This document shows positions 1 to 64,000 of a stretch of DNA of 64,000 bases, one piece after another (position 1 is the stretch's first letter; each line of letters opens with the position of its first letter). The position numbers were made by a program, and so were the translations under genes. This DNA comes from Roseicyclus marinus (GTDB taxonomy: Bacteria > Pseudomonadota > Alphaproteobacteria > Rhodobacterales > Rhodobacteraceae), in the NCBI RefSeq assembly GCF_030163795.1, contig NZ_JASJOF010000005.1, positions 1 to 64,000 on the forward strand. Reading direction: 5' to 3'. The notes under the pieces were generated by a model. That model saw only the letters and a program-made list of their open reading frames with translations. It made no database searches and had not been told where the DNA came from.

Positions 1-747
1 GCCCCCGCAGCCGCCGCCCCCCGCGCGCCCAGCCCGGCCGAGGATGCCGCGCGCGAGGAACGGGTCAAGATGACCCGCCTGCGCCAGACCATCGCCAAGC
101 GCCTCAAGGACGCGCAGAATACGGCGGCGATGCTCACCACCTACAACGAGGTGGACATGACCGGCGTCAGCGAGCTGCGCAACGAATACAAGGACCTTTT
201 CGAGAAGAAGCACGGTGTGCGCTTGGGCTTCATGTCTTTCTTCACCAAGGCCTGCTGCCACGCGCTGCGCGAAGTGCCCGAGGTGAATGCCGAGATTGAC
301 GGCACCGACATCGTCTACAAGAACTTCGTCCACATGGGGATCGCGGCGGGCACGCCGCAGGGCCTCGTCGTGCCCGTGATCCGCGATGCCGACCAGAAAA
401 GCTTTGCCGAACTGGAAAAGGAAATCGCCGAGAAAGGCCGCCGCGCGCGGGACGGCAAGCTCTCGATGGCCGAGATGCAGGGCGGTACTTTCACGATCTC
501 CAATGGCGGGGTCTACGGCTCGCTCATGTCCTCCCCCATCCTGAACCCGCCGCAATCGGGTATCCTCGGCATGCACAAGATCCAGGACCGGCCCATGGTC
601 GTCGGCGGCCAGATCGTGATCCGCCCGATGATGTATCTGGCGCTCAGCTACGATCACCGCATCGTCGACGGCAAGGGCGCGGTGACCTTCCTCGTCCGCG
701 TCAAGGAAGCGCTGGAAGATCCGCGGCGGCTCTTGATGGATCTGTGA
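1..747 (+). CDS. odhB: Dihydrolipoyllysine succinyltransferase (2-oxoglutarate dehydrogenase E2), 3' part
   Basis: C-terminal 248 residues of an E2 acyltransferase; the 5' end, with the lipoyl domain, lies outside the window. Reading frame 1 is open from base 1. An Ala/Pro-rich linker is followed by [16 protein letters not shown], the start of the catalytic domain. The active-site motif [12 protein letters not shown] (catalytic His and Asp) lies about 30 residues before the stop. The enzyme transfers succinyl groups from E2-lipoamide to CoA in the TCA cycle. The succinyl- rather than acetyl-transferase call rests on the N-terminal catalytic sequence and on the lpdA downstream, as in Rhodobacterales odh/suc operons. 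It is co-directional with the next two genes. Confidence 0.93.
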
Positions 748-754
748 TCGTGGC

Positions 755-776
755 GTGGCGGGCTCAAGCCCGCCAC
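755..776. other. 10-bp perfect intergenic hairpin
   Basis: GTGGCGGGCT and AGCCCGCCAC form a perfect inverted repeat with a 2-nt centre, 7 bases after the odhB stop and 20 bases before the MAPEG start. No T-run follows, so it is more likely an mRNA stabiliser or processing hairpin, or a member of an intergenic repeat family, than a strong terminator. Confidence 0.6.
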
Positions 777-796
777 CCCCCACCCGGAGGCACACC

Positions 797-1198
797 ATGA
801 CCACCGAACTCTACGTCCTGACGCTCGCCGCGCTCCTGCAGATGGTGCAGATCGTCCTCTATGCCATCGCGGGTAACCTGCAACTCGGCTCCAAGGCCGC
901 GATGGGTCCGCGTGACGAGAAGAAGGAACTCACCGGCACAGCCGGCCGCCTCCAGCGCGCGATGAACAACCACTTCGAGGGGCTGATCCTGTTTGGTATC
1001 GCGGTCGTGGTCGTCACGCTTTCGGGCCGCTCCTCGCCGCTCACCGAAATCTGCGCCCACGCCTATCTCGTCGCGCGCATCCTCTACATTCCCGCCTATG
1101 CGCAGGGCCTAGTCCCGTGGCGCAGCCTGATCTGGGCCGTGGGCTGGATCGCCACCCTCGTCATGCTGCTCGCAGCCCTCTTCGGGGCGGCTGGATGA
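797..1198 (+). CDS. MAPEG family membrane protein
   Basis: 133-residue integral membrane protein of the MAPEG type (membrane-associated proteins in eicosanoid and glutathione metabolism), the bacterial group often annotated as YecN-like. About four hydrophobic segments are visible, roughly residues 5-25, 55-75, 85-100 and 108-130. The segment RLQRAMNNHFEGLILF corresponds to the family's conserved N-H-x-E region. The start at 797 is preceded by GGAGG at 786-790; an upstream in-frame ATG at 755 would add a Pro-rich extension and lacks such a site. It sits between odhB and lpdA, so it is probably co-transcribed with the 2-oxoglutarate dehydrogenase genes. Substrate unknown. Confidence 0.85.
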   Translation: MTTELYVLTLAALLQMVQIVLYAIAGNLQLGSKAAMGPRDEKKELTGTAGRLQRAMNNHFEGLILFGIAVVVVTLSGRSSPLTEICAHAYLVARILYIPAYAQGLVPWRSLIWAVGWIATLVMLLAALFGAAG

Positions 1199-1308
1199 CG
1201 CCTTTTTCCCGGTGTCCGGTGTAACTACGGACGCACTACAGATACACTACGGCTTCACGACAGGATCACGACAGGATCACGACAGCCGTTTCCCGACAGG
1301 AGGACCCC

Positions 1309-2697
1309 ATGTCCAGCTATGACGTCATCATCATCGGCTCCGGCCCCGGCGGCTACGTCTGCGCCATCCGCTGCGCGCAACTCGGCCTGAAAACCGCCGT
1401 CGTCGAAGGCCGCGAGACGCTCGGCGGCACCTGCCTCAACATCGGCTGCATCCCCTCCAAGGCGCTTCTGCATGCCTCCCACCAACTCCATGAAGCGGAA
1501 CACAATTTCGCGAAAATGGGGCTCAAGGGCAAGGCGCCCACGGTCGACTGGAAACAGATGCTCGCCTACAAGGACGACGTGATCGGTCAGAACACCAAGG
1601 GCATCGAATTCCTGTTCAAGAAGAACAAGATAGACTGGCTCAAGGGCTGGGGCTCCATCCCCGAACCGGGCAAAGTCAAGGTGGGTGATGATGTCCATGA
1701 GGCGAAAAACATAATCATCGCAACGGGTTCCACGCCCTCGACCCTTCCGGGCATCGAGGTGGACGAGAAAATCGTCGTCACCTCCGAAGGCGCACTCTCC
1801 CTGCCCAAGATCCCCAAGACCATGGTGGTGATCGGCGCGGGCGTCATCGGGCTGGAGCTCGGCTCCGTCTATGCCCGCCTCGGCACCGAGGTTCAGGTGA
1901 TCGAATTCCTCGACCACATCACCCCCGGCATGGATGCCGAAGTGTCCAAAACCTTCCAGAGATTGCTTGCAAAACAAGGGCTTGGCTTTACCCTCGGCGC
2001 CGCCGTCCAGACGGTGGAAACCGCCAAAGGCAAGGCGAAAGTCACCTACAAACTGCGCAAGGACGACAGCACCCATACGGTCGAGGCCGACACCGTGCTG
2101 GTCGCCACCGGCCGCAAACCCTACGTCGACGGGCTGGGGCTCGAGGCGCTTGGCGTCAAGATGACCGACCGCGGCCAGATCGCCACGGACGGCCATTATG
2201 CCACCAATATCAAGGGCATCTACGCCATCGGCGACGCCATCACCGGCCCGATGCTCGCCCACAAGGCCGAGGATGAGGGCATGGCCGCCGCCGAAGTCGT
2301 CGCAGGCAAGCATGGCCATGTGAACTACGGCGTGATCCCCGGCGTGATCTACACCCACCCCGAGGTCGCCAGCGTCGGAGAAACTGAAGAAAGCCTTAAG
2401 AAATCGGGCCGTTCCTTTAAGGTCGGTAAATTTTCCTTCATGGGCAACGGTCGGGCCAAGGCCAATTTCGCGGGCGACGGCTTCGTCAAGATCCTCGCCG
2501 ACAAGGACACCGACCGCATCCTCGGTGCGCATATCATCGGGCCGATGGCAGGCGATCTGATCCACGAGATCTGCGTGGCGATGGAGTTCGGCGCAAGCGC
2601 GCAGGATCTCGCCATGACCTGCCACGCGCATCCCACCTATTCCGAAGCGGTGCGCGAGGCGGCACTGGCCTGCGGCGATGGGCCGATCCATTCTTGA
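1309..2697 (+). CDS. lpdA: Dihydrolipoyl dehydrogenase (E3)
   Basis: 462-residue flavoprotein that reoxidises dihydrolipoamide with NAD+ for 2-oxo acid dehydrogenase complexes. FAD-binding GSGPGG occupies residues 10-15. The redox disulfide is C42-x4-C47 in [14 protein letters not shown] second Rossmann motif ([12 protein letters not shown], about 175) binds NAD, and the C-terminal active-site pair is HPTYSE (His441, Glu446). Length is normal for the family. A good ribosome site (AGGAGG) precedes the ATG. Position after odhB makes it the E3 of the 2-oxoglutarate dehydrogenase complex, although it may also serve other complexes. Confidence 0.97.
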
Positions 2698-2755
2698 ACG
2701 GGGCTAACCCCCGTCTCTGTTTCAAAAATATCCCGGGGGTCCGGGGGCGTCGTCC
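2698..2755. repeat. GC-rich intergenic repeat/terminator element, copy A
   Basis: Starts directly after the lpdA stop. ACGGGG (2698-2703) pairs with CCCCGT (2709-2714). Beyond it comes a segment which, read on the minus strand, is CCCCCGGGATATTTTTG followed by an AAACAGAGA tail. The same architecture (G/C hairpin block, CCCCGGAGTATTT-like core, purine tail) recurs at 10089-10150 and 27155-27225. It probably serves as the terminator of the lpdA operon. Confidence 0.6.
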
Positions 2756-2797
2756 ATTGTTCTCGAACCAATAGCCCACAATGAACGACCCCCGGTC

Positions 2798-3451
2798 CTA
2801 CCCTGCCAAAAGCCGCAACCCTTGCGTCACATCGGCCCGCACGGCCAGCCGCAGCCCCGGCTCGTCCCCCGCCTTAAGTGCTGCCACGATCAACCGGTGA
2901 TGCTGCGGCAGTTCCGTCCGGTTCAGTCGCCCGTAAAGCGCCCGCATGGTGGGCCCAAGTTGCAGCCAGACCGTTTCGGTCAGCGCCAGCATCGCGGGGG
3001 CCTGTGCACGCAGGTAGAGGGTGCGGTGAAATTCAAGGTTACGCTTGATATAGGCCACGGCGTCGCGCCGCGCGATCGCCTGTCCGATGGTGGCGTTGAT
3101 CGCCTCCATACGTTCGATCAGCGCGGGATGGGCACGGGGCAACGCCCGGGCCGCCAGTTCAGGCTCAAGAAGTGCGCGGATGGCGGCCAGTTCCTCGATC
3201 CGTTCATTGGAAAGTTCCGGGGTCGAGGCGCGGCCCGAAGCGGACAGGAACAGCGCGCCCTCGCTCACCAGCCGCCGCACGGCTTCGCGCGCGGGTGTCA
3301 TCGAGACCCCGAATTCAGCGCCCAAGCCGCGCAATGTCATCGCCTCGCCCGGTCCGACTTCGCCATGCATGATCCGGGTCCGGAGCGCGCGATAGACGCG
3401 GTCATGCGCGACGGCGGCTCCGGTCTCGGTCGGGCGCGGGTTCATCAGCAT
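2798..3451 (-). CDS. GntR family transcriptional regulator (FCD domain)
   Basis: 217 residues. The N-terminal winged helix-turn-helix (about residues 15-80) carries the GntR signature LRGLGAEFGVSMTPAREAVRRL. The C-terminal all-helical part (about 95-215) fits the FCD ligand-binding domain of FadR/VanR-type regulators, with metal-ligand-like HRTLY and HHRLIVAAL segments. It is predicted to be a dimeric repressor or activator responding to an organic acid; the effector cannot be read. Its first codons overlap the end of the upstream metallopeptidase gene by 7 bases, so the two are co-transcribed. A second ATG two codons in (3445) is also possible. Confidence 0.88.
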   Translation of the reverse strand: MLMNPRPTETGAAVAHDRVYRALRTRIMHGEVGPGEAMTLRGLGAEFGVSMTPAREAVRRLVSEGALFLSASGRASTPELSNERIEELAAIRALLEPELAARALPRAHPALIERMEAINATIGQAIARRDAVAYIKRNLEFHRTLYLRAQAPAMLALTETVWLQLGPTMRALYGRLNRTELPQHHRLIVAALKAGDEPGLRLAVRADVTQGLRLLAG

Positions 3452-4182
3452 GGATCGGCCTCCGCCAGATCGAATCGGAGCGCCTGCAACTCTGCGCCGT
3501 GGCGGCGCAGCCAGTCACGATGTTCGCGGAAATCGGGACGCAGGCGCGCGCAGACCCGCCAGAAGGCGTCGGAATGGTTCATCTCGACCAGATGCGCGAC
3601 CTCGTGGGCGGCGACGTAATCGAGGACGGCGGGCGGGGCCATGATCAGCCGCCACGAGAACATCAGATCGCCCCTAGAGGAACAGCTGCCCCAGCGGCTT
3701 TTGGGATCGCGGAGGGTGATCTGGCCATGGCCGCGGCCAAGGGCTGCGGCATGGGCGGCCACCGACCGCGTCAGGCGTTCGCGCGCAAGCGCGGTCAAAA
3801 GCGCCTTGATCCGCGGCCCTTCGCGCGGCCCCGGCGGTACGGATATGACCCCGTCGGCAAAGCGCGCGGCGCGGCCTGCGCCAGCCACGACAGGGCGCGG
3901 CACACCGCAGACGGGCACCTCGGCCCCGATGCGGACCTGCGCCGGCACGGGAGCCGTGGCGAGGTGGTGGCGCACCCAATCCTCGCGCGCACGCAAGAAT
4001 TGCAGCGCTTCCGCCTCGGATGCCCAGAGCGGCAGGGACAGGCTGACCCGGCCATCGGCACGCGACACGCGCAGGCTGTAGCGCGTCGCCCGGGCCGAGC
4101 GGCGCAGCGCCACCTCGACCGGCGGATCGCCGGGAAGGACATGGGTGAGACTGCGTGATTTCGACACCGGATCGCCCGTCAT
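3445..4182 (-). CDS. YgjP/DUF45 family zinc metallopeptidase
   Basis: 245-residue M48-like metallopeptidase of the YgjP (DUF45) family. The family block WGSCSSRG-x3-FSWRL is followed by YVAAHEVAHLVEMNHSDAFW, containing the zinc-binding HEVAH motif and the downstream NHS/FW ligands. There is no signal peptide or membrane segment, so it is likely cytoplasmic. Substrates of these enzymes are poorly known. It is the first gene of a two-gene unit with the GntR regulator and diverges from the TIGR02300 gene at 4288. This placement next to the lpdA and TIGR02300 region is typical for Rhodobacterales as far as I recall. Confidence 0.88.
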   Translation of the reverse strand: MTGDPVSKSRSLTHVLPGDPPVEVALRRSARATRYSLRVSRADGRVSLSLPLWASEAEALQFLRAREDWVRHHLATAPVPAQVRIGAEVPVCGVPRPVVAGAGRAARFADGVISVPPGPREGPRIKALLTALARERLTRSVAAHAAALGRGHGQITLRDPKSRWGSCSSRGDLMFSWRLIMAPPAVLDYVAAHEVAHLVEMNHSDAFWRVCARLRPDFREHRDWLRRHGAELQALRFDLAEADPC

Positions 4183-4287
4183 GTTCGTCCCGCGACATGG
4201 CCCGCGCGGACGGGGTTTGACACCATCCCTGCACTATGGCAGACGACCGCATCCAGCGATACCGCAGAGTTATTTTGAGGGGATGCA

Positions 4288-4629
4288 ATGCCCAAAGAGG
4301 AATGGGGCGTCAAGCGCGTCTGTCCCACCACCGGCAAGCGGTTCTATGACCTTGGCCGCACGCCGATCATCAGCCCCTACACCGGGGAGGTCGTGACGCT
4401 CGACACCGGCAAGGGTGGGCGCAGCCTCGTGGCCGACAAGGCCGAAAAGAAGGTCGCCAAGGATCTCGTCACGGATGACGAGGATCTGGTTCTCGACGAC
4501 GACATCGAAATCGATGACGACGATGCAGATGTCGACATCGACGATGATGACGTTCTGGACGATGACGATGACGGCGATACCGTCGCGTTGGACGACCTGG
4601 CCGACGTGCCCGGAAACGACGACGACTGA
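4288..4629 (+). CDS. TIGR02300 family protein with acidic Asp-rich tail
   Basis: 113 residues. The N-terminal half (about 1-45) has the conserved TIGR02300 block WGVKRVCPTTGKRFYDLGRTP followed by ISPYTGE, which resembles a degenerate zinc-ribbon or FYD-L-P-YTG motif. The C-terminal half (about 62-113) is almost entirely Asp with scattered Val, Leu and Ile, a strongly acidic and probably disordered tail that could mimic DNA or bind metal. No function is established for the family. A tRNA-Ala gene lies downstream on the same strand, as in related genomes. Confidence 0.85.
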   Translation: MPKEEWGVKRVCPTTGKRFYDLGRTPIISPYTGEVVTLDTGKGGRSLVADKAEKKVAKDLVTDDEDLVLDDDIEIDDDDADVDIDDDDVLDDDDDGDTVALDDLADVPGNDDD

Positions 4630-4676
4630 CCGCGGCAAAGCCGGGTTACGGGGGAGGGAAACCATGCGTTTTCCGC

Positions 4677-4704
4677 TTGCACGCCCCCCCGCCCTCGCTT
4701 AAAC
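4677..4704 (+). promoter_or_regulatory. Possible promoter of tRNA-Ala
   Basis: TTGCAC at 4677-4682 and TTAAAC at 4699-4704, 16 bases apart, lie about 50 bases before the tRNA. The -35 matches consensus at five of six positions; the -10 is weaker. Nothing else in this 120-base gap looks promoter-like. Confidence 0.35.
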
Positions 4705-4750
4705 CGCCGACCACTCGACGGGGCGTCCGCGCCCCCTCGACCCAAGAACG

Positions 4751-4825
<75 letters not shown>

Positions 4826-4882
4826 AATCCCCCTGTAAAATCTAAGTGGCGTGAGCTGCTCTTGGGGCTGGCATCTGCGCCG

Positions 4883-5209
4883 TCAGGCTGCGCGGGGACC
4901 GAGCAGGATGACGAGGCAGCCCGCAAGGCACAGCGCGCCGCCCAGCGCGTCCCAGCGGTCGGGGCGCAGCCCTTCGACCAGCCAGAGCCAGCCCAAAGCG
5001 GCAAGGATATAGACGCCGCCATATGCGGCAAAGGCGCGGCCCGCCGCCTCGCTCTGCGCGAAGGTCAGCGCCACCGCGAAGGCGATCAGCGCGGCGAGGC
5101 CCGGCACGAGCCACCAAGCCGAATATCCAAGCCGGAGCCACGCCCAGAACGCGAAACAGCCTGCGATCTCGGCAAGGGCGGCGATGACGAAGGCGATGGC
5201 GGTCTGCAT
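4883..5209 (-). CDS. YnfA family small membrane protein
   Basis: 108 residues, the usual length for YnfA/UPF0060. Four hydrophobic helices fill the protein, with the family signature [16 protein letters not shown] near the N terminus and [27 protein letters not shown] in the third and fourth segments. It belongs to the wider small multidrug resistance-like fold; transport has been suggested for some members but the physiological role is uncertain. The ATG at 5209 was chosen because it gives the canonical MQTAIAF start; an in-frame ATG at 5251 would add 14 polar residues. It faces the tRNA and appears monocistronic. Confidence 0.9.
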
Positions 5210-5345
5210 GTCCTGTCCCAAGGCCCCCTGCCCCTGGTCCGATCCCGTCACTGTCCCGGTCCGCCATGGGGCATGTCGTGGGTCCGGACGCGGGATCGGG
5301 CCAGCGTGACGCGGCGCGCCGCGCCGTGCAAGGCGGAGAATGGCG

Positions 5346-5371
5346 AAAGCCCCGGCGTGGGCCGGGGCTTT
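5346..5371 (-). terminator. Intrinsic terminator after icd
   Basis: AAAGCCCCGGC and GCCGGGGCTTT form a strong stem with a 4-nt loop, about 25 bases beyond the icd stop. The A and T flanks make it potentially bidirectional. Confidence 0.75.
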
Positions 5372-5397
5372 CTGTGGTTCGGGTCTCGGGCGAAGTG

Positions 5398-7605
5398 TCA
5401 GCCGATGATCGCGTTCAGCGTGGCCGAGGGGCGCATGATCGCCGCGGTCTTGACCGGATCGGGGTGGTAATAGCCGCCCTGATCCACAGCTTTGCCGCGC
5501 GCGGCGTGCAGTTCGGCGAGGATCGCCGCCTCGCCATCGGCCAAGGCCTTGGCCACCGGGGCGAAATGGGCGGCGAGGTCCGCATCCTCGGTCTGGGTGG
5601 CCAGCGCCTCGGCCCAGTAGCGGGCGAACCAGTAGTGGCTGTCGCGGTTGTCGGGTTCGCCCGCCTTGCGGCCCGGGCTGCGGTCATGGTCGAGGATGCC
5701 TTGCGTGGCGGCATCGACCGCGTCACCCAGCACCTTGGCCTTGGCGTTGCCCTTGGTCTGCGCGAGAAAACGGAAGCTTTCGCCCAGCGCGCAGAATTCG
5801 CCCAAGCTGTCCCACCGCAGGTGGTTTTCGCCCTGCAGTTGCTGGACGTGCTTGGGGGCCGAGCCGCCCGCGCCGGTTTCGAACAGGCCACCGCCCTGCA
5901 TCAGCTTGACGATCGAGAGCATCTTGGCCGAGGTCGCAAGCTCGAGGATCGGGAAGAGGTCGGTCAGGTAGTCGCGCAGCACGTTGCCGGTGATGGCGAT
6001 GCAATTCTCGCCCTTGGTGATGGTTTCGAGGCTGGCGCGGGTGGCTTCGCGCGGCGCCATGATCTCGAACCGGTCGGCGACGCCCTTGGCTTCGAGGATC
6101 GGCTTGACCATGGCGATGAGCTGCGCGTCATGGGCGCGGGTCTCGTCGAGCCAGAAGATCGAGCGATAGCCGGTCAGGGCCTGCCGTTCGATGGCGAGGT
6201 TGACCCAATCCTCGATGGGCGCCTTGCGCGCGCTGGCCGAGCGCCAGATGTCGCCCTTGGCCACCTTGTGCTCGTGCAGGATCGTGCCGTCCTCCAGCAC
6301 CATGCGGACCACGCCGTCGGCGGGGATTTCGAAGGTGGTGGGGTGGGAGCCGTATTCCTCGGCCTTCTGCGCCATCAGCCCGAGGTTCTGGACCGTGCCG
6401 GCCGTCGCCGGGTTCAGCTTGCCGTTCTGTTTGAAGAATTCGACCGTCTCGTCGTAGACCGGCGCATAGCAGGTGTCGGGGATGACGCAGACGGCATCGT
6501 GTTCCTTGCCATCGGGGCCCCAGCCCTTGCCGCCCGCCCGGATCAGCGCGGGCATGGAGGCGTCGACGATCACGTCCGAGGGGACGTGCAGGTTGGTGAT
6601 GCCGCGGTCGCTGTCGACCATGTAGAGCGGCGGGCGGTCGGCCATGCAGGCCTCGATCGCGGCCATGATGTCGGCCTCGCCCTTCACGCGGTCCAGGAGA
6701 TCGCCGAGGCCCGAGTTCGGGTTGACGCCCAAGGCCGCCATGCGGTCGCCGAACGCGTCGAAGACGGGGGCGAGGAAGACGCGCACGGCATGGCCGAAGA
6801 TGATCGGGTCGGAGACCTTCATCATCGTCGCCTTGAGGTGCAGGGAGAACAGCGTCCCCTCGGCCTTGGTGCGGGCGATTTCCTGCGCGAAGAAGTCGGA
6901 GAGCGCGGCGGCGCTCATGTAGGTCGCATCGACCACGGTGCCTGCCGGAAAGCTGACGCCGTCCTTGAGCACATGTTCGCTGCCGTCGGCGGCGGTCAGG
7001 ACGATCCGCGCCTTGGCGGCGGCGGCGAGCGTGGCGGAGGTTTCATTGGCGCGGAAATCGCCGCCCGCCATGGAGGCGACGCGGGTCTTGCTGTCGCGGG
7101 CCCAGTCGCCCATGCGGTGCGGGTTGGCTTGTGCGTATTTCTTGACCGCCGTTGCGGCGCGGCGGTCGGAATTGCCCTCGCGCAGGACGGGGTTCACGGC
7201 CGAACCCTTGATCGCGTCATAGCGGGCGCGGGCGGTTTTCTCGGCATCGGTCGCGGGGGTTTCGGGGTAATCGGGGATGGCGTAGCCCTGCCCCTGCAAT
7301 TCGCGGATCGCGGCGACCAGCTGCGGCACGGAGGCCGAGATGTTGGGCAGCTTGATGACATTGGCCTCGGGCGTCTTGACCAGATCGCCGAGGATGGCGA
7401 GGTCGTCGCTGATGCGCTGCTCGGGCGTCAGGTTCTCGGGGAAGGCGGCGAGGATGCGGCCGGCAAGCGAGATGTCGCGGGTGCCGACGCTGACGCCTGC
7501 GGCGGAGGCGAAGCTTTGGATGATCGGCAGGAGCGAGGCCGAGGCGAGCTCGGGCGCTTCGTCGACCTTGGTGTAGATGATGTCGGGCGTGTTCTGGTCG
7601 GTCAT
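5398..7605 (-). CDS. icd: Isocitrate dehydrogenase (NADP+), monomeric type
   Basis: 735 residues, matching the roughly 740-residue monomeric IDH family rather than the roughly 400-residue dimeric one. It oxidatively decarboxylates isocitrate to 2-oxoglutarate with NADP+ in the TCA cycle. Family-typical stretches include the N terminus ([15 protein letters not shown]), [42 protein letters not shown], and the C-terminal [20 protein letters not shown]-like GAGGG precedes ATG 7605. It stands alone between truA and ynfA, with its own terminator, and a dyad upstream (7631-7656) may be an operator. Confidence 0.96.
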
Positions 7606-7630
7606 GGGTGTCCCTCGGGAGGCTCAGGAA

Positions 7631-7656
7631 TTTTGGTATGCAATAGTACACCGAAA
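7631..7656. promoter_or_regulatory. Inverted repeat upstream of icd
   Basis: TTTTGGTATGC (7631-7641) and GTACACCGAAA (7646-7656) form an imperfect dyad (8 of 11 positions) separated by AATA, 26-52 bases upstream of the icd start codon. GGTATGC/GTACACC half-sites resemble GntR-type or other winged-helix operators. The regulator is not known. Confidence 0.4.
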
Positions 7657-7745
7657 TCGCCGCGTCCAGCGTGGACAGGGTCCGAGGGGGCGAGACCAGA
7701 TGCCGCGCCACCGGGCAACGCGCGCCGCGGCGGATTTGGCGCGCC

Positions 7746-8513
7746 TTAGGCGAAGACGTCCTGCGGATAGCCCACGCCGGTGAGATAGAGCCCCTCGGGC
7801 GGGGCGACGGGGCCGCAAGCCGCGCGGTCGGCGGCGGCAAGGGCGGTGGCGACATCCGATGGCGTCCAAGATCCCGCACCGACCCGTTCCAGCGTGCCGA
7901 CGATGGAGCGGACCTGGTTGTGGAGAAAGGAGCGCGCGCGCAGGTGGAAGCGGATTTCCTGTGCATCGGGGCGGGCGACCTGTTCGACCGTCACCTCGTC
8001 CAGCGTCTTGACCGGGCTTTGCGCCTGACACTGGACGGCGCGGAAGGTGGTGAAATCATGCAGCCCCACGAGATGGCGGGCCGCCACCTGCATCGCGGCC
8101 ACGTCGAGCGGATGCTTGACCAGCCACGCCTGCCCCCGGTCATGCACCAAGGGCGCGCGGCGGCAGATCACGCGATAGGTGTAGCGCCGTTCAATGGCCG
8201 AAAAGCGCGCGTGCCAGTCGCCGGGCACGGCGGCGCAGGCCAGAACCGCGACGGGGGCGGGTTTCAGGTGCCAGTTCAGCGCCTCGGACAGGCGGAACGG
8301 ATCCCAGTCGCGGGACATGTCGCATTGCGCCACCTGCCCCGTGGCATGGACCCCGGCATCGGTCCGGCCCGCCGCCGCGATGGAGGGCACGTCCGGTTCG
8401 AGCGCGGCAAGCGCCGCCTCGACCGCGCCCTGTACGCTGGGCTGGCCTGTCTGTCGCTGCCACCCGGCAAAGGGCGCGCCATCATATTCGAGTTTCAGAG
8501 CATAGCGGGGCAT
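7746..8513 (-). CDS. truA: tRNA pseudouridine(38-40) synthase
   Basis: 255 residues. It converts uridine to pseudouridine at positions 38-40 of the anticodon stem-loop. The N terminus [21 protein letters not shown] is classical, and the catalytic aspartate is D52 in [11 protein letters not shown]. The C-terminal [19 protein letters not shown] is a family block. ATG 8513 gives the canonical N terminus; in-frame starts further upstream run into the divergent ycjX region and were rejected. In many alphaproteobacteria truA is near fmt/def, which are not present here. Confidence 0.95.
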
Positions 8514-8594
8514 GGCCGGCACATAGGCGCAAAGCGCGCTCCGCGCCAAGGGGGAAGCGCAGGGACAATCGCCCCCTCGCATTGACCCGCCCCG

Positions 8595-10064
8595 ATGCTT
8601 ACTGTCAGGGAGCACGTGCAGGAAAAGTACAGGACAGGGACCGCAGCCTTGGTCATCGGAACCATCGCCGACGCCGTGGGACGGCAGATCGAGGGCGCGG
8701 CACGCGGGGTGTCGGGCCTGTTGTTCGAGCCGGTGATCCGGCTGGGCGTCACCGGCCTGAGCCGGGCCGGCAAGACGGTTTTCATCACCTCGCTGGTGGC
8801 CAACCTGTTGGACCGGGGGCGGATGCCCGGGCTGGAAGCCGCGCGGTCGGGACGGATCGAGGCGGCCTATCTGCAACCTCAACCTGACGACACCGTGCCG
8901 AGGTTCGACTTCGAAAGCCATCTGGCAGCCCTGACCGGCCCCGCGCCGCATTGGCCCGACAGCACACGGTCGGTGTCGGAATTGCGGCTGTCGCTGAAGG
9001 TGCGGCCCAAGGGGATGCTGGGCGGGTTGTCGGGCCTGAGGACCGTGCATCTGGATATCGTCGATTATCCGGGCGAATGGCTGTTGGACCTCGGGCTTCT
9101 GGAACAGGATTTCTCGGGCTGGTCGGCCGAGGCGCTGGCGCGGGCGGAAAAGCGACCCGAGGCGGAGGCGTTTCGCGCGCGGCTGGAGACCATTGACCCT
9201 GACGCACCCCTGTCCGAACCGGCGGCGGCGGCATTGGCGCGTGACTGGACCGCCTATCTTCTGGCGGCGCGGGACGCGGGCTATGCCGATTGCACGCCGG
9301 GTCGGTTCCTGTTGCCCGGCGATCTGGAGGGATCGCCCGTTTTGACCTTCGCGCCGCTGCCGCCGTCGCGGGCCCCGCGCGGATCACTGGCGCGGGAATG
9401 CGCGCGCCGGTTCGAGGCCTACAAGGCGCAGGTCGTGAAGCCGTTTTTCCGCGCGCATTTCGCCCGGATCGACCGTCAGGTGGTGCTCGTGGACGTGCTG
9501 GGCGCGATCCATGCCGGGCCCGCCGCGCTGGAGGATCTGCGGCAGGCGATGGCGGGCATCCTTGGGGCGTTTCGGCCGGGACGGTCGGCGTTTCTGTCGG
9601 CACTTTTGGGGACGCGGCGGGTGGACCGGATCCTGTTCGCCGCGACCAAGGCCGATCATCTGCATCACGAACAGCACGACAGGTTGGCCGCGATCATGGC
9701 CGCGCTGGTCGCGGACGCACGTCGCCGCGCGGATTTCGCGGGCGCCCAGACGCAGGCCATGGCGATTGCCGCGCTGCGTGCCACCGTGGAGGAGCGGCGG
9801 AGCATCGACGGCACCGAGATGGGCCTTGTGCGCGGCATCCTGATGGACAGCGGACGGCAGGCGGCGCTTCATCCGGGCGATCTGCCCAAGGATCCCGCCG
9901 TCCTGTTGCACCCGGCGCGCGAAGGTGCGGACCAGTGGCTGGGCGGCGATTACGGCGTGATGCGGTTCGCTCCCGCGCCCCTGACGCTGCGCCCCGGCGA
10001 GGGGCCGCCGCATATCCGCCTTGACCGGGCGGCGCAGTTTTTGTTGGGGGATCGGCTGGGATGA
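8595..10064 (+). CDS. ycjX: YcjX family P-loop protein (DUF463)
   Basis: 489 residues, the expected size for YcjX/DUF463 GTPase-like proteins. Walker A is GLSRAGKT at 54-61, followed by [11 protein letters not shown]. The block [13 protein letters not shown] lies about residue 155, and [14 protein letters not shown] (about 350) serves as the base-specificity-like NKxD/TKAD region. In E. coli ycjX and ycjF lie next to the phage-shock genes and are envelope-stress linked; the role is otherwise unknown. The downstream gene is the usual YcjF-like membrane partner, 94 bases away and separated by a GC-rich repeat. Confidence 0.88.
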
Positions 10065-10088
10065 GCGGATGCTATGACAGCGAAGCTT

Positions 10089-10150
10089 GGGGGGCGCTGC
10101 CCCCCGGCGCCTGCGGCGCCTCCCCCCGGAGTATTTCGGAAGCAAAGAGG
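10089..10150. repeat. GC-rich intergenic repeat, copy B
   Basis: GGGGGG (10089-10094)/CCCCCC (10100-10105) and GGCGCC-TGC-GGCGCC (10106-10120) make two hairpins. They are followed by CCCCCCGGAGTATTTCGGA and a purine tail ending AAAGAGG. The tail's AAGAGG sits 8 bases before the ATG of the next gene and may supply its ribosome site. Same family as copies at 2698-2755 and 27155-27225. Confidence 0.65.
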
Positions 10151-10158
10151 GCAAGAGG

Positions 10159-11160
10159 ATGATCGACCGCAAGGGCCCCGTGCTGATCGAACTGGAGGAG
10201 GTGCAGGCGGGCGGGCCGCAGGATGCGCCCCCGGTGCCCGACGCGGCAGAGCTGCCGCAGGGACAGGCGATGCAGATGGTCGCGACGCTGGGCGCGCGGC
10301 GGCCGAACCGGCTGATGCGGCTGTTCTGGAGTGCGGTCCTCGGGCTGGCGGGGCTGGTTTTGTCGCTCTCGGCTTGGGATTTCGTCACCGGGCTTCTGGC
10401 GACGCGGCCTGTGCTGGGCTGGGTCGCGGCGGGCCTTGTCGGGCTTGTCCTGATATGCCTCCTCGGGATCGCGCTGCGAGAGGCCGCGGCCTTTGCCCGG
10501 CTCGGGCGGCTCGACGGGCTGCGGCGGGAGGCGGAGGCGGCGCTGTCTTCGGGCGATCTGGCGGCAGCACGACGGGTGGTGGGGCGGCTTGAGGCGCTTT
10601 ACCGCGGACGGGCGCGGCTGGAGCTGGGCCGGGCAGAGCTTGCGCGGCAGGACGGAGAGGTGTTCGAGGCGGAGACGCTGCTCGCGCTGGCCGAGGCGCA
10701 TTTGTTGGCGCCGCTCGACGCCATGGCGCGGGCCGAGGTGGAGGCGGCGGCGCGGCAGGTCGCGACGGTGACGGCGCTGGTGCCCATCGCCTTGGCCGAT
10801 GTGGTGGCGGCGCTCACCGCGAATATCCGGATGATCCGGCGCATCGCCGAGATCTACGGCGGGCGGTCCGGGACGCTGGGCTCGGTCCGATTGCTCCGGG
10901 CGGTCCTGACGCATCTGGTGGCGACGGGAGCGGTCGCGATCGGCGATGACCTGATCGGGTCAGTGGCGGGCGGCTCGATCCTGTCCAAGGTCAGCCGCCG
11001 CTTTGGCGAGGGGGTGGTGAACGGGGCCCTGACGGCGCGCGTGGGTGTGGCCGCGATGGAGGTCTGCCGCCCGCTGCCCTTTGGCGAGGGGCGGCGGCCG
11101 GGCGTGGGATCCCTGGTCAAGCGGGCTTTGACCGGGCTTTTCGGGCAGGCAGGGGCATGA
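10159..11160 (+). CDS. YcjF/TIGR01620 family membrane protein
   Basis: 333 residues of the DUF697/TIGR01620 type, partner of YcjX. Two transmembrane segments lie about residues 55-75 (LFWSAVLGLAGLVLSL) and 90-113 (GWVAAGLVGLVLICLLG). A helical Ala/Arg/Glu-rich region (115-215) follows, and the C-terminal hydrophobic DUF697-like domain contains VPIALADVVAAL and the NIRMIRRIAEIYGGR motif. ATG 10159 is preferred over an upstream start at 10087 lying in the repeat. The last four bases overlap the next gene (ATGA), so translation is probably coupled. Confidence 0.85.
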   Translation: MIDRKGPVLIELEEVQAGGPQDAPPVPDAAELPQGQAMQMVATLGARRPNRLMRLFWSAVLGLAGLVLSLSAWDFVTGLLATRPVLGWVAAGLVGLVLICLLGIALREAAAFARLGRLDGLRREAEAALSSGDLAAARRVVGRLEALYRGRARLELGRAELARQDGEVFEAETLLALAEAHLLAPLDAMARAEVEAAARQVATVTALVPIALADVVAALTANIRMIRRIAEIYGGRSGTLGSVRLLRAVLTHLVATGAVAIGDDLIGSVAGGSILSKVSRRFGEGVVNGALTARVGVAAMEVCRPLPFGEGRRPGVGSLVKRALTGLFGQAGA

Positions 11161-11888
11161 GCGATCCGTTTCGGCATCATCCGGGGCTGAAGGGGCGGAT
11201 CAAACCCTTCGCGGAGTCCTATTTCCGGACCATCACCACCGAACAGGTGCGCGCGACGCTGGCCGAGAGGGGCCTGCCCGACAGTTTTCCCTTTCACCCC
11301 GATGCGGTGCGGGAAGGGTTGCGGCGGGAGGCCTTGGCCGGCCATGCGGGCGATCTGTGGGTTTTTGCCTATGGCTCGCTGATCTGGGACCCGGCGCTGG
11401 ATTTCGCGGAGGTACGCCGCGCCCATGCGCCGGGACATGCGCGGCGGTTCATCTTGGTCGACCGGCATGGCGGGCGCGGCACGGCGGAGGCGCCGGGGCT
11501 GATGGCGGCGCTGGACCACGGGGCGGGCTGCGAGGGGGTCGCGTTTCGCATCGCAGCCGACAAGGTGGACCGGGAGACCGAGATCCTGTTCCGGCGCGAG
11601 ATGATCGGGCCGGGCTATCACGCGCGCTTCATCCCCGTGGAGATCGCGGGGCGGGCGGCGCGCGCGCTGAGTTTCCTGGCCGATCACGACGACCCGTCCA
11701 TGGAAGGCGATATCGCGCGGGCGGTGCAGGTGCGTTACGCCGCGACGGGGGTGGGGTTTCTCGGCACGAGTTACGATTACCTTGCCAGCACCGTCGCGCA
11801 TCTGGCCGAAGTGGGGATCGAGGACGAGGACGCCAGCGCGCTTTTGGAGGACGTGCGGACCTATCGCGACGGGCGGGCCGGGGCGTGA
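11157..11888 (+). CDS. ChaC-like gamma-glutamylcyclotransferase
   Basis: 243 residues. The fold signature VFAYGSLIWDP (about 64-74) is the glycine-rich substrate loop of the gamma-glutamylcyclotransferase superfamily. It is followed by ARRFILVDRHGGRGT and by the VGFLGTSYDYLASTVAHL C-terminal block of the ChaC group. ChaC enzymes cleave glutathione to 5-oxoproline and Cys-Gly in the cytoplasm; this activity is inferred, not shown. It overlaps the ycjF-like gene by 4 bases, so glutathione turnover may be co-expressed with the YcjX/YcjF pair. Confidence 0.87.
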   Translation: MSDPFRHHPGLKGRIKPFAESYFRTITTEQVRATLAERGLPDSFPFHPDAVREGLRREALAGHAGDLWVFAYGSLIWDPALDFAEVRRAHAPGHARRFILVDRHGGRGTAEAPGLMAALDHGAGCEGVAFRIAADKVDRETEILFRREMIGPGYHARFIPVEIAGRAARALSFLADHDDPSMEGDIARAVQVRYAATGVGFLGTSYDYLASTVAHLAEVGIEDEDASALLEDVRTYRDGRAGA

Positions 11889-11919
11889 CAATCGCGCGGG
11901 CGCGCGGCAGGAAGGGCGC

Positions 11920-12861
11920 ATGAGCCAGAGCCAGACCGACCGACCGCTTTTGGGCATCGTCTTGATGCTGGGCTTTTGCGTGCTGATCCCGTTTTCGGAT
12001 GCCTTGGCCAAGCTGTTGGGCGGGATATTCCCGCTGGTGCAGCTGATCGTGATCCGGTTCGCGGCGCAGGCGGGATTGCTGCTGCCCGTGGCGCTGGCGC
12101 GGGGGGCGGTGATCTTTCCCTCGGTCCGGGTGGTGCGGCTGGCGGCCTTGCGGGCGCTGTTGCAGATCGGGGGGATCGGGATGATGTTCTCGGCCCTGCG
12201 GTTCCTGCCCTTGGCGGATGCGGTGGCCATTGCCTTTGTGATGCCCTTCATCATGCTGGTCCTTGGGCATTACGTCTTGAAGGAAGAGGTGGGGCCACGG
12301 CGGATGGCGGCCTGCGCGGTGGGCTTTGTCGGCACGCTGATGGTGGTGCAGCCCAGTTTCGCCGCCGTGGGCTGGCCCGCGCTGTTGCCGCTGGGAGTGG
12401 CGGTGATCTTTGCGCTGTTCATGCTGGTGACGCGCCAGATCGCCAAGGACATCGATCCCATCGCCTTGCAGGGATTGGGCGGGATTTTGGGATTGCCGCT
12501 GCTCTTGCCGCTGTTGTTCCTGCCCGAGTTCGGGGGAACCCCGCCGCTGATCGGGTGGGTCGCGCCGCCCGATGCGGGGGCGTTGTGGCTGTTGGTGGCC
12601 TTGGGGCTGACGGGAACCTTCGGGCATCTGTTGATGACATGGTCGCTCCGCTTTGCGCCGGCGGCGACGCTTGCGCCGATGCAATACCTTGAAATCCCGG
12701 TGGCGGCGCTGGTCGGGTTGGCGATTTTCGGGGAATTCCCGAACGGGCTGGCGCTGGCTGGGATCGGGGTCACGATCGCCTCTGGCCTCTATATCGTCTT
12801 CCGGGAACGCAACCTGAGCCGGGCCGCGCGGGTCACGACGCCCGCACCCCCCGCCGGGTGA
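11920..12861 (+). CDS. DMT superfamily (EamA) permease
   Basis: 313 residues with about ten hydrophobic helices in two EamA repeats (about 10-145 and 160-300). Family features include the DALAKLLGG motif after helix 1, the internal ADAVAIAFVMPFIMLVLGH block, and PMQYLEIPVAALVGLAIFGE near the end. These proteins export or import small metabolites; the substrate cannot be inferred. ATG 11920 follows the ChaC stop by 31 bases with AGGAAG upstream, and it is the last gene of the ycjX-ycjF-chaC run. The N terminus before helix 1 is short and polar. Confidence 0.86.
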   Translation: MSQSQTDRPLLGIVLMLGFCVLIPFSDALAKLLGGIFPLVQLIVIRFAAQAGLLLPVALARGAVIFPSVRVVRLAALRALLQIGGIGMMFSALRFLPLADAVAIAFVMPFIMLVLGHYVLKEEVGPRRMAACAVGFVGTLMVVQPSFAAVGWPALLPLGVAVIFALFMLVTRQIAKDIDPIALQGLGGILGLPLLLPLLFLPEFGGTPPLIGWVAPPDAGALWLLVALGLTGTFGHLLMTWSLRFAPAATLAPMQYLEIPVAALVGLAIFGEFPNGLALAGIGVTIASGLYIVFRERNLSRAARVTTPAPPAG

Positions 12862-12899
12862 TGCGGGTCACCCCCTTGGGGCAGGATCGTCTTTGCGGA

Positions 12900-12928
12900 T
12901 TGAGCTTGGTGCGGTGGCGTCCTATACT
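12900..12928 (+). promoter_or_regulatory. Sigma-70-like promoter for the ileS leader
   Basis: TTGAGC (12900-12905), a 17-base spacer and TATACT (12923-12928). Both hexamers are close to consensus and the spacing is ideal. The expected start point, 6-8 bases downstream, falls at 12934-12936, on or next to the ATG of the Ile-rich leader ORF, so the leader may be translated from a leaderless mRNA. Confidence 0.65.
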
Positions 12929-12935
12929 GCCGTGC

Positions 12936-12986
12936 ATGGAACAGCGTTCGATCATCATCATTCGAATTAGCCGCCCGGCGCTCTGA
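12936..12986 (+). CDS. Candidate Ile-rich leader peptide upstream of ileS
   Basis: A 16-codon ORF encoding MEQRSIIIIRISRPAL, with four consecutive isoleucine codons (ATC ATC ATC ATT) and a fifth (ATT) two codons later, 90 bases before ileS. Five Ile in 16 residues directly upstream of the isoleucyl-tRNA synthetase gene is what a ribosome-mediated attenuator would need. A near-consensus promoter ends 7 bases before the ATG, and no Shine-Dalgarno would be transcribed. The last codons lie in the 5' arm of a stable hairpin. Real translation and regulation are inferred, not shown; a chance ORF cannot be excluded. Confidence 0.6.
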   Translation: MEQRSIIIIRISRPAL

Positions 12987-13071
12987 CCCCCTGAGCCGCC
13001 GGGACATAGGTGCTTGAGCTATCGCACCGCCCCTTCTATTCCCCGAACCGATCCGACAGATGAGGAGCGCC
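12974..13071 (+). promoter_or_regulatory. Candidate attenuator RNA structure of ileS
   Basis: Hairpin A: CCCGGCG-CTC (12974-12983) pairs with GAG-C-CGCCGGG (12993-13003), 10 bp with one bulge; its 5' arm is the end of the leader ORF. Hairpin B: GGTGC (13009-13013) pairs with GCACC (13024-13028), followed by a C/T-rich stretch, a weak terminator at best. Alternative: GGCGCTC (12977-12983) is also perfectly complementary to GAGCGCC (13065-13071), which overlaps the ileS ribosome site AGGAG (13063-13067). Mutually exclusive pairings of this kind could control translation of ileS. Confidence 0.45.
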
Positions 13072-13075
13072 CGCG

Positions 13076-16042
13076 ATGTGCGCCGATACGACGACAGACG
13101 TCGACTACAAGGACACGCTGAACCTGCCCAAGACCGAGTTCCCGATGCGCGCGGGCCTGCCCCAGCGCGAACCGGGCTGGCTGGCCCGCTGGGAGGAGAT
13201 CGGCGTCTACGACCGCCTCCGCGACAAGGCCAAGGATGGCACGCGCAAGCCCTTTACCCTGCATGACGGCCCTCCCTACGCCAACGGGAACCTGCATATC
13301 GGCCACGCGCTGAACAAGATCCTGAAGGACATGGTGGTGCGAAGCCAGCAGATGATGGGCCGCGATGCCCGCTACATCCCCGGCTGGGACTGCCACGGCC
13401 TGCCCATCGAATGGAAGATCGAGGAAGCCTACCGCGCCAAGGGGCAGGACAAGGACAAGATCGACGTCGTCGACTTCCGGCAGGAATGCCGCCGCTTTGC
13501 CGAGGGCTGGATCGACGTGCAGCGCGAGGAGTTCAAGCGGCTGGGCGTGACCGGGACATGGGACAAGCCCTACCTGACCATGGATTTCCACGCCGAGCGC
13601 GTGATCGCCGAGGAATTCCAGAAATTCCTGATGAACGGGTCGCTCTATCAAGGGTCCAAGCCCGTGATGTGGTCGCCCGTGGAAAAGACCGCGCTGGCCG
13701 AAGCGGAGGTGGAATACCACGACCGCCAGACGGATGCGGTTTGGGTGCCTTTTGATGTGGTAGGCAGCAGCTACCTCGGGATCGCCGAGACCAACGAAGC
13801 GTCCCACGCCGATATGTTGCGGCATCAGGACTTGAAGACATCGAAGGTCGTCATCTGGACAACCACGCCGTGGACGCTCCCCCAGAACCGCGCGATCTGT
13901 TTCGGCCCGGATATCTCATATGGCCTTTACGAGATCACCGGCACGCCTGCGGAAAGCTGGGCCAAGACCGGCGACCGTTACCTGATCGCGGACAAGCTTG
14001 CGCCCGAGGCGCTGGCGGCCATGCGGCTGGAGCCCACGATGCACCGCCGCCTGCGCGATGTGACGGCCGGGGAACTGGCCGCGCTGACCTGTGCCCATCC
14101 CTTGCGCGGGGCGGAAGGTGCGGCCGGCGAATGGGATTACGATGTCCCGCTTTTCCCCGGCGATCACGTGACCGACGATGCGGGCACGGGGTTTGTGCAT
14201 ACCGCGCCCAGCCACGGCGACGACGATTTCGAGATCGGGCGCAAGCATGGCTTGGCCATGACCTACAACATCCTCGACGATTCGTCCTTCCGGCCGGACC
14301 TGCCGTTCTTTGCGGGCGAGCAGATCATCAAGCCAAACGGCAAGCCGGGCGATGCCAACAAGGTGGTGATCGACAAGCTGGTGAGCCTTGGCAAGCTGCT
14401 CGCGCGCAAGCGGATCACGATCAGCGATGCGCATTCGTGGCGGTCGAAAGCGCCCGTTATCCGTCTGAACCGCCCACAGTGGTTTGCCGCCATCGACAAG
14501 CCGCTGGGCGACGGGATGGACCAATACGGCGAGACGATCCGGACGCGCGCCCTGACCTCTATCGACAAGCTGGTGGAATGGACGCCCAAGACGGGGCGCA
14601 ACCGGCTTTATTCCATGATCGAGGCGCGGCCCGATTGGGTTCTGTCGCGCCAGCGCGCCTGGGGCGTGCCGCTGACCTGTTTCATCAAGAAGGGTGCGCA
14701 GCCGACCGACCCCGATTTCCTGCTGCGCGACCCGGCCGTGAATGCCCGCATCCTCGAGGCTTTCGAGGCCGAGGGCGCGGATGCCTGGTACAAGCCCGGC
14801 GCGAAAGCCCGCTTCTTGGGGAACGAATACGACCCCGAGGCATGGGATCAGGTCTTCGACATTCTCGACGTGTGGTTCGATTCCGGGTCCACCCATGCTT
14901 TCGTGCTGCGCGACCGGGAAGACGGGTCCGAGGACGGGATCGCGGACCTGTATCTGGAGGGCACCGACCAGCACCGGGGGTGGTTCCATTCCTCGATGTT
15001 GCAGGCCTGCGGCACGATCGGGCGCGCGCCCTATCGGGGGGTTCTGACCCACGGTTTCACGCTGGACGAGAAGGGCATGAAGATGTCCAAGTCCATCGGC
15101 AACACCGTCGCCCCGCAAGAGGTCATCGACCAATACGGCGCCGATATCCTGCGGCTTTGGGTGGCGCAGTCGGACTATACCGTCGATCTGCGGATCGGGC
15201 CCGAGATCCTGAAAGGCGTGGCCGACAGCTATCGCCGGTTGCGCAACACGATGCGGTTCCTGCTGGGGTCGCTGGGCGATGTGACGGCGGCGGATCGGGT
15301 GGAGCCGGCCGATATGCCGGAACTGGAGCGCTGGGTGCTGCACCGGTTGTCGGAACTGGATGAGACCGTCCGCAAGGGCTATGCCGCCTATGATTTCCAG
15401 GGCGTGTTCCAGGCGCTGTTCAACTTTGCCACCACGGATCTGTCGGCTTTCTACTTCGATATCCGCAAGGATGCGCTCTATTGCGACGGGGATACGCCGC
15501 GCCGCAGGGCTGCGCGGACGGTGCTGGAAATGCTCTTCGAGCGGCTGACCACGTGGCTGGCCCCGGTTCTGGTCTTTACCATGGAAGAGGTCTGGCTGGA
15601 CCGGCATCCGGGCGATGCGTCGAGCGTGCATTTGCAGGATTTCCCGGAGACCCCGGCAAGCTGGCGCGACGAGGCGCTGGCGGCGAAATGGGCCGATATC
15701 CGGCGGGTACGCCGGGTCGTCACCGCCGCACTGGAGGTACAGCGCCGGGACAAGGTGATCGGTGCATCGCTGGAAGCGGCGCCGCTGGTGCAGATCGCCG
15801 ATCCGGCGCTGGCCGCGACCATCAAAGGCGTGGGGATGGATGACCTGTGCATCACATCGGCGCTGAGCGTGATGGAGGGCGAGCCGCAAGACGACGCCTT
15901 CCGGCTCGACGATCCGGGCATCGGCGTGGTCTTTCACAAGGCGGATGGCGAGAAATGCCAGCGCTGCTGGAAGATCCTGCCCGACGTGGGCAGCCATGCG
16001 CATGCGGGCGTCTGTGGACGCTGTGACGAGGCGCTGGGTTAA
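13076..16042 (+). CDS. ileS: Isoleucyl-tRNA synthetase
   Basis: 988 residues, class I synthetase that charges tRNA-Ile. The HIGH motif is HIGH at 74-77 (YANGNLHIGHALNK) and KMSKS is at 669-673. The editing domain (CP1) contains TTPWTLPQNRAICFGPD. The C terminus carries a zinc finger, CQRCW...CGRCD. AGGAG at 13063-13067 precedes the ATG by 8 bases. It is preceded by its own promoter and an Ile-rich leader ORF, which suggests feedback by isoleucyl-tRNA charging. The next gene converges 9 bases away on the other strand. Confidence 0.98.
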   Translation: MCADTTTDVDYKDTLNLPKTEFPMRAGLPQREPGWLARWEEIGVYDRLRDKAKDGTRKPFTLHDGPPYANGNLHIGHALNKILKDMVVRSQQMMGRDARYIPGWDCHGLPIEWKIEEAYRAKGQDKDKIDVVDFRQECRRFAEGWIDVQREEFKRLGVTGTWDKPYLTMDFHAERVIAEEFQKFLMNGSLYQGSKPVMWSPVEKTALAEAEVEYHDRQTDAVWVPFDVVGSSYLGIAETNEASHADMLRHQDLKTSKVVIWTTTPWTLPQNRAICFGPDISYGLYEITGTPAESWAKTGDRYLIADKLAPEALAAMRLEPTMHRRLRDVTAGELAALTCAHPLRGAEGAAGEWDYDVPLFPGDHVTDDAGTGFVHTAPSHGDDDFEIGRKHGLAMTYNILDDSSFRPDLPFFAGEQIIKPNGKPGDANKVVIDKLVSLGKLLARKRITISDAHSWRSKAPVIRLNRPQWFAAIDKPLGDGMDQYGETIRTRALTSIDKLVEWTPKTGRNRLYSMIEARPDWVLSRQRAWGVPLTCFIKKGAQPTDPDFLLRDPAVNARILEAFEAEGADAWYKPGAKARFLGNEYDPEAWDQVFDILDVWFDSGSTHAFVLRDREDGSEDGIADLYLEGTDQHRGWFHSSMLQACGTIGRAPYRGVLTHGFTLDEKGMKMSKSIGNTVAPQEVIDQYGADILRLWVAQSDYTVDLRIGPEILKGVADSYRRLRNTMRFLLGSLGDVTAADRVEPADMPELERWVLHRLSELDETVRKGYAAYDFQGVFQALFNFATTDLSAFYFDIRKDALYCDGDTPRRRAARTVLEMLFERLTTWLAPVLVFTMEEVWLDRHPGDASSVHLQDFPETPASWRDEALAAKWADIRRVRRVVTAALEVQRRDKVIGASLEAAPLVQIADPALAATIKGVGMDDLCITSALSVMEGEPQDDAFRLDDPGIGVVFHKADGEKCQRCWKILPDVGSHAHAGVCGRCDEALG

Positions 16043-16051
16043 AGGGACGGC

Positions 16052-17737
16052 CTAACCCAACCAAACGGGGGGCGCGGCATCCGCGCGCCCCGTCACCGCC
16101 GCCTCGGCACAGGCCGTGATACTGCCGAAGCGAACGGCCCGCGCGCTGAGGCCCGGCGCGTAATGGGCGTATTTGCCGGAATTCGTCATAAGCGTTCGGG
16201 CGCTTGGCGGGAAGACCGGCTCGGTGATCGAACACCAGCAGAGGTCGGGGATGATTTGCGCGCCTGCGGCCTGCAACCGTTCAAGGAGACCCCCGGCCCG
16301 CGCTGCCTCCAGCACGTCGCGGCCCACGGTCAGGATCGCGGCGACACCCTCTGCGCAGGACCGTCCCGCAAGCGCGGCGTCGAAGGCGCGGACCTCGGAA
16401 AGCGAGGCATGGGGGCTGCCGATGGCGATGAGTTCCACCGCGTCTGGCCCCTGGTTGAATTCGGCCCATGCGGCGGCGATGTCGGATTTGGTGATGCGCA
16501 GGATTGGCGCGCCGGGGCGGGGTGGTAGATCGCCCTCGGGCGTCACGCCCGCGACATGCAAAAGCGCCGAGGCCGAGGTGGTGCCGAAGGCCGCGCAGAG
16601 CGCGCGCAGATCATCGGGGGTAGGGGAAAGCCCATCCAGCCCCCGCAAAAGCGGCACGCGGTCAGGCGCGCGCAGACCCGCGAGCCAGCCCAGAAGCGGC
16701 CAGAGCGCATCATCCGCGCCTGCGGGCGCGTCTATGTCGATCACCACCTCCGCCACCCGGTTGGCATCCAGATAGACGCCCGTTTCCGGCGCGCGGCCCG
16801 TCATGGCGATGAACAGGTCGAGGTAATCGGGATGCTTGGCCGTGCGCGCACCAAGGACGGAATTGGCGTAGATGACGGCATTGGATTCCGACCAGCCGAT
16901 GACCTCGCCTTTCGCGGGGACGGAAACGCCCTGATAGGGGGCGCAGGTGAAGGTGGGGGCGACGCCCATGGTGACATAGGCCTCGGCCAAGCGGCTGGCC
17001 TTGGACCCGAAAACGGGCGGCACGCCTTGATCGCGCCAGCCCTGCCGGTCGACCGAAATGGCGTTGATCGTGGTGGGGATGGCGACCTGTGCGCCCATGT
17101 CGGCCATGGCTTCGGCAAAGATCAGGTTCGCGTCATGGGCGAGGATGCAGCCGTCGATATGGCCGCGCGTCACGTCGATGAGGCGCGAGGCCCCTTGGGC
17201 GGCGGCCATGGTGCCCAAGATCTCTTGGGCCAGTTGCACGGCCCGGCCCGAGGCCCCGGAGAGGCGGGCTTGGTCGTTTGCATCAAGGGCCAGATCGTCC
17301 GGCGTGACCGGAGACAGCGGCAGATCGAGCGCCCCCGCGATCAACCGGTTGCCGGTGATCGTGGCGCGGGGTTCGCGGGCAAGGGCGGCGTAGCTGTTGG
17401 GCGTCAGGCGCAGGACGGCCAAGGGCTTGTCGAACATGCGCGCGGCGATGAGCGCGCCGAGCGTCAGAACCTCCTCCGCCTCGCGGAAGACGAAGGCGGC
17501 GGGCGCATGGCCCGAGAGTGCCAGTTGCAACAGGACGCCGCTGCCCGAACAGGAGCCACGGCTGGTGGGCATCAGGACGATCCGGCCGGCAAGATCCTGA
17601 CGATGGGCTTCGTGATGGGCGTCGATCACCCGGCCGGTGCCTGGATCGACACCGCCCCAGAAACTAAGCCCTTCCGAGCAGGCGACGATCGCGCCTTCGG
17701 CCTCTGCGGCAAGGATGATCTTGTCGGTTCCCGGCAT
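16052..17737 (-). CDS. Aconitase X (AcnX), single-chain; probable hydroxyproline/hydroxy-acid dehydratase
   Basis: 561 residues combining both AcnX parts in one chain. An N-terminal swivelling domain (about 1-130) has the loop PTSRGSCSGSG and FREAEEVLTLGALIAARMF. The catalytic DUF521 domain (about 150-561) has Cys-containing LCWCSITEPVF and the ending LMTNSGKYAHYAPG. AcnX proteins are Fe-S dehydratases. Characterised bacterial members act on cis-3-hydroxy-L-proline and archaeal ones on phosphomevalonate; which applies here is inferred from taxonomy only. ATG 17737 gives a start just before the swivel domain. No proline catabolic or transporter neighbours are seen. Confidence 0.85.
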   Translation of the reverse strand: MPGTDKIILAAEAEGAIVACSEGLSFWGGVDPGTGRVIDAHHEAHRQDLAGRIVLMPTSRGSCSGSGVLLQLALSGHAPAAFVFREAEEVLTLGALIAARMFDKPLAVLRLTPNSYAALAREPRATITGNRLIAGALDLPLSPVTPDDLALDANDQARLSGASGRAVQLAQEILGTMAAAQGASRLIDVTRGHIDGCILAHDANLIFAEAMADMGAQVAIPTTINAISVDRQGWRDQGVPPVFGSKASRLAEAYVTMGVAPTFTCAPYQGVSVPAKGEVIGWSESNAVIYANSVLGARTAKHPDYLDLFIAMTGRAPETGVYLDANRVAEVVIDIDAPAGADDALWPLLGWLAGLRAPDRVPLLRGLDGLSPTPDDLRALCAAFGTTSASALLHVAGVTPEGDLPPRPGAPILRITKSDIAAAWAEFNQGPDAVELIAIGSPHASLSEVRAFDAALAGRSCAEGVAAILTVGRDVLEAARAGGLLERLQAAGAQIIPDLCWCSITEPVFPPSARTLMTNSGKYAHYAPGLSARAVRFGSITACAEAAVTGRADAAPPVWLG

Positions 17738-17866
17738 CTTGGCCCCCGTCGTTTCAGGCCACGCTGACCTGCGCAGGGACGTTGTGCAAGTACGCGTGTT
17801 GGGGAATCGCGCCGGCGCGCCTATGTCGTGGGTCGACATGCAGTTCAAGCGACAGGGACCAACACG

Positions 17867-18730
17867 ATGACCGAGACCTATACCCCCCCGAAAGTCTGGA
17901 CCTGGGACAAGGAAAACGGCGGCAAATGGGCGGGCCTGAACCGCCCCATCGCAGGCCCGACCCATGACAAGGACCTGCCGGTGGGCAAACACCCGTTCCA
18001 GCTTTACTCGCTGGCCACGCCCAATGGCGTGAAGGTCACGGTGATGTTCGAGGAATTGCTGGCCGCAGGTCACGCGGCCGAATACGACGCTTGGCTGATC
18101 AAGATCGGGGATGGCGACCAGTTCGGGAGCGGCTTTGTCGACGTGAACCCCAATTCCAAGATCCCCGCCCTGATGGACCGCAGTGGCGAGACGCCGGTGC
18201 GGGTGTTCGAGTCGGGCGCGATCCTGATGCATCTGGCCGAGAAATTCGGCGATTTCCTGGGTCGGCCCGAGGAACGGCCGGAGCTGTTGTCGTGGCTCAT
18301 GTGGCAGATGGGTAGCGCGCCTTACCTTGGCGGCGGGTTCGGCCATTTCTACGCCTATGCGCCCTATCCGATGGAATATCCGATCAACCGGTTCGCCATG
18401 GAGGCCAAGCGCCAGATGGACGTGTTGAACCGGCATCTCGAAGGGCGGGAATGGATGCTGGGCGACAGCTACACGATCGCGGATATCGCTATTTGCCCGT
18501 GGTACGGGCGGCTGGCGCTGGGCGAGGCCTATGACGCGGGCGAATTCCTGTCAGTGCAGGATTATCCCCACGTCATCGCTTGGGCCGAGCGGTTCTTTGC
18601 CCGTCCCGCGGTGCAACGCGGGCGGATGGTGAACCGGACCTATGGCCCGCCGGAGACGCAGCTGTGGGAACGCCACGACGCGTCGGATTTCGACACCAAG
18701 ACGCAAGACAAGGTGAAGGCGGCGGAGTGA
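17867..18730 (+). CDS. yghU: YghU-type glutathione S-transferase / disulfide-bond oxidoreductase
   Basis: 287 residues. An N-terminal extension (YTPPKVWTWDKENGGKWAGLNRPIAGPTHDK) precedes the thioredoxin-like domain with LATPNGVKVTVMFEEL, where the family uses T/N rather than Cys or Tyr to bind glutathione. The helical C-terminal domain (about 140-270) has the GST motif LGDSYTIADIAICPWYGRL. E. coli YghU and YfcG have disulfide-bond reductase activity with glutathione. ATG 17867 follows AGGGA and matches the family start. The stop overlaps the GTG of the DUF3253 gene. Confidence 0.93.
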   Translation: MTETYTPPKVWTWDKENGGKWAGLNRPIAGPTHDKDLPVGKHPFQLYSLATPNGVKVTVMFEELLAAGHAAEYDAWLIKIGDGDQFGSGFVDVNPNSKIPALMDRSGETPVRVFESGAILMHLAEKFGDFLGRPEERPELLSWLMWQMGSAPYLGGGFGHFYAYAPYPMEYPINRFAMEAKRQMDVLNRHLEGREWMLGDSYTIADIAICPWYGRLALGEAYDAGEFLSVQDYPHVIAWAERFFARPAVQRGRMVNRTYGPPETQLWERHDASDFDTKTQDKVKAAE

Positions 18731-18960
18731 TCCCGGACGCGGAAATCGCTGCGGCGCTGATGGAACTGGCGCATCGGCGGGGGCCGCGCGCCAGTTTCTG
18801 CCCGTCGGAGGCGGCGCGGCTTTTGTCGCCCGATTGGCAGCCCCTGATGGCAGAGGTGCGGCGCGTGGCGGCGGGCCTTCCGCTTGTGGCCACACAGGGC
18901 GGCGTGTCAGTGGATTTGCGCAGCGCAAGGGGGCCGATCCGGCTGCGGCTGGCGGAATAG
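18727..18960 (+). CDS. DUF3253 family small protein
   Basis: 77 residues beginning with GTG that overlaps the YghU stop (GTGA). It matches the DUF3253 pattern: helical N terminus, FCPSEAARLL, WQPLMAEVRRVAAGLPLVATQGG, and an ending like GPIRLRL. The fold is probably a small winged helix. Function unknown. Translational coupling to yghU suggests shared expression, not necessarily shared function. Confidence 0.8.
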   Translation: MIPDAEIAAALMELAHRRGPRASFCPSEAARLLSPDWQPLMAEVRRVAAGLPLVATQGGVSVDLRSARGPIRLRLAE

Positions 18961-18986
18961 GGCTAAAACCTGAACGTATGCGTGCG

Positions 18987-19004
18987 GGAAAACGGCAGTT
19001 TTCC
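18987..19004. repeat. Inverted repeat GGAAAAC-ggca-GTTTTCC
   Basis: A 7-bp dyad with a 4-nt loop, 27 bases beyond the DUF3253 stop. It is a looser relative of the first of three tandem palindromes at 41147-41214 (shared GGAAAAC...GTTTTCC), also found at a gene 3' end. Possible terminator or 3' processing element. Confidence 0.5.
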
Positions 19005-19051
19005 AATGCGCTTCACCGGGACGCGCAGGGATTTCAGAAACCGGATCGCTG

Positions 19052-19069
19052 CACAGGCTTGCCCACAGG
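19052..19069. repeat. 18-bp intergenic repeat, copy 1
   Basis: CACAGGCTTGCCCACAGG, identical to 60681-60698. The flanking CG--CGCT is also shared. Read on the other strand it is CCTGTG-GGCAAG-CCTGTG, a direct repeat of CCTGTG. This copy lies between the convergent DUF3253 and ygfZ genes. Role unknown. Confidence 0.6.
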
Positions 19070-19070
19070 G

Positions 19071-19826
19071 TCAGGCCGGGTTCCATGTCACTTTCGCATC
19101 GCCCGCCGTCATCGGCTCCCCCGCGCGGTCAAAGCGCAGATAGGCGATGCCCTGCCCGCCCGCCTGCGTGTAGAGGACGCCCGCCTCACGGTCGCCGGCC
19201 ATGATGGGCGTGCCGACCGGGGCCGCGCCTGTGACCGCGACCGTCACCAGACCTTTGCGCAGTTCGGTCTTGTGTTTCATCCGGGCCGTCACCTCTTGGC
19301 CGACATAGCAGCCCTTGCGGTGATCGACGCCCGACAGCCGGTCGAACCCGGCCTCGAGGATATAGGTGTCGTCGGGGACCAGCTCGATCCCGGTTTCGGG
19401 GATGCAGGCGGCGACGCGGATCGCGTCCCAGTCGATGGCCGGATCGCCGCCTTCCATCCCGTAGCCGCGCCAGCCGAGGCTGGGGTCGCGCGGATCGGCA
19501 AAGGCGCCATCGGGGGCATTCCCGAGACCGCGCACGACGGAAAGCCCGCTGTCCTCGATCGTGGCATCGGCGCGCAGGCGATACATGGCGAGACGCTGCG
19601 CGAGCTTGGGGCCGAAATCGGCCTTGACGTCGAGCAAGATGTCATCGCCCCGGTCGAGCAAGAAAAAATCGACCAGATACTTGCCCTGCGGCGTCAGGAT
19701 CGCGGAATAGGCCAGCCCCGCGCCCGGCGCGGGGACATCGCGCGTTACGAGACCATGCAGGAATTTGACGCGATCCGCGCCGCCGATCCTGAGAACCATC
19801 CGGTCCGTCGCCTGTTCGCCCGGCAT
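19071..19826 (-). CDS. ygfZ: YgfZ/GcvT-like folate-binding protein for Fe-S enzymes
   Basis: 251 residues of the GcvT-fold YgfZ/Iba57 family, which needs tetrahydrofolate and supports maturation or repair of some iron-sulfur enzymes. The diagnostic K-G-C-Y-x-G-Q-E motif is present as KGCYVGQEVTARMKHK (about 180-195), and the N-terminal FLHGLVTRDV is typical. GGAGG at 19832-19836 is best spaced for ATG 19826; ATG 19829 and GTG 19832 are in-frame alternatives. Length is somewhat short but within the alphaproteobacterial range. It diverges from the class V aminotransferase. Confidence 0.92.
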   Translation of the reverse strand: MPGEQATDRMVLRIGGADRVKFLHGLVTRDVPAPGAGLAYSAILTPQGKYLVDFFLLDRGDDILLDVKADFGPKLAQRLAMYRLRADATIEDSGLSVVRGLGNAPDGAFADPRDPSLGWRGYGMEGGDPAIDWDAIRVAACIPETGIELVPDDTYILEAGFDRLSGVDHRKGCYVGQEVTARMKHKTELRKGLVTVAVTGAAPVGTPIMAGDREAGVLYTQAGGQGIAYLRFDRAGEPMTAGDAKVTWNPA

Positions 19827-19955
19827 CATCACCTCCGTTGAATGCGCATCGCACAGCTAATCATGGCGCGCGGCCCTGCCAAGCCGCCGGGGCCGATTGA
19901 CCCTGACCCGGCCGCGAATTACCCCTGATCCGTCCGTGACCGAGGGAGCCCCGAC

Positions 19956-21152
19956 ATGAGCCTTGCCAATGGCCGCCATTACCTAGCGATTCCGGGACCT
20001 TCGGTCATGCCCGACCGGGTTCTTCAGGCGATGCACCGGCCCGCGCCGAACATCTACACCGGCGAGATGGTGGAACTGACGCATAGCCTTGTCCCCGATC
20101 TGAGGGCGGTGGCACGCACCAAGCATCATGTCGCGATGTATATCGCCAATGGTCACGGGGCGTGGGAGGCGGCACTGGTCAACACGCTGTCGCGGGGCGA
20201 TCGCATCCTGATCCTTGGCACCGGGCGGTTCTGTCTGGGTTGGGGCGAAATGGCGAGCGCCATGGGCGTCGACGCGCAGGTGATCGATTTCGGCCAACGC
20301 TCCGACATCGACATGGCCCGCGTGGCCGAGGTTCTGGCGGCCGACACGAACCATGGGATCAAGGCGGTTCTGGCGGTGCAGGTCGATACCTCGACCAGCG
20401 TCAGGAACGACATTCCCGCGCTGCGCCGCACGCTGGACGAGGCGGGGCATCCCGCGCTTTTGTTCTCGGACAATATCGCCTGCCTTGCCTGCGACGAGTT
20501 CCACATGGACGATTGGGGCGTCGACGTGATGGTCACGGGCAGTCAGAAGGGCCTGATGACGCCACCCGGCATGGCCTTTGTCTTTTTCAACGACAAGGCG
20601 GATGCGGCGCGCGGGCGCGCGAACCTCGTGACCCCCTATTGGGATTGGCGGCCGCGCGTCGAACCCGACGAATACTACAAGTATTTCAACGGCACCGCGC
20701 CCACCCATCATCTGTACGGGCTGCGGACCGCGCTCGACATGATCAAGGAAGAGGGGCTTGAGAATGTCTGGGCCCGGCATGCGACGCTGGCGCGCGCCGT
20801 TTGGGCCGCGGTCGAGGTCTGGGGACAGGCAGGCCCGGCCCGGCCCAACATCGCCGCCGAGACCAAGCGCAGCCATGCCGTGACCACGGTGAATTTTGGC
20901 GCGGGCAACGGCCAGCGCCTGCGCGACTGGATGACGGCGAATGCGGGCGTCACGCTGGGCATACCGCTGGGAGGGGTTGAAGGTGCCGATGGCCGGAAAG
21001 AGGATTTCCTGCGCATCGGGCATATGGGCCATGTGAATGCGCATATGGTTCTGGGCCTTTTGGCGGGGCTTCAGGCGGGGATGGCCGCGTTGCAGATCCC
21101 GCATGGGCCCACGGGGCTGGAAGCCGCGATCAACGTCATCGCCGAGGGCTAA
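19956..21152 (+). CDS. Class V PLP aminotransferase (alanine/serine-glyoxylate type)
   Basis: 398 residues. It begins with the family's IPGPSVMPDRVLQAM, a phosphate-loop-like ANGHGAWEAAL (about 65-75), and the PLP lysine in TGSQKGLMTPPGMAF (Lys about 195). The TPYWDWRPRVEPDEYYKYFNGTAP segment is characteristic of alanine/serine-glyoxylate aminotransferases. Predicted to transfer an amino group to glyoxylate or pyruvate, which would connect to serine, glycine or taurine-type metabolism; the exact donor is not readable. SD GAGGGAG precedes the ATG. Monocistronic, convergent with the small ORF at 21157. Confidence 0.85.
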   Translation: MSLANGRHYLAIPGPSVMPDRVLQAMHRPAPNIYTGEMVELTHSLVPDLRAVARTKHHVAMYIANGHGAWEAALVNTLSRGDRILILGTGRFCLGWGEMASAMGVDAQVIDFGQRSDIDMARVAEVLAADTNHGIKAVLAVQVDTSTSVRNDIPALRRTLDEAGHPALLFSDNIACLACDEFHMDDWGVDVMVTGSQKGLMTPPGMAFVFFNDKADAARGRANLVTPYWDWRPRVEPDEYYKYFNGTAPTHHLYGLRTALDMIKEEGLENVWARHATLARAVWAAVEVWGQAGPARPNIAAETKRSHAVTTVNFGAGNGQRLRDWMTANAGVTLGIPLGGVEGADGRKEDFLRIGHMGHVNAHMVLGLLAGLQAGMAALQIPHGPTGLEAAINVIAEG

Positions 21153-21156
21153 GGCC

Positions 21157-21369
21157 CTAGCGCCGGAAGGCGTGCAGCCTGTCGTCTCGCGCCGCTTTGC
21201 GGACGGCGGCCAGTTGGCCGTCGCGCTGTCTTTCGGCAACGCGCAGGAGCGAGCGCGTCAGCATGGCGGCGAGGATCACGCCCAAGGGGCCGGTCAGAAC
21301 CCCCAGAACAAAGAGCGCAAAGACCGTCAGGGCCAGCGCCAAGGTCTAGTGCAGGCGAAAGGCGGTCAT
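21157..21369 (-). pseudogene. Small membrane protein ORF interrupted by an amber codon (or TTG-initiated)
   Basis: From ATG 21369 the frame reads MTAFRLH, then TAG at 21348-21346. It then continues without a break as TLALALTVFALFVLGVLTG... to a stop at 21157, giving about 70 residues if the TAG were sense. The hydrophobic stretch (one or two helices) and the charged C terminus (SLLRVAERQRDGQL) look like a real small membrane protein. TTG 21342 could start a 61-residue form beyond the stop. A single change from TGG or CAG would explain the amber. Function unknown. Confidence 0.5.
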
Positions 21370-21433
21370 GGCGTAGCCCCGAGGGTTCACATCCCCGGGG
21401 CGGATAGTGCCATTTGTTGCAGGCTAAGGCCGC

Positions 21434-21829
21434 TCAGTATCCGTTTCGCGCCAGCCAGTCGCGCATCCACGCGATCTCGGCCTCCTGTGCGGCGATGATC
21501 TGTTCTGCCAATTCGCGGGTTTCCGGATCGTCGCCATGCTCCAGCACGATGCGTGCCATGGCAACCGCACCTTCGTGATGAGGGATCATCCCGCGGATGA
21601 AATCGGCATCGGCGTCGCCCGTGTAGGTGATGTTCATATCCCCATGCATCGCGTCATTGGCGGCGCGAAATGCATCCTCGGCAGGGCCGGTCGAGGCCGT
21701 GGTGTCATGCATACCGTGGCCGCCATGGCCCCCGTGACCGCCGTGGGACATCTGCGCCGCTGCTGGTCCGATGGCCAGCAGGGTTGCGGCAAGGGCTGCA
21801 AAAGAAAGACGGCGGGCGCGTTGCGTCAT
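21434..21829 (-). CDS. Periplasmic DUF305 protein, His-rich
   Basis: 131 residues. The signal peptide (about 1-26, ending GPAAAQ) is followed by a metal-binding-looking His/Gly stretch [16 protein letters not shown], and a DUF305 domain with [26 protein letters not shown]305 proteins such as CopM are associated with copper handling; the HHEGA motif and His-rich leader support periplasmic metal binding. ATG 21829 has GAGAGG upstream and gives a clean signal peptide; an upstream ATG at 21892 does not. It lies 60 bases after the HisC-like gene, possibly the same transcript. Confidence 0.88.
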
Positions 21830-21888
21830 GATGAACCTCTCCTGATCAACAATTGTGCTATCGAGGCTTCCAGTTCCCGGAACGCAAC

Positions 21889-23004
21889 TCACGACAGCGT
21901 GACCTGCGCCTCGGCCAATGCACGGGGCAGAGCCTTGGCAATCAGGGCGAGATCGGCCTGGGTTCCGGCGGAAATTCGGATGCAGCGGTCCTGCGGCGGG
22001 GTGAAGGGCATGCGCACGAAAATGCCCTGCGCGACCAGCGCCGCCAGAACGGCACGGGCAAAGGCCCCGTCACGGCCACAATCGACGGTGACGAAATTCG
22101 TGGCCGAAGGTAGCGGCGTCAGGCCGTTGTCGCGGGCGATGGCGGCAATCCCGTCCCGGGCGGCGGCAATGCGGGCGACGGTCGCGCGCAGGTGATCCTG
22201 ATCGGCCAGCGCGGCCAGCGCGCCCGCCTGTGCCACCCGGCCCAAACCGAAGTGATTGCGGATGCGGTTGAAGGCGGCGATGAATTCGGATTCGGCCAGC
22301 GCATAGCCCACGCGCAACCCGGCCAGGCCATAGGCCTTGGAAAAGGTGCGCAACCGGATGACGCGCGGGTGGGTCATGTCGAGCGGGGGGATGGCGTCGG
22401 CGGGGGCGGTATCGGCATAGGCCTCGTCCAGCGCCAGAGCCGCGCCCTCAGGCAGGGCGTCGATCATCGTCTGGATCGTGGCGGCGTCATGCCAGCTGCC
22501 CATCGGATTGTCGGGATTGGCGACATAGATCAGTTTTGCGTCAACCTCCCGCGCCTTTGCCAAAAGCGCCTCGGGGTCTTCGAGATCACCGCGATAGGGA
22601 ACCTTGTGCAGTGCGCCGCCAAAGCCCGCGACATGGTAGTTGAAGGTGGGATAGGCCCCGTCGGAGGTCACGACCGCATCGCCCGGCCCGATCAGGAGCC
22701 GGACCAGATAGCCCAAAAGCCCGTCGATCCCTTCGCCCACCACGACATTGGCCGCCGTGACGCCATGATGCGTAGCGATCGCTTCACGCAGCTCGAACAC
22801 CTCGGGATCGCCATACATCCACGCCTCGGAGGCGGCCTTGGCGATGGCATCGACTGCCTGCGGGCTGGGCCCGAAAACGCTTTCGTTTGCGCCGAGCCGC
22901 GCGGCAAATCCCGCGCCGCGCGCGCGTTCCTGGGCTTCCGGACCGACGAAAGGCACCGTCGCGGGCAAGGATCGGACAAGGTCGGTATAGCGGGGCTGTG
23001 TCAT
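21889..23004 (-). CDS. HisC-like class I/II aminotransferase
   Basis: 371 residues, fold type I PLP enzyme of the histidinol-phosphate aminotransferase group. Landmarks are [16 protein letters not shown] (substrate N-E), [15 protein letters not shown] (PLP phosphate), [12 protein letters not shown] (NPDNP-x-G), [10 protein letters not shown], and the Schiff-base lysine in [18 protein letters not shown] (Lys about 220). It may act on histidinol phosphate or on aromatic amino acids; many Rhodobacterales carry several paralogues, and no his operon is nearby. It diverges from lldD with a 143-base regulatory gap. Confidence 0.87.
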
Positions 23005-23093
23005 GGGCGATGTCCTCGGGCGTCATATTCGCGCGTCATCTGCCCAGATCACGCGGCCGGGTGCAACTGACGCATTGCACCATGCCCCCCTGC

Positions 23094-23116
23094 ATTGGTA
23101 TCAAAATTTGACCAAT
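23094..23116. promoter_or_regulatory. Putative operator upstream of lldD
   Basis: ATTGGT (23094-23099) and ACCAAT (23111-23116) form a dyad spaced by 11 bases, with inner CAAA/TTTG arms. It lies 32-54 bases before the lldD ATG. TTGGT/ACCAA half-sites resemble GntR (LldR-like) operators. The cognate regulator is not evident nearby. Confidence 0.45.
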
Positions 23117-23147
23117 TTCCGGTCGCCTTGGGGGAGGAATACCGAAC

Positions 23148-24311
23148 ATGCCCGTCATCACCGAGATCGAAGACCTCAAGCGGATCTACAAGCGTCGCGT
23201 CCCCAAGATGTTCTACGATTATGCCGAGACGGGCAGCTGGACGGAGCAGACCTTCCGCGACAATTGCTCGGACTTCGACGAGATCCGGTTGCGCCAGCGC
23301 ATCGCGGTGGACATGGCCGGGCGGACGACGGCCGCCAAGATGGTCGGACAGGATTACGCGATGCCGGTGGCGCTGGCCCCGGTCGGCCTGTGCGGGATGC
23401 AATCGGCCGATGGCGAGATAAAGGCCGCCCGCGCGGCGGAAAAATTCGGTGTGCCCTTCACGCTGTCCACGATGTCGATCTGTTCCATCGAGGATGTGGC
23501 CAGCCACACGACCAAACCGTTCTGGTTTCAGGTCTACACGCTGAAGGACGACGATTTCATGAAGCGGCTTTTCGCCCGCGCGAAGGACGCGAAGTGTTCG
23601 GCGCTGGTCATCACCGTGGACCTGCAGATTCTGGGCCAGCGCCACAAGGACCTGAAGAACGGCCTGTCCGCCCCGCCGAAACTGACGCCATCCTCGATCC
23701 TGAACCTCGCGACGAAGGTTCCATGGGGGCTCGAGATGTTGCAGACCAAGCGGCGGTTTTTCGGCAATATCGTGGGACACGCCAATGGGGTGACCGACCC
23801 CACCTCGCTGGCAAGCTGGACCGCCGAGGCCTTCGACCCCTCGCTCGATTGGGAACGGATCCGCGAATTCCGCAGCTGGTGGGACGGCCCCGTGATCCTC
23901 AAGGGCATTCTGGACCCCGAGGATGCGAAACGCGCGCTCGACGTGGGGGCGGATGCCATCATCGTGTCGAACCATGGCGGGCGGCAACTTGACGGCGCAC
24001 TCTCCTCCATCCGGATGCTGCCGCAGATCATGGATGCGGTGGGCGACAAGATCGAGGTGCATCTCGACAGCGGCATCCGTTCCGGTCAGGACGTCCTCAA
24101 GGCGCTGGCGCTCGGGGCCAAGGGCACGATGATCGGCCGCGCCTTCGTCTATGGCCTCGGCGCGATGGGCGAGGCGGGCGTGACCAAGGCGCTGCAAGTG
24201 ATCCACAAGGAACTGGACACGACCATGGCGCTCTGCGGGGAACGGGATGTGGCGAACCTTGGCCGTCACAACGTGCTGTTGCCCGAGAATTTCGCTACAC
24301 GGTGGAGCTGA
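23148..24311 (+). CDS. lldD: FMN-dependent L-lactate dehydrogenase / alpha-hydroxy-acid oxidase family
   Basis: 387 residues, full-length LldD. Family blocks are MFYDYAETGSWTEQTFRDN, LAPVGLCGMQSADGEI, TLSTMSICSIEDVA and the active-site VSNHGGRQLDGA (catalytic His-Gly-Gly-Arg, about 280), with LDSGIRSGQDVLKALALGA for the FMN phosphate. It oxidises L-lactate or a related 2-hydroxy acid to the oxo acid and passes electrons to the respiratory chain at the membrane. GGGGGAGG precedes the ATG. A possible GntR-type dyad lies upstream and a terminator downstream. Confidence 0.93.
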   Translation: MPVITEIEDLKRIYKRRVPKMFYDYAETGSWTEQTFRDNCSDFDEIRLRQRIAVDMAGRTTAAKMVGQDYAMPVALAPVGLCGMQSADGEIKAARAAEKFGVPFTLSTMSICSIEDVASHTTKPFWFQVYTLKDDDFMKRLFARAKDAKCSALVITVDLQILGQRHKDLKNGLSAPPKLTPSSILNLATKVPWGLEMLQTKRRFFGNIVGHANGVTDPTSLASWTAEAFDPSLDWERIREFRSWWDGPVILKGILDPEDAKRALDVGADAIIVSNHGGRQLDGALSSIRMLPQIMDAVGDKIEVHLDSGIRSGQDVLKALALGAKGTMIGRAFVYGLGAMGEAGVTKALQVIHKELDTTMALCGERDVANLGRHNVLLPENFATRWS

Positions 24312-24375
24312 GGTTTAGCAACGGCATTTTTGCGCAGCATTTTAACCTTATGTTTCGCAAGGATTGTTTCCACCC

Positions 24376-24407
24376 GCCCCTGTTGAGCACAGGGGGCAGC
24401 CTTTCTA
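24376..24407 (+). terminator. Probable terminator after lldD
   Basis: GCCCCTGT and ACAGGGGGC form a 7-8 bp stem with loop TGAGC (24376-24397), followed by agcctttctatt. It lies about 65 bases downstream of lldD. Confidence 0.5.
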
Positions 24408-24484
24408 TTCCGTCTTGCATGGAAACCGACGGCGCGAAGCGCCCGACGCGGGAAGAACCCCGGTCTCGCAGTCAGGAATCATGC

Positions 24485-24802
24485 ATGACCTACGACGAAA
24501 CGACAGAGGCCCTTCTGGAACGGATCCTTGGGGCGCTGACCCGCGCCGACGGGGATGATATCGTCTTTCTCGACAGCCTGTCCGACCTTGATCGTGACAC
24601 GCGAGCGCTGGCCCTGATCAGGGCGCTTCTGGCTGCTGATGCCTCGATTGCAGAGGTCTTTTCGGGATCGGACAGCGCGCGGGAGCTTGCCCGCACCGCC
24701 GCCCTGGCCCTGACGGGCCGGGCAGACCGGATGGAGGCAGAAGCCCCCGATCTTGCCCCGGTGCGCTTGTCGCGGCTTCTTGAGGATATCGGGCGCGGCT
24801 GA
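24485..24802 (+). CDS. Hypothetical acidic helical protein
   Basis: 105 residues, no family recognised. The sequence is acidic and rich in Leu, Ala and Asp, with predicted helices throughout (for example TTEALLERILGALTRADGDDIVFL and SARELARTAALALTGRADRMEAEA). There is no signal peptide or membrane segment. ATG 24485 gives a compact domain; an in-frame ATG at 24419 would add 22 residues. It lies 72 bases before the RecD-like helicase on the same strand and may be expressed with it. Confidence 0.6.
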   Translation: MTYDETTEALLERILGALTRADGDDIVFLDSLSDLDRDTRALALIRALLAADASIAEVFSGSDSARELARTAALALTGRADRMEAEAPDLAPVRLSRLLEDIGRG

Positions 24803-24874
24803 CGCGCACAGGCATCGGCGCACGGCGCGGTTTGCCTCTCGCCCTCCTCCCATACGCGGGCTAGGGTCCGCGCC

Positions 24875-26404
24875 ATGACGACCCCCGTAATCGCCTATTC
24901 CGACGATCAGGCTCAGGCCCATGACCGCATCGCCGAAGCGCTGCGCGAGATGGGCGTGGATCTCGAGAACGAGACCCTGACCCCCATGGCCGAGGGGCGC
25001 GGCCGCGTGATGGCCGTGGTGGGCAAGGCCGGATCGGGCAAAACGCTGCTGCTGGCGCAGATCGTGCGCGCGCTGCAGGCGGCGGGCGTCGACATCATCT
25101 CGGGCGATTGGGAAGGACGGCGGCGCAAGGATCGGCGCACCGCTGCCGTTCTGGCCCCGACGAACAAGGCCGCAAGCGTTTTGCGCGGGCGCGGCGTGCC
25201 CGCCACGACGATCCACCGCATCCTCTATACGCCGGTCTACGACCCGCAATTCGAGAAGGTCGCGGAATGGCTCGCCGGGCAGGGTGAACGCCCGGTGATC
25301 GAGGCGCTGACCGATGCCGCCCTCGATCGCGCGCGAGAGGTCTACGAGGCGACGAAATCGGTGCCCGCAGCCCTCGCCTCGGCAGGCCTCAGGGGGTCGG
25401 ATTTCATCACCGGCTGGAAACGGCGCGAAGATCCGCTCGACATCGGGCTGATCGACGAAAGCTCGATGCTCGACGACCGCCAATTCGACGATCTGACCGA
25501 GATCTTTCCCACCCTGATCCTTTTTGGCGACCCGGCGCAGCTCGCGCCGGTGAACCAATCGGGCCAAATGGTCTTTGAAAAGATCAAGGGCGCAAACCGG
25601 CTCGATCTGGCGCGCATCCACCGGCAGGATGCCGACAACCCGATCCTCGATCTGGCCCATGCGCTGGCCGATCCCGACCTGAGCTTCGAGCGGTTCGAAC
25701 GCATGGTCGAGGAGGCCGCGCGCCGCGACCCGCGCGTGGAAATCGCGCCTCGCGCCGACAGCGACCTGATGGCGCGGTCCCCCGTGCTGGTCTGGCGCAA
25801 TGCAACGCGCATCCGGCTGATCACCGCCTTTCGCGGGGCGCATGGCGCGCCCGAAGATCAACTGATCCCCGGTGAGCCGCTGATCTGCGACGGCATCGAA
25901 TTGCCCCTCAAGCACCGCAAGCGCCGCATCGATCTGGAGGCGCGCGGGCTGATCAAGGGGGCGCCCGTCATCTACCTAGGCTCCGGGTCGAAGCCCGGCT
26001 TTTCCCGACTGCATGTGATCGGGGCGGAAGCGCCGCGGTTCTCCGCCGCTTCCATCGTCAAGATCGAGAAACCGGACGAGGAAGAACCCTTCATCCCCTA
26101 TGCCGCAAGGATGGGTGCGGCGTTTCTCCATGGCGCGGCGGTGACGATCCACAAGGCGCAGGGCTCGCAATGGCCCGCCGTACAGGTCTTTGCCCCCGAC
26201 CTTTACGCCGCCGCCCGCGCTGGCCGTATCGAGGCGGGACAAGCCCTGTGGAAGCGCCTTGCCTATGTCGCCATCACCCGGGCCGAAGAGAAACTGATCT
26301 GGGTGACGCGCTACGCGCTGTCGCGCCCCAGCCGCCCGCTTGGCATCGCCGACCTGCCCGATCCCGCCAGCCCCCTGTCCCTCGAAGCGGAGGAGAGCGC
26401 ATGA
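24875..26404 (+). CDS. RecD-like ATP-dependent DNA helicase / exonuclease family ATPase
   Basis: 509 residues, superfamily 1B helicase. Walker A is GKAGSGKT at 50-57, motif Ia-like APTNKAASVLRGRG about 90, and Walker B LIDESSML about 190. The motif FGDPAQLAPV follows, then the C-terminal UvrD_C_2 block VTIHKAQGSQWPAVQV and YVAITRAEEKLIWV. Such stand-alone RecD-like enzymes process DNA ends; partners are unknown. The start is the first ATG of a dense coding frame. It overlaps the SDR gene by 4 bases (ATGA). Confidence 0.88.
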   Translation: MTTPVIAYSDDQAQAHDRIAEALREMGVDLENETLTPMAEGRGRVMAVVGKAGSGKTLLLAQIVRALQAAGVDIISGDWEGRRRKDRRTAAVLAPTNKAASVLRGRGVPATTIHRILYTPVYDPQFEKVAEWLAGQGERPVIEALTDAALDRAREVYEATKSVPAALASAGLRGSDFITGWKRREDPLDIGLIDESSMLDDRQFDDLTEIFPTLILFGDPAQLAPVNQSGQMVFEKIKGANRLDLARIHRQDADNPILDLAHALADPDLSFERFERMVEEAARRDPRVEIAPRADSDLMARSPVLVWRNATRIRLITAFRGAHGAPEDQLIPGEPLICDGIELPLKHRKRRIDLEARGLIKGAPVIYLGSGSKPGFSRLHVIGAEAPRFSAASIVKIEKPDEEEPFIPYAARMGAAFLHGAAVTIHKAQGSQWPAVQVFAPDLYAAARAGRIEAGQALWKRLAYVAITRAEEKLIWVTRYALSRPSRPLGIADLPDPASPLSLEAEESA

Positions 26405-27147
26405 CGACCATGCCCCCGAAAACCATGATCGTGACCGGCGCCAGTTCCGGCATCGGTTTGGCCGTGGCCGAACACATGCTCGCGGCGGGATGGACGATCG
26501 GCCTTGTCGCACGCCGCGCCGACAGGCTGGAGGCGCTCGCCCGCGCGCATGGTGCGCGTGCCGTCCCCCTGCCCTTGGACGTGCGCGATGCGGCGGCGGT
26601 CGAGGCCGGGTTCCGGCACTTCGTGGACCAGACGGACAGGCTGGATGTTCTGTTCAACAATGCCGGCGTTTTCACCTCCATCGCGCCACTTGACGAGATC
26701 GCGGTGGAGGATTGGCGCCGCGCGGTCGACGTGAACCTGACGGGCATGTTCCTGTGCGCGCGCGCAGCCTTCGGCCTGATGCGCCACCAGTCGCCACAGG
26801 GCGGGCGGATCATCAACAACGGCTCGGTTTCGGCCCATGCGCCCCGCGCGGGCGCCGCACCTTATACGGCGACGAAACACGCGATCACCGGGCTGACCAA
26901 GCAGATCGCGCTGGATGGCCGCCCCTATGATATCGCGGGCAGTCAGATCGACATCGGCAATGCCGACACGGAGCTTTTGCGCGATGCGGCGAAGCAAGCG
27001 ATGGACCGGGGCGACCCGCCCCCCCATGTGATGGATGTTGGCGATGTCGCGCGCGCCGTTCACCTCATGGCCGACCTGCCGCTGACGTCCAACATCTTGT
27101 TCCAGACCATCATGGCGACCAAGATGCCCTATGTCGGGCGCGGCTGA
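26401..27147 (+). CDS. Short-chain dehydrogenase/reductase
   Basis: 248 residues, classical SDR. The NAD(P)-binding TGASSGIG lies at 13-20, NNAG about 90, the catalytic Ser in GSVSAHAPRAGA, and Y-x3-K as YTATKHAITG (about 155-160). ARRADRL after strand 2 favours NADP. The C-terminal segment is typical of the subgroup (ILFQTIMATKMPYVGRG). Substrate unknown. Start codon overlaps the helicase stop, so it is co-translated; a functional connection is not obvious. Confidence 0.9.
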   Translation: MTTMPPKTMIVTGASSGIGLAVAEHMLAAGWTIGLVARRADRLEALARAHGARAVPLPLDVRDAAAVEAGFRHFVDQTDRLDVLFNNAGVFTSIAPLDEIAVEDWRRAVDVNLTGMFLCARAAFGLMRHQSPQGGRIINNGSVSAHAPRAGAAPYTATKHAITGLTKQIALDGRPYDIAGSQIDIGNADTELLRDAAKQAMDRGDPPPHVMDVGDVARAVHLMADLPLTSNILFQTIMATKMPYVGRG

Positions 27148-27154
27148 TCACCCC

Positions 27155-27225
27155 CTTCATCTTGGCCCGAAAACTCCGGGGGAGGCGCGCAGCGCGCGCG
27201 GGGGGCAGAGCCCCCTGCCGCCCCC
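27155..27225. repeat. GC-rich intergenic repeat, copy C
   Basis: Read on the minus strand: GGGGG/CCCCC hairpin, GCGCGC/GCGCGC hairpin, then CTCCCCCGGAGTTTTCGGG and a CCAAGATGAAG tail. Same order and core as 10089-10150 and 2698-2755. It fills the gap between the convergent SDR and TIGR02186 genes and probably terminates both. Confidence 0.65.
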
Positions 27226-27234
27226 GGCCTGCTC

Positions 27235-27999
27235 TCAGCCCCGGATGTAGCGGAAGACTGCAGAGGCCATCCAGCCCGCACCCACCGCGATCAGAAGCGA
27301 CAGGATCCCGTAAACCAGCGGCCTGTCATGGGCGAGCCCGTAGATCAGCCGCTCGAGTCCGACTTTGCGCACGGGAATCATCTGCTCATAGACATCCACC
27401 ACCTCGCCCGCCCGCGTCAGAAAGATACGCGCCCGGTAATCCCCTTCGGTCAGGTTGGCGGGCAGCCGCACGGAGGTGTCGAACAGCACCTCTTCCCGGA
27501 ACCGCACCGCACCCTCGTTGAGCTGGTAGGCGTCATCCTCAAGATTCAACCGGATCAGGGCCTCTGTGAATTGACCCTGATCAATCCGTCCGGTGCCGAC
27601 CGCCCGGATGGCCATCGGGATCGTGATGCTGTGGCGCAGATCCTCGGTATGGCTGAGCGCTTCGGCCAGCGGAGCCGAACTTTGGACGGCGTAAAAGGTG
27701 GGCGCGGCATCGATCTCGGAGGCATCGGTATTGATCCAGATCCCGAAGCGGCGATCCTTTCGCCGGACGGTGACAGATCGGTCGGGCCCCTCCACGGTGA
27801 TGATCACCTGCATCGGTTCCGTGCCGGGCGGGGGCGCGTCACGCCGCACCGCGCCATAGACCAGAATCTCGGACCCGTCGAAATCCGTGGTGATGGAAAT
27901 CGCCTCTTGGCTCAGGCCCGCCACGACGGTTTCGGCGCGCAGCGGCCCGGCGATCAGGGCCAGCGCCAAAGCCAGAAGCGTCAGGAAACGCATGGCCAT
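27235..27999 (-). CDS. TIGR02186 family membrane-anchored protein
   Basis: 254 residues. It starts with a signal peptide (RFLTLLALALALIAGPLRA), then a mainly beta domain (SITTDFDGSEILVYGAVRR, about 28-220), and one C-terminal transmembrane helix (GILSLLIAVGAGWMASAVF) with a short basic tail. It matches the alphaproteobacterial TIGR02186 family, usually encoded with a TauE/SafE permease as here. The start TGATG overlaps the permease stop, so translation is coupled. Likely a periplasmic accessory domain of that transporter; function unproven. Confidence 0.85.
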   Translation of the reverse strand: MAMRFLTLLALALALIAGPLRAETVVAGLSQEAISITTDFDGSEILVYGAVRRDAPPPGTEPMQVIITVEGPDRSVTVRRKDRRFGIWINTDASEIDAAPTFYAVQSSAPLAEALSHTEDLRHSITIPMAIRAVGTGRIDQGQFTEALIRLNLEDDAYQLNEGAVRFREEVLFDTSVRLPANLTEGDYRARIFLTRAGEVVDVYEQMIPVRKVGLERLIYGLAHDRPLVYGILSLLIAVGAGWMASAVFRYIRG

Positions 28000-28919
28000 C
28001 AGCCCCCCCTCCGATCGGCGAGCGAATACAGCTCCCCCGGCATCAACAGGAGGTCGAGCGCCAGCTTGCCGCAGACCGAGAGCACCAGAAGCGCCAACAG
28101 GATACGCAATTGCTCGGCCTTCATCCGGACACCGATCACGGTGCCGACCTGCGCCCCCACCACCCCGCCAAGGATCAGGAGAACGGCAAGGATCATGTCC
28201 ACGGTGTAATTGGTCGTGGCGTGCAGCAGTGTGGCGAAACCGGTGACGAAGATGATCTGGAACAGCGATGTCCCCACCACCACCTTGGTCGGCATCCCCA
28301 GCAGGTAGATCATCGCGGGCACCATGAAAAACCCGCCGCCAACCCCCATGATCGCAGCCAAAAGGCCCACGAAAAGCCCGACCAAGACCGGCGGAATGAC
28401 CGAGATGTAAAGCCCCGAGGTCCGGAACCGCATCTTGAACGGCAGGGCATGGATCCATGTCCGTTGCTTGCGGACCGGCAGCGCGCCCCCGGCCCTGCGC
28501 GCCCGACCGAGCGCGCGCAGGCTTTCGATCAGCATCATCGCGCCGATCGTCCCGAGGAAGACGACGTAGCACAGCTGAACCAGCAGATCGACCTGACCCA
28601 TCCGGGTCAACCAGGCAAAGACCTGCACGCCGATGGCCGCCCCGATAAGGCCACCCACCAGCAAGACGACGCCCATCTTGATGTCGACGGTCTTGCGCTT
28701 GAGATGGGCAAGCAGCGCGGAAAAGGAGGCGGCGACGATCTGGTTCGTGGAGGTCGCGACCGCCACCGCGGGCGGGATGCCGACGAAGAACAGGAGCGGC
28801 GTGATCAGGAACCCGCCACCGACGCCGAACATGCCCGACAGCACACCCACCAACCCGCCAAGCCCGAGCAGCATGAAGGCATTCACGCTGACCTCGGCAA
28901 TGGGCAGGTAGATTTGCAT
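27999..28919 (-). CDS. TauE/SafE (TSUP) family permease
   Basis: 306 residues with eight or nine transmembrane helices in two repeats. Each repeat starts with the TSUP-type glycine-rich motif: GLGGLVGVLSGMFGVGGGFLITP near residue 20, and FVGLLAAIMGVGGGFFMVP near 185. These permeases move sulfonate- or sulfite-derived anions or organic acids across the inner membrane. It forms a two-gene unit with the downstream TIGR02186 protein. The exact substrate cannot be read from sequence. Confidence 0.92.
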   Translation of the reverse strand: MQIYLPIAEVSVNAFMLLGLGGLVGVLSGMFGVGGGFLITPLLFFVGIPPAVAVATSTNQIVAASFSALLAHLKRKTVDIKMGVVLLVGGLIGAAIGVQVFAWLTRMGQVDLLVQLCYVVFLGTIGAMMLIESLRALGRARRAGGALPVRKQRTWIHALPFKMRFRTSGLYISVIPPVLVGLFVGLLAAIMGVGGGFFMVPAMIYLLGMPTKVVVGTSLFQIIFVTGFATLLHATTNYTVDMILAVLLILGGVVGAQVGTVIGVRMKAEQLRILLALLVLSVCGKLALDLLLMPGELYSLADRRGG

Positions 28920-28990
28920 GGCTTTTGCGCGCCACTTCCTAGGGGTTCACCCCACCCTTAGCGCGCGTCAGACCGCATGGCCAGATGCGA

Positions 28991-29015
28991 CAGGGGCCGG
29001 CGATGCCGGCCCCTG
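28991..29015 (-). terminator. Perfect 11-bp hairpin after the decarboxylase gene
   Basis: CAGGGGCCGGC (28991-29001), loop GAT, GCCGGCCCCTG (29005-29015), about 22 bases beyond the decarboxylase stop. The stem is very stable but no clear U-run follows. Probably the 3' end of the transcript. Confidence 0.65.
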
Positions 29016-29037
29016 CTGCTGTCAGACTGTCGGCCTG

Positions 29038-30207
29038 TCAGATGACGACCACGTCCAGCGGGGGGAAGCCGTTGAAACCCACCGAGGAATAGGACGAGGT
29101 ATAGGCACCGCAATTGCGGATCATCACGCGATCGCCCGATTTCAGCGACACGGGCAGCGCCACCGGGCGCTTTTCGTAGAGCACATCTGCGCTGTCGCAA
29201 GACGGGCCTGCCAGGATGCAGGGCGCGGTGGCCTCGCCGTCATGGGGCGTGACGAACTGGTAGCGTATCGCCTCGTCGATGGTTTCGGCCAAGCCCGAGA
29301 ACTTGCCGATGTCGAGATACACCCAGCGGTGCAGGTCATCCTCGGACTTCTTGGCGACCAAGAGCACTTCGGCGGCGATCATGCCGGCCTCGGCCACCAG
29401 GCCACGGCCCGGCTCCGCCATGATGCGGATGCCGGCGGGGAAGCGGGCGGTCACCTGCTCCATCACGCGGGCGGCATAGACGGTCGGATGCGGGATCGCA
29501 TCGCCGTAGAAGGCCGGGAAGCCGCCACCGATGTTCAGCAGGTCGAGGGCAAAGCCCGCATCCGTGGCGGCCTTCCAGACTGCGGCGACCTGATCGAGCG
29601 TGTCGGCCCACATCGCCGGATCACGCGTCTGGCTGCCGACATGGAAGCTGAGGCCGGCAGGACGCAGACCAAGCTCACGCGCCTGCGCCATCAGCGTCAG
29701 CGCGGTGTCGCGGGTGGTCCCGAACTTGCGGGTCAGCGGCCAATCGGCGCCCGAGGCTTCGACCAGCAGGCGGATGTAGACTTCGGCGCCCGGCGCATGC
29801 TCCGCGATCTTGGCGATCTCCTCTGCCGCGTCAGCCGCGAACAGCGTGATACCCGCACGATGCGCAAAGGCGATGTCGGAGGCGCGCTTGACCGTGTTGC
29901 CGAAGGAAATCGCCTCGGGATGCGCGCCATGCGACAGGCACAGCTCGATCTCACCGCGGGACGCGGCATCGAAATGGCTGCCCAGATCGACGAGACGGTC
30001 GATGATGGCATCGGCCGGGTTCGCCTTGACGGCGTAATGGATCGACGCGCCGCCAAGGCCCGCGTTCAGCGCGTGATACTGCGCCTCGACGCGCTCGATA
30101 TCGAGCACGAGCGTCGGACGATCGAACGTGTGCGCCGCGATGAAATCTTCGATGCGGGACGAGGCAACGGGAAAGGAGGCCGAGAAATCGGCAATCGTAG
30201 CGTTCAT
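29038..30207 (-). CDS. Ornithine/lysine/diaminopimelate-type decarboxylase (alanine-racemase fold)
   Basis: 389 residues. Fold type III PLP decarboxylase, closest to ornithine decarboxylases of alphaproteobacteria. The PLP lysine is in IHYAVKANP (about 52), HVGSQ lies about 175, the glycine loop is NIGGGFPAFY and EPGRGLV about 255. The catalytic Cys is in GPSCDSADVLYEK, with the C-terminal GAYTSSYSSVGFNGF. It makes putrescine (or cadaverine). ATG 30207 is 6 bases after GGAG; ATG 30213 is a close alternative. It appears monocistronic. Confidence 0.9.
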   Translation of the reverse strand: MNATIADFSASFPVASSRIEDFIAAHTFDRPTLVLDIERVEAQYHALNAGLGGASIHYAVKANPADAIIDRLVDLGSHFDAASRGEIELCLSHGAHPEAISFGNTVKRASDIAFAHRAGITLFAADAAEEIAKIAEHAPGAEVYIRLLVEASGADWPLTRKFGTTRDTALTLMAQARELGLRPAGLSFHVGSQTRDPAMWADTLDQVAAVWKAATDAGFALDLLNIGGGFPAFYGDAIPHPTVYAARVMEQVTARFPAGIRIMAEPGRGLVAEAGMIAAEVLLVAKKSEDDLHRWVYLDIGKFSGLAETIDEAIRYQFVTPHDGEATAPCILAGPSCDSADVLYEKRPVALPVSLKSGDRVMIRNCGAYTSSYSSVGFNGFPPLDVVVI

Positions 30208-30497
30208 GGTCATCTCCGACAGACCGGGGGCAAATGCCCCGCGAAATTCCAAGGGAGACGTTACCGTCGCTACGTAACTGCGATGGTTAGGCCGGTGACC
30301 CGGATTACCACCCGTGACAGAGGCGCGTGCGTTGGCGTCTTGCGGGGGGCATATGAGGCCGTTCGCCTATTCGCGCAAGACATTATTTTGCACGGACCGA
30401 TTATTTTTTCCTTGGGGCCTCAAGCTGTCTCCAAAGGATCGCGATCATGGGCGGGACGACGAGTTTGCCACCCGTGGACCATGCAGTTCGGGTGGGA

Positions 30498-32129
30498 TCA
30501 AACAGCCTCGCCCGCCACCTTTCCGGAGAAGATGCAGCCGCCCAGAAACGTGCCTTCGAGCGCGTTGTACCCGTGATAGCCACCGCCGCCGAAACCTGCC
30601 GCCTCGCCCACGGCAAACAGCCCGTCGAAGGTGGAGCCGTCGGGCCGGAGCACCCGCGCGCGAAGGTCGGTGTGCAGCCCGCCCAGTGATTTGCGCGTCA
30701 CGATGTTGAGGCGCACCGCGATCAGCGGCCCGTGGGCGGGGTCGAGGGTCCGGTGCGGTTTGGCCGTGCGGATCAGCCTGTCGCCAAGGTAGTGCCGCGC
30801 GGCCAGAATGGCGTCGACCTGCGCATCCGGCCTTCCCCCGTCGATCGCTGCATCGCGCGCCGCGATCTGGTCGCGGATCCGGGTCGCCTCCAGCGGCGCG
30901 TCCGGCGTGATCCGGTTCATGCCCGCGACCAGCATGTCGAGATCGGGGGCCACGACGAAATCCTCGCCCTTTTCCTTGAAGGCCTCGACGGCCCGCGTCG
31001 CCCCCTTGCCCAGCCGCTCACGCAGAACGGCAAGCCAGCCACCGTTCGTCAGATCGGGGTTCTGTTCACTGCCCGAAAGCGCGAATTCCTTTTCGATCAC
31101 GGATTGCGTCAGGATGAACCAGCTGTGGCTGTGCCCGGTCGACAAGATCCGCCTCAGCGTGCCCAACGTGTCGAAACCCGGAAAGAACGGGGCTTCCATT
31201 CGCTGGCCCAGCGCGTCGAGCCAGATCGACGATGGTCCGGGCAGGATGCGGATGCCGTGATTGGTCCAGATCGGATCCCAGTTCCGCAACCCTTCGCAAT
31301 AATGCCACATGCGGTCGCGGTTGATGATCGCGGCCCCGGCGTCTTCGGCCGCGCCCAGCATCGCGCCTTCGACGTAATCGGGTACGCCCGCCACCATCCG
31401 CGCGGGCGCGGGCCCCAACCTGTCCACCGGCCAGACGGCGCGGACAAGGTCATGGTTCGCCCCGATCCCGCCGGTGGCAAGAATGACGGCCTCGGCCCGC
31501 ATCTCGAACCGGCCGGTGATCGTGCGGGTCGTCGGAACACCGATCGGGGCGGAATCATCGGCCAGAATATCGCCCGCCACCCCTGTGACCCGCCCCGCCG
31601 CGACGATCAGGTCGGTCACGCGATGGCGGAAGGCCAGCCTGATGCGTGGATGCGCGATGACGCGGGCGGCATAGGGCTTCACCACCCCCGTGCCGGTCCC
31701 CCAAGTGATGTGAAAGCGCGGCACGCTGTTGCCATGTCCCTGCCCCGCCCGGTAGCGCCGTTCGGCCCAGCCGACGACCGGGAACCAACGCATCCCGAGG
31801 CCGTGCAGATAGGCGCGCATCGGCCCGGATGCGAAATCGAGATACGCCTCGGCCCAAGCTTTGGGGTTGGCATCCTCGGGTCGGTCGAACGCGGCTGACA
31901 TCGCCCAATCCGCCCCGGCCAGATCGCGGCTGTCACGGATCCGCAGGCGGCGTTGTTCGGGCGTGTCGATCATGAACAGACCACCAAGGCTCCACCAGGC
32001 CTGACCGCCAATGGATTGCGGCCCCTCTTGGTCGATCAACACAACGTTCCGCCCGCGTTGCGCGGCATGCCAAGCCGCCACCAGCCCCGACAGGCCGCTT
32101 CCGATGACGATGACATCCGCAGGGTCCAT
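30498..32129 (-). CDS. FAD-binding dehydrogenase (KstD/fumarate-reductase flavoprotein-like)
   Basis: 543 residues. The N-terminal dinucleotide motif VIVIGSGLSGLVAAWHAAQRG and the second glycine motif near the end (GLFAVGEAAGFGGGGYHGYNALEG) are typical of the flavocytochrome c/3-ketosteroid dehydrogenase group. It lacks heme or Fe-S motifs and a signal peptide, so it is cytoplasmic. The ATG is preceded by GGGAGG. It diverges from a VOC protein gene across a 162-base gap. The substrate, possibly an unsaturated acid or ring ketone, cannot be determined. Confidence 0.85.
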   Translation of the reverse strand: MDPADVIVIGSGLSGLVAAWHAAQRGRNVVLIDQEGPQSIGGQAWWSLGGLFMIDTPEQRRLRIRDSRDLAGADWAMSAAFDRPEDANPKAWAEAYLDFASGPMRAYLHGLGMRWFPVVGWAERRYRAGQGHGNSVPRFHITWGTGTGVVKPYAARVIAHPRIRLAFRHRVTDLIVAAGRVTGVAGDILADDSAPIGVPTTRTITGRFEMRAEAVILATGGIGANHDLVRAVWPVDRLGPAPARMVAGVPDYVEGAMLGAAEDAGAAIINRDRMWHYCEGLRNWDPIWTNHGIRILPGPSSIWLDALGQRMEAPFFPGFDTLGTLRRILSTGHSHSWFILTQSVIEKEFALSGSEQNPDLTNGGWLAVLRERLGKGATRAVEAFKEKGEDFVVAPDLDMLVAGMNRITPDAPLEATRIRDQIAARDAAIDGGRPDAQVDAILAARHYLGDRLIRTAKPHRTLDPAHGPLIAVRLNIVTRKSLGGLHTDLRARVLRPDGSTFDGLFAVGEAAGFGGGGYHGYNALEGTFLGGCIFSGKVAGEAV

Positions 32130-32291
32130 CCGCGACCTCCCCTCTGCCTCGGCTTGCAGCCTAGCAGCGCCGCCGCGCGCCTGTCGCGGCAGACCTCGCG
32201 TCACGCCATGCGCGCACAGATTTGGTGCGGCGGCGCGAGAGGACAAAAGCCGCCCGATCTGCGATACCCGCAGGAACGACGGAGACCTACG

Positions 32292-32789
32292 ATGACCCAG
32301 ACCTACACCGCCCCCGCGGGCACCCGCATCGGACATGTCCACCTGAAAGTATCCGACCTGGAACGATCCATCGCCTTTTACCGCGATGTCATCGGGCTGG
32401 AGGTGATGCAGCGGTACGGGCCTCAGGCGGCCTTTCTGTCGGCGGGTGGCTACCACCATCACTTGGGCCTCAACACATGGGAAAGCCTTGGCGGCCCGCG
32501 CCCGCCGCGTCACGCCGTGGGGCTGTATCACACGGCCTTTCTGTATCCCGACCGTCCGGCTTTGGCCCGCGCGCTCAAGCGCGTGCTCGACGCAGGCGTG
32601 GAACTGGATGGGGCCGCCGATCACGGCGTGTCCGAGGCGGTCTACTTCAGCGATCCGGACGGAAACGGAATCGAACTTTACGTCGATCGACCCGAGGCCG
32701 AATGGCCGCGCGATGCCGAGGGCACGCTGCGCATGGTCAACGAAAGGCTTGATCTGCGGGCGCTTCTTGCTCTCGCCGATAGCATTTAG
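32292..32789 (+). CDS. VOC family (glyoxalase / extradiol dioxygenase-like) protein
   Basis: 165 residues, one full VOC module pair. IGHVHLKVSDLERSIAFYRDVIGLEV opens the first beta-alpha-beta unit with a metal His. HHLGLNTWESLGG and HTAFLYPDRPALARALKRVLDAG cover the centre, and YFSDPDGNGIELYVDRPEAEW supplies the C-terminal Glu ligand. It resembles catechol-2,3-dioxygenase-like or YwbC-type proteins; the reaction is unknown. It faces away from the flavoprotein gene, which it might accompany. Confidence 0.88.
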   Translation: MTQTYTAPAGTRIGHVHLKVSDLERSIAFYRDVIGLEVMQRYGPQAAFLSAGGYHHHLGLNTWESLGGPRPPRHAVGLYHTAFLYPDRPALARALKRVLDAGVELDGAADHGVSEAVYFSDPDGNGIELYVDRPEAEWPRDAEGTLRMVNERLDLRALLALADSI

Positions 32790-32822
32790 CAAAATTGCAC
32801 AGAGTTAGCGCCAACATCGCGT

Positions 32823-32852
32823 TTGACTTGCAATGGCGCATAGGGCTATGGT
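32823..32852 (+). promoter_or_regulatory. Possible promoter before the small polar ORF
   Basis: TTGACT (32823-32828), 18-base spacer, TATGGT (32847-32852), ending 40 bases before the ATG at 32893. The -35 matches five of six consensus positions. Confidence 0.4.
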
Positions 32853-32892
32853 CCGGTTCGCGACCCGAGATCGCGGATCAAAGGAGCGTCCC

Positions 32893-33120
32893 ATGAAGAC
32901 CAAACACACCGAACGGGCCATCGGCCCGAACGACCGCGCCACAGCGGCGAAAGCCCCCCGGCCCGAAGGCCGCATCCGTCCCGACCATGCCGCCCAGCAC
33001 GGGCGGAGCACGCCGCGCGACGCGGCGACACGGCGCGGTGCAGGCCAGACAGCGGGCCAGACTTCGGGCGGTATCTCCATGGACTACCAACAGGGCTTTT
33101 TCTCAAGCTCGTCCAGCTGA
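32893..33120 (+). CDS. Hypothetical small disordered protein
   Basis: 75 residues, no family recognised. Strongly polar and basic, rich in Arg, Ala, Gly, Thr and His (KTKHTERAIGPNDRATAAKA), ending in DYQQGFFSSSSS. It probably lacks a stable fold. Support for being real: AAGGAG at 32881-32886 with good spacing, a promoter-like element just upstream, and an open frame placed between genes on the same strand. No membrane segment or signal peptide. It may be chance, but position and ribosome site favour expression. Confidence 0.5.
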   Translation: MKTKHTERAIGPNDRATAAKAPRPEGRIRPDHAAQHGRSTPRDAATRRGAGQTAGQTSGGISMDYQQGFFSSSSS

Positions 33121-33234
33121 CCGCCGGCGGCGGCACCCCGTCGTGTCGCCCCGGACCCTCCCCCTCCGAACTTGGACAGGCATGGACACGCGCGGGCGCG
33201 CGGGGCAGGATGCGGATCTGGAGAAGGTGACCAG

Positions 33235-33690
33235 ATGCGCAAATTCCTTGTCGTGCTTGACGACACCCGCGAATGCCTAAACGCGATGCGCTTTGCCGCA
33301 ATGCGTGCCGCCCATACGGAAGGCGGGGTCGAGATCCTGTCCGTCATCCCGCCCGATGAGTTCAACCACTGGATCGGCGTGTCCGAGGTGATGCGCGCGG
33401 AGGCCCGCGAGCGCATCGAAGCGCATTTCAACGTCTTCGCCAAATGGATGCGGGACCGGCAGGGCGTGGACCCGACCCTCGTGATCCGCGAGGGGGAACC
33501 GGTGACCGAGATCCTCGCCCATATCCGGGACGCGCCCGAAATCGGGGTGCTGGTGCTGGGGGCCGGATCGGGCAAATCCGGTCCGGGGCCGCTCGTGACG
33601 GCAATGGTGAAACAGGCGGGCAGCCTGCCTGTCCCCATCACCATCGTGCCGGTGGAACTGAGCAAGGAACAGCTCGAACAGATCACCTGA
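33235..33690 (+). CDS. Universal stress protein (UspA family)
   Basis: 151 residues, one Usp domain. RKFLVVLDDTRECLNAMRFA opens the first strand and helix with the conserved Asp. The C-terminal nucleotide loop is present as VLVLGAGSGKSGPGPLVTAMV, a variant of G-x2-G-x9-G(S/T), followed by LPVPITIVPVEL. The glycine loop suggests ATP binding, although GSGKSG is unusual in looking partly like a P-loop. AGAAGGTG precedes the ATG. It lies just before nfu but is separated from it by that gene's own promoter and operator. Confidence 0.9.
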   Translation: MRKFLVVLDDTRECLNAMRFAAMRAAHTEGGVEILSVIPPDEFNHWIGVSEVMRAEARERIEAHFNVFAKWMRDRQGVDPTLVIREGEPVTEILAHIRDAPEIGVLVLGAGSGKSGPGPLVTAMVKQAGSLPVPITIVPVELSKEQLEQIT

Positions 33691-33734
33691 GGCGGAACAC
33701 GCCGATTTGAATGCCGCTGTTGGCACAGCGCAAG

Positions 33735-33754
33735 TTTAGAACCATTCCAAAACT
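33735..33754. promoter_or_regulatory. Palindromic operator resembling the Iron-Rhodo box
   Basis: GTTTAGAACCATTCCAAAAC, a dyad of the form GTTT-GAA-N3-TTC-AAAC with one extra base, directly abutting the -35 of nfu. It resembles the Iron-Rhodo box reported for IscR-dependent iron-sulfur genes in Rhodobacterales (from memory). Position and gene function fit. Confidence 0.55.
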
Positions 33755-33784
33755 TGACACCACCGCTCCTCATGCGCATATCTG
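33755..33784 (+). promoter_or_regulatory. Promoter of nfu
   Basis: TTGACA (33755-33760, perfect -35), 18-base spacer, ATATCT (33779-33784). It ends 25 bases before the nfu ATG and abuts the palindrome at 33735-33754, so a bound repressor would block it. Confidence 0.6.
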
Positions 33785-33809
33785 AGCGGAGCGATAAGGA
33801 ATACGCCCC

Positions 33810-34373
33810 ATGTTCATCCAGACCGAATCCACTCCGAACCCGGCCACGCTGAAATTCCTGCCCGGCCAGACCGTGCTGGACATGGGGACGGCCGATTTCC
33901 CCAGCGCGGAGGCAGCGCAGAAATCGCCGCTTGCCGCCCGCATCTTTGCGGTCGATGGCGTCACGGGCGTTTTCTTCGGCAGCGATTTCGTCACCGTCAC
34001 CAAGGCGGAGGCGATGGCGTGGGAACACGTGAAGCCCGCCATTCTCGGCGCGATCATGGAGCATTTCCAGTCGGGCGCCCCGGTGATGGAGGGTGAAGGC
34101 GGCGGCACAGGCGGCCATGCCGAGCATTCGGGCGAAGACGCGGAAATCGTGGGCCAGATCAAGACGCTGCTCGACACCCGCGTGCGGCCTGCGGTGGCGC
34201 AGGACGGCGGCGACATCACCTTCCACGGTTTCGACCGGGGCGTGGTCTACCTGCACATGCAAGGTGCCTGCGCGGGTTGCCCCTCCTCCACCCTGACGCT
34301 GAAGATGGGGATCGAGAACCTGCTGCGCCATTACATCCCCGAAGTGGTCGAGGTGCGTCCTGTCAACGTCTGA
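33810..34373 (+). CDS. nfuA: NifU-like Fe-S scaffold/carrier protein (Nfu)
   Basis: 187 residues. The N-terminal Nfu_N domain (1-90) has IQTESTPNPATLKFLPGQ and ARIFAVDGVTGVFFGSDFVTVTK. The C-terminal NifU domain (about 105-187) has VRPAVAQDGGDITF and the Fe-S-binding CxxC in GACAGCPSSTLTLKMGIENLL. It carries [4Fe-4S] clusters to target enzymes in the cytoplasm. Between the domains is a Gly/His-rich linker. It has a consensus promoter with an Iron-Rhodo-box-like operator. Its end overlaps the presumed CTG start of tsaB by 14 bases. Confidence 0.95.
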   Translation: MFIQTESTPNPATLKFLPGQTVLDMGTADFPSAEAAQKSPLAARIFAVDGVTGVFFGSDFVTVTKAEAMAWEHVKPAILGAIMEHFQSGAPVMEGEGGGTGGHAEHSGEDAEIVGQIKTLLDTRVRPAVAQDGGDITFHGFDRGVVYLHMQGACAGCPSSTLTLKMGIENLLRHYIPEVVEVRPVNV

Positions 34374-35022
34374 GCCGCTGATCCTGGCCTTCGACACATC
34401 GGCCGCGCATTGCGCGGCCGCTTTGCTGTCGGGTGACCGGGTTCTGGCCGAGGCGCTGGAACCGATGGGCAAGGGACAGGCCGAACGCCTGATGCCGCTC
34501 ATCGCGGAGGTCATCGCCGATGGGGGCAGGACGCTCGAAGATCTGGATGCCATCGGGGTGGGCATCGGGCCTGGCAATTTTACCGGCATCCGGATTTCCG
34601 TATCCGCCGCGCGCGGTCTGGCCCTCGCCTTGGGCATTCCCGCGGTCGGTGTCTCGATGCTGGAGGCGCGGGCCCTCGATACACCCCATCCCAGCCTTGT
34701 CTCCGTGGATGCACGACGCGACCATCTCTACCTGCAGCGGTTCGGACCGGGCGCGGATCTTGGCCCCGATCTGGTCGCTATGAACGCGGTCGCGGCTTGG
34801 GCCTGCCCCGGACTGAGCGTGACCGGCGACCGGGCCGAAGAGATTGCCGCCGTCCTCGGCGCAACCCCCATGCCCTGCCCTGACAACCCCACCCCCGCCA
34901 TCGCGCGCCTTGCCGCTGCGCGCTTTCGCGACCCTGCCCTGCCGCGCCCCGCGCCGCTCTACCTGCGGGCGGCCGACGCCGCGCCTGCGCGCGATGGCGG
35001 GCCGATGATTCTCCCCCGATGA
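34360..35022 (+). CDS. tsaB: tRNA threonylcarbamoyladenosine biosynthesis protein TsaB (non-ATG start)
   Basis: 220 residues if started at CTG 34360. The essential N-terminal motif LILAFDTSAAHCAAAL begins at 34378, upstream of any ATG, GTG or TTG except TTG 34423, which would delete it. In-frame candidates back to the stop at 34300-34302 are ATT 34330, CTG 34360 and CTG 34378; GAGG at 34350-34353 is 6 bases before CTG 34360. Family blocks GIGPGNFTGIRISVSAARGLALAL and SVDARRDHLYLQ are present. TsaB acts with TsaD/TsaE in t6A37 formation. It overlaps nfu by 14 bases and rimI by 4. Confidence 0.85.
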   Translation: MSTSEPLILAFDTSAAHCAAALLSGDRVLAEALEPMGKGQAERLMPLIAEVIADGGRTLEDLDAIGVGIGPGNFTGIRISVSAARGLALALGIPAVGVSMLEARALDTPHPSLVSVDARRDHLYLQRFGPGADLGPDLVAMNAVAAWACPGLSVTGDRAEEIAAVLGATPMPCPDNPTPAIARLAAARFRDPALPRPAPLYLRAADAAPARDGGPMILPR

Positions 35023-35468
35023 CACCCGCGCGGATGGCTAGGGTCCATGCTGCGGCCTTTGCCGACCATGGGCAAATCTGGTCCGAGACCGATCTCGCCG
35101 CGCTCTGCGCCGCACCCACCACCCATTCCGTGGCGATGGATGACATGGGCTTTGCCCTGATCCGGGTCATTGCACCCGAGGCCGAAGTTCTGACGATTGC
35201 CGTGGATCCGACGGCACAGGGCAAAGGTCTTGGAAAGGGCCTGCTCCGCGCCGCCATGGCGCTGGCCGAACAGCACGGGGCCGAGACCCTGTTTCTGGAG
35301 GTCGCCGAGGACAATGTCGCGGCCCGCGCGCTTTATGCGGGGGCGGGTTTCACGCAAACCGCGCGGCGTCGCGGATATTACAGCCGCCCCGGCGCACCAG
35401 CCGTGGACGCCATCGTGATGACCTGTTCCCTCAGCGCCGAAAAATCCGGCAAACCCTGCAAAAATTGA
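35019..35468 (+). CDS. rimI: Ribosomal-protein-alanine N-acetyltransferase (RimI-like GNAT)
   Basis: 149 residues, GNAT fold. The acetyl-CoA-binding motif appears as TIAVDPTAQGKGLGKGLLRAAM (Q/R-x2-G-x-G/A, about 66-80), followed by LFLEVAEDNVAARALYAGAGFTQTARRRGYY, the RimI pattern. It would acetylate the N terminus of ribosomal protein S18. The tsaB-rimI order with a 4-base overlap is conserved in many bacteria and supports the call. The C-terminal tail (SAEKSGKPCKN) is polar. Confidence 0.9.
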   Translation: MTPARMARVHAAAFADHGQIWSETDLAALCAAPTTHSVAMDDMGFALIRVIAPEAEVLTIAVDPTAQGKGLGKGLLRAAMALAEQHGAETLFLEVAEDNVAARALYAGAGFTQTARRRGYYSRPGAPAVDAIVMTCSLSAEKSGKPCKN

Positions 35469-35631
35469 CGTCGCGGCACCCGTCGCACCCATCGCACCCG
35501 GCAGAATCCGGTTGACCCTGCCCGCCCGCTTCGCCCTTAATCGGGGCGGAGGATCTTGACCGATCTTTGTCCAAGACGGGACCGCAGCCAACCCAATGCG
35601 CCGCGGCCCGATCCAACCGGGAGAATTGCAC

Positions 35632-36627
35632 ATGACCATGATGAAGACGCTGATGGGCGCCGCAGCCACGCTGGCCTTGACGGCCACGGGCGCGCTGGCC
35701 GAACCGGCGATCATTTTCGACCTCGGCGGCAAGTTCGACCGCTCGTTCAACGAGGCGGCGTTCAACGGGGCGGAGCTTTGGGCGTCGGAAACCGGCGGCA
35801 CCTACCGCGAGATCGAACTGCAGTCCGATGCCCAGCGTGAACAGGCGATGCGTCGTCTGGCGGAATCGGGTGCGAACCCGATCGTCATGGCGGGCTTCAG
35901 CCAGGCGACCGCCCTGTCGGTCGTGGCGCCCGATTACCCCGACACGACCTTCGTGATCATCGACGGCGTGGTCGATGCGCCCAACGTCCGCTCGGTCATT
36001 TTCTCCGAGCATGAGGGGTCCTACCTCGTGGGGATGATGGCGGCGATGGCCTCGGAAACCGGAACGGTCGGTTTCGTCGGCGGCATGGACATTCCGCTGA
36101 TCTCGCGCTTTGCCTGCGGCTACGCGCAAGGCGTCGTCGCGGTGAACCCCGATGCGACCGTGATCGCGAACATGACGGGCACCACGCCTGCGGCCTGGAA
36201 CGACCCGGTGCGCGGCGGGGAACTGACGCGCGGCCAGATCGCGCAGGGTGCCGATGTGGTCTATGCCGCGGCGGGCGGCACCGGCCTTGGCGTTCTGCAG
36301 GTCGCGGCGGACGAGGGCATCTTCTCGATCGGCGTGGACAGCAACCAGAACTACCTGCACCCCGGCTCGGTCCTGACCTCGATGCTCAAGCGCGTCGATG
36401 TCGCCGTGCATGACGCTTTCACCACCGGCCCCGAGGTCGAGACCGGCATCCATGTCTTCGGCCTTGCCGAGGAAGGCGTGGGCTACGCGCTCGACGAATT
36501 CAACGCCGAGCTGATCAGCGCCGACATGCAGGCCGCCGTCGATTCCGCCCGCGCGCAGATTATCGCAGGCGAGATCATGGTCCACAATTTCACCGAGGAC
36601 GGCAGCTGCCCCGTGCAGATGCAGTGA
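35632..36627 (+). CDS. BMP family ABC transporter substrate-binding protein (nucleoside/basic membrane protein)
   Basis: 331 residues. The signal peptide (about 1-23) ends ALA before EPAIIFDLGGKFDRSFNEAAF, the BMP/Med N-terminal signature. FVGGMDIPLISRFACGYAQG and GVDSNQNYLHPGSVLTSMLKRVD are further family blocks. No lipobox Cys is seen, so it is a soluble periplasmic protein. It captures purine nucleosides or similar ligands for the importer encoded by the next three genes. ATG 35632 fits the signal peptide; GGGAG lies about 9 bases upstream. Confidence 0.92.
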   Translation: MTMMKTLMGAAATLALTATGALAEPAIIFDLGGKFDRSFNEAAFNGAELWASETGGTYREIELQSDAQREQAMRRLAESGANPIVMAGFSQATALSVVAPDYPDTTFVIIDGVVDAPNVRSVIFSEHEGSYLVGMMAAMASETGTVGFVGGMDIPLISRFACGYAQGVVAVNPDATVIANMTGTTPAAWNDPVRGGELTRGQIAQGADVVYAAAGGTGLGVLQVAADEGIFSIGVDSNQNYLHPGSVLTSMLKRVDVAVHDAFTTGPEVETGIHVFGLAEEGVGYALDEFNAELISADMQAAVDSARAQIIAGEIMVHNFTEDGSCPVQMQ

Positions 36628-36713
36628 CCCTTTGAGATCGTGACACCGGCGCGGGCCGCGGTGCGCAAGACGCCGCGGCCCGTTCCGCATCGGCCAGACG
36701 ACCCGAGGTTGCC

Positions 36714-38255
36714 ATGACCACATCCGCGCCCGCCATCGAGCTCAAAGGCATTTCCAAGTCCTTTGGCCCCGTTCAGGCCAACAAGGACATTTCCATGTCC
36801 GTCGCCCGTGGCACGATCCACGGCATCGTGGGCGAAAACGGCGCGGGGAAATCCACGCTGATGTCCATCCTTTACGGCTTCTACAAAGCCGACAGGGGCG
36901 AGATCTGGATCAACGGCAAGCTCACCCCCATCCCCGACAGCCAGTCCGCGATCCGCGCGGGCATCGGGATGGTTCACCAGCATTTCAAGCTGGTCGAGAA
37001 TTTCACCGTGGTGGAAAACGTGATCCTCGGGGCCGAGGACGGGGCGATGCTGCGGCCCTCCATCGCCAAGGCGCGCAAGCTTCTGACCGAATTATCCGAG
37101 GAATACGGCCTCAAGGTCGATCCCGACGCGGTGATCGAGGATCTGTCCGTCGGCCATCAGCAGCGCGTCGAGATCCTCAAGCAGCTTTACCGCCACGCCG
37201 ATATCCTGATCCTCGACGAACCGACCGGTGTTCTGACGCCCGCCGAGGCCGATCAATTGTTCCGCATCCTCGAACGGCTCAAGGCCGAGGGGAAGACGAT
37301 CATCCTGATCACCCACAAGCTGCGCGAGATCATGGAGATCACCGATACCGTCAGCGTGATGCGCCGGGGCGAGATGACGAATACGGTCAAGACTGCCGAG
37401 ACTTCGCCGCCTGAACTGGCCGAGATGATGGTGGGCCGCAAGGTCCTGCTACAGGTCGACAAAACGCCCGCGACGCCGAGTGACGTGGTCCTGTCCGTCG
37501 AAGATTTGCGCGTCTCGCGTGGCGGGGTGGAACGGGTGAAGGGCATTTCCTTCCAGATCCGGCGGGGCGAGATTCTGGGCATCGCGGGCGTTGCGGGCAA
37601 CGGGCAGACCGAGCTGCTGGAGGTTCTGGGCGGCATGATCGCAGCCTCCGGCGGGCGGGTGACACTATTCGGGGATCCCATCGACATCACCGGCAAGCAC
37701 GCGAACGGCCAGACCCGGCGCGCGCGCGGCATCGGCCATGTCCCCGAGGATCGGCAGACCGAAGGTCTGATCATGCCCTTCGAGGCTTGGGAAAACGTCG
37801 CCTTCGGCTATCACAAGGACGCACGGTTCAATTCGGGCCCCCTCATGGACCATGCCGCGATGAAGGCTGATTGCGTGGACAAGATGGCCCGCTACGACGT
37901 GCGCCCGCCCAACCCGCGCCTGCCCGCGCGCAATTTCTCGGGCGGCAACCAGCAAAAGATCGTGGTCGCGCGCGAGATGGATCGCGCGCCCGAGCTGCTC
38001 TTGATCGGCCAGCCCACGCGGGGCGTGGACATCGGGGCCATAGAATTCATCCACAAGCAGATCATCGCGCTCCGCGATCAGGGCAAGGCGATCTTGCTCG
38101 TGTCCGTGGAACTGGACGAGATCATGGGCCTGTCGGACCGGATCGCCGTGATGTTCGACGGGCACATCATGGGCGAACGCCTGCCCGATCAAACCGACCA
38201 GAACGAACTGGGCCTCATGATGGCCGGCGTCACCGAAACCGAGGGGGCCGCCTGA
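36714..38255 (+). CDS. Nucleoside ABC transporter ATP-binding protein (tandem ABC)
   Basis: 513 residues with two ABC domains, as in the sugar/nucleoside CUT2-like ATPases. The first has Walker A GENGAGKST (about 41-49), signature LSVGHQQRVEIL and Walker B LILDEPTGVL. The second has a degenerate Walker A region (GIAGVAGNGQTELLEVLGG), signature FSGGNQQKIVVARE and LLLIGQPTRGVDIG. It energises uptake by the two permeases that follow, 1 base and about 1 kb downstream. It pairs with the BMP binding protein. Confidence 0.95.
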   Translation: MTTSAPAIELKGISKSFGPVQANKDISMSVARGTIHGIVGENGAGKSTLMSILYGFYKADRGEIWINGKLTPIPDSQSAIRAGIGMVHQHFKLVENFTVVENVILGAEDGAMLRPSIAKARKLLTELSEEYGLKVDPDAVIEDLSVGHQQRVEILKQLYRHADILILDEPTGVLTPAEADQLFRILERLKAEGKTIILITHKLREIMEITDTVSVMRRGEMTNTVKTAETSPPELAEMMVGRKVLLQVDKTPATPSDVVLSVEDLRVSRGGVERVKGISFQIRRGEILGIAGVAGNGQTELLEVLGGMIAASGGRVTLFGDPIDITGKHANGQTRRARGIGHVPEDRQTEGLIMPFEAWENVAFGYHKDARFNSGPLMDHAAMKADCVDKMARYDVRPPNPRLPARNFSGGNQQKIVVAREMDRAPELLLIGQPTRGVDIGAIEFIHKQIIALRDQGKAILLVSVELDEIMGLSDRIAVMFDGHIMGERLPDQTDQNELGLMMAGVTETEGAA

Positions 38256-38256
38256 G

Positions 38257-39375
38257 ATGGACAAGATGCCGAAATGGGCCGATGTCATCCTGATCCCGCT
38301 CATCAGCGTTCTTCTGGCGCTGGTCGTGTCGGGGCTTGTGGTGGCCATCATCGGCGAAAGCCCGTGGCAGGCGATGCAGGTCATGGTGCGCGGCGCCTTC
38401 GGCTCCGCCTATGGCTGGGGCTACACGCTTTATTACGCCACCAATTTCATCTTCACCGGGCTGGCCGTCGCCGTGGCCTTTCACGCGCGCCTTTTCAACA
38501 TCGGGGGCGAAGGGCAGGCCGCCATCGGGGGCCTTGGCGTCGCCATCATCCTCTTGAACGTGGCTTGGCCGCATTGGACCGTCGCGCTTGTGGCGGCAAT
38601 CGTCTTTTCGGCGGCCTTCGGCGCGGCATGGGCGGCGGTGCCCGCCTATCTTCAAGCCAAACGCGGCAGCCACATCGTGATCACCACGATCATGTTCAAT
38701 TACATCGCCTCTGCGCTGCTGGTGTACCTGCTGGTCAATGTCTTGCGCGTCGAAGGGTCGATGGCCCCTGAAAGCGCCCGGTTCAGCGAGGCGGTGCATC
38801 TGCCCGCCGCTGCCGATTTCGCAGGCTTTCTGGGCTTTGGCGGCTCCGCGCCCCTGAACTTCACCTTCTTCATCGCGCTCCTCGCCTGCGTGGGTGTCTG
38901 GCTCCTGATCTGGCGCACGCGGCTGGGCTATGAAATCCGGTCCTTCGGCCATTCCGAAACGGCGGCCGTCTATGCCGGGATCAACCCGGTCAAGATCACC
39001 ATGATCACCATGCTCATCTCGGGCGGGCTTGCCGGGATGATGGCCATCAACGTCGTGATGGGCGAGGCCGAGCGACTGGTCCTCGATTTCGTCGAAGGCG
39101 CGGGTTTCGTCGGCATCGCTGTCGCGCTCATGGGCCGGTCGCACCCGGTGGGGGTCGTGCTGGCCGCGCTCCTCTTCGGGGCGCTCTATCAGGGCGGGGC
39201 CGAATTGCAGTTCGAAATGCCCGCCATCAGCCGCGAGATGGTCGTGGTGATCCAGGCCCTCGTGATCCTGTTCACAGGCGCGCTCGACAACATGGTGCGG
39301 ATGCCGATGCAGGCCTTTTTCCTGTCGCTGCGTCGCCGCCGCGAGGCGCAGGCCCAGAACAGCCCGGCGGAGTGA
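38257..39375 (+). CDS. Nucleoside ABC transporter permease, first subunit
   Basis: 372 residues, about 8-10 transmembrane helices. The BPD_transp_2 motif FHARLFNIGGEGQAAIGGLG and GFVGIAVALMGRSHPVGVVLAALLFGALYQGG are typical for the YufP/NupB-type permease. The start immediately follows the ATPase stop, and the end overlaps the second permease's possible GTG. It is the longer of the paired permeases. A charged C-terminal tail (LRRRREAQAQNSPAE) is cytoplasmic. Confidence 0.94.
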   Translation: MDKMPKWADVILIPLISVLLALVVSGLVVAIIGESPWQAMQVMVRGAFGSAYGWGYTLYYATNFIFTGLAVAVAFHARLFNIGGEGQAAIGGLGVAIILLNVAWPHWTVALVAAIVFSAAFGAAWAAVPAYLQAKRGSHIVITTIMFNYIASALLVYLLVNVLRVEGSMAPESARFSEAVHLPAAADFAGFLGFGGSAPLNFTFFIALLACVGVWLLIWRTRLGYEIRSFGHSETAAVYAGINPVKITMITMLISGGLAGMMAINVVMGEAERLVLDFVEGAGFVGIAVALMGRSHPVGVVLAALLFGALYQGGAELQFEMPAISREMVVVIQALVILFTGALDNMVRMPMQAFFLSLRRRREAQAQNSPAE

Positions 39376-39380
39376 GCGAC

Positions 39381-40358
39381 ATGGATTTCCTGACCATCCT
39401 CCAGATCCTCGACTCGAGCCTCCGGCTGGCCACCCCGCTGCTTCTGGCCTGCCTTGCCGGGCTCTATTCCGAGCGCGCGGGCGTCTTCGACATCGGGCTC
39501 GAAGGCAAGATCCTCGCCGCTGCCTTCTTCTCGGCCGCCGTCGCCTTCACCTCGGGGTCGGTCTGGATCGGCCTTCTGGCGGGCATCGTCGCCTCGATGG
39601 CGCTGTCGGGGCTGCATGGGCTGGCCTCGATCACCTTCCGGGGCAACCAGCTCATTTCGGGCGTGGCGATCAATTTCCTTGCCGCGGGGCTGACCGTGGT
39701 CATCGCCCAGACATGGTTCCAGCAGGGCGGACGTACCCCGCAACTGGCGGGCGCGGCCCGGTTCGACAACATCGTCCTGCCCGGCGCCGAAAGCCGCATC
39801 CGCGACATCGCGCAGCAGGGGCCGCTTGGGCAGATCTATTCCGAGCTGATCTCGGGCCATTCGATCATCGTCTATCTGGCGCTTTTGATCGTGCCGCTGA
39901 CATGGTGGGTGCTCTACCGCACACGCTTCGGCCTGCGGCTCAGGGCCGTGGGCGAGAACCCCGCCGCCGTCGATACGGCCGGCGTGTCGGTCGTCGGGCT
40001 GCGCTTTGCCGCCGTGCTGATCGCGGGCGTCCTGTGTGGTCTGGCGGGGGCCTATCTTGCCACCGCGCTCAACGCGGGCTTCGTCAAGGACATGAGCGCC
40101 GGCCGCGGGTTCATCGCGCTGGCCGCCCTCATCTTTGCCAAGTGGCGGCCATGGTACGCGCTGTCGGCCTGCCTTCTGTTCGGCTTCTTCGATGCGGTAG
40201 GCAACCGTTATCAAAACATCCAGCTGGGCGATTTCGTCGTACCCGTCCAATTCATGCAGGCCCTGCCCTACATCCTCGTCGTCATCGTACTGGCGGGTCT
40301 TGTGGGCAAGGCCATCCCGCCGCGCGCGGGGGGGGAGCCCTATGTCAAGGAACGCTGA
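39381..40358 (+). CDS. Nucleoside ABC transporter permease, second subunit
   Basis: 325 residues, about nine transmembrane helices. LYSERAGVFDIGLEGKILAAAF is the permease EAA-like/N-terminal signature of the YufQ/NupC type, and GRGFIALAALIFAKWRPWYAL is the conserved later loop. ATG 39381 is 8 bases after GGAG; GTG 39372, overlapping the preceding stop, is the alternative and would add three residues. Its last 17 bases overlap the phosphorylase gene, so import and nucleoside cleavage are translationally linked. Confidence 0.93.
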   Translation: MDFLTILQILDSSLRLATPLLLACLAGLYSERAGVFDIGLEGKILAAAFFSAAVAFTSGSVWIGLLAGIVASMALSGLHGLASITFRGNQLISGVAINFLAAGLTVVIAQTWFQQGGRTPQLAGAARFDNIVLPGAESRIRDIAQQGPLGQIYSELISGHSIIVYLALLIVPLTWWVLYRTRFGLRLRAVGENPAAVDTAGVSVVGLRFAAVLIAGVLCGLAGAYLATALNAGFVKDMSAGRGFIALAALIFAKWRPWYALSACLLFGFFDAVGNRYQNIQLGDFVVPVQFMQALPYILVVIVLAGLVGKAIPPRAGGEPYVKER

Positions 40359-41142
40359 AGATCTCGCCACCTTCATCCGCGCGCGTGCGGGCGCGGAACC
40401 GCCCGCATATGGCATGGTGCTGGGCTCGGGCCTCGGCCATATCGCCGAGACGGTCGATGGCGTGGCCATCGACTATGCCGACCTGCCGGGATTTCCCCAT
40501 GCGGGCGTGTCCGGCCACAACCCGAAGCTCGTGATCGGCGATCTGGAAGGGACCCGCGTCGCGATCTTCGGGGGCCGCGCGCATTACTACGAAAGCGGGC
40601 GGGGCGATGCGATGCGCCTGCCGCTCGAGGTGCTGAAGGCGCTGGGAGGCGAGCAGCTGATCCTGACCAATGCCGCCGGATCGATGCACCCGGACCTGAA
40701 CCCCGGCGACCTGATGCTTCTGTCCGACCACATCAATTTCTCCGGGCTGAACCCGCTGATCGGGGAAGCCACCGATGCCCGCTTCGTTCCCATGACCGAA
40801 GCGCATGACCCCGCCCTGCGCGCCGCGATCAAGGCCGCGGCAGAGGCCGAGGGCATCCCCCTCATCGAAGGGGTCTACGCGTGGTATTCCGGGCCGTCCT
40901 TCGAAACGCCGGCCGAGATCCGCGCGATCCGCACGCTGGGCGCGGATGCGGTGGGCATGTCGACCGTGCCCGAGGTGATCCTTGCGCGGTTCCTTGGCCT
41001 CAGGGTGGCCGCGATCTCGACCATCACGAACAAGGCGGCGGGCCTGTCGGACGAGCAGATCAGCCACGAACATACCAAGGCCATGGCACCCTTGGGCGCG
41101 GCCAAGCTCGAACGCATCCTGCGCCGGATGCTACGGGGCTGA
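40342..41142 (+). CDS. punA: Purine nucleoside phosphorylase (trimeric, PNP-I type)
   Basis: 266 residues. It splits purine nucleosides with phosphate into base and ribose-1-phosphate. Family features include VLGSGLGHIAETVDG, HAGVSGHNPKLVIGDLEGTRVAIFGGRAHYYE (phosphate/His), LILTNAAGSMHPDLNPGDLMLLSDHINF, YAWYSGPSFETPAEIRAIRTLGADAVGMSTVPEVI, and the terminal TNKAAGLS. GGGGGGAG precedes ATG 40342. It is the last gene of the nucleoside uptake operon and overlaps the permease, which fits intracellular salvage of imported nucleosides. Confidence 0.94.
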   Translation: MSRNAEDLATFIRARAGAEPPAYGMVLGSGLGHIAETVDGVAIDYADLPGFPHAGVSGHNPKLVIGDLEGTRVAIFGGRAHYYESGRGDAMRLPLEVLKALGGEQLILTNAAGSMHPDLNPGDLMLLSDHINFSGLNPLIGEATDARFVPMTEAHDPALRAAIKAAAEAEGIPLIEGVYAWYSGPSFETPAEIRAIRTLGADAVGMSTVPEVILARFLGLRVAAISTITNKAAGLSDEQISHEHTKAMAPLGAAKLERILRRMLRG

Positions 41143-41146
41143 GAGG

Positions 41147-41214
41147 GCGGAAAACTGCAGTTTTCCGCATGGGAAATCTCGAGATTTCCCTGCCGAAAAA
41201 CTCGAGTTTTTCGG
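41147..41214. repeat. Three tandem perfect palindromes
   Basis: Palindrome 1 at 41147-41168 (22 bp, half-site GCGGAAAACTG), palindrome 2 at 41171-41190 (20 bp, half-site GGGAAATCTC) and palindrome 3 at 41193-41214 (22 bp, half-site CCGAAAAACTC). They are separated by 2 bases each and fill the whole gap between the convergent punA and deoD stops. All share a G-AAA...TTT-C outer pattern around a 6-bp core (CTGCAG or CTCGAG). A bidirectional terminator array is the simplest reading. Confidence 0.7.
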
Positions 41215-41219
41215 TGCCT

Positions 41220-41924
41220 TCAGGCGAAGGCGGCTTCCAGCGCGATCTCGACCATGTCGCGGAAGCTCGATTGCCGGTCCGAGGCGGGCAGCGCCTCATG
41301 CGTCAGCAGGTGATCGGAAATCGTGAGCACCGCCAACGCCCGCACCCCGTAACGGGCCGCAAGGATATAGAGTTCCGCGGCCTCCATCTCGACCGCCAGA
41401 ACCCCGTGCCGGGTCATCTGTTCGTTCAGGTCAGGGCGTTCGTCGTAAAACACGTCCGACGAATAGATGCCGCCCACATGGGTCGGAATACCCTTGGTCT
41501 GTGCCGCCGCATGGGCCGCCGTCAACAGCCCGTAATCGGCGCAAGGCGCAAAATTCAAATCCCGAAATACTCCCCGCGACGGGGTCGACAATGTCGAGGC
41601 CGTCATCGCCAGAACGATGTCGCGCAAAGCAACCGAGGCCTGCATCGCCCCCGCCGATCCGATCCGGATCAACGTCTTGGCCCCATAATCGCGGATCAAT
41701 TCATTGGCGTAGATCGACAGGCTGGGCATTCCCATGCCCGAGCCGTGGATCGTCACACGATGCCCACGCCATGTCCCGGTAAAGCCGAACATCCCCCGCA
41801 CCTCGTTCACGCAAACGGGGTTTTCAAGGAATGTCTCGGCCGCCCATTTCGCGCGGAGCGGATCGCCCGGCATCAGGACCGTTTCGGCGATTTCCCCCGG
41901 CGCGGCCCCGATGTGAACCGTCAT
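41220..41924 (-). CDS. deoD: Purine nucleoside phosphorylase DeoD type
   Basis: 234 residues, hexameric DeoD-type PNP. The sequence has [24 protein letters not shown], phosphate-binding [20 protein letters not shown], and the C-terminal [34 protein letters not shown]. It cleaves purine (deoxy)nucleosides, with broader specificity than the trimeric enzyme. It converges with punA across the palindrome array, so two unrelated-type PNPs sit side by side. It is downstream of the H-NS-like gene on the same strand, only 4 bases away, and may be co-transcribed with it. Confidence 0.94.
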
Positions 41925-41928
41925 TTAG

Positions 41929-42246
41929 TCAGATGGCCATCGTATCGAGCGATTTGCCCGCGGCCAGCGCCTCTTTCACCCATGCAGGTTGGCGGCCACG
42001 GCCGGTCCATGTCTGCGAGGGATCCGCGGGATTGGCATATTTCGCAACGCCTTTCGCGGTGGTTTTCCCGGTCGCCTTGCCGCCGATCAACTCTTCGAGC
42101 GTGAAACCATGCGCACGGGCGGTTTCACGGACAGCCGCCAAAGCATCAGCCTTGCGCTTCTTTTCATAGCCCTTGATCGCGGCTTCCACTTCTTTTTGAT
42201 AAACCTGCAACTCGTCAAGCGTCATGTTTTCGATGGCTTTAGCCAT
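41929..42246 (-). CDS. H-NS family nucleoid-associated regulator (HvrA-like)
   Basis: 105 residues. The N-terminal coiled coil (MTLDELQVYQKEVEAAIKGYEKKRK) is for oligomerisation. The C-terminal DNA-binding block YANPADPSQTWTGRGRQPAWVKEAL carries the H-NS AT-hook-like signature (TWTGRGRQP). It binds AT-rich DNA and modulates transcription; HvrA of Rhodobacter is the best-known relative. GGGACTTGTGTAATG gives a weak ribosome site. The upstream region is AT-rich for this genome, with a TATAAT -10, which may be a target for autoregulation. Confidence 0.92.
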   Translation of the reverse strand: MAKAIENMTLDELQVYQKEVEAAIKGYEKKRKADALAAVRETARAHGFTLEELIGGKATGKTTAKGVAKYANPADPSQTWTGRGRQPAWVKEALAAGKSLDTMAI

Positions 42247-42315
42247 TACACAAGTCCCTTTTTAATGCAAAAAATGCCACCTAGAAATGCACGAGGTCCA
42301 TTTCAAAGGCAAGAG

Positions 42316-42344
42316 ATTATATCTTGACCGACAAACACGCCAAA
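42316..42344 (-). promoter_or_regulatory. Promoter of the H-NS-like gene
   Basis: On the minus strand, TTTGGC (42344-42339), a 17-base spacer and a perfect TATAAT (42321-42316), 70 bases before the start codon. The surrounding 42247-42330 stretch is the most AT-rich patch near here. Confidence 0.5.
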
Positions 42345-42363
42345 AAGCGATTACGATCACGGC

Positions 42364-44331
42364 CTATTCAGCGGCGATCGCATCGGGATCGGCAAGCGCG
42401 ACGATATCCATCATGATCCGGTTCAATTCGAAATCCTTGGGCGTATAGACACGCGCGACGCCAAAGGATTTCAATTTGACAGCATCCTCGTCGGGAATGA
42501 TCCCACCGACCATCACCGGGACGTGGTCCATTCCCGCCTCGCGCAGGCGGCGCATCACATCCTCGATCAGGGGCACATGGCTTCCCGACAGGATCGACAG
42601 GCCAATGACATGGGCCTCTTCGGCCTTGGCGGCAGCGACGATTTCCTCGGGCGTCAGGCGAATGCCCTCGTAGGAAATGTCCATCCCGCAATCGCGTGCG
42701 CGAAATGCGATCTGTTCGGCCCCATTGGAATGGCCATCAAGCCCCGGCTTTCCGACCAGAAATTTCAGCCGCCGCCCAAGGTTGTCGCTCACGGCATCGA
42801 CGGCAGCGCGGATATCGTCCAGTCCCTCGGTCTTGTTCGACACCGATTTCGACACGCCCGTCGGCCCCCGGTATTCGCCGTGCACGGCCCGCATCACGCC
42901 CGCCCATTCACCGGTCGTGATGCCCGCCTTTGCCGCTGCGATCGAGGCGGGCATGATGTTTTTCCCCGCCTCCGCCGCCGCGCGCAAATCAGCCAAGGCC
43001 GCGCGCACCGCGCCGGCGTCCCGTTCCTCGCGCCACGCTTGCAGGCGCGCGATCTGGTCCTGTTCGACCGCCGGATCGACAACCATGATCCCGCCATCCT
43101 GGCCCATCAGGGGCGAAGGTTCGCTGGCCGTATACTTGTTCACGCCGACCACAACGGTTTCGCCCCGCTCGATCCGGTTGACCCTGTCGGCATTGCTCTC
43201 GACCAATCGCGCCTTCATGTAATCGATGGCGGCAATCGCCCCGCCCATCGAGTCGAGATTGGCCAATTCCGCGCGCGCGCCCGCCTTCAATTCCGCGACT
43301 TTGGCATCCACCGCCGGGTTTCCGTCAAAGAGATCGTCGTATTCCAGCAGATCGGTTTCAAAGGCCATGATCTGCTGCATCCGCATCGACCATTGCTGGT
43401 CCCAAGGGCGCGGCAGGCCCAAAGCCTCGTTCCACGCGGGCAATTGCACCGCCCGTGCCCGGGCCTTTTTCGACAGGGTCACGGCCAGCATCTCGATCAG
43501 GATGCGGTAGACGTTGTTTTCCGGCTGCTGTTCCGTCAGGCCCAGCGAATTGACCTGCACGCCATACCGGAACCGCCGATACTTCGCATCGGTCACGCCA
43601 TAGCGTTCCTCGCAGATCTCGTCCCAAAGATCGACGAACGCGCGCATCTTGCACATTTCCGTAACGAAACGGATGCCCGCATTCACGAAAAAGGAAATGC
43701 GCCCGACCAGAACCGGGAAATCCTCGGCCGGAACGCGCGGGCGCAATTCGTCCAGAACCGCGATCGCGGTCGCCAAGGCAAAAGCAAGTTCCTGTTCCGG
43801 CGTCGCGCCTGCCTCTTGCAGGTGATAGGAACACACGTTCATCGGGTTCCATTTCGGCACATTGGTATAGCAGTATTCCGCCACATCCGCGATCATCCGC
43901 AGGCTCGGCTTGGGCGGGCTGATATAGGTACCCCGGCTCAGGTATTCCTTGATCAGGTCGTTTTGGACCGTGCCCTGCAATTGCCGTGCATCGGCACCCT
44001 GTTCTTCGGCGACCGCGATATAAAGCGCCAAAAGCCACGGCGCCGTCGCGTTGATCGTCATCGACGTGTTCATCTGCTCCAGCGGGATCTGGTCGAACAG
44101 CGTCCGCATGTCGCCCAGATGGCAAACCGGCACGCCCACCTTGCCGACCTCGCCCCGCGCCAGAACATGATCGCTGTCATAGCCCGTCTGCGTCGGCAGA
44201 TCGAAAGCCACCGAAAGCCCCGTCTGCCCCTTGGCCAGATTCCCCCGATAGAGCGCGTTCGACGCCTTGGCCGTCGAATGACCGGCATAGGTACGGATGA
44301 GCCAAGGATTGTCGCGCGTCGCGGCGGTCAT
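42364..44331 (-). CDS. ecm: Ethylmalonyl-CoA mutase
   Basis: 655 residues. B12-dependent acyl-CoA mutase that interconverts ethylmalonyl-CoA and methylsuccinyl-CoA in the ethylmalonyl-CoA pathway. The N-terminal catalytic barrel (about 1-510) has NPWLIRTYAGHSTAKASNALYRGNL and SVAFDLPTQTGYDSDH. The C-terminal cobalamin domain (about 520-655) has the D-x-H-x2-G motif as GKPGLDGHSNGAEQ and GLSILSGSH. Length and the ending match MeaA/Ecm rather than methylmalonyl-CoA mutase, which is longer. ATG 44331 gives the MTAATRDNPW start. It stands alone; ccr and other pathway genes are not in the window. Confidence 0.93.
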   Translation of the reverse strand: MTAATRDNPWLIRTYAGHSTAKASNALYRGNLAKGQTGLSVAFDLPTQTGYDSDHVLARGEVGKVGVPVCHLGDMRTLFDQIPLEQMNTSMTINATAPWLLALYIAVAEEQGADARQLQGTVQNDLIKEYLSRGTYISPPKPSLRMIADVAEYCYTNVPKWNPMNVCSYHLQEAGATPEQELAFALATAIAVLDELRPRVPAEDFPVLVGRISFFVNAGIRFVTEMCKMRAFVDLWDEICEERYGVTDAKYRRFRYGVQVNSLGLTEQQPENNVYRILIEMLAVTLSKKARARAVQLPAWNEALGLPRPWDQQWSMRMQQIMAFETDLLEYDDLFDGNPAVDAKVAELKAGARAELANLDSMGGAIAAIDYMKARLVESNADRVNRIERGETVVVGVNKYTASEPSPLMGQDGGIMVVDPAVEQDQIARLQAWREERDAGAVRAALADLRAAAEAGKNIMPASIAAAKAGITTGEWAGVMRAVHGEYRGPTGVSKSVSNKTEGLDDIRAAVDAVSDNLGRRLKFLVGKPGLDGHSNGAEQIAFRARDCGMDISYEGIRLTPEEIVAAAKAEEAHVIGLSILSGSHVPLIEDVMRRLREAGMDHVPVMVGGIIPDEDAVKLKSFGVARVYTPKDFELNRIMMDIVALADPDAIAAE

Positions 44332-44481
44332 GGGCAGGCTCCTATCGAGAATGCGGCAATAACATTTCGTCACAGGCTGTATATTGAGAATATTGTGACC
44401 CTGTCAATTCGCTGCGTTGCGGCAGAACCAGTCCGCAACTGCCCTCTGGCCCAAGACCGCGCCGCACAGTAGCGTGCCGCC

Positions 44482-45423
44482 ATGGCTCGATACCTCCTCA
44501 CCCGCGCCCTGTCCCTCGGGCTCAGCCTGATCGTGGCGAGCGTGGTGATCTTTGCCCTGATCGAGGTGATTCCCGGCGACCCCGCCTCCTACATGATGGG
44601 CCTGAACGCGACGCCCGAAAACCTCGCCGCGCTGCGCGCCGAACTTGGCCTTACGGGGTCACCCGTCACCCGCTACATCGACTGGGTGGGCGGGATGCTG
44701 ACGGGGGATTTCGGCACCTCCTACACCTATCGCGTGCCGGTGGCCGATCTGGTGGCGGACCGGATCGGGGTCTCCCTGCCGCTGGCCATCTACGCGCTGA
44801 CGCTCTCCACGCTTATCGCCTTTCCGGTCGGCATCATCGCCGCCTCCCGGCGCGGAACATGGGCCGATCACGGGATCATGGGGGCCACGCAACTGGGCAT
44901 AGCCATCCCGAATTTCTGGTTCGCCATGCTGCTTGTCCTTCTTTTCGCGGTCACGCTGCGTTGGTTCTCGGCGGGTGGCTTTCCCGGCTGGTCCGACCCC
45001 ACCGCCGCGATCAAGGCGCTGACCCTGCCCGCCATCGCGCTCGCGCTGCCGCAGGCTTCGATCCTTGCGCGGGTGATGCGCTCCGCGCTCCTCGATACGC
45101 TGGATCACGATTACATCCGCACCGCCCGCGCCAAGGGGCTGACGCGCGGCCAGGCCATCCGCCGCCATGCTCTGCGCAACGCGCTGATCCCGGTCCTGAC
45201 CATCATCGGGCTGCAATTCTCCTTCCTCATCGCCGGCGCCATCATCATCGAGAACGTGTTCTTCCTGCCCGGCCTCGGGCGGCTGATCTTTCAGGGCATC
45301 ACCCAGCGCGACCTGATCGTGGTGGAATCGGTCACGATGCTTCTGGTCTTCGCCGTGATCCTCGTGACCTTCCTTGTCGATCTGGCCTATGCGCTGGTCG
45401 ATCCGCGCCTGCGCCGGGGGTGA
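44482..45423 (+). CDS. Dipeptide/oligopeptide-type ABC transporter permease (DppB-like)
   Basis: 313 residues, six transmembrane helices. The N-terminal RYLLTRALSLGLSLIVASVVIFALIEVIPGDPASYMMG is typical of DppB/NikB permeases. The EAA loop is HDYIRTARAKGLTRGQAIRRHALRNALIPVLTI. It is the first gene of a long co-directional run; no substrate-binding protein gene precedes it, as the neighbour is ecm on the other strand. Start is the first ATG after the 151-base divergent gap. Substrate class (peptide, nickel, glutathione or opine) cannot be read. Confidence 0.93.
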   Translation: MARYLLTRALSLGLSLIVASVVIFALIEVIPGDPASYMMGLNATPENLAALRAELGLTGSPVTRYIDWVGGMLTGDFGTSYTYRVPVADLVADRIGVSLPLAIYALTLSTLIAFPVGIIAASRRGTWADHGIMGATQLGIAIPNFWFAMLLVLLFAVTLRWFSAGGFPGWSDPTAAIKALTLPAIALALPQASILARVMRSALLDTLDHDYIRTARAKGLTRGQAIRRHALRNALIPVLTIIGLQFSFLIAGAIIIENVFFLPGLGRLIFQGITQRDLIVVESVTMLLVFAVILVTFLVDLAYALVDPRLRRG

Positions 45424-45427
45424 TCGG

Positions 45428-46252
45428 ATGACCCGTCTGCCCCCTGCCCTGATCCTTGGCGCCGCCCTTTCGGGCCTGTTCCTCGCGGCGGCGCTCGTCT
45501 CGCTTCTCTGGGTGCCCCATGCCATCGACGGCGTGGCGATCGCCAACCGGCTGCAACCGCCCTCGGCCACGCACCTGTTGGGCACCGACCAGCTTGGCCG
45601 CGATATCCTGTCGATGCTGATGGTCGGCGCGCAAACTTCCATCGCGGTTGCGATCCTTGCCGTGGGGATCGGCGTGGCCCTTGGCGTGCCGCTAGGCCTG
45701 GCCGCCGCCGCCAACCGGGGCAGCTGGCTGGACGAGATCATCATGCGCGGCAATGACCTGATCTTCGCCTTTCCCAGCCTCGTCATCGCCATCCTGATCA
45801 CCGCGCGCTACGGGCCATCTGCCACCAACGCGATCCTTGCCATCGGCATCTTCAACATCCCCGTCTTTGCCCGCGTCGCGCGTGGCGCGGCCCTGCCGAT
45901 CTGGACCCGCGATTTCATCCGCGCGGCCCAAACGGCGGGCAAGGGGCGCATCCGCATCAGCGCCGAACATGTCTTGCCCAATATCGCGAACCTCCTGATC
46001 GTTCAGGCCACGATCCAGTTCTCCCTCGGCATCCTCGCCGAGGCAGCGCTCAGCTACGTCGGCCTTGGCGCGCAGCCGCCCACACCCAGCTGGGGCCGGA
46101 TGCTGTCGGAAGCGCAGACGATGATCTACACCCATCCGATGCTGGCCGTGCTGCCGGGACTGGCCATCGTGATGACGGTCCTGGGCCTGAACCTGATGGG
46201 CGACGGGTTGCGCGACGCGCTCGACCCGCGCCTGCGCCGGGGCCGCGCATGA
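45428..46252 (+). CDS. Dipeptide/oligopeptide-type ABC transporter permease (DppC-like)
   Basis: 274 residues, six transmembrane helices. PPSATHLLGTDQLGRDILSMLMVGAQTSI is the DppC signature. The EAA loop is TRDFIRAAQTAGKGRIRISAEHVLPNIANLLIVQ, and the ending LNLMGDGLRDALDPRLRRGRA is typical. ATG 45428 follows the first permease stop by 4 bases and gives the expected N terminus. The last four bases overlap the ATPase gene. Confidence 0.93.
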   Translation: MTRLPPALILGAALSGLFLAAALVSLLWVPHAIDGVAIANRLQPPSATHLLGTDQLGRDILSMLMVGAQTSIAVAILAVGIGVALGVPLGLAAAANRGSWLDEIIMRGNDLIFAFPSLVIAILITARYGPSATNAILAIGIFNIPVFARVARGAALPIWTRDFIRAAQTAGKGRIRISAEHVLPNIANLLIVQATIQFSLGILAEAALSYVGLGAQPPTPSWGRMLSEAQTMIYTHPMLAVLPGLAIVMTVLGLNLMGDGLRDALDPRLRRGRA

Positions 46253-47826
46253 TCGCCATCCGCGACCTCTCGCTCTCTATCCATGGCACGCCGATCCTGC
46301 GGGGTGTCTCGCTCGACATCGCGCCGGGCGAAATTCTCGGCCTTGTCGGGGAAAGTGGCTCGGGCAAATCCATGACGGCGCTGGCGCTGATGGGTCTTCT
46401 GCCGCAGGGCGCGCGCACGACCGGCACGGCCCTGCTCGATGAGACCGATCTCCTGACCCTGCCCGAAGCCGCGCTGTGCAAGCTGCGTGGCAACGACATC
46501 GGCATGATCTTCCAAGAGCCGATGACCGCGCTCAACCCGCTGCAGACCATCGGCGCACAGGTGGCCGAAACGCTGGTGATCCATGGCCGCGCCACCCGGG
46601 CCGAGGCGCAACGCATCGCGCGCGACCGGCTCGACCGCGTCGGCCTCTCCGCCATCCCCCTCGACCGCTATCCGCATGAACTGTCCGGCGGCCAGCGGCA
46701 ACGCGTCTGCATCGCGGCTGCCATCGCGCTCAACCCACGCCTCCTGATCGCGGATGAACCCACCACCGCGCTGGATGTGACGACACAGGCGCAGATCCTC
46801 GACCTCCTGAAATCTCTGGTGGCCGAGGATGGGCTATCCCTCCTTCTGATCACCCATGACCTTGCCGTCGTGGCCGACATGGCAGACCGGATTGCCGTGA
46901 TGCAGACCGGTGCAATCGTGGAGAGCGGTTCCACCGCGCAGGTTCTCGCACAGCGTCGCCACCCCTATACGGCGGCGCTTTTTGCCGCCTCCGCACACAC
47001 GCCCTCCCGGCGGGTGCACCGCGCAGACGAACCGCTGATGGTCGTCGAAGATCTCCACCGCATCTATCCCGGTGCCCGAACGCTTCTGCGCCGCGGCCCA
47101 CCCGTCGCCGCAGTCCGGGGTGTCGGCTTTACCCTCCATCGCGGCGAAAGCCTCGGGCTGGTGGGCGAATCGGGCTGCGGAAAATCCACGCTCACCCGCG
47201 CGCTTCTGGGCCTCGACCCGGTGCAGGGTGGCGATATCCGCATCTTCGGCCGATCGATCCTGCCCAAGATGCCCGACAGCACGCGCGCAGGCATTCAGGT
47301 CGTGTTCCAAGACCCTTACGGCAGCTTCGATCCCCGTTGGCGCGTCGACCAGATCATCTCCGAACCCTTCCATCTCCTGCCCGATGCGCCGCGTGGCGCA
47401 GACCGCCGCGCCCGCGTGGCCGAGGCGCTCCGCGCCGTCCATCTCGCGCCCGAGGACATGGACAAGTACCCGCACGAATTTTCCGGTGGCCAGCGTCAGC
47501 GCATCGCCATCGCCCGCGCGCTGATCACGCAGCCCCGGATCCTCGTACTGGACGAAGCCGTGTCGGCCCTCGACGTGTCGGTCCGCGCCCGCATCCTGGA
47601 CCTGCTGGCCGAGCTTCAGGGCGCCTTCGGCCTGTCCTATCTCTTCATCTCGCATGACCTGACGGTGGTGCGCGCCATCACCGACCGCGTTTTGGTGATG
47701 CAGGCGGGCGAGATCGTGGAACAGGGGCCCACGGCCGATGTTTTCGACCGGCCCAGCCATCCCTATACACAACACCTGCTGAAAGCCGCCCCACGGCTTC
47801 CCGACATGACGGAGCGTCTTGCATGA
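46249..47826 (+). CDS. Dipeptide-type ABC transporter ATPase, fused DppD-DppF
   Basis: 525 residues with two full ABC domains. The first has GESGSGKSM (about 36-44), Q-loop FQEPMTALNP, signature LSGGQRQRVCIA and LLIADEPTTALDVT. The second has GESGCGKST (about 305), FQDPYGSFDPRW, FSGGQRQRIAIARAL and ILVLDEAVSALDVS. The first Walker A ends KSM instead of KST, a mild deviation. Both carry the C-terminal oligopeptide-type tail (RRHPYTAALFAASA). It overlaps both neighbours by 4 bases, so it is tightly coupled to the permeases and to the aldehyde dehydrogenase. Confidence 0.94.
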   Translation: MIAIRDLSLSIHGTPILRGVSLDIAPGEILGLVGESGSGKSMTALALMGLLPQGARTTGTALLDETDLLTLPEAALCKLRGNDIGMIFQEPMTALNPLQTIGAQVAETLVIHGRATRAEAQRIARDRLDRVGLSAIPLDRYPHELSGGQRQRVCIAAAIALNPRLLIADEPTTALDVTTQAQILDLLKSLVAEDGLSLLLITHDLAVVADMADRIAVMQTGAIVESGSTAQVLAQRRHPYTAALFAASAHTPSRRVHRADEPLMVVEDLHRIYPGARTLLRRGPPVAAVRGVGFTLHRGESLGLVGESGCGKSTLTRALLGLDPVQGGDIRIFGRSILPKMPDSTRAGIQVVFQDPYGSFDPRWRVDQIISEPFHLLPDAPRGADRRARVAEALRAVHLAPEDMDKYPHEFSGGQRQRIAIARALITQPRILVLDEAVSALDVSVRARILDLLAELQGAFGLSYLFISHDLTVVRAITDRVLVMQAGEIVEQGPTADVFDRPSHPYTQHLLKAAPRLPDMTERLA

Positions 47827-49268
47827 CACCTTGGTTCGATCCTTCCCGCGTTTTCATCGGCGGCCAATGGCAGCCCTGCGCCAGCGGTGAAACCCTGCCC
47901 GTCATCGACCCATCGACAGGGGCAGAGGTCGCGCGCATCGCCCGTGGCGGCCCCGCCGATATCGACGCCGCCGTCACGGCGGCCGAGGCCGCGCTGGAAG
48001 GCGCATGGGGCGCGACCCCCGCCTTTGAACGCGGCCGTATCCTTGCCCGTCTCGGCCAACTCGTCCTCGACCACATCGACCAATTGGCGCTGATGGAGGC
48101 GACGGACGTCGGCAAACCGCTGACCCAAGCCCGCAACGACGTGATCGCGCTGGCCCGCTACTGCGAATTCTACGCCGGTGCCGCCGACAAGCTGATGGGC
48201 GAAACGATCCCATTCCAGAATGGCTTTACCGTCTACACGCTCCGCGAACCGCATGGAGTGACCGGCCATATCGTGCCGTGGAACTACCCGATGCAGATCA
48301 TCGGCCGCTCGGTCGGCGCAGCCCTTGCCGCTGGCAACGCCTGCGTCCTCAAACCGGCCGAGGAGGCGTGTCTGACAGCGCTCGCCTTCGCCGATCTCGC
48401 CCATCAGGCGGGCCTGCCCGCCGGCGCGCTGAACGTGGTGCCGGGGCTGGGGGCCGAGGCCGGGGCGGCGCTGACCGCCCATCCGGGCATCCGCCATATC
48501 TCCTTCACCGGATCGGTCGCCACCGGCCGCCGCGTGCAGGCGGCAGCGGCCGAAAACGTGGTGCCCGTCACGCTGGAATTGGGTGGCAAATCCCCGCAAC
48601 TCGTCTTTGCCGATGCCGATCTGGACGCGGCCCTCCCCTATCTGGTGAACGCGGGCATCCAGAACGCGGGCCAGACCTGTTCCGCCTCCTCCCGCATCCT
48701 CGTGGAACGGTCCATTTATGCCGAGGTTTGTGACCGCATGGCCGAAGCCTATCGCGCCCTGACGACCGGCCCCGCCACCGCCGATCTGCGCACCGGCCCC
48801 CTCATCTCGGCCCGCCAGAAAGGGATCGTGGAACGCTACCTGTCGATGGCGGACCCCGCCCATATCCTCGCCCGCGGCCAACTTGCCCCCGACCTGCCGC
48901 CGGGCGGCCATTACATCGCACCCACCCTCATCGCGGGCCCCGGCCCCGATCACCCCTTGGCGCAGGAGGAAATCTTCGGCCCCGTCCAGATCATCCTCCC
49001 CTTCGAGGACGACGACGACGCGATCCGCATCGCCAATGGCACGGCCTACGGCCTTGTCGCCTCGGTCTGGTCGCGCGACGGGGGCCGCCAGATGCGGCTC
49101 GCCAAGCGGCTCCGCGCGGGGCAGGTCTTTCTCAACAATTACGGCGCGGCGGGCGGCGTGGAACTGCCCTTCGGCGGCACGGGCCTGTCGGGCCATGGCC
49201 GCGAAAAGGGCTTCGAGGCGCTTTATGCCATGACCAGCCTCAAGACAGTCGCCGCCCATCATGGCTGA
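47823..49268 (+). CDS. Aldehyde dehydrogenase family protein (NAD(P)+)
   Basis: 481 residues. Family landmarks are VIDPSTGAEVARIARGG, HIVPWNYPMQIIGRSVGAALAAGNACVLKPAE, FTGSVATGRRV, LELGGKSPQLV (general-base Glu) and the catalytic Cys in NAGQTCSASSRILVE (about 281), with EEIFGPVQIILPF near the end. It is closest in style to gamma-aminobutyraldehyde/betaine-aldehyde or aminoaldehyde dehydrogenases. It overlaps the ABC ATPase by 4 bases, suggesting that a transported compound is oxidised by this enzyme. Confidence 0.92.
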   Translation: MTPWFDPSRVFIGGQWQPCASGETLPVIDPSTGAEVARIARGGPADIDAAVTAAEAALEGAWGATPAFERGRILARLGQLVLDHIDQLALMEATDVGKPLTQARNDVIALARYCEFYAGAADKLMGETIPFQNGFTVYTLREPHGVTGHIVPWNYPMQIIGRSVGAALAAGNACVLKPAEEACLTALAFADLAHQAGLPAGALNVVPGLGAEAGAALTAHPGIRHISFTGSVATGRRVQAAAAENVVPVTLELGGKSPQLVFADADLDAALPYLVNAGIQNAGQTCSASSRILVERSIYAEVCDRMAEAYRALTTGPATADLRTGPLISARQKGIVERYLSMADPAHILARGQLAPDLPPGGHYIAPTLIAGPGPDHPLAQEEIFGPVQIILPFEDDDDAIRIANGTAYGLVASVWSRDGGRQMRLAKRLRAGQVFLNNYGAAGGVELPFGGTGLSGHGREKGFEALYAMTSLKTVAAHHG

Positions 49269-49328
49269 GCCATGGACGCCCCCGAAAGCCCCCGCTAGGC
49301 TGGGGGCAAAACAACGCCCGAGACAGCC

Positions 49329-49865
49329 ATGACGCTTGGAAAATTCCCGACCTTCTTCCTGCTCGTGGCACTGGCCGCGCTCTCGGCGGCGATCTTCGGT
49401 GCGCTCCACAACCAGCTCAGCTATTCGGTCGGCCCGGCCTATTTCCACGATATCAAGTTCCCGCAGTTCGGCATTCCCGATACCACCGCCCCGCGCTTCG
49501 GCGCGGCGCAGGTCGGCGTTCTGGCCAGTTGGTGGATGGGCGCGCTCGTCAGCCTGCCCGCCTTTCTCTATGGGCTTTTCACCGTGCCGAACGCCCGCAG
49601 CTACCTTGCCGCCGGGATCGGGGCCATCGGCCTTGTCCTTGTCCTCGCCACCTTCGCAGCCCTTGCGGGGCTTGTCGGCGGCATCGCAGCGGTGAGCACA
49701 GGCATCCTCGACGGCGTTCTGACCCTGCCCCAAGGGATCGACCGCGCCGATTTCCTGCGTGCGGGCTTCATGCATGACGCAAGCTACGTCGCCGGGGGGC
49801 TTGGCGCGCTTCTGGCCTTCTGGCCGATGCGGCGCGCCCGCGCCATCGACCTTGCTCGGGCCTGA
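49329..49865 (+). CDS. Hypothetical four-helix membrane protein
   Basis: 178 residues, no family named with confidence. About four transmembrane helices: 8-27, 60-82, 92-118 and 155-170. The loop HNQLSYSVGPAYFHDIKFPQFGI lies between helices 1 and 2, on one side of the membrane. Small membrane proteins with this YSVGPEYF-like motif occur across proteobacteria without known function. It lies 60 bases after the aldehyde dehydrogenase and 4 bases before the thioesterase gene, so it is inside the operon. Confidence 0.75.
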   Translation: MTLGKFPTFFLLVALAALSAAIFGALHNQLSYSVGPAYFHDIKFPQFGIPDTTAPRFGAAQVGVLASWWMGALVSLPAFLYGLFTVPNARSYLAAGIGAIGLVLVLATFAALAGLVGGIAAVSTGILDGVLTLPQGIDRADFLRAGFMHDASYVAGGLGALLAFWPMRRARAIDLARA

Positions 49866-49869
49866 CGCG

Positions 49870-50280
49870 ATGCAGACACTCCGCCGCCCCGTGGCCCCCC
49901 GCGATTGCGACATCCTCGGCCACATGAACGTGGCGGCCTATGTCGATGCCGTGTCCGACGCGATGTTCACCATACAGGGCCTCGCGGGCCTCGACCGTGC
50001 CGCCATCGCGGCCACCCAACGCTCTTTCGTCGCCGCCCGGATCGAATGCGACTATCGGGCCGAGATGCTGGCGGGCGACGTGCTGACCATGGACAGCCGC
50101 GTCCTGCACATCGGCACCAAATCCGCCCGCTTCGCCCATGTGATGAAGCGCCTGTCGGATGGCGCGACCGTCTTTACCGCCGAAAACGTCTCGGTCCATT
50201 TCGACCTGACCGACCGGCGCGCCCTGCCCATCCCCGACGATCTGCGGCAGGCACTCGAACGCTTGAGGGAGGCATCATGA
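49870..50280 (+). CDS. 4HBT hotdog-fold thioesterase
   Basis: 136 residues. The hotdog signature RDCDILGHMNVAAYVDAVSDAMF (R-x-x-D-x-x-G-H-x-N-x-x-Y) contains the 4HBT active-site Asp. It probably hydrolyses an acyl-CoA. ATG 49870 puts this motif near residue 10, as in the family; longer in-frame starts lie within the upstream gene. Its stop overlaps the SDR start codon (ATGA). Confidence 0.87.
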   Translation: MQTLRRPVAPRDCDILGHMNVAAYVDAVSDAMFTIQGLAGLDRAAIAATQRSFVAARIECDYRAEMLAGDVLTMDSRVLHIGTKSARFAHVMKRLSDGATVFTAENVSVHFDLTDRRALPIPDDLRQALERLREAS

Positions 50281-51017
50281 GACTCATCGGAAAAACAGCC
50301 ATCGTCACCGGCGCGGGCTCGGGCTTTGGCGCGGGCATCGCGCGCATCTTCGCCCGCGAAGGCGCGACCGTCATGGTCGCCGACATCAACACCGCCGCCG
50401 CCGAGGCGATCGCCAGCGAAATCGCCGGCATCGCCTGCACGGTCGACGTGGCGAACGGCCCCTCCGTCGCCGCCATGGCCAAGGCGGCGCGCGACGCATG
50501 GGGCAAAATCGACATCCTCGTGAACAACGCAGGCATGACCCATCTGCCCAAACCGATGGAGGATGTGACCGAGGAGGAATTCGACCGCGTCCTCGCCGTC
50601 AACGCTAAATCCGTCTATCTGACCGCGCGCGAAATCGTGCCGGGGATGAAGGCGGCGGGCACGGGCGCGATCCTCAACATCGCCTCGACCGCGGGCCTAT
50701 CGCCCCGGCCGCGCCTCAACTGGTACAATGCCTCCAAGGGCTGGATGATCACCGCGACCAAGACCATGGCGGTCGAGCTTGCCCCTGCGGGCGTGCGCGT
50801 CAACGCGCTTTGCCCGGTCGCGGGTGAAACGCCCCTTCTCAGCAGCTTCATGGGCGAGGATACGCCCGAGATGCGGGCGAAATTCCTCTCCACCATCCCG
50901 CTCGGGCGCTTCTCCACCCCCGACGACATGGGCGAAGCGGCGGCCTTCCTGTGTTCCGACGCCGCCTCCATGATCACCGGCGCCGCCTTGGAGGTGGACG
51001 GGGGCCGCTGCATATGA
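50277..51017 (+). CDS. SDR family oxidoreductase
   Basis: 246 residues, classical SDR. The cofactor motif is TGAGSGFG (11-18), NNAG about 85, the catalytic Ser in NIASTAGLSPRPRLNWYNASKGWM with Y-x3-K, and the C-terminal MITGAALEVDGGRCI. Asp after strand 2 (VADIN) favours NAD(H). It overlaps its neighbours on both sides by 4 bases. In this operon it may act on the hydroxy or oxo form of the same substrate as the aldehyde dehydrogenase. Confidence 0.92.
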   Translation: MRLIGKTAIVTGAGSGFGAGIARIFAREGATVMVADINTAAAEAIASEIAGIACTVDVANGPSVAAMAKAARDAWGKIDILVNNAGMTHLPKPMEDVTEEEFDRVLAVNAKSVYLTAREIVPGMKAAGTGAILNIASTAGLSPRPRLNWYNASKGWMITATKTMAVELAPAGVRVNALCPVAGETPLLSSFMGEDTPEMRAKFLSTIPLGRFSTPDDMGEAAAFLCSDAASMITGAALEVDGGRCI

Positions 51018-51364
51018 CGGGCTACACCCGCCACGATCTGCCCTGCGATATCGTGGTCCACGCGGGCCAATTCGCGGGCCAGCCGCAGGCCTTTGCCTAC
51101 CTGCTGACCGCCTGCCCGGATCTGGCGCTGGAGCATGTCGAGGTGATCCGCGAACGCCCCGCCACCCGGCTTCGCGCCCGCTTCGACCCCGACACCGCCG
51201 ACGAAATCGCAGCGGCGGGAGGCGCATGGAACACGCTCATCCTCATCCTGCCCGCCGCTTATCCCGGCCTCGACTGTCCCCTGCCCGACACGCCCGCGCT
51301 GCCGCATCTGGGCATCTGGCGCGGCCATATCCCCCATCTGGTCACTGAGCGGCCCGGACCATGA
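51014..51364 (+). CDS. Hypothetical protein of unknown family
   Basis: 116 residues, not recognised. Mixed alpha/beta character; segments VVHAGQFAGQPQAFAYLL and GAWNTLILILPAAYPGLDCPLPDTPALPHLGIW are the most distinctive. There is no signal peptide and no clear membrane helix. It overlaps the SDR and P1-peptidase genes by 4 bases on each side, so it is certainly translated within the operon if those genes are, which argues against it being spurious. Confidence 0.7.
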   Translation: MTGYTRHDLPCDIVVHAGQFAGQPQAFAYLLTACPDLALEHVEVIRERPATRLRARFDPDTADEIAAAGGAWNTLILILPAAYPGLDCPLPDTPALPHLGIWRGHIPHLVTERPGP

Positions 51365-52350
51365 TCCGCCCCGGCCCCCTGAACCTGATCACCGATGTCG
51401 CGGGCCTGCGCGTGGGCAATGCGCGGGATGACCGCATCAAGACAGGGGCGACGGTTCTGGTGGGCGACCGCCCCTTCACCGCCGCGGTCCATGTCATGGG
51501 CGGGGCACCCGGCACCCGCGAAACCGACCTTCTTGCCCCCGACAAACTTGTGCAGGAGGCCGATGCCCTTGTCCTCGCCGGTGGGTCCGCCTTCGGCCTC
51601 GATGCGGCCTCGGGCGTGGCCGATGCACTCCGCGCACAGGGGCGTGGCTTCGTCGTCGGCGACCAGACCGTCCCCATCGTACCGGGCGCGATCCTGTTCG
51701 ACCTCCTGAACGGCGGCGAGAAGGCGTGGACCGACAACCCCTACAAACCGCTCGGCGCAGCAGCCCTTGCCAATGCCACGAAGACCTTCACCCTCGGCTC
51801 CGAAGGGGCAGGCACCGGCGCACTTATCGCCGATCTCAAGGGCGGTCTCGGCTCCGCCTCCGCTATTTGGGAGGGGGTGACGGTCGGCGCCCTTGTCGCC
51901 GTCAATGCGCTGGGTCGCGTCACCGTCGGCGATGGGCCCCACTTCTGGGCCGCCCCCTTCGAGATGGGCGACGAATTCGGTGGGCTTGGCATGGCGCAGG
52001 GTTTCGACCCCCACGCCATTCCCCCGGTCAAGGGACACGAGACCCGCAACACCACCATCGCCATCGTCGCCACGGACGCCGCCCTGACGCAGGCACAAGC
52101 CACGCGCATGGCCATCGCCGCCCATGACGGCATGGCCCGCGCAATCTGGCCCAGCCACACACCGATGGATGGCGATATCGTCTTTGCCGCCGCCACCGGC
52201 GCGCGCTCCCTGCCCGATCCGGGGCGCGGCGCACTCATGCTGGGCCATCTGGCCGCCCTGTGCCTGGCCCGCGCCATCGCACGCGGGATCCACGCCGCCA
52301 CATCCGCGCCGGGCGACACCAAGCCGACATGGCACGATCGCTTCAGCTGA
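51361..52350 (+). CDS. P1 (S58) family peptidase, DmpA/BapA-like
   Basis: 329 residues. Self-processing Ntn-hydrolase fold. GPLNLITDVAGLRVGNARDDRIKTGATVLVG opens the family, and ADALVLAGGSAFGLDAASGV is a strong block. RNTTIAIVATDAALTQAQATRMAIAAHDGMARAIWP carries the autoproteolytic region with the nucleophilic Thr in ETRNTTIAIV. Characterised relatives release N-terminal beta-amino acids or D-alanine amides. It is the last gene of the ABC/ALDH cassette, followed by a strong terminator, and may hydrolyse the imported peptide-like substrate. Confidence 0.9.
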   Translation: MIRPGPLNLITDVAGLRVGNARDDRIKTGATVLVGDRPFTAAVHVMGGAPGTRETDLLAPDKLVQEADALVLAGGSAFGLDAASGVADALRAQGRGFVVGDQTVPIVPGAILFDLLNGGEKAWTDNPYKPLGAAALANATKTFTLGSEGAGTGALIADLKGGLGSASAIWEGVTVGALVAVNALGRVTVGDGPHFWAAPFEMGDEFGGLGMAQGFDPHAIPPVKGHETRNTTIAIVATDAALTQAQATRMAIAAHDGMARAIWPSHTPMDGDIVFAAATGARSLPDPGRGALMLGHLAALCLARAIARGIHAATSAPGDTKPTWHDRFS

Positions 52351-52353
52351 ACG

Positions 52354-52385
52354 AAAAAACCCCGGATCGTCGATCCGGGGTTTTT
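52354..52385. terminator. Bidirectional intrinsic terminator
   Basis: A-run, CCCCGGATC (52360-52368), loop GTC, GATCCGGGG (52372-52380), T-run (52381-52385). It lies between the convergent P1 peptidase and atpF genes, with A and T tracts that serve both strands. Confidence 0.92.
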
Positions 52386-52407
52386 CTCGTCTCTCGATGC
52401 GCGGCGC

Positions 52408-52983
52408 TCAGTGCAGGCGGCTCTCCACCTGCGCGATGGCATCGTCGATGAACCCGTTGGCCTGCGATGCGCCAAGGCTCTTGGTCAGCGTTTCGGCAGC
52501 GGCGGCGATGGCCACCTCGACCGCGCGGTTGCGAACCGAACGCACGGCCTTGTCCTCGGCGCTGGCGATCTGCTCTTCGGCAGCGGCCAAACGGCGCGCG
52601 ATGGATTTCTCCAGATCGGCCCGCGCCTGTGCCGCAGCGGCCTCCGCATCGGCCTTGGCCTGCGCGACGATCCGGTCGGCTTGGTCGGCCACTTCGCGGC
52701 TCTTGCGCTCGTAGGAAGCCAGCAGGCTCTGGGCTTCATCACGCAGCGCGCGCGCCTCGTCCAGATCGGCCTTGATGCCTTCGGCCCGCTTGTCGAGCAT
52801 GCCACCCAGCATCGCGGGCACGTTGAAGTAGAAGATGATGGCCAGAAACAGCAAAAAGCCGATCAGGACCACGAAATCGGTATTGCCCAGCGAAGGGTCG
52901 AACAACCCGTGGGGCTTGTCCTCAGCGGCAAGCGCCACACCGGGAACAAGGAAAAGGCTCACCGCCAGAAGGTTCTTCATCAT
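52408..52983 (-). CDS. atpF: F0F1 ATP synthase subunit B
   Basis: 191 residues, stator subunit b. A possible signal-like or leader segment (MKNLLAVSLFLVPGVALA) precedes the transmembrane helix FVVLIGFLLFLAIIFYFNVPAMLG. A long charged coiled coil (about 60-170, rich in Glu, Ala, Arg) follows and connects to F1 in the cytoplasm. It is last in the cluster, 3 bases after subunit B', and ends at a strong terminator. F1 genes are not in the window, as expected for the split operon of this group. Confidence 0.94.
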   Translation of the reverse strand: MMKNLLAVSLFLVPGVALAAEDKPHGLFDPSLGNTDFVVLIGFLLFLAIIFYFNVPAMLGGMLDKRAEGIKADLDEARALRDEAQSLLASYERKSREVADQADRIVAQAKADAEAAAAQARADLEKSIARRLAAAEEQIASAEDKAVRSVRNRAVEVAIAAAAETLTKSLGASQANGFIDDAIAQVESRLH

Positions 52984-52986
52984 GGC

Positions 52987-53523
52987 TTACCCTTTCACAC
53001 GCGCTGAAACGGCGTTGGCGATGGCATCGGCATCGACCGAGGCGCCCGGCGCGACCGCTGCGGCGATATCGCCCGCGATCGACTTGGCGACCTCCTCGAT
53101 GCTCTGCACCGCACCGGCCTGAATCTCGGCGATGCGCGCTTCGCTCTCGGCGGCCTTGGCGGCAATCTCGGCATCCGCCTTGGCGATGGCCTCGTTCAGA
53201 TCGGCCTGGATGCCCGCGCGGGTCTCCTCGGCGATCTTCTGCGCTTCGGTGCGCGCATCGGCCAATGCCTTGTTGTAGGCGGCTTCGGCCTCGACGGCCT
53301 TCCGCTTCAGATCCTCGGCCGCGGCCAGATCATTGGTCAGCGTGCCCTGCCGCTCGGCCAGAACCGCAGCGATCCGGGGCAGCGCGACGCGGCTCAGGAT
53401 GAAATAGATGGCGACCAACGACACCACCAGCCAGAAGATCTGGTTGGGGAACGTGTCGAATGCGAGTTGCGGGATACCCGCCTCACCGCCTGCGGCGGCA
53501 CCCGTGCTGGCGACCTCGGCCAT
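52987..53523 (-). CDS. atpF': F0F1 ATP synthase subunit B'
   Basis: 178 residues, the second b-type stator subunit found in phototrophic and related alphaproteobacteria. One transmembrane helix ([22 protein letters not shown]) is followed by a coiled coil (about 55-150) of Glu/Ala-rich heptads. ATG 53523 follows AGGAGG by 7 bases; a longer in-frame start at 53574 is not supported. It pairs with atpF as a b/b' heterodimer. Confidence 0.93.
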
Positions 53524-53609
53524 GAAATTCCTCCTGGAACCGGAAACCCACCGGAGCGTCGCACCAAATGGCAACGCCCCGGCCGTAAGGATGATGGGTC
53601 GTCAGGTGC

Positions 53610-53846
53610 TCAGACGGCGAACATCAGCAGAAGCGCGACGAGGAACGAGAAGATCCCCAGTGCTTCCGCGAAGGCGATGCCGATGAAGAGCGTCGCGGTC
53701 TGACCGGCCGCAGCCGACGGATTGCGCAGCGCGCCCGCGAGGAAGTTGCCGGCCACGTTGCCGACACCCAGTGCCGCCAGACCAGCGCCCAGACCTGCAA
53801 TGCCTGCGCCGACGAACTGGCCGAGTTGTGCGATATCGCCTTCCAT
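53610..53846 (-). CDS. atpE: F0F1 ATP synthase subunit c
   Basis: 78 residues, the proton-carrying ring subunit. Two transmembrane helices; the first has the glycine-rich packing motif [31 protein letters not shown]. The essential carboxylate is Glu61 in [24 protein letters not shown] upstream is the ribosome site. It lies between atpB and atpF', with 86 bases to the latter and 67 to the former. A hairpin repeat occurs just upstream. Confidence 0.96.
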
Positions 53847-53881
53847 GATGGTATCTCCTTACGTTGGAAGTTCGAGAAATC

Positions 53882-53906
53882 CGTAGGGTGGGCAATGCTG
53901 CCCACC
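53882..53906. repeat. Hairpin repeat CGTAGGGTGGGCA/TGCCCACC, copy 1
   Basis: GGTGGGCA (53887-53894), loop ATGC, TGCCCACC (53899-53906), preceded by CGTAG. It lies between atpB and atpE. The same CGTAGGGTGGG..CCCACC layout occurs at 61615-61635. Possibly a mobile-like or processing repeat that adjusts relative mRNA levels of subunits a and c. Confidence 0.6.
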
Positions 53907-53913
53907 GCTGCGT

Positions 53914-54762
53914 TCAGTGATGCGGGTGCAATGCGTCCTTGAGGTAGACGCAGGTGAGAATGGTGAACACATAGGCCTGGATCGCGGCGACCAGCACCTC
54001 GAGGCCGTAGATTGCGATCACGCCAAAGACCGGCGCGATGCCCGCAAGGCCCAGCGCGCCCGCGAAACCCGCGAACACCTTGAGAACCGCGTGGCCCGCC
54101 ATGACCGCGCCCGCCAGTCGCACCGAATGGCTGACAGGGCGCACGCAGTACGAGATGACTTCGATGATCGCCAGAACCGGGCGCAGCACCAGCGGCGCCG
54201 AGCTGACCCAGAACAGGCTCAGGAAACCCGCGCCATTCTTGACGAAGCCGATGACCGTCACGCTGATGAACACCGTCAGCGCCAAGATCACCGTAACCGC
54301 GATATGCGAGGTGGGCGAAAAGCTCGTGGGGATCAGCGCAAGGAAGTTGGCGAACAGGATGAACAGGAAGGCCGTGAAGATGTAGGGGAAATACGGCAGC
54401 GCGTCCTTGCCCGCCACATCCTCGACCATCTTGCGGATGAAACCATAGGCCAATTCCGCCATCGACTGGCTGCGCGAGGGGATGACCGCGCGGCCCTTGG
54501 TGCCCATGACCATCAGCGCCACGATGGCAGCGATCGCCAGACCCATCCACAGCGTCGCATTGGTGGGCGTGTACCAGTGGATCGGGCCGTCACCGAACAG
54601 CGGCTTGACCTCGAACTGGTCCATCGGGTGGATCGCAAGGCTGCCGTAGCCGTCGGCATAGGCCAGACCGAACAGAACGGCCGCAACCGCGATCAGGACA
54701 TAGGCCACCATGCGACCCTTGCCGCCTGCCGAAGCCGAGGTGTTGGTGCTCTCGGTTGCCAC
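53914..54762 (-). CDS. atpB: F0F1 ATP synthase subunit A
   Basis: 282 residues with GTG start. Five or six transmembrane helices. The critical arginine lies in [26 protein letters not shown], and the preceding [24 protein letters not shown] is typical. The N-terminal region binds the [22 protein letters not shown] loop. GTG 54762 is 4 bases after the atpI stop; an ATG at 54810 would overlap atpI by 44 bases and add an Arg-rich leader, so it was rejected. Confidence 0.93.
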
Positions 54763-54766
54763 GTCG

Positions 54767-55105
54767 CTACCCCTTTTCCCGTTCCGCCGCAGCCGTCCCG
54801 GCCGCGTCACCCTGCTTGCGCTGGACCTCTTCGGCCGAGCGTATCATCGTCTTGATCCCGGCAATCAGGCCAAGGACCACGAAAATCACCATCAGCCACG
54901 GTCTGGTGCCCAACAGCACGTCCAACCCAAAGCCGATCCCGAACCCGATCCCCAAACCGGCGACCAGCTCGATCACCATCCGCCACGCCAGATGCGCTTG
55001 CGAATAATGCTCCCCCATGTGGTGTTCGGGCGCCTCGGCCTTGCGGGCCGCCGCGATCCGGGCCTCCAGAGCCCTCAACCGCTCCGCTTCGTCTGACCCG
55101 GACAT
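54767..55105 (-). CDS. atpI: AtpZ/AtpI family protein
   Basis: 112 residues. The N terminus is charged and helical ([35 protein letters not shown]). Two transmembrane segments with glycine-rich turns ([41 protein letters not shown]) follow, then a short charged tail. It is thought to assist c-ring assembly or Mg/Ca transport near ATP synthase. First gene of the F0 operon. Confidence 0.9.
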
Positions 55106-55289
55106 AACCTGAAACCCCCACGGGAATTCGGGCGGACGCTATGCCGGGCGCGCCGCAGAGTCAACGCACGCCGCAGCGCAGAGATTTCCAACCAAGATAT
55201 TGAATTAATTATAATTTCAACGGGTGCGTCAAATCGGTCATCCCGTCCGCCGGGGCCGCGCAGGCGCGTTTTGCCTCGACAGGCATATT

Positions 55290-55303
55290 CAACCGATCGG
55301 TTG
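55290..55303. promoter_or_regulatory. 14-bp palindromic operator of the ArsR gene
   Basis: CAACCGATCGGTTG, a perfect palindrome whose right half overlaps a -35-like TTGACG (55301-55306). With TCTACT (55323-55328) as -10, a transcript would start about at the ATG (55336). Location suggests autoregulation by the ArsR-type protein. Confidence 0.6.
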
Positions 55304-55335
55304 ACGATTGCGCGGGGCGGGGTCTACTGGCGCGC

Positions 55336-55674
55336 ATGGCCGCCTCGCTCGACACCGTCTTTGCAGCCCTCGCCGACCCGACCCGGCGCGAGATCCTGCG
55401 CATGTTGCTCGAGGATGACATGGCCGTGACCGATGTCGCCCATCCCTTCCAGATGTCGTTGGCAGCGATCTCCAAACACCTCGCCATCCTCGCCGCCGCG
55501 GGTTTGATCACCCAAGAAAAGAGGGGCCGGGTGAAATGGTGCAAACTCGAACCCGACGCGCTCAAACCTGCCTCGGTCTGGATGCAATCCTTCGGCCAGT
55601 TCGAGCCGGTCAACCTCGACGATTTCGAAGCCTTTCTCGAACGCGAACTCGGCACCGAAAGGGATGCAGACTGA
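55336..55674 (+). CDS. ArsR-family transcriptional regulator
   Basis: 112 residues. Winged helix: VFAALADPTRREILRMLLEDDMAVTDVAHPFQMSLAAISKHLAILAAAGLITQEKRGRVKWCKLEP. The recognition helix is SLAAISKHLAIL, and the wing follows. There are no metal-binding Cys pairs of the ArsR/SmtB type, so it belongs to the metal-independent group often paired with SRPBCC/Aha1 genes. The expected partner is not downstream here. A 14-bp palindrome overlaps its promoter. Confidence 0.92.
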   Translation: MAASLDTVFAALADPTRREILRMLLEDDMAVTDVAHPFQMSLAAISKHLAILAAAGLITQEKRGRVKWCKLEPDALKPASVWMQSFGQFEPVNLDDFEAFLERELGTERDAD

Positions 55675-55773
55675 CGCGCGTCACGCACCGCGATGCCTCA
55701 TCCCCGGCACCAATCCGAATAGGCCGCACAACGCCCGCCAGCACAGCCAGGGGCGCTCGCGCTCAGACCCGCC

Positions 55774-55848
55774 TCAGGCGATGCCCGCGAACCGCAGGAT
55801 GGCCAGTACGATGACGACGAGGCCGACAAGATAAATGATGCTTCTCAT
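55774..55848 (-). CDS. 24-residue single-helix membrane microprotein
   Basis: ATG 55848 to TGA 55774, 24 residues starting MRSIIYLVGLVVIVLAIL and ending RFAGIA. Nearly all residues form one membrane helix with charged ends (Arg2, Arg19). Similar tiny hydrophobic ORFs near this kind of position seem to recur in alphaproteobacteria. It lies 42 bases after the EamA permease gene on the same strand. A GATAAT -10-like box lies about 10-15 bases before the ATG. Confidence 0.55.
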   Translation of the reverse strand: MRSIIYLVGLVVIVLAILRFAGIA

Positions 55849-55890
55849 GGCGTCTGATTATCGCATCCCTTGCCGAAAGGCCATAACCCT

Positions 55891-56793
55891 CTAATCCTTC
55901 AGCAACAATCCCAGCGCTATCACCGTCAGGCCGATCCCGCCCAACACAAGAACGGGTGGCATCGGCTGGCCCAGCGCCAATTCCCACATCAACACCCAAC
56001 TCGGCGTGAGATAGGTATAGGCCATCACCTTGGAGGACGGCAGCCGCATGGATGCGAATTGCACGAGGAACACCGTCGTCGACGAGGCCGCGACCGCCGT
56101 ATAGGCCAGCGTCACCCAGACCAGCGGCCGCAGCGCCGCCCAATCCGTCGCCACGATCGCGCCCCAACCCCAGATCCCGATGATCAAGGCCGTCGCGGCC
56201 AGCGTCCAGAAGGTGAAGCTCAGGATCGGCTCACCCCGGTTGAGCACCCGCACCATGGGCGTGTAGGCCGCGTGCGCCATGCAGCCCCAGAAAAATATCG
56301 CCTCGCCCCGCCCGATCTCGAAGGCCATCAGCGCCGCAGGATCGGCGCGAAAGATCACCCAAAGCGCCCCAACCGCCCCCAGCATCAGCGCCAGACGGAT
56401 GCGCGCGCCCATGACCTGACGCAGCAAGATGTAGCCGAATACCCCGCTCATCACCGGCGTCAGCGTGAACACAGCCGCCGCAGACACCGGCGGCGCGGTC
56501 TTCAGCCCCACGAACATCGTCACGAAATAAAGCGCGAAGAACCCGCCAAGGATGCCGTAGCGCCATGGCGCGACAAAGGCCGCGCGCGTCGCCGCCACCT
56601 GCCCGCGCGCCACGATCACGACCCCCACCACCGTCGCCGCGATGACGAAACGCACGGCATTCAGCGCGGCGGGGTCGATCTCGTTGGCGACCTGACCGCC
56701 CAGCGAGAACGATCCCGCCACGAGGGCCGAGAACATCAGCATCGCCAGATGCCCGCGCCGGGCCTCGGCCGACGGCAGCGCCCCGCGCGTCAC
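55891..56793 (-). CDS. EamA/DMT family permease
   Basis: 300 residues beginning with GTG 56793, which overlaps the LysR stop (GTGA). Ten hydrophobic helices in two EamA repeats. FVGLKTAPPVSAAAVFTLTPVMSGVFGYILL is the repeat-1 signature and SSKVMAYTYLTPSWVLMWELALG the repeat-2 one. Substrate unknown. Longer starts inside the LysR gene (up to 57069) encode no matching hydrophobic sequence and were rejected. Probably controlled with the LysR regulator. Confidence 0.87.
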   Translation of the reverse strand: MTRGALPSAEARRGHLAMLMFSALVAGSFSLGGQVANEIDPAALNAVRFVIAATVVGVVIVARGQVAATRAAFVAPWRYGILGGFFALYFVTMFVGLKTAPPVSAAAVFTLTPVMSGVFGYILLRQVMGARIRLALMLGAVGALWVIFRADPAALMAFEIGRGEAIFFWGCMAHAAYTPMVRVLNRGEPILSFTFWTLAATALIIGIWGWGAIVATDWAALRPLVWVTLAYTAVAASSTTVFLVQFASMRLPSSKVMAYTYLTPSWVLMWELALGQPMPPVLVLGGIGLTVIALGLLLKD

Positions 56794-57680
56794 GGCGTAT
56801 CGACGCCCCAGGTTTTCACCTTGTCCTTCAGGAACCGCACGAAGGTCTGCACCTTGGCTGTCCGGTGCAGGTCCATGTGCGTGACAAGCCAGATCCGCGC
56901 CGACCAATCCTCCAGCGATGGCAGAACCTCCACCAGACCATCCGCGCCCTCGGTCTCCCATGTCGGAACAAATCCGATGCCCATCCCCGAAGTCACGGCC
57001 ACCTTGGCCGCCATCATCGACGTGGCGCGGAAATAGATCGAACTGGCCGGAACATGCTCGTTCAGCCACCGGAAATAGGGCGCGCGGGGCGTGTCCTCGA
57101 CCGTGCCGATGAACCGGTGATCCTCGACATTGCCGCGCTCCAGCGTCCCGAACCGGGCGACATAGCTTTTCGCGGCCATTAACCGGATCGTCTGGGTGAA
57201 AAACGGCTGCACCACGTTGTCGGGCTGATCGGGCAGCGCGCCCGCCCGGATCGCGACATGCGCCTCGCCATATTCCAGCCGGAACAGCCGGTGATCCGTC
57301 ATCAACCGCACCCGCAGGTCGGGATGCCGCTCCATGAATTCCCCGATCGCGGGCACGATCAGCGGCGACAACGCATCGAGCGAGGTCACAATCAATTCGC
57401 CCGTCACCTCGTCGCCGCGTCCCTTGATGCGGCCCGCAAGCTGCGTGAACTGGTCGTCGGTCTGCGCCGCGACATTCAGCAGGTCCTGCCCTGCTTCCGT
57501 CGGCGTGTATCCCCGCGCATGGCGCTGGAACAGCTTGGCCCCAAGCCGTCCTTCCAACGCGTCGATATGGCGGATGACGGTGGCATGATGCACCCCGAGT
57601 GCCTCGGCGGCACCCGACACAGTGCCGACCCGCGCAACCTGGTAGGCGGTCCGGATTTCGTCCCAGTGGTCAAAGGACAT
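56790..57680 (-). CDS. LysR family transcriptional regulator
   Basis: 296 residues. The N-terminal HTH (about 8-65) reads IRTAYQVARVGTVSGAAEALGVHHATVIRHIDALEGRLGAKLFQRHARGYTPTEAG. The C-terminal periplasmic-binding-like domain occupies about 90-290. It diverges from the azoreductase gene and is followed, with a 4-base overlap, by an EamA permease, the typical setting for a LysR regulator of either neighbour. A 22-bp dyad lies directly upstream of its start codon. Confidence 0.92.
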   Translation of the reverse strand: MSFDHWDEIRTAYQVARVGTVSGAAEALGVHHATVIRHIDALEGRLGAKLFQRHARGYTPTEAGQDLLNVAAQTDDQFTQLAGRIKGRGDEVTGELIVTSLDALSPLIVPAIGEFMERHPDLRVRLMTDHRLFRLEYGEAHVAIRAGALPDQPDNVVQPFFTQTIRLMAAKSYVARFGTLERGNVEDHRFIGTVEDTPRAPYFRWLNEHVPASSIYFRATSMMAAKVAVTSGMGIGFVPTWETEGADGLVEVLPSLEDWSARIWLVTHMDLHRTAKVQTFVRFLKDKVKTWGVDTP

Positions 57681-57702
57681 TTATGTGCGCCCTCTCACAT
57701 AA
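57681..57702. promoter_or_regulatory. LysR-site dyad between lysR and azoR
   Basis: TTATGTG (57681-57687), 8-base spacer, CACATAA (57696-57702): a perfect 7+7 inverted repeat fitting the T-N11-A idea of LysR boxes. It touches the LysR start codon (57680) and is 86 bases from azoR. It could mediate autorepression and activation of azoR. Confidence 0.6.
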
Positions 57703-57787
57703 CTGCCGCAGCTTGGGCAGATTGTGTCTCATTCTGCAAGGGACATCTTTCGCGGGCATACCTCCGACAAGCACAGGAAACCCTACC

Positions 57788-58378
57788 ATGCCCCAGCACA
57801 TTCTCCGCATCGACGCCTCCGCCCGCCGCGACGGTTCCGTGTCGCGCGACCTCGTGGACCGGATCATCGACCGGGCCGGCCCCCACACCATCGTCACGAC
57901 CCGCGATCTGGCCACCGGCCTGCCGCTCATCGACGAGGCGTGGATCCGCGCCAACCTGACCCCCGCCGACCGCCGCACCGATACCGACCGCGCCGCGCTC
58001 GCCCTGTCGGACAGGCTCATCGCCGAGCTTCAGGCCGCCGATACCCTCGTGATCGGCCTGCCGATCTACAATTTCGGCGTCCCCTCCGCCCTCAAGGCCT
58101 GGATCGACCTCGTCGCCCGTGCGGGCGTGACCTTCCGGTACAGCGAGGCCGGTCCGCGCGGCCTTCTCAGCGGCAAACGCGCCATCGTCGCTGTCGCCTC
58201 CGGCGGGACCGAGGCCGGGTCCGAGATCGACTTCGCCACGGGCTACCTGCGCCATGTGTTGGGCTTCATCGGCATCACCGATGTCAGCTTCGTCACCGCC
58301 GACCGACTGATGATCGACAATACGGGCTCCCTCGCATCGGCCGCCGCCCAGATCGACGCGCTCGACCTTGCGGCCTGA
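57788..58378 (+). CDS. azoR: FMN-dependent NADH-azoreductase / quinone reductase (AzoR family)
   Basis: 196 residues, flavodoxin-like fold. Features are LRIDASARRDGSVSRDLVDRI (FMN phosphate loop), GLPIYNFGVPSALKAWIDLVARAGVTFRYSEAGPRGLL (FMN isoalloxazine and dimer region) and AVASGGTEAGSEIDFATGYLRHVLGFIGI. It reduces quinones or azo compounds with NADH, protecting against electrophiles. Divergent LysR regulation is common for this family. ATG 57788 gives the expected start, with AAACCCT upstream and only a weak ribosome site. Confidence 0.92.
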   Translation: MPQHILRIDASARRDGSVSRDLVDRIIDRAGPHTIVTTRDLATGLPLIDEAWIRANLTPADRRTDTDRAALALSDRLIAELQAADTLVIGLPIYNFGVPSALKAWIDLVARAGVTFRYSEAGPRGLLSGKRAIVAVASGGTEAGSEIDFATGYLRHVLGFIGITDVSFVTADRLMIDNTGSLASAAAQIDALDLAA

Positions 58379-58420
58379 GCCCCCCTTTCCGGAACGGCGC
58401 GGCATGTTATCATCCTCTCC

Positions 58421-58987
58421 ATGTTCCGCTCCCTGATCCTGAGCGTCGCGCTCTGCCTACCGGGCGCGGCCAAGGCGCAATCATGCACCCTGGACTTCAC
58501 GATCACCGTGACCCAGGGCGTCGGCACCACGCGCCCCGGAACATCGCTTTCGGGCGAGGCGGAATTCACCCTCACCGGCCGCACCTTCCCCGGCGAGGGT
58601 GGTGCCGCCGTCCACCTCGCCCAAGGCGAGATGCGCCTCGGCCCCGACATCCGGGGCGAGGTCTGGGCGCTCGTCACCACCTCGGGCAACCCGGTGGCCG
58701 ACCTTCTGGCCGTCCATGCCCGCAACGTGACCGGCATGGATTTCGCAGGCATCGCCTATCGCGGCCCGATGACGATCAGCCTCTATGGCCACCCCGGCAG
58801 CCTGCCCGAGGCGCTTGTGCCCACCGATCAGGCCGCATGGGACGCGATGGACCTGCGCCGCAGCTTCGCGCTCCACGCGCAGGGCTATGACCGGCTCGGC
58901 GGCGATATCGCCAGCCTGACGCTGGCCTGCGACACCCCCGTCCCGATTGACAGCGCGGTGGAATCCGCCTATCCCGCCCGCCAATAG
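58421..58987 (+). CDS. Hypothetical secreted protein
   Basis: 188 residues. The signal peptide (about 1-20, MFRSLILSVALCLPGAAKA before QS) is followed by a beta-rich domain starting CTLDFTITVTQGVGTTRPGTSLSGEAEFTLTGR. Two cysteines (in QSCTLDF and LACDTPV) near the two ends of the mature protein may form a disulfide. No family recognised; the fold could be a beta-sandwich. It stands alone between azoR and ffh. Confidence 0.75.
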   Translation: MFRSLILSVALCLPGAAKAQSCTLDFTITVTQGVGTTRPGTSLSGEAEFTLTGRTFPGEGGAAVHLAQGEMRLGPDIRGEVWALVTTSGNPVADLLAVHARNVTGMDFAGIAYRGPMTISLYGHPGSLPEALVPTDQAAWDAMDLRRSFALHAQGYDRLGGDIASLTLACDTPVPIDSAVESAYPARQ

Positions 58988-59146
58988 CCGGAAAGCGCCA
59001 GCTTCCCGGTCCCGTGTTCCATCATGGGATCGCCCCCCGTCAGCGAGGTTTCGCCCACGGGGGCAAATGCCGTTTGGGCTTGGCGCATCTCCGGCCGCTC
59101 CTTACCTCAAGGGGCAGACCGAGATTGATGAAAGGGGCCAAGGCCC

Positions 59147-60649
59147 ATGTTCGAGAACCTGTCAGAACGCCTTTCCGGCGTCTTCGACCGCCTCACCAAG
59201 CAGGGCGCGCTGTCCGAGGATGACGTGCGCACCGCCATGCGCGAGGTGCGCGTGGCCCTGCTCGAGGCCGATGTCTCGCTCCCCGTCGCGCGCGATTTCA
59301 TCAAGGCGGTCGAGAAAAAGGCGACCGGCGCCGCCGTCACCAAATCCGTCACCCCCGGCCAGCAGGTCATCAAGATCGTCCATGACGAGTTGATCGCCGT
59401 CCTGTCCGGCGACGAGGAACCGGGCCGCCTCAAGATCGACAATCCCCCTGCCCCCGTCCTGATGGTCGGCCTTCAGGGCGGCGGCAAAACCACCACCACC
59501 GCCAAGATCGCCAAGCGCCTGAAAGAGCGCGAGGGCAAAAAGGTCCTGATGGCCTCCCTCGACGTGAACCGCCCCGCGGCCATGGAACAACTCGCCATTC
59601 TAGGGCTCCAGATCGGCGTCGACACGCTGCCCATCGTCAAGGGCGAGGATCCCGTCGCCATCGCCAAGCGCGCGAAAACGCAAGCCTCGCTTGGCGGCTA
59701 TGACGTCTACCTCCTCGACACCGCCGGTCGCCTGTCGATCGACGAAGAGCTGATGGCGCAGGTCGAAGCGGTCCGCGACGTGGCCAACCCCCGCGAAACG
59801 CTGCTCGTTGTCGACGGCCTGACCGGTCAGGACGCCGTGACCACCGCCGAAAACTTCGACAGCCGCATCGGCATCACCGGCGTTGTGCTGACCCGGATGG
59901 ATGGCGACGGGCGCGGCGGTGCGGCGCTGTCCATGCGCGCGGTCACCGGCAAGCCGATCCGCTTCGTGGGTCTGGGCGAAAAGATGGACGCCCTCGAAAC
60001 CTTCGAGCCGCAGCGCATCGCGGGCCGCATCCTCGGCATGGGCGACATCGTGGCGCTCGTGGAACGCGCACAAGAAACGCTCGAGGCCGAACAGGCCGAG
60101 CGGATGATGAAGCGCTTCCAGAAGGGTCAGTTCAACATGAACGACCTCAAGGGCCAGCTCGAACAGATGATGAAGATGGGCGGCATGAAGGGCATGATGG
60201 GAATGATGCCCGGCATGGCCAAGATGCAAAAGCAGCTGGATGACGCGGGCTTCGACGACATGGTGATCAAGCGCCAGATCGCGCTGATCAATTCCATGAC
60301 CAAAAAGGAACGCGCCAACCCCGATCTCCTGCAGGCCAGCCGCAAGAAACGCGTGGCCGCCGGCGCGGGGCAGGACGTCTCCGACCTCAACAAGCTGCTC
60401 AAGATGCACCGCCAGATGGCCGATGCGATGAAGAAGCTCGGCAAGATGGGCAAAAAGGGCCTCCTGCGCGGCGGCCTCGGCGCGCTGATGGGCAAGGGCG
60501 CGCCCGACGCGCTCAAGGGGATGGACCCCGCCAGCATGGACCCCAAGGCCATGGAAGAAGCCGCGCGCCGCATGGGCATGGGCGGCCTGCCGGGCATGGG
60601 CGGCGGTGCGCTGCCGCCGGGACTGTCGGGCTTCGGGAAAAAGAAGTGA
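59147..60649 (+). CDS. ffh: Signal recognition particle protein Ffh
   Basis: 500 residues. The N domain (1-90) is followed by the G domain with G1 GLQGGGKTTTTAKIAKRL (about 107), DTAGRLSIDEELM and the TRMDGDGRGGAALS block. The methionine-rich M domain (about 330-470) has QLEQMMKMGGMKGMMGMMPGM and an SRP RNA-binding helix-turn-helix. A Gly/Met/Pro-rich tail ends the protein (GMGGLPGMGGGALPPG). It targets nascent inner-membrane proteins to FtsY. AAAGGGG lies before the ATG. The order ffh...rpsP-rimM-trmD-rplS is a common bacterial arrangement. Confidence 0.97.
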   Translation: MFENLSERLSGVFDRLTKQGALSEDDVRTAMREVRVALLEADVSLPVARDFIKAVEKKATGAAVTKSVTPGQQVIKIVHDELIAVLSGDEEPGRLKIDNPPAPVLMVGLQGGGKTTTTAKIAKRLKEREGKKVLMASLDVNRPAAMEQLAILGLQIGVDTLPIVKGEDPVAIAKRAKTQASLGGYDVYLLDTAGRLSIDEELMAQVEAVRDVANPRETLLVVDGLTGQDAVTTAENFDSRIGITGVVLTRMDGDGRGGAALSMRAVTGKPIRFVGLGEKMDALETFEPQRIAGRILGMGDIVALVERAQETLEAEQAERMMKRFQKGQFNMNDLKGQLEQMMKMGGMKGMMGMMPGMAKMQKQLDDAGFDDMVIKRQIALINSMTKKERANPDLLQASRKKRVAAGAGQDVSDLNKLLKMHRQMADAMKKLGKMGKKGLLRGGLGALMGKGAPDALKGMDPASMDPKAMEEAARRMGMGGLPGMGGGALPPGLSGFGKKK

Positions 60650-60680
60650 TGCCGCACCCCTTCCCCAATTGCGACCGCTC

Positions 60681-60698
60681 CACAGGCTTGCCCACAGG
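60681..60698. repeat. 18-bp intergenic repeat, copy 2
   Basis: CACAGGCTTGCCCACAGG, identical to 19052-19069, 31 bases after the ffh stop and 48 bases before the GNAT start. Both copies are outside genes. Function unknown. Confidence 0.6.
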
Positions 60699-60746
60699 CA
60701 AAGCCCGCGTGGCTTGTCGCTTTGCGATCCCTGGGGATATCCGCGC

Positions 60747-61295
60747 ATGACCGCCCATCTGACCGATACCCCGGTTCTGGAAACCGCGCGCCTGATCCTG
60801 CGCGCCCCCAAGGCCTCCGATTTCGAGGTCTTCGCCCCCTTCGTCATGTCCGACCGCGCCCGCTTCATCGGCGGCGGCGCAGACAAGACCTTGGGTCAGG
60901 CATGGCGCATCCTCGCCATCATCACCGGTCATTGGCATCTCTGCGGCTGGGGCAGCTTCGTTCTGGAAGACCGCGCCACCGGCCAGCCCATCGGCTGTGC
61001 CGGGCCGTGGATGCCCGGCGACTGGCCCGAGCCGGAACTGGGCTGGATGATCTGGACACCCGAGGCCGAGGGCAAGGGTTACGCCCACGAGGCGCTTCTG
61101 ACGATCCGCCGCCATGCCTATGCCGATCTCGGCTGGCCCACGGCCGTCAGCTACATCGACACCCGCAACGCCCGCTCGATCGCGCTGGCCAAGCGGCTGG
61201 GATGCACGCTCGACCTTGCCGCCGACCGCCCCAACCGCGACGAACCGCTCGAAGTCTGGCGCCACCCTGCCCCCGCCGAGGTGCTGGGCGCATGA
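60747..61295 (+). CDS. GNAT family N-acetyltransferase (RimJ/RimL-like)
   Basis: 182 residues. It opens with TPVLETARLILRAPKASDFEVF, the RimJ/RimL-type N terminus. The acetyl-CoA site is MIWTPEAEGKGYAHEALLTIRRHAY, and the later block SYIDTRNARSIALAKRLGCTLD is typical. The substrate may be a protein N terminus or a small molecule. ATG 60747 is the first start matching the family. The end overlaps the chorismate mutase start by 4 bases. Confidence 0.9.
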   Translation: MTAHLTDTPVLETARLILRAPKASDFEVFAPFVMSDRARFIGGGADKTLGQAWRILAIITGHWHLCGWGSFVLEDRATGQPIGCAGPWMPGDWPEPELGWMIWTPEAEGKGYAHEALLTIRRHAYADLGWPTAVSYIDTRNARSIALAKRLGCTLDLAADRPNRDEPLEVWRHPAPAEVLGA

Positions 61296-61618
61296 CCGAC
61301 ACGACCCAAAAGGCACAAGAGATGACCGACGCCACCGCCCGCGCCGCTGCCCTGCTCAAGGGGCATCGCGAAAGCATCGACCGGCTTGACGCGATCCTCG
61401 TCTACACGCTCGGCGAACGCTTCAAGCACACGCAGGCCGTCGGCAAACTGAAAGCCGAACACGACCTTCCCCCGTCCGATCCGGCCCGCGAAGCGGCCCA
61501 GATCGCGCGGCTCGAAGACCTGGCCATCCAGGCCGACCTCGACCCCGACTTCGCCAAGAAGTTCCTGCGCTTCGTCATCGACGAAGTCATCCGTCACCAC
61601 GAACAACACCAATCGTAG
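61292..61618 (+). CDS. Chorismate mutase (AroQ class, monofunctional)
   Basis: 108 residues, all-helical AroQ fold. RESIDRLDAILVYTLGERFKHTQAVGKLKAEHDLPPSDPAREAAQIARLEDLA contains the conserved Arg, Lys and Glu of the active site, and the C terminus is FLRFVIDEVIRHHEQ. It converts chorismate to prephenate for Phe/Tyr synthesis. ATG 61322, ten codons in, is a possible alternative start. It overlaps the GNAT stop, and a hairpin repeat covers its own stop codon. Confidence 0.92.
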   Translation: MTDTTQKAQEMTDATARAAALLKGHRESIDRLDAILVYTLGERFKHTQAVGKLKAEHDLPPSDPAREAAQIARLEDLAIQADLDPDFAKKFLRFVIDEVIRHHEQHQS

Positions 61619-61635
61619 GGTGGGTGCTACCCACC
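61615..61635. repeat. Hairpin repeat CGTAGGGTGGGT/ACCCACC, copy 2
   Basis: GGTGGGT (61619-61625), loop GCT, ACCCACC (61629-61635). The leading GTAG contains the TAG stop of the chorismate mutase gene. Same layout as 53882-53906. It lies between the chorismate mutase and rpsP genes. Confidence 0.6.
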
Positions 61636-61666
61636 TTTACCTCTGCCAATCGAAGGAGTTACACCA

Positions 61667-62062
61667 ATGGCAATGAAAATCCGACTGGCCCGCGGCGGCA
61701 CGAAAAAGCGCCCCTTCTACCGCATCGTCGCCACCGACAGCCGCATGCCCCGCGACGGCCGCTTCCTTGAGAAGCTGGGCACCTACAACCCGCTGCTCGC
61801 CAAGGACAGCGAGGACCGCATCAAGATGGACCTCGACCGCGTGAAGCATTGGCTGGATCAGGGCGCGCAGCCCACCGATCGCGTCGCCCGCTTCCTCGAA
61901 GCTGCTGGCCTTCTGACCAAGAAGACCCGCAACAACCCCAACAAGGCCGAGCCGGGCAAGAAAGCCAAGGAACGCGCCGCCGAAAAGGAAGCCAAGGCCG
62001 CGAAAGCCGCCGAAGCCGCCGCCGCTCCGGCCGAGGCTCCGGCCGAAGAAGCGACCGAGTAA
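61667..62062 (+). CDS. rpsP: 30S ribosomal protein S16
   Basis: 131 residues. The N-terminal core (1-82) is standard: [44 protein letters not shown]. The tail (about 90-131) is a Lys/Ala/Glu-rich extension common in alphaproteobacteria and probably flexible. AAGGAG precedes the ATG. First gene of the rpsP-rimM-trmD-rplS run. A short hairpin repeat lies upstream. Confidence 0.98.
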
Positions 62063-62114
62063 TCGGCCCGCGCATGTCGCGCCTTGGACATATGCTCCCG
62101 ATGCGGGCCCGGTC

Positions 62115-62621
62115 ATGAGCGACCGGGTCTGTGTCGGGGCCATCGCGGGCGCCTTCGGCGTCCGTGGCGAGGTGCGGCTGAAAAGCTTTTGCGCCGAGGC
62201 GGCGGATATCGCCGCCTATGGCCCCCTCTCGACCGAGGATGGCAGCCGCACCTTCGAGGTGACGCTGACCCGCCCTGTGTCGCAGGGGCTGGCCGCCCGG
62301 CTTTCGGGCGTGACCACCAAGGAACAGGCCGATGGCTTGCGCGGCACAAGGCTTTACGCGCCACGCACCGCGCTGCCCGCCCTGCCCGACGATGAATTCT
62401 ACCACGCCGATCTTCTGGGTCTGACCGCGCTCGACACCGGCGGGGCCGAACTGGGCAAGATCGCCGCCGTCCTGAACCATGGCGCGGGCGATCTCTTGGA
62501 ATTGCGCGGCCCGGGCCTCAAGGGGTCGGCGCTCGTGCCCTTCACCCGCGCCATCGTGCCGACCGTCGATCTCGCCTCCCGCCGCGTCATCATCGACCCG
62601 CCCGAGGGGCTTTTCGACTGA
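62115..62621 (+). CDS. rimM: 16S rRNA processing protein RimM
   Basis: 168 residues. The N-terminal domain [21 protein letters not shown] and the central [27 protein letters not shown] are typical. The PRC-barrel domain follows ([37 protein letters not shown]) and ends in the conserved [14 protein letters not shown]. It assists maturation of the 30S head with S19. ATG 62115 lies 53 bases after rpsP. Confidence 0.95.
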
Positions 62622-62664
62622 TCCTCTTTCCGCGCGATGCGCGCCCCGGCAGCAAGGCCACGCC

Positions 62665-63474
62665 ATGCCCACACCGCCCACCAGATCCCACGGCCGCCTC
62701 GCCATCTCGGCCAACGCGCAGCCGCGCGAATTGATGAGCGACACCCCACGCCTCAAGGGCGCGTGGTGCGCCCGTGTCGTGACCCTCTTCCCCGAGCTTT
62801 TCCCCGGCGTCCTCGGGGCCTCGCTCACCGGCAAGGCGCTGCAACAGGGGCTCTGGGCGCTCGATCCCATCGACCTGCGCGTCTTCGGCACCGGCAAACA
62901 CCGGCAGGTCGACGACACGCCCGCAGGCGGCGGCGCGGGGCTCGTGATGAAACCCGATGTGCTGGGGCGCGCGCTGTCCATGGCGGGCAACGGCACGCCC
63001 GACGATCCCGCCCGCTGGCCCCGCGTCTACCTTTCGCCGCGCGGGAAACCCTTCACCCAGGCTGACGCCCGCCGCTTTGCCGCCGCCGATGGCATGACGC
63101 TCTTGTGCGGCCGCTTCGAAGGCGTGGATCAGCGCGTCATCGACGCCTTCGCGCTCGAGGAAATCAGCCTTGGCGATTTCGTCCTCACGGGGGGCGAAAT
63201 CGCGGCACAGGCCGTGATCGACGCGACCGTCCGCCTGATCCCCGGCGTGCTCGGCAATGCCGCCTCGACCGAGGAAGAAAGCTTTTCCGACGGGCTTTTG
63301 GAACATGCCCAATACACCCAGCCCCGCAGCTGGCAGGGCCGCGACATCCCCGAGGTTCTGCTGTCGGGCAATCACGGTGCCATCGCGAAATGGCGCCGCG
63401 CCGAGGCCGAGCGCCTGACCGCCGAACGCCGCCCCGATCTCTGGGCCGCGCACCTTGCCGCCAAGGGCGATTGA
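62665..63474 (+). CDS. trmD: tRNA (guanine37-N1)-methyltransferase
   Basis: 269 residues, SPOUT methyltransferase. ARVVTLFPELFPGVLGASLTGKAL opens the domain. The knot region has YLSPRGKPFTQADARRFAAADGMTLLCGRFEGVDQRVIDAF and LGDFVLTGGEIAAQAVIDATVRLIPGVLGNAAS. The C terminus, QYTQPRSWQGRDIPEVLLSGNHGAIAKWR, binds tRNA. ATG 62665 is used; ATG 62734 (MSDTPRLKGAW) would shorten the protein by 23 residues and may be the true start, since the extra N terminus is unusual. Confidence 0.95.
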   Translation: MPTPPTRSHGRLAISANAQPRELMSDTPRLKGAWCARVVTLFPELFPGVLGASLTGKALQQGLWALDPIDLRVFGTGKHRQVDDTPAGGGAGLVMKPDVLGRALSMAGNGTPDDPARWPRVYLSPRGKPFTQADARRFAAADGMTLLCGRFEGVDQRVIDAFALEEISLGDFVLTGGEIAAQAVIDATVRLIPGVLGNAASTEEESFSDGLLEHAQYTQPRSWQGRDIPEVLLSGNHGAIAKWRRAEAERLTAERRPDLWAAHLAAKGD

Positions 63475-63477
63475 CCT

Positions 63478-63582
63478 TCATTTGGGCTTGATCAGGGCCG
63501 CAACCGGGCCTATACGCGCCGCAGGCACGCCGGGCTTACCCCCGGCTGCTTTCCGTTTTGCGCGATCTTCCGCGCGAGCCAT
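63478..63582 (-). CDS. Possible 34-residue basic protein
   Basis: ATG 63582 to TGA 63478 encodes MARAEDRAKRKAAGGKPGVP followed by AARIGPVAALIKPK. It is strongly Lys/Arg-rich and could be a small nucleic-acid-binding protein. It converges with trmD with a 3-base gap. Evidence is compositional only; no ribosome site is clear. It may be chance. Confidence 0.3.
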   Translation of the reverse strand: MARAEDRAKRKAAGGKPGVPAARIGPVAALIKPK

Positions 63583-63736
63583 GACGGACCAAGACGACAA
63601 GCAACGGCCAGACGACCTCTGACGGGCGCCCCGCAAAGCGGAAACAGGCGGACCCGATCGAAGATCAGAGCTCTCGGCGATAGGCCACCAGACCTCCGCG
63701 GGCAAAACCGTGGGCAGACATGAAGGAGCGGATCAG
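63583..63736 (+). other. Region upstream of rplS, nothing firm
   Basis: Contains the rplS ribosome site AAGGAG (63723-63728) and GC-rich sequence with only weak dyads. I see no convincing promoter, terminator or ribosomal-protein leader structure. Confidence 0.3.
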
Positions 63737-64000
63737 ATGAACCTGATCGCACAGATCGAGGCGGAACAAATCGCCGCCCTCGGGAAAACCATTCCCGATT
63801 TCAAGGCCGGCGACACCATCCGCGTCGGCTTCAAGGTGACCGAAGGCACCCGCACCCGCGTCCAGAACTACGAAGGCGTCTGCATCAGCCGCAAGAACGG
63901 CTCGGGCATCGCCGGTTCGTTCACCGTGCGCAAGATTTCCTTCGGTGAAGGCGTGGAGCGCGTTTTCCCGCTGCATTCCACCAACATCGAGTCGATCGAG
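63737..64000 (+). CDS. rplS: 50S ribosomal protein L19, 5' part
   Basis: First 88 codons; the gene continues past the window end. [57 protein letters not shown] is a classical L19 N terminus. AAGGAG at 63723-63728 gives an 8-base spacing to the ATG. It follows trmD, as in the usual rpsP-rimM-trmD-rplS order, with an unusually long 262-base gap. L19 sits at the 30S-50S interface. Confidence 0.97.

Follow-up and report, generated by a model that had tools for sequence, protein, structure and literature searches.

A probably leaderless leader ORF and hairpin recurring upstream of ileS in Alphaproteobacteria, a candidate isoleucyl-tRNA sensor

The leader locus upstream of ileS in Roseicyclus marinus

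The window, a stretch of 64,000 nucleotides from R. marinus, carries the isoleucyl-tRNA synthetase gene ileS (13076-16042, 988 aa) on the forward strand, and the features of its leader lie upstream on the same strand. A sigma-70-type promoter, TTGAGC-17-TATACT, was located at 12900-12928, with the -35 hexamer at 12900-12905, the -10 hexamer at 12923-12928 and a spacer of 17 nt. An earlier sequence-only reading of the locus had called this promoter ideal; the site itself was found again (one site against 0.2 expected in shuffles), but because 9 of the 12 consensus positions were matched it was graded as good. The leader ORF, MEQRSIIIIRISRPAL* (12936-12986), is 16 codons long and probably leaderless, and its ATG begins 7 nt past the -10 hexamer. 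As that reading had described, it contains five Ile codons, four of them in tandem (12951-12962). The tandem codons stand directly 5' of a near-invariant CGA-ATT-A (12963-12969), which joins a rare Arg codon to a rare Ile codon.

The local pairing proposed earlier for the last codons of the leader was likewise confirmed in the sequence. In hairpin P1 (12974-13003), CCCGGCGCTC (12974-12983) pairs with GAGCCGCCGGG (12993-13003, GAG-C-CGCCGGG) with one bulged base, and the leader stop codon TGA (12984-12986) lies within the loop. A second hairpin, P2 (13009-13028, GGTGC with GCACC), is a feature of Rhodobacteraceae-type copies, and the region of the ileS ribosome site contains GAGCGCC (13065-13071), which is complementary to GGCGCTC (12977-12983) in the 5' arm of P1.

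No intrinsic terminator was found in 12600-13400 of the window. The Rfam search of 12000-14000 returned no T-box or other family, with one sub-threshold lncRNA match elsewhere in the region, and 20 other loci with copies of the element gave no Rfam match up to E=1. A codon-swapped search of the R. marinus genome for CGA-NNN-A with the same hairpin gave four matches, one of which was the ileS copy. The comparison with other genomes confirmed that the arrangement at this locus is one copy of a larger recurring element.

Distribution of the element and its second gene

The element can be described as a probably leaderless ORF that ends in CGA-ATT-A-N4-CCCGG (Arg-Ile-x-x-Pro), followed by P1, usually with the stop codon inside. 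Judged by this motif, it recurs upstream of ileS across Alphaproteobacteria. Of 148 ileS upstream regions, 64 contained the exact CGAATTA-N4-CCCGG, against 0 of 148 when the regions were either reversed or reverse-complemented, and 60 of the 64 were outside the Rhodobacteraceae; the link between leader and ileS, which the sequence-only reading had discussed for the Rhodobacterales, thus goes far past that order. Four regions matched with one mismatch and 10 with two, some of the latter false, while both controls gave none at 0 or 1 mismatch. Even with two mismatches allowed, 74 of the 148 regions showed no copy of the element, and several of the 10 two-mismatch matches were not copies; three of them (L131, L136, L160) were rejected as the end of ribF. 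These 148 regions were among the matches listed from 332 genomes with an IleS match, five from the same family and the rest from the same class, and because the list favoured the IleS proteins nearest to the query, the class as a whole may have a different share. Variant copies kept the isoleucine, with CAA-ATT in L132, GGG-ATT in L223 and CGA-ATC in L171.

Within the family, 28 of 30 IleS loci had CGAATTA-N4-CCCGG upstream; L030 was without the element, and L014 was an internal fragment that offered no upstream DNA. A covariance model built from the motif and P1 matched 106 of the 120 genomes of the family, with two matches in five. In a phylum sample the model matched 35 of 259 genomes, all 35 from the same class, the number of out-of-class genomes in that sample not being given. 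Named carriers before ileS, among the matches listed, were Rhizobium, Mesorhizobium, Bosea, Methylocella, Methylobacterium, Xanthobacter, Hyphomonas, Phenylobacterium and Ruegeria; the element preceded ileS both in Phenylobacterium (L327) and in a Caulobacterales MAG (L280). A contig scan for the motif with the CCGGG arm found at least 119 stretches. The 80 listed comprised 54 before ileS, 8 before the second gene described below and 18 before neither by tblastn, and several of the 18 lie in other phyla and are probably due to chance. As a gauge of chance, 385 class genomes were searched with an N3-spaced pattern, which occurred in 47 of them; N4 occurred in 138. Chance matches also exist within the N4 count, among them a conserved rho coding sequence (EANYLPG) in L259, L260 and L264, and such matches are a trap for pattern counts.

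The sequence features described in the next section were tabulated for 165 copies, all picked by exact CGAATTA-N4-CCCGG. L032, L047 and L050 (the last without the required CCGGG match) are absent from this table, as are exact duplicates of other entries, for example L009 and L083. The ileS copies counted include L293, although its locus ends 168 bases after the motif start.

A second gene was found behind the same element. It encodes an unannotated IlvN-like protein with an ACT domain, about 100 residues long, which is widespread as a stand-alone protein (L384-L413). Among the best 30 loci examined for it, 26 had the element within 300 nt upstream, 23 of them exactly and 3 with one mismatch, and the reversed control gave none at up to two mismatches. 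The profile of this protein matched in 79 of 337 class genomes. The protein is predicted to fold as beta-alpha-beta-beta-alpha-beta (mean pLDDT 89.5), the PDB structure closest to the model was IlvN with valine (5ypp, E 1.7e-5), and Pfam and NCBIfam returned sub-threshold ACT and acetolactate-synthase small-subunit matches and no named family. By its fold, the protein likely binds a branched-chain amino acid. The order element, ACT gene, ileS was seen in three genomes, and at two ACT loci the next genes encode what we take to be citramalate-synthase-like and LivK-like proteins. The ACT leaders fell into two layouts: 14 of 26 ORFs run through P1 and overlap the candidate ACT start by 14-35 nt, and 12 of 26 stop in P1, so that one mechanism must serve both.

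Frame, codons and hairpins of the leader

An in-frame ATG (frame of CGA, stop-free, within 90 nt) was present in 161 of 161 copies, compared with 25 and 16 of 161 for the other two frames; L198, L207, L235 and L328, with less than 120 nt upstream, were left out of this test, and L032, L047 and L050, outside the 165-copy table, were also in frame. Because the frame is conserved, the leader ORF is taken to be translated.

The promoters are compatible with the proposal that the ORF is leaderless. Of 34 family copies, 28 had the ATG 6-8 nt past the end of the -10 hexamer and 2 had no visible -10; for 107 other ileS copies the corresponding numbers were 61 and 28. All 32 family copies with a -10 near the ATG scored best at a 17-nt spacer, ties being broken towards 17, and 30 of the 32 had a -35 with at least 4 of 6 consensus bases. 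A mapped transcription start is available for Methylorubrum extorquens DM4, where the dRNA-seq data in PMC9320726 place the ileS start 150 nt upstream of the gene and 7 nt after a TAGAAG -10. At the M. haplocladii locus TAGAAG is followed after 6 nt by the leader ATG, which stands 187 nt before ileS. Read across from this related species, we infer that the mapped M. extorquens base would be the A of the leader ATG. In most copies with a visible -10, transcription probably begins on the leader ATG or beside it.

Isoleucine codons were enriched just before CGA. At codons -1, -2 and -3, Ile was found in 79, 62 and 56 % of 34 family copies, 25, 28 and 24 % of 113 other ileS copies and 21, 29 and 43 % of 14 ACT copies. 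Over the six codons before CGA, the Ile fractions were 77/204 in the family, 44/360 in the class, 71/318 in the named loci and 15/84 in the ACT leaders. Read in the other frames, the same groups gave 1-5 %, and five window genes gave 4 %. The Ile codons noted at the single locus are therefore a selected feature, but the run of four is not conserved. It varies between copies, and many have a single Ile codon, the ATT of CGA-ATT; the same-family leaders differ widely, MTGWMAPMARITGPAL and MQCDPQFQRIKVPAR being without an Ile run, and Arg-Ile-x-x-Pro is the constant part of the family leaders. Across the copies this one Ile codon, ATT after CGA, is nearly fixed. Among 148 regions, every Arg-Ile pair located five bases before CCCGG was written CGA-ATT (65/65). 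Both codons are rare in five window genes (CGA, 6 of 207 Arg codons; ATT, 4 of 95 Ile codons), and it follows that selection acts on the nucleotides or on the codons themselves.

A side group of five loci (L108, L109, L110, L336, L426) carries the hairpin CCCGGCCTGATC...GGCCGGG with a peptide ending in RIxxPA*, and is not located before ileS. Its neighbours are an NTF2-like DUF6841 gene (L108-L110) and a kinase-like ATP-binding ORF (L336, L426). The motif stands at position 1500 of each 3-kb locus, L336 being in an 8-kb locus. Ile enrichment was absent in four side-group copies (2/24 in frame, 5/24 in another frame).

The fixed codons bear on two alternative explanations. The first is that the leader acts through its product, with a short nascent peptide R-I-[ITS]-x-P-[AV] arresting the ribosome, so that the signal may exceed tRNA-Ile charging alone. 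Residue limits would fit such a peptide: codon +2, Ile in 66 of 165 copies, carries A at its second position in 4 of 165 against 107 of 410 ANN codons of five window genes, and codon +5 has a purine there in 1 of 165 against 536 of 991 GNN codons of the same genes, although these residue counts come from 165 copies picked by exact CGAATTA-N4-CCCGG. On the 5' side of the helix, a purine occurs in 0 of 162 at depth 6 and in 58 of 162 at depth 7, and the limits at codons +2 and +5 are unexplained by P1. An arrest peptide, however, would not be expected to enrich Ile 5' of the motif, as a codon sensor would, and CGA and ATT are fixed as codons, beyond the residues they encode. We regard this explanation as doubtful.

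The second is a switch in RNA stability, in which GA-AUU before P1 would be an RNase E site (GA|AUU) that a halted ribosome shields, so that Ile shortage would stabilise ileS mRNA. It accounts for the fixation of the rare CGA-ATT-A at the nucleotide level (65/65), and GA|AUU preceding a hairpin fits the sites in PMC6238624. But a fit to a consensus is weak evidence, the main text of PMC6238624 does not mention ileS, and the variants do not follow the site, L171 having ATC and L132 and L223 an altered CGA. An RNase E switch is unlikely.

P1 is, by its pattern of change, a real RNA helix that starts 5 nt after the fixed Ile codon. A closing partner for CCCGG was present in 58 of the 60 class copies, a set unselected for the 3' arm, and in 162 of 165 copies overall, compared with 52 of 165 after simple shuffling; the named loci had been picked for the CCGGG arm and are therefore uninformative as a test of P1. 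Among 27 equal-length hairpins, 19 cells were changed on both sides against 5.2 in shuffles, and P1 and P2 together showed 15 both-side changes in 22 family sequences against 4.6, the compensatory changes by which the local hairpin had been proposed to be checked. A 51-row hairpin alignment, in which shorter hairpins were off by one column, was dropped in favour of a 32-row one. In the family set P2 had 88.7 % of its cells paired, with one pair occurring as CG in nine and UA in eight; the automatic consensus fold of the 22 sequences recovered P1 and not P2. The stop codon lay within P1 in 153 of 162 copies and contacted the terminal loop in 114, and the ORF extended past P1 in 9 of 162. These 9 run-past ORFs and the 14 of 26 ACT overlaps do not fit a single simple two-state model.

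The outer stem, CCCGG:CCGGG, is nearly invariant, as would suit a protein operator. In that case IleRS, or the ACT protein with the branched-chain amino-acid binding likely from its fold, would bind P1 to control the mRNA, and the ORF would be secondary. Under such control the maintenance of ORF frame, Ile codons and stop position would go unexplained, and the ACT protein is absent in the five same-family genomes listed, that of R. marinus included, at least four of which have the element (not found in G288). A protein operator is highly improbable.

The sequence-only reading had centred on the 7-base pairing of 12977-12983 with 13065-13071, by which the 5' arm of P1 would alternatively cover the ileS ribosome site. 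The pairing exists in the window and is made up of 7-9 Watson-Crick pairs in each of the 11 same-genus regions, which are conserved in sequence in any case. It did not hold outside the genus: 1 of 17 same-family regions (L023, 7 pairs, 4/200 shuffles) beat 95 % of shuffles, a test weaker for the 5 of 17 windows that were anchored on the alignment start and not on the true start codon, and L012 kept GAGCGCC with a changed arm. No conserved alternative partner for P1 was found past the genus in the 11 same-genus and 17 other same-family regions. The ribosome-site pairing was rejected as a conserved part of the element outside the genus, and a translational switch of this form is very unlikely.

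P1 as an intrinsic terminator was also rejected as a general rule, TTTT within 10 nt after P1 being present in 0 of 34 family, 9 of 58 class, 6 of 53 named and 2 of 13 ACT copies. The element was therefore not filed as a classical terminator attenuator. In the family, the region 3' of P1 has a C fraction of 0.49 and a G fraction of 0.18; such a C-rich, G-poor stretch might suit Rho.

A candidate isoleucyl-tRNA sensor and its relation to known systems

There is very little doubt that the element exists and has some regulatory role, and sensing of Ile-tRNA is the best reading of its codon and hairpin pattern. We consider it probable that the leader is a cis-acting, ribosome-mediated isoleucyl-tRNA sensor for ileS, whose starved state would raise ileS expression. 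When charged tRNA-Ile is scarce, the ribosome would stop at the Ile codons and leave P1, which begins just 3' of them, intact; given ample charged tRNA-Ile, it would move into P1, terminate there and open the hairpin. The two ribosome positions would give two leader states, a readout of Ile-tRNA. Higher ileS expression in the starved state is a direction suggested by physiology, and induction of ileS on Ile-tRNA shortage is plausible. Candidate output steps are Rho-dependent termination, RNA stability and access to the ileS start.

By counting, the first base of P1 would lie about 12 nt from the start of the P-site codon in a ribosome waiting at the fixed AUU, which we take to be near the ribosome mRNA entry. 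The hairpin would thus stand at the mRNA entry while AUU occupies the A site, and hairpin and weak CGA-AUU pair would therefore form a single-codon gauge. More tentatively, and with less confidence than in the sensor itself, we propose a class-wide unit built around one rare pair, CGA-AUU, 5 nt before a stop-holding CCCGG hairpin. This leaderless single-codon gauge of Ile-tRNA, with no terminator or antiterminator, may govern ileS and the ACT protein as an isoleucine regulon not recognised before. If so, a single near-invariant codon on a leaderless mRNA governing a synthetase would be an example of an amino-acid gauge with very few parts, many unannotated small ORFs across Alphaproteobacteria would become testable sensors, and the ACT-domain protein would be assigned to the isoleucine response. 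With CGA-ATT fixed at the codon level, synonymous changes are predicted to matter.

Ribosome-mediated attenuators (trp, his, ilvB, pheST) sense charged tRNA with a short translated leader in which cognate codons precede an RNA hairpin. Proteobacterial attenuators are reportedly the subject of Vitreschak et al. 2004. The ileS element is similar in having a translated leader with cognate Ile codons 5' of a hairpin. It differs in often having a single Ile codon, fixed as CGA-ATT, in the lack of a general terminator or of a conserved antiterminator among the copies searched, in a P1 that encloses the stop codon, in being probably leaderless and in its class-wide set of two genes, ileS and that of the ACT protein. 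Leader attenuators of synthetase genes are among the cases named in PMC1262725 (pheST and trpS/leuS), as is the T-box riboswitch before ileS in Firmicutes and Actinobacteria, which controls ileS by tRNA charging. In contrast to the present element, the T-box binds tRNA directly, without a translated ORF, and no Rfam T-box match was found at the window or the 20 other loci.

Within Alphaproteobacteria, the trpL/rnTrpL leader of Sinorhizobium meliloti is also a leaderless leader ORF, seen by Ribo-seq (PMC10117765); unlike the ileS element it serves the trpE attenuator, and the main text of that paper does not mention ileS. In Caulobacter crescentus, a small translated CDS before ileS, the "ileS leader CDS" CCNA_03934, was seen by ribosome profiling and cited as a negative control (PMC4117421), and is possibly the same element as the leader in the window; no motif, conservation or mechanism is given in the pertinent passage. 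The same paper places a small leader CDS on the C. crescentus trpS mRNA too, so leader ORFs before synthetase genes may be commoner in the class. The one-line mention of the ileS leader CDS was the only earlier trace met in the open-licence literature as consulted, which agrees with the earlier statement that such control is not well described, and an earlier prediction is possible. Beside these systems, the element is best read as a ribosome-mediated Ile-tRNA sensor of a new architecture.
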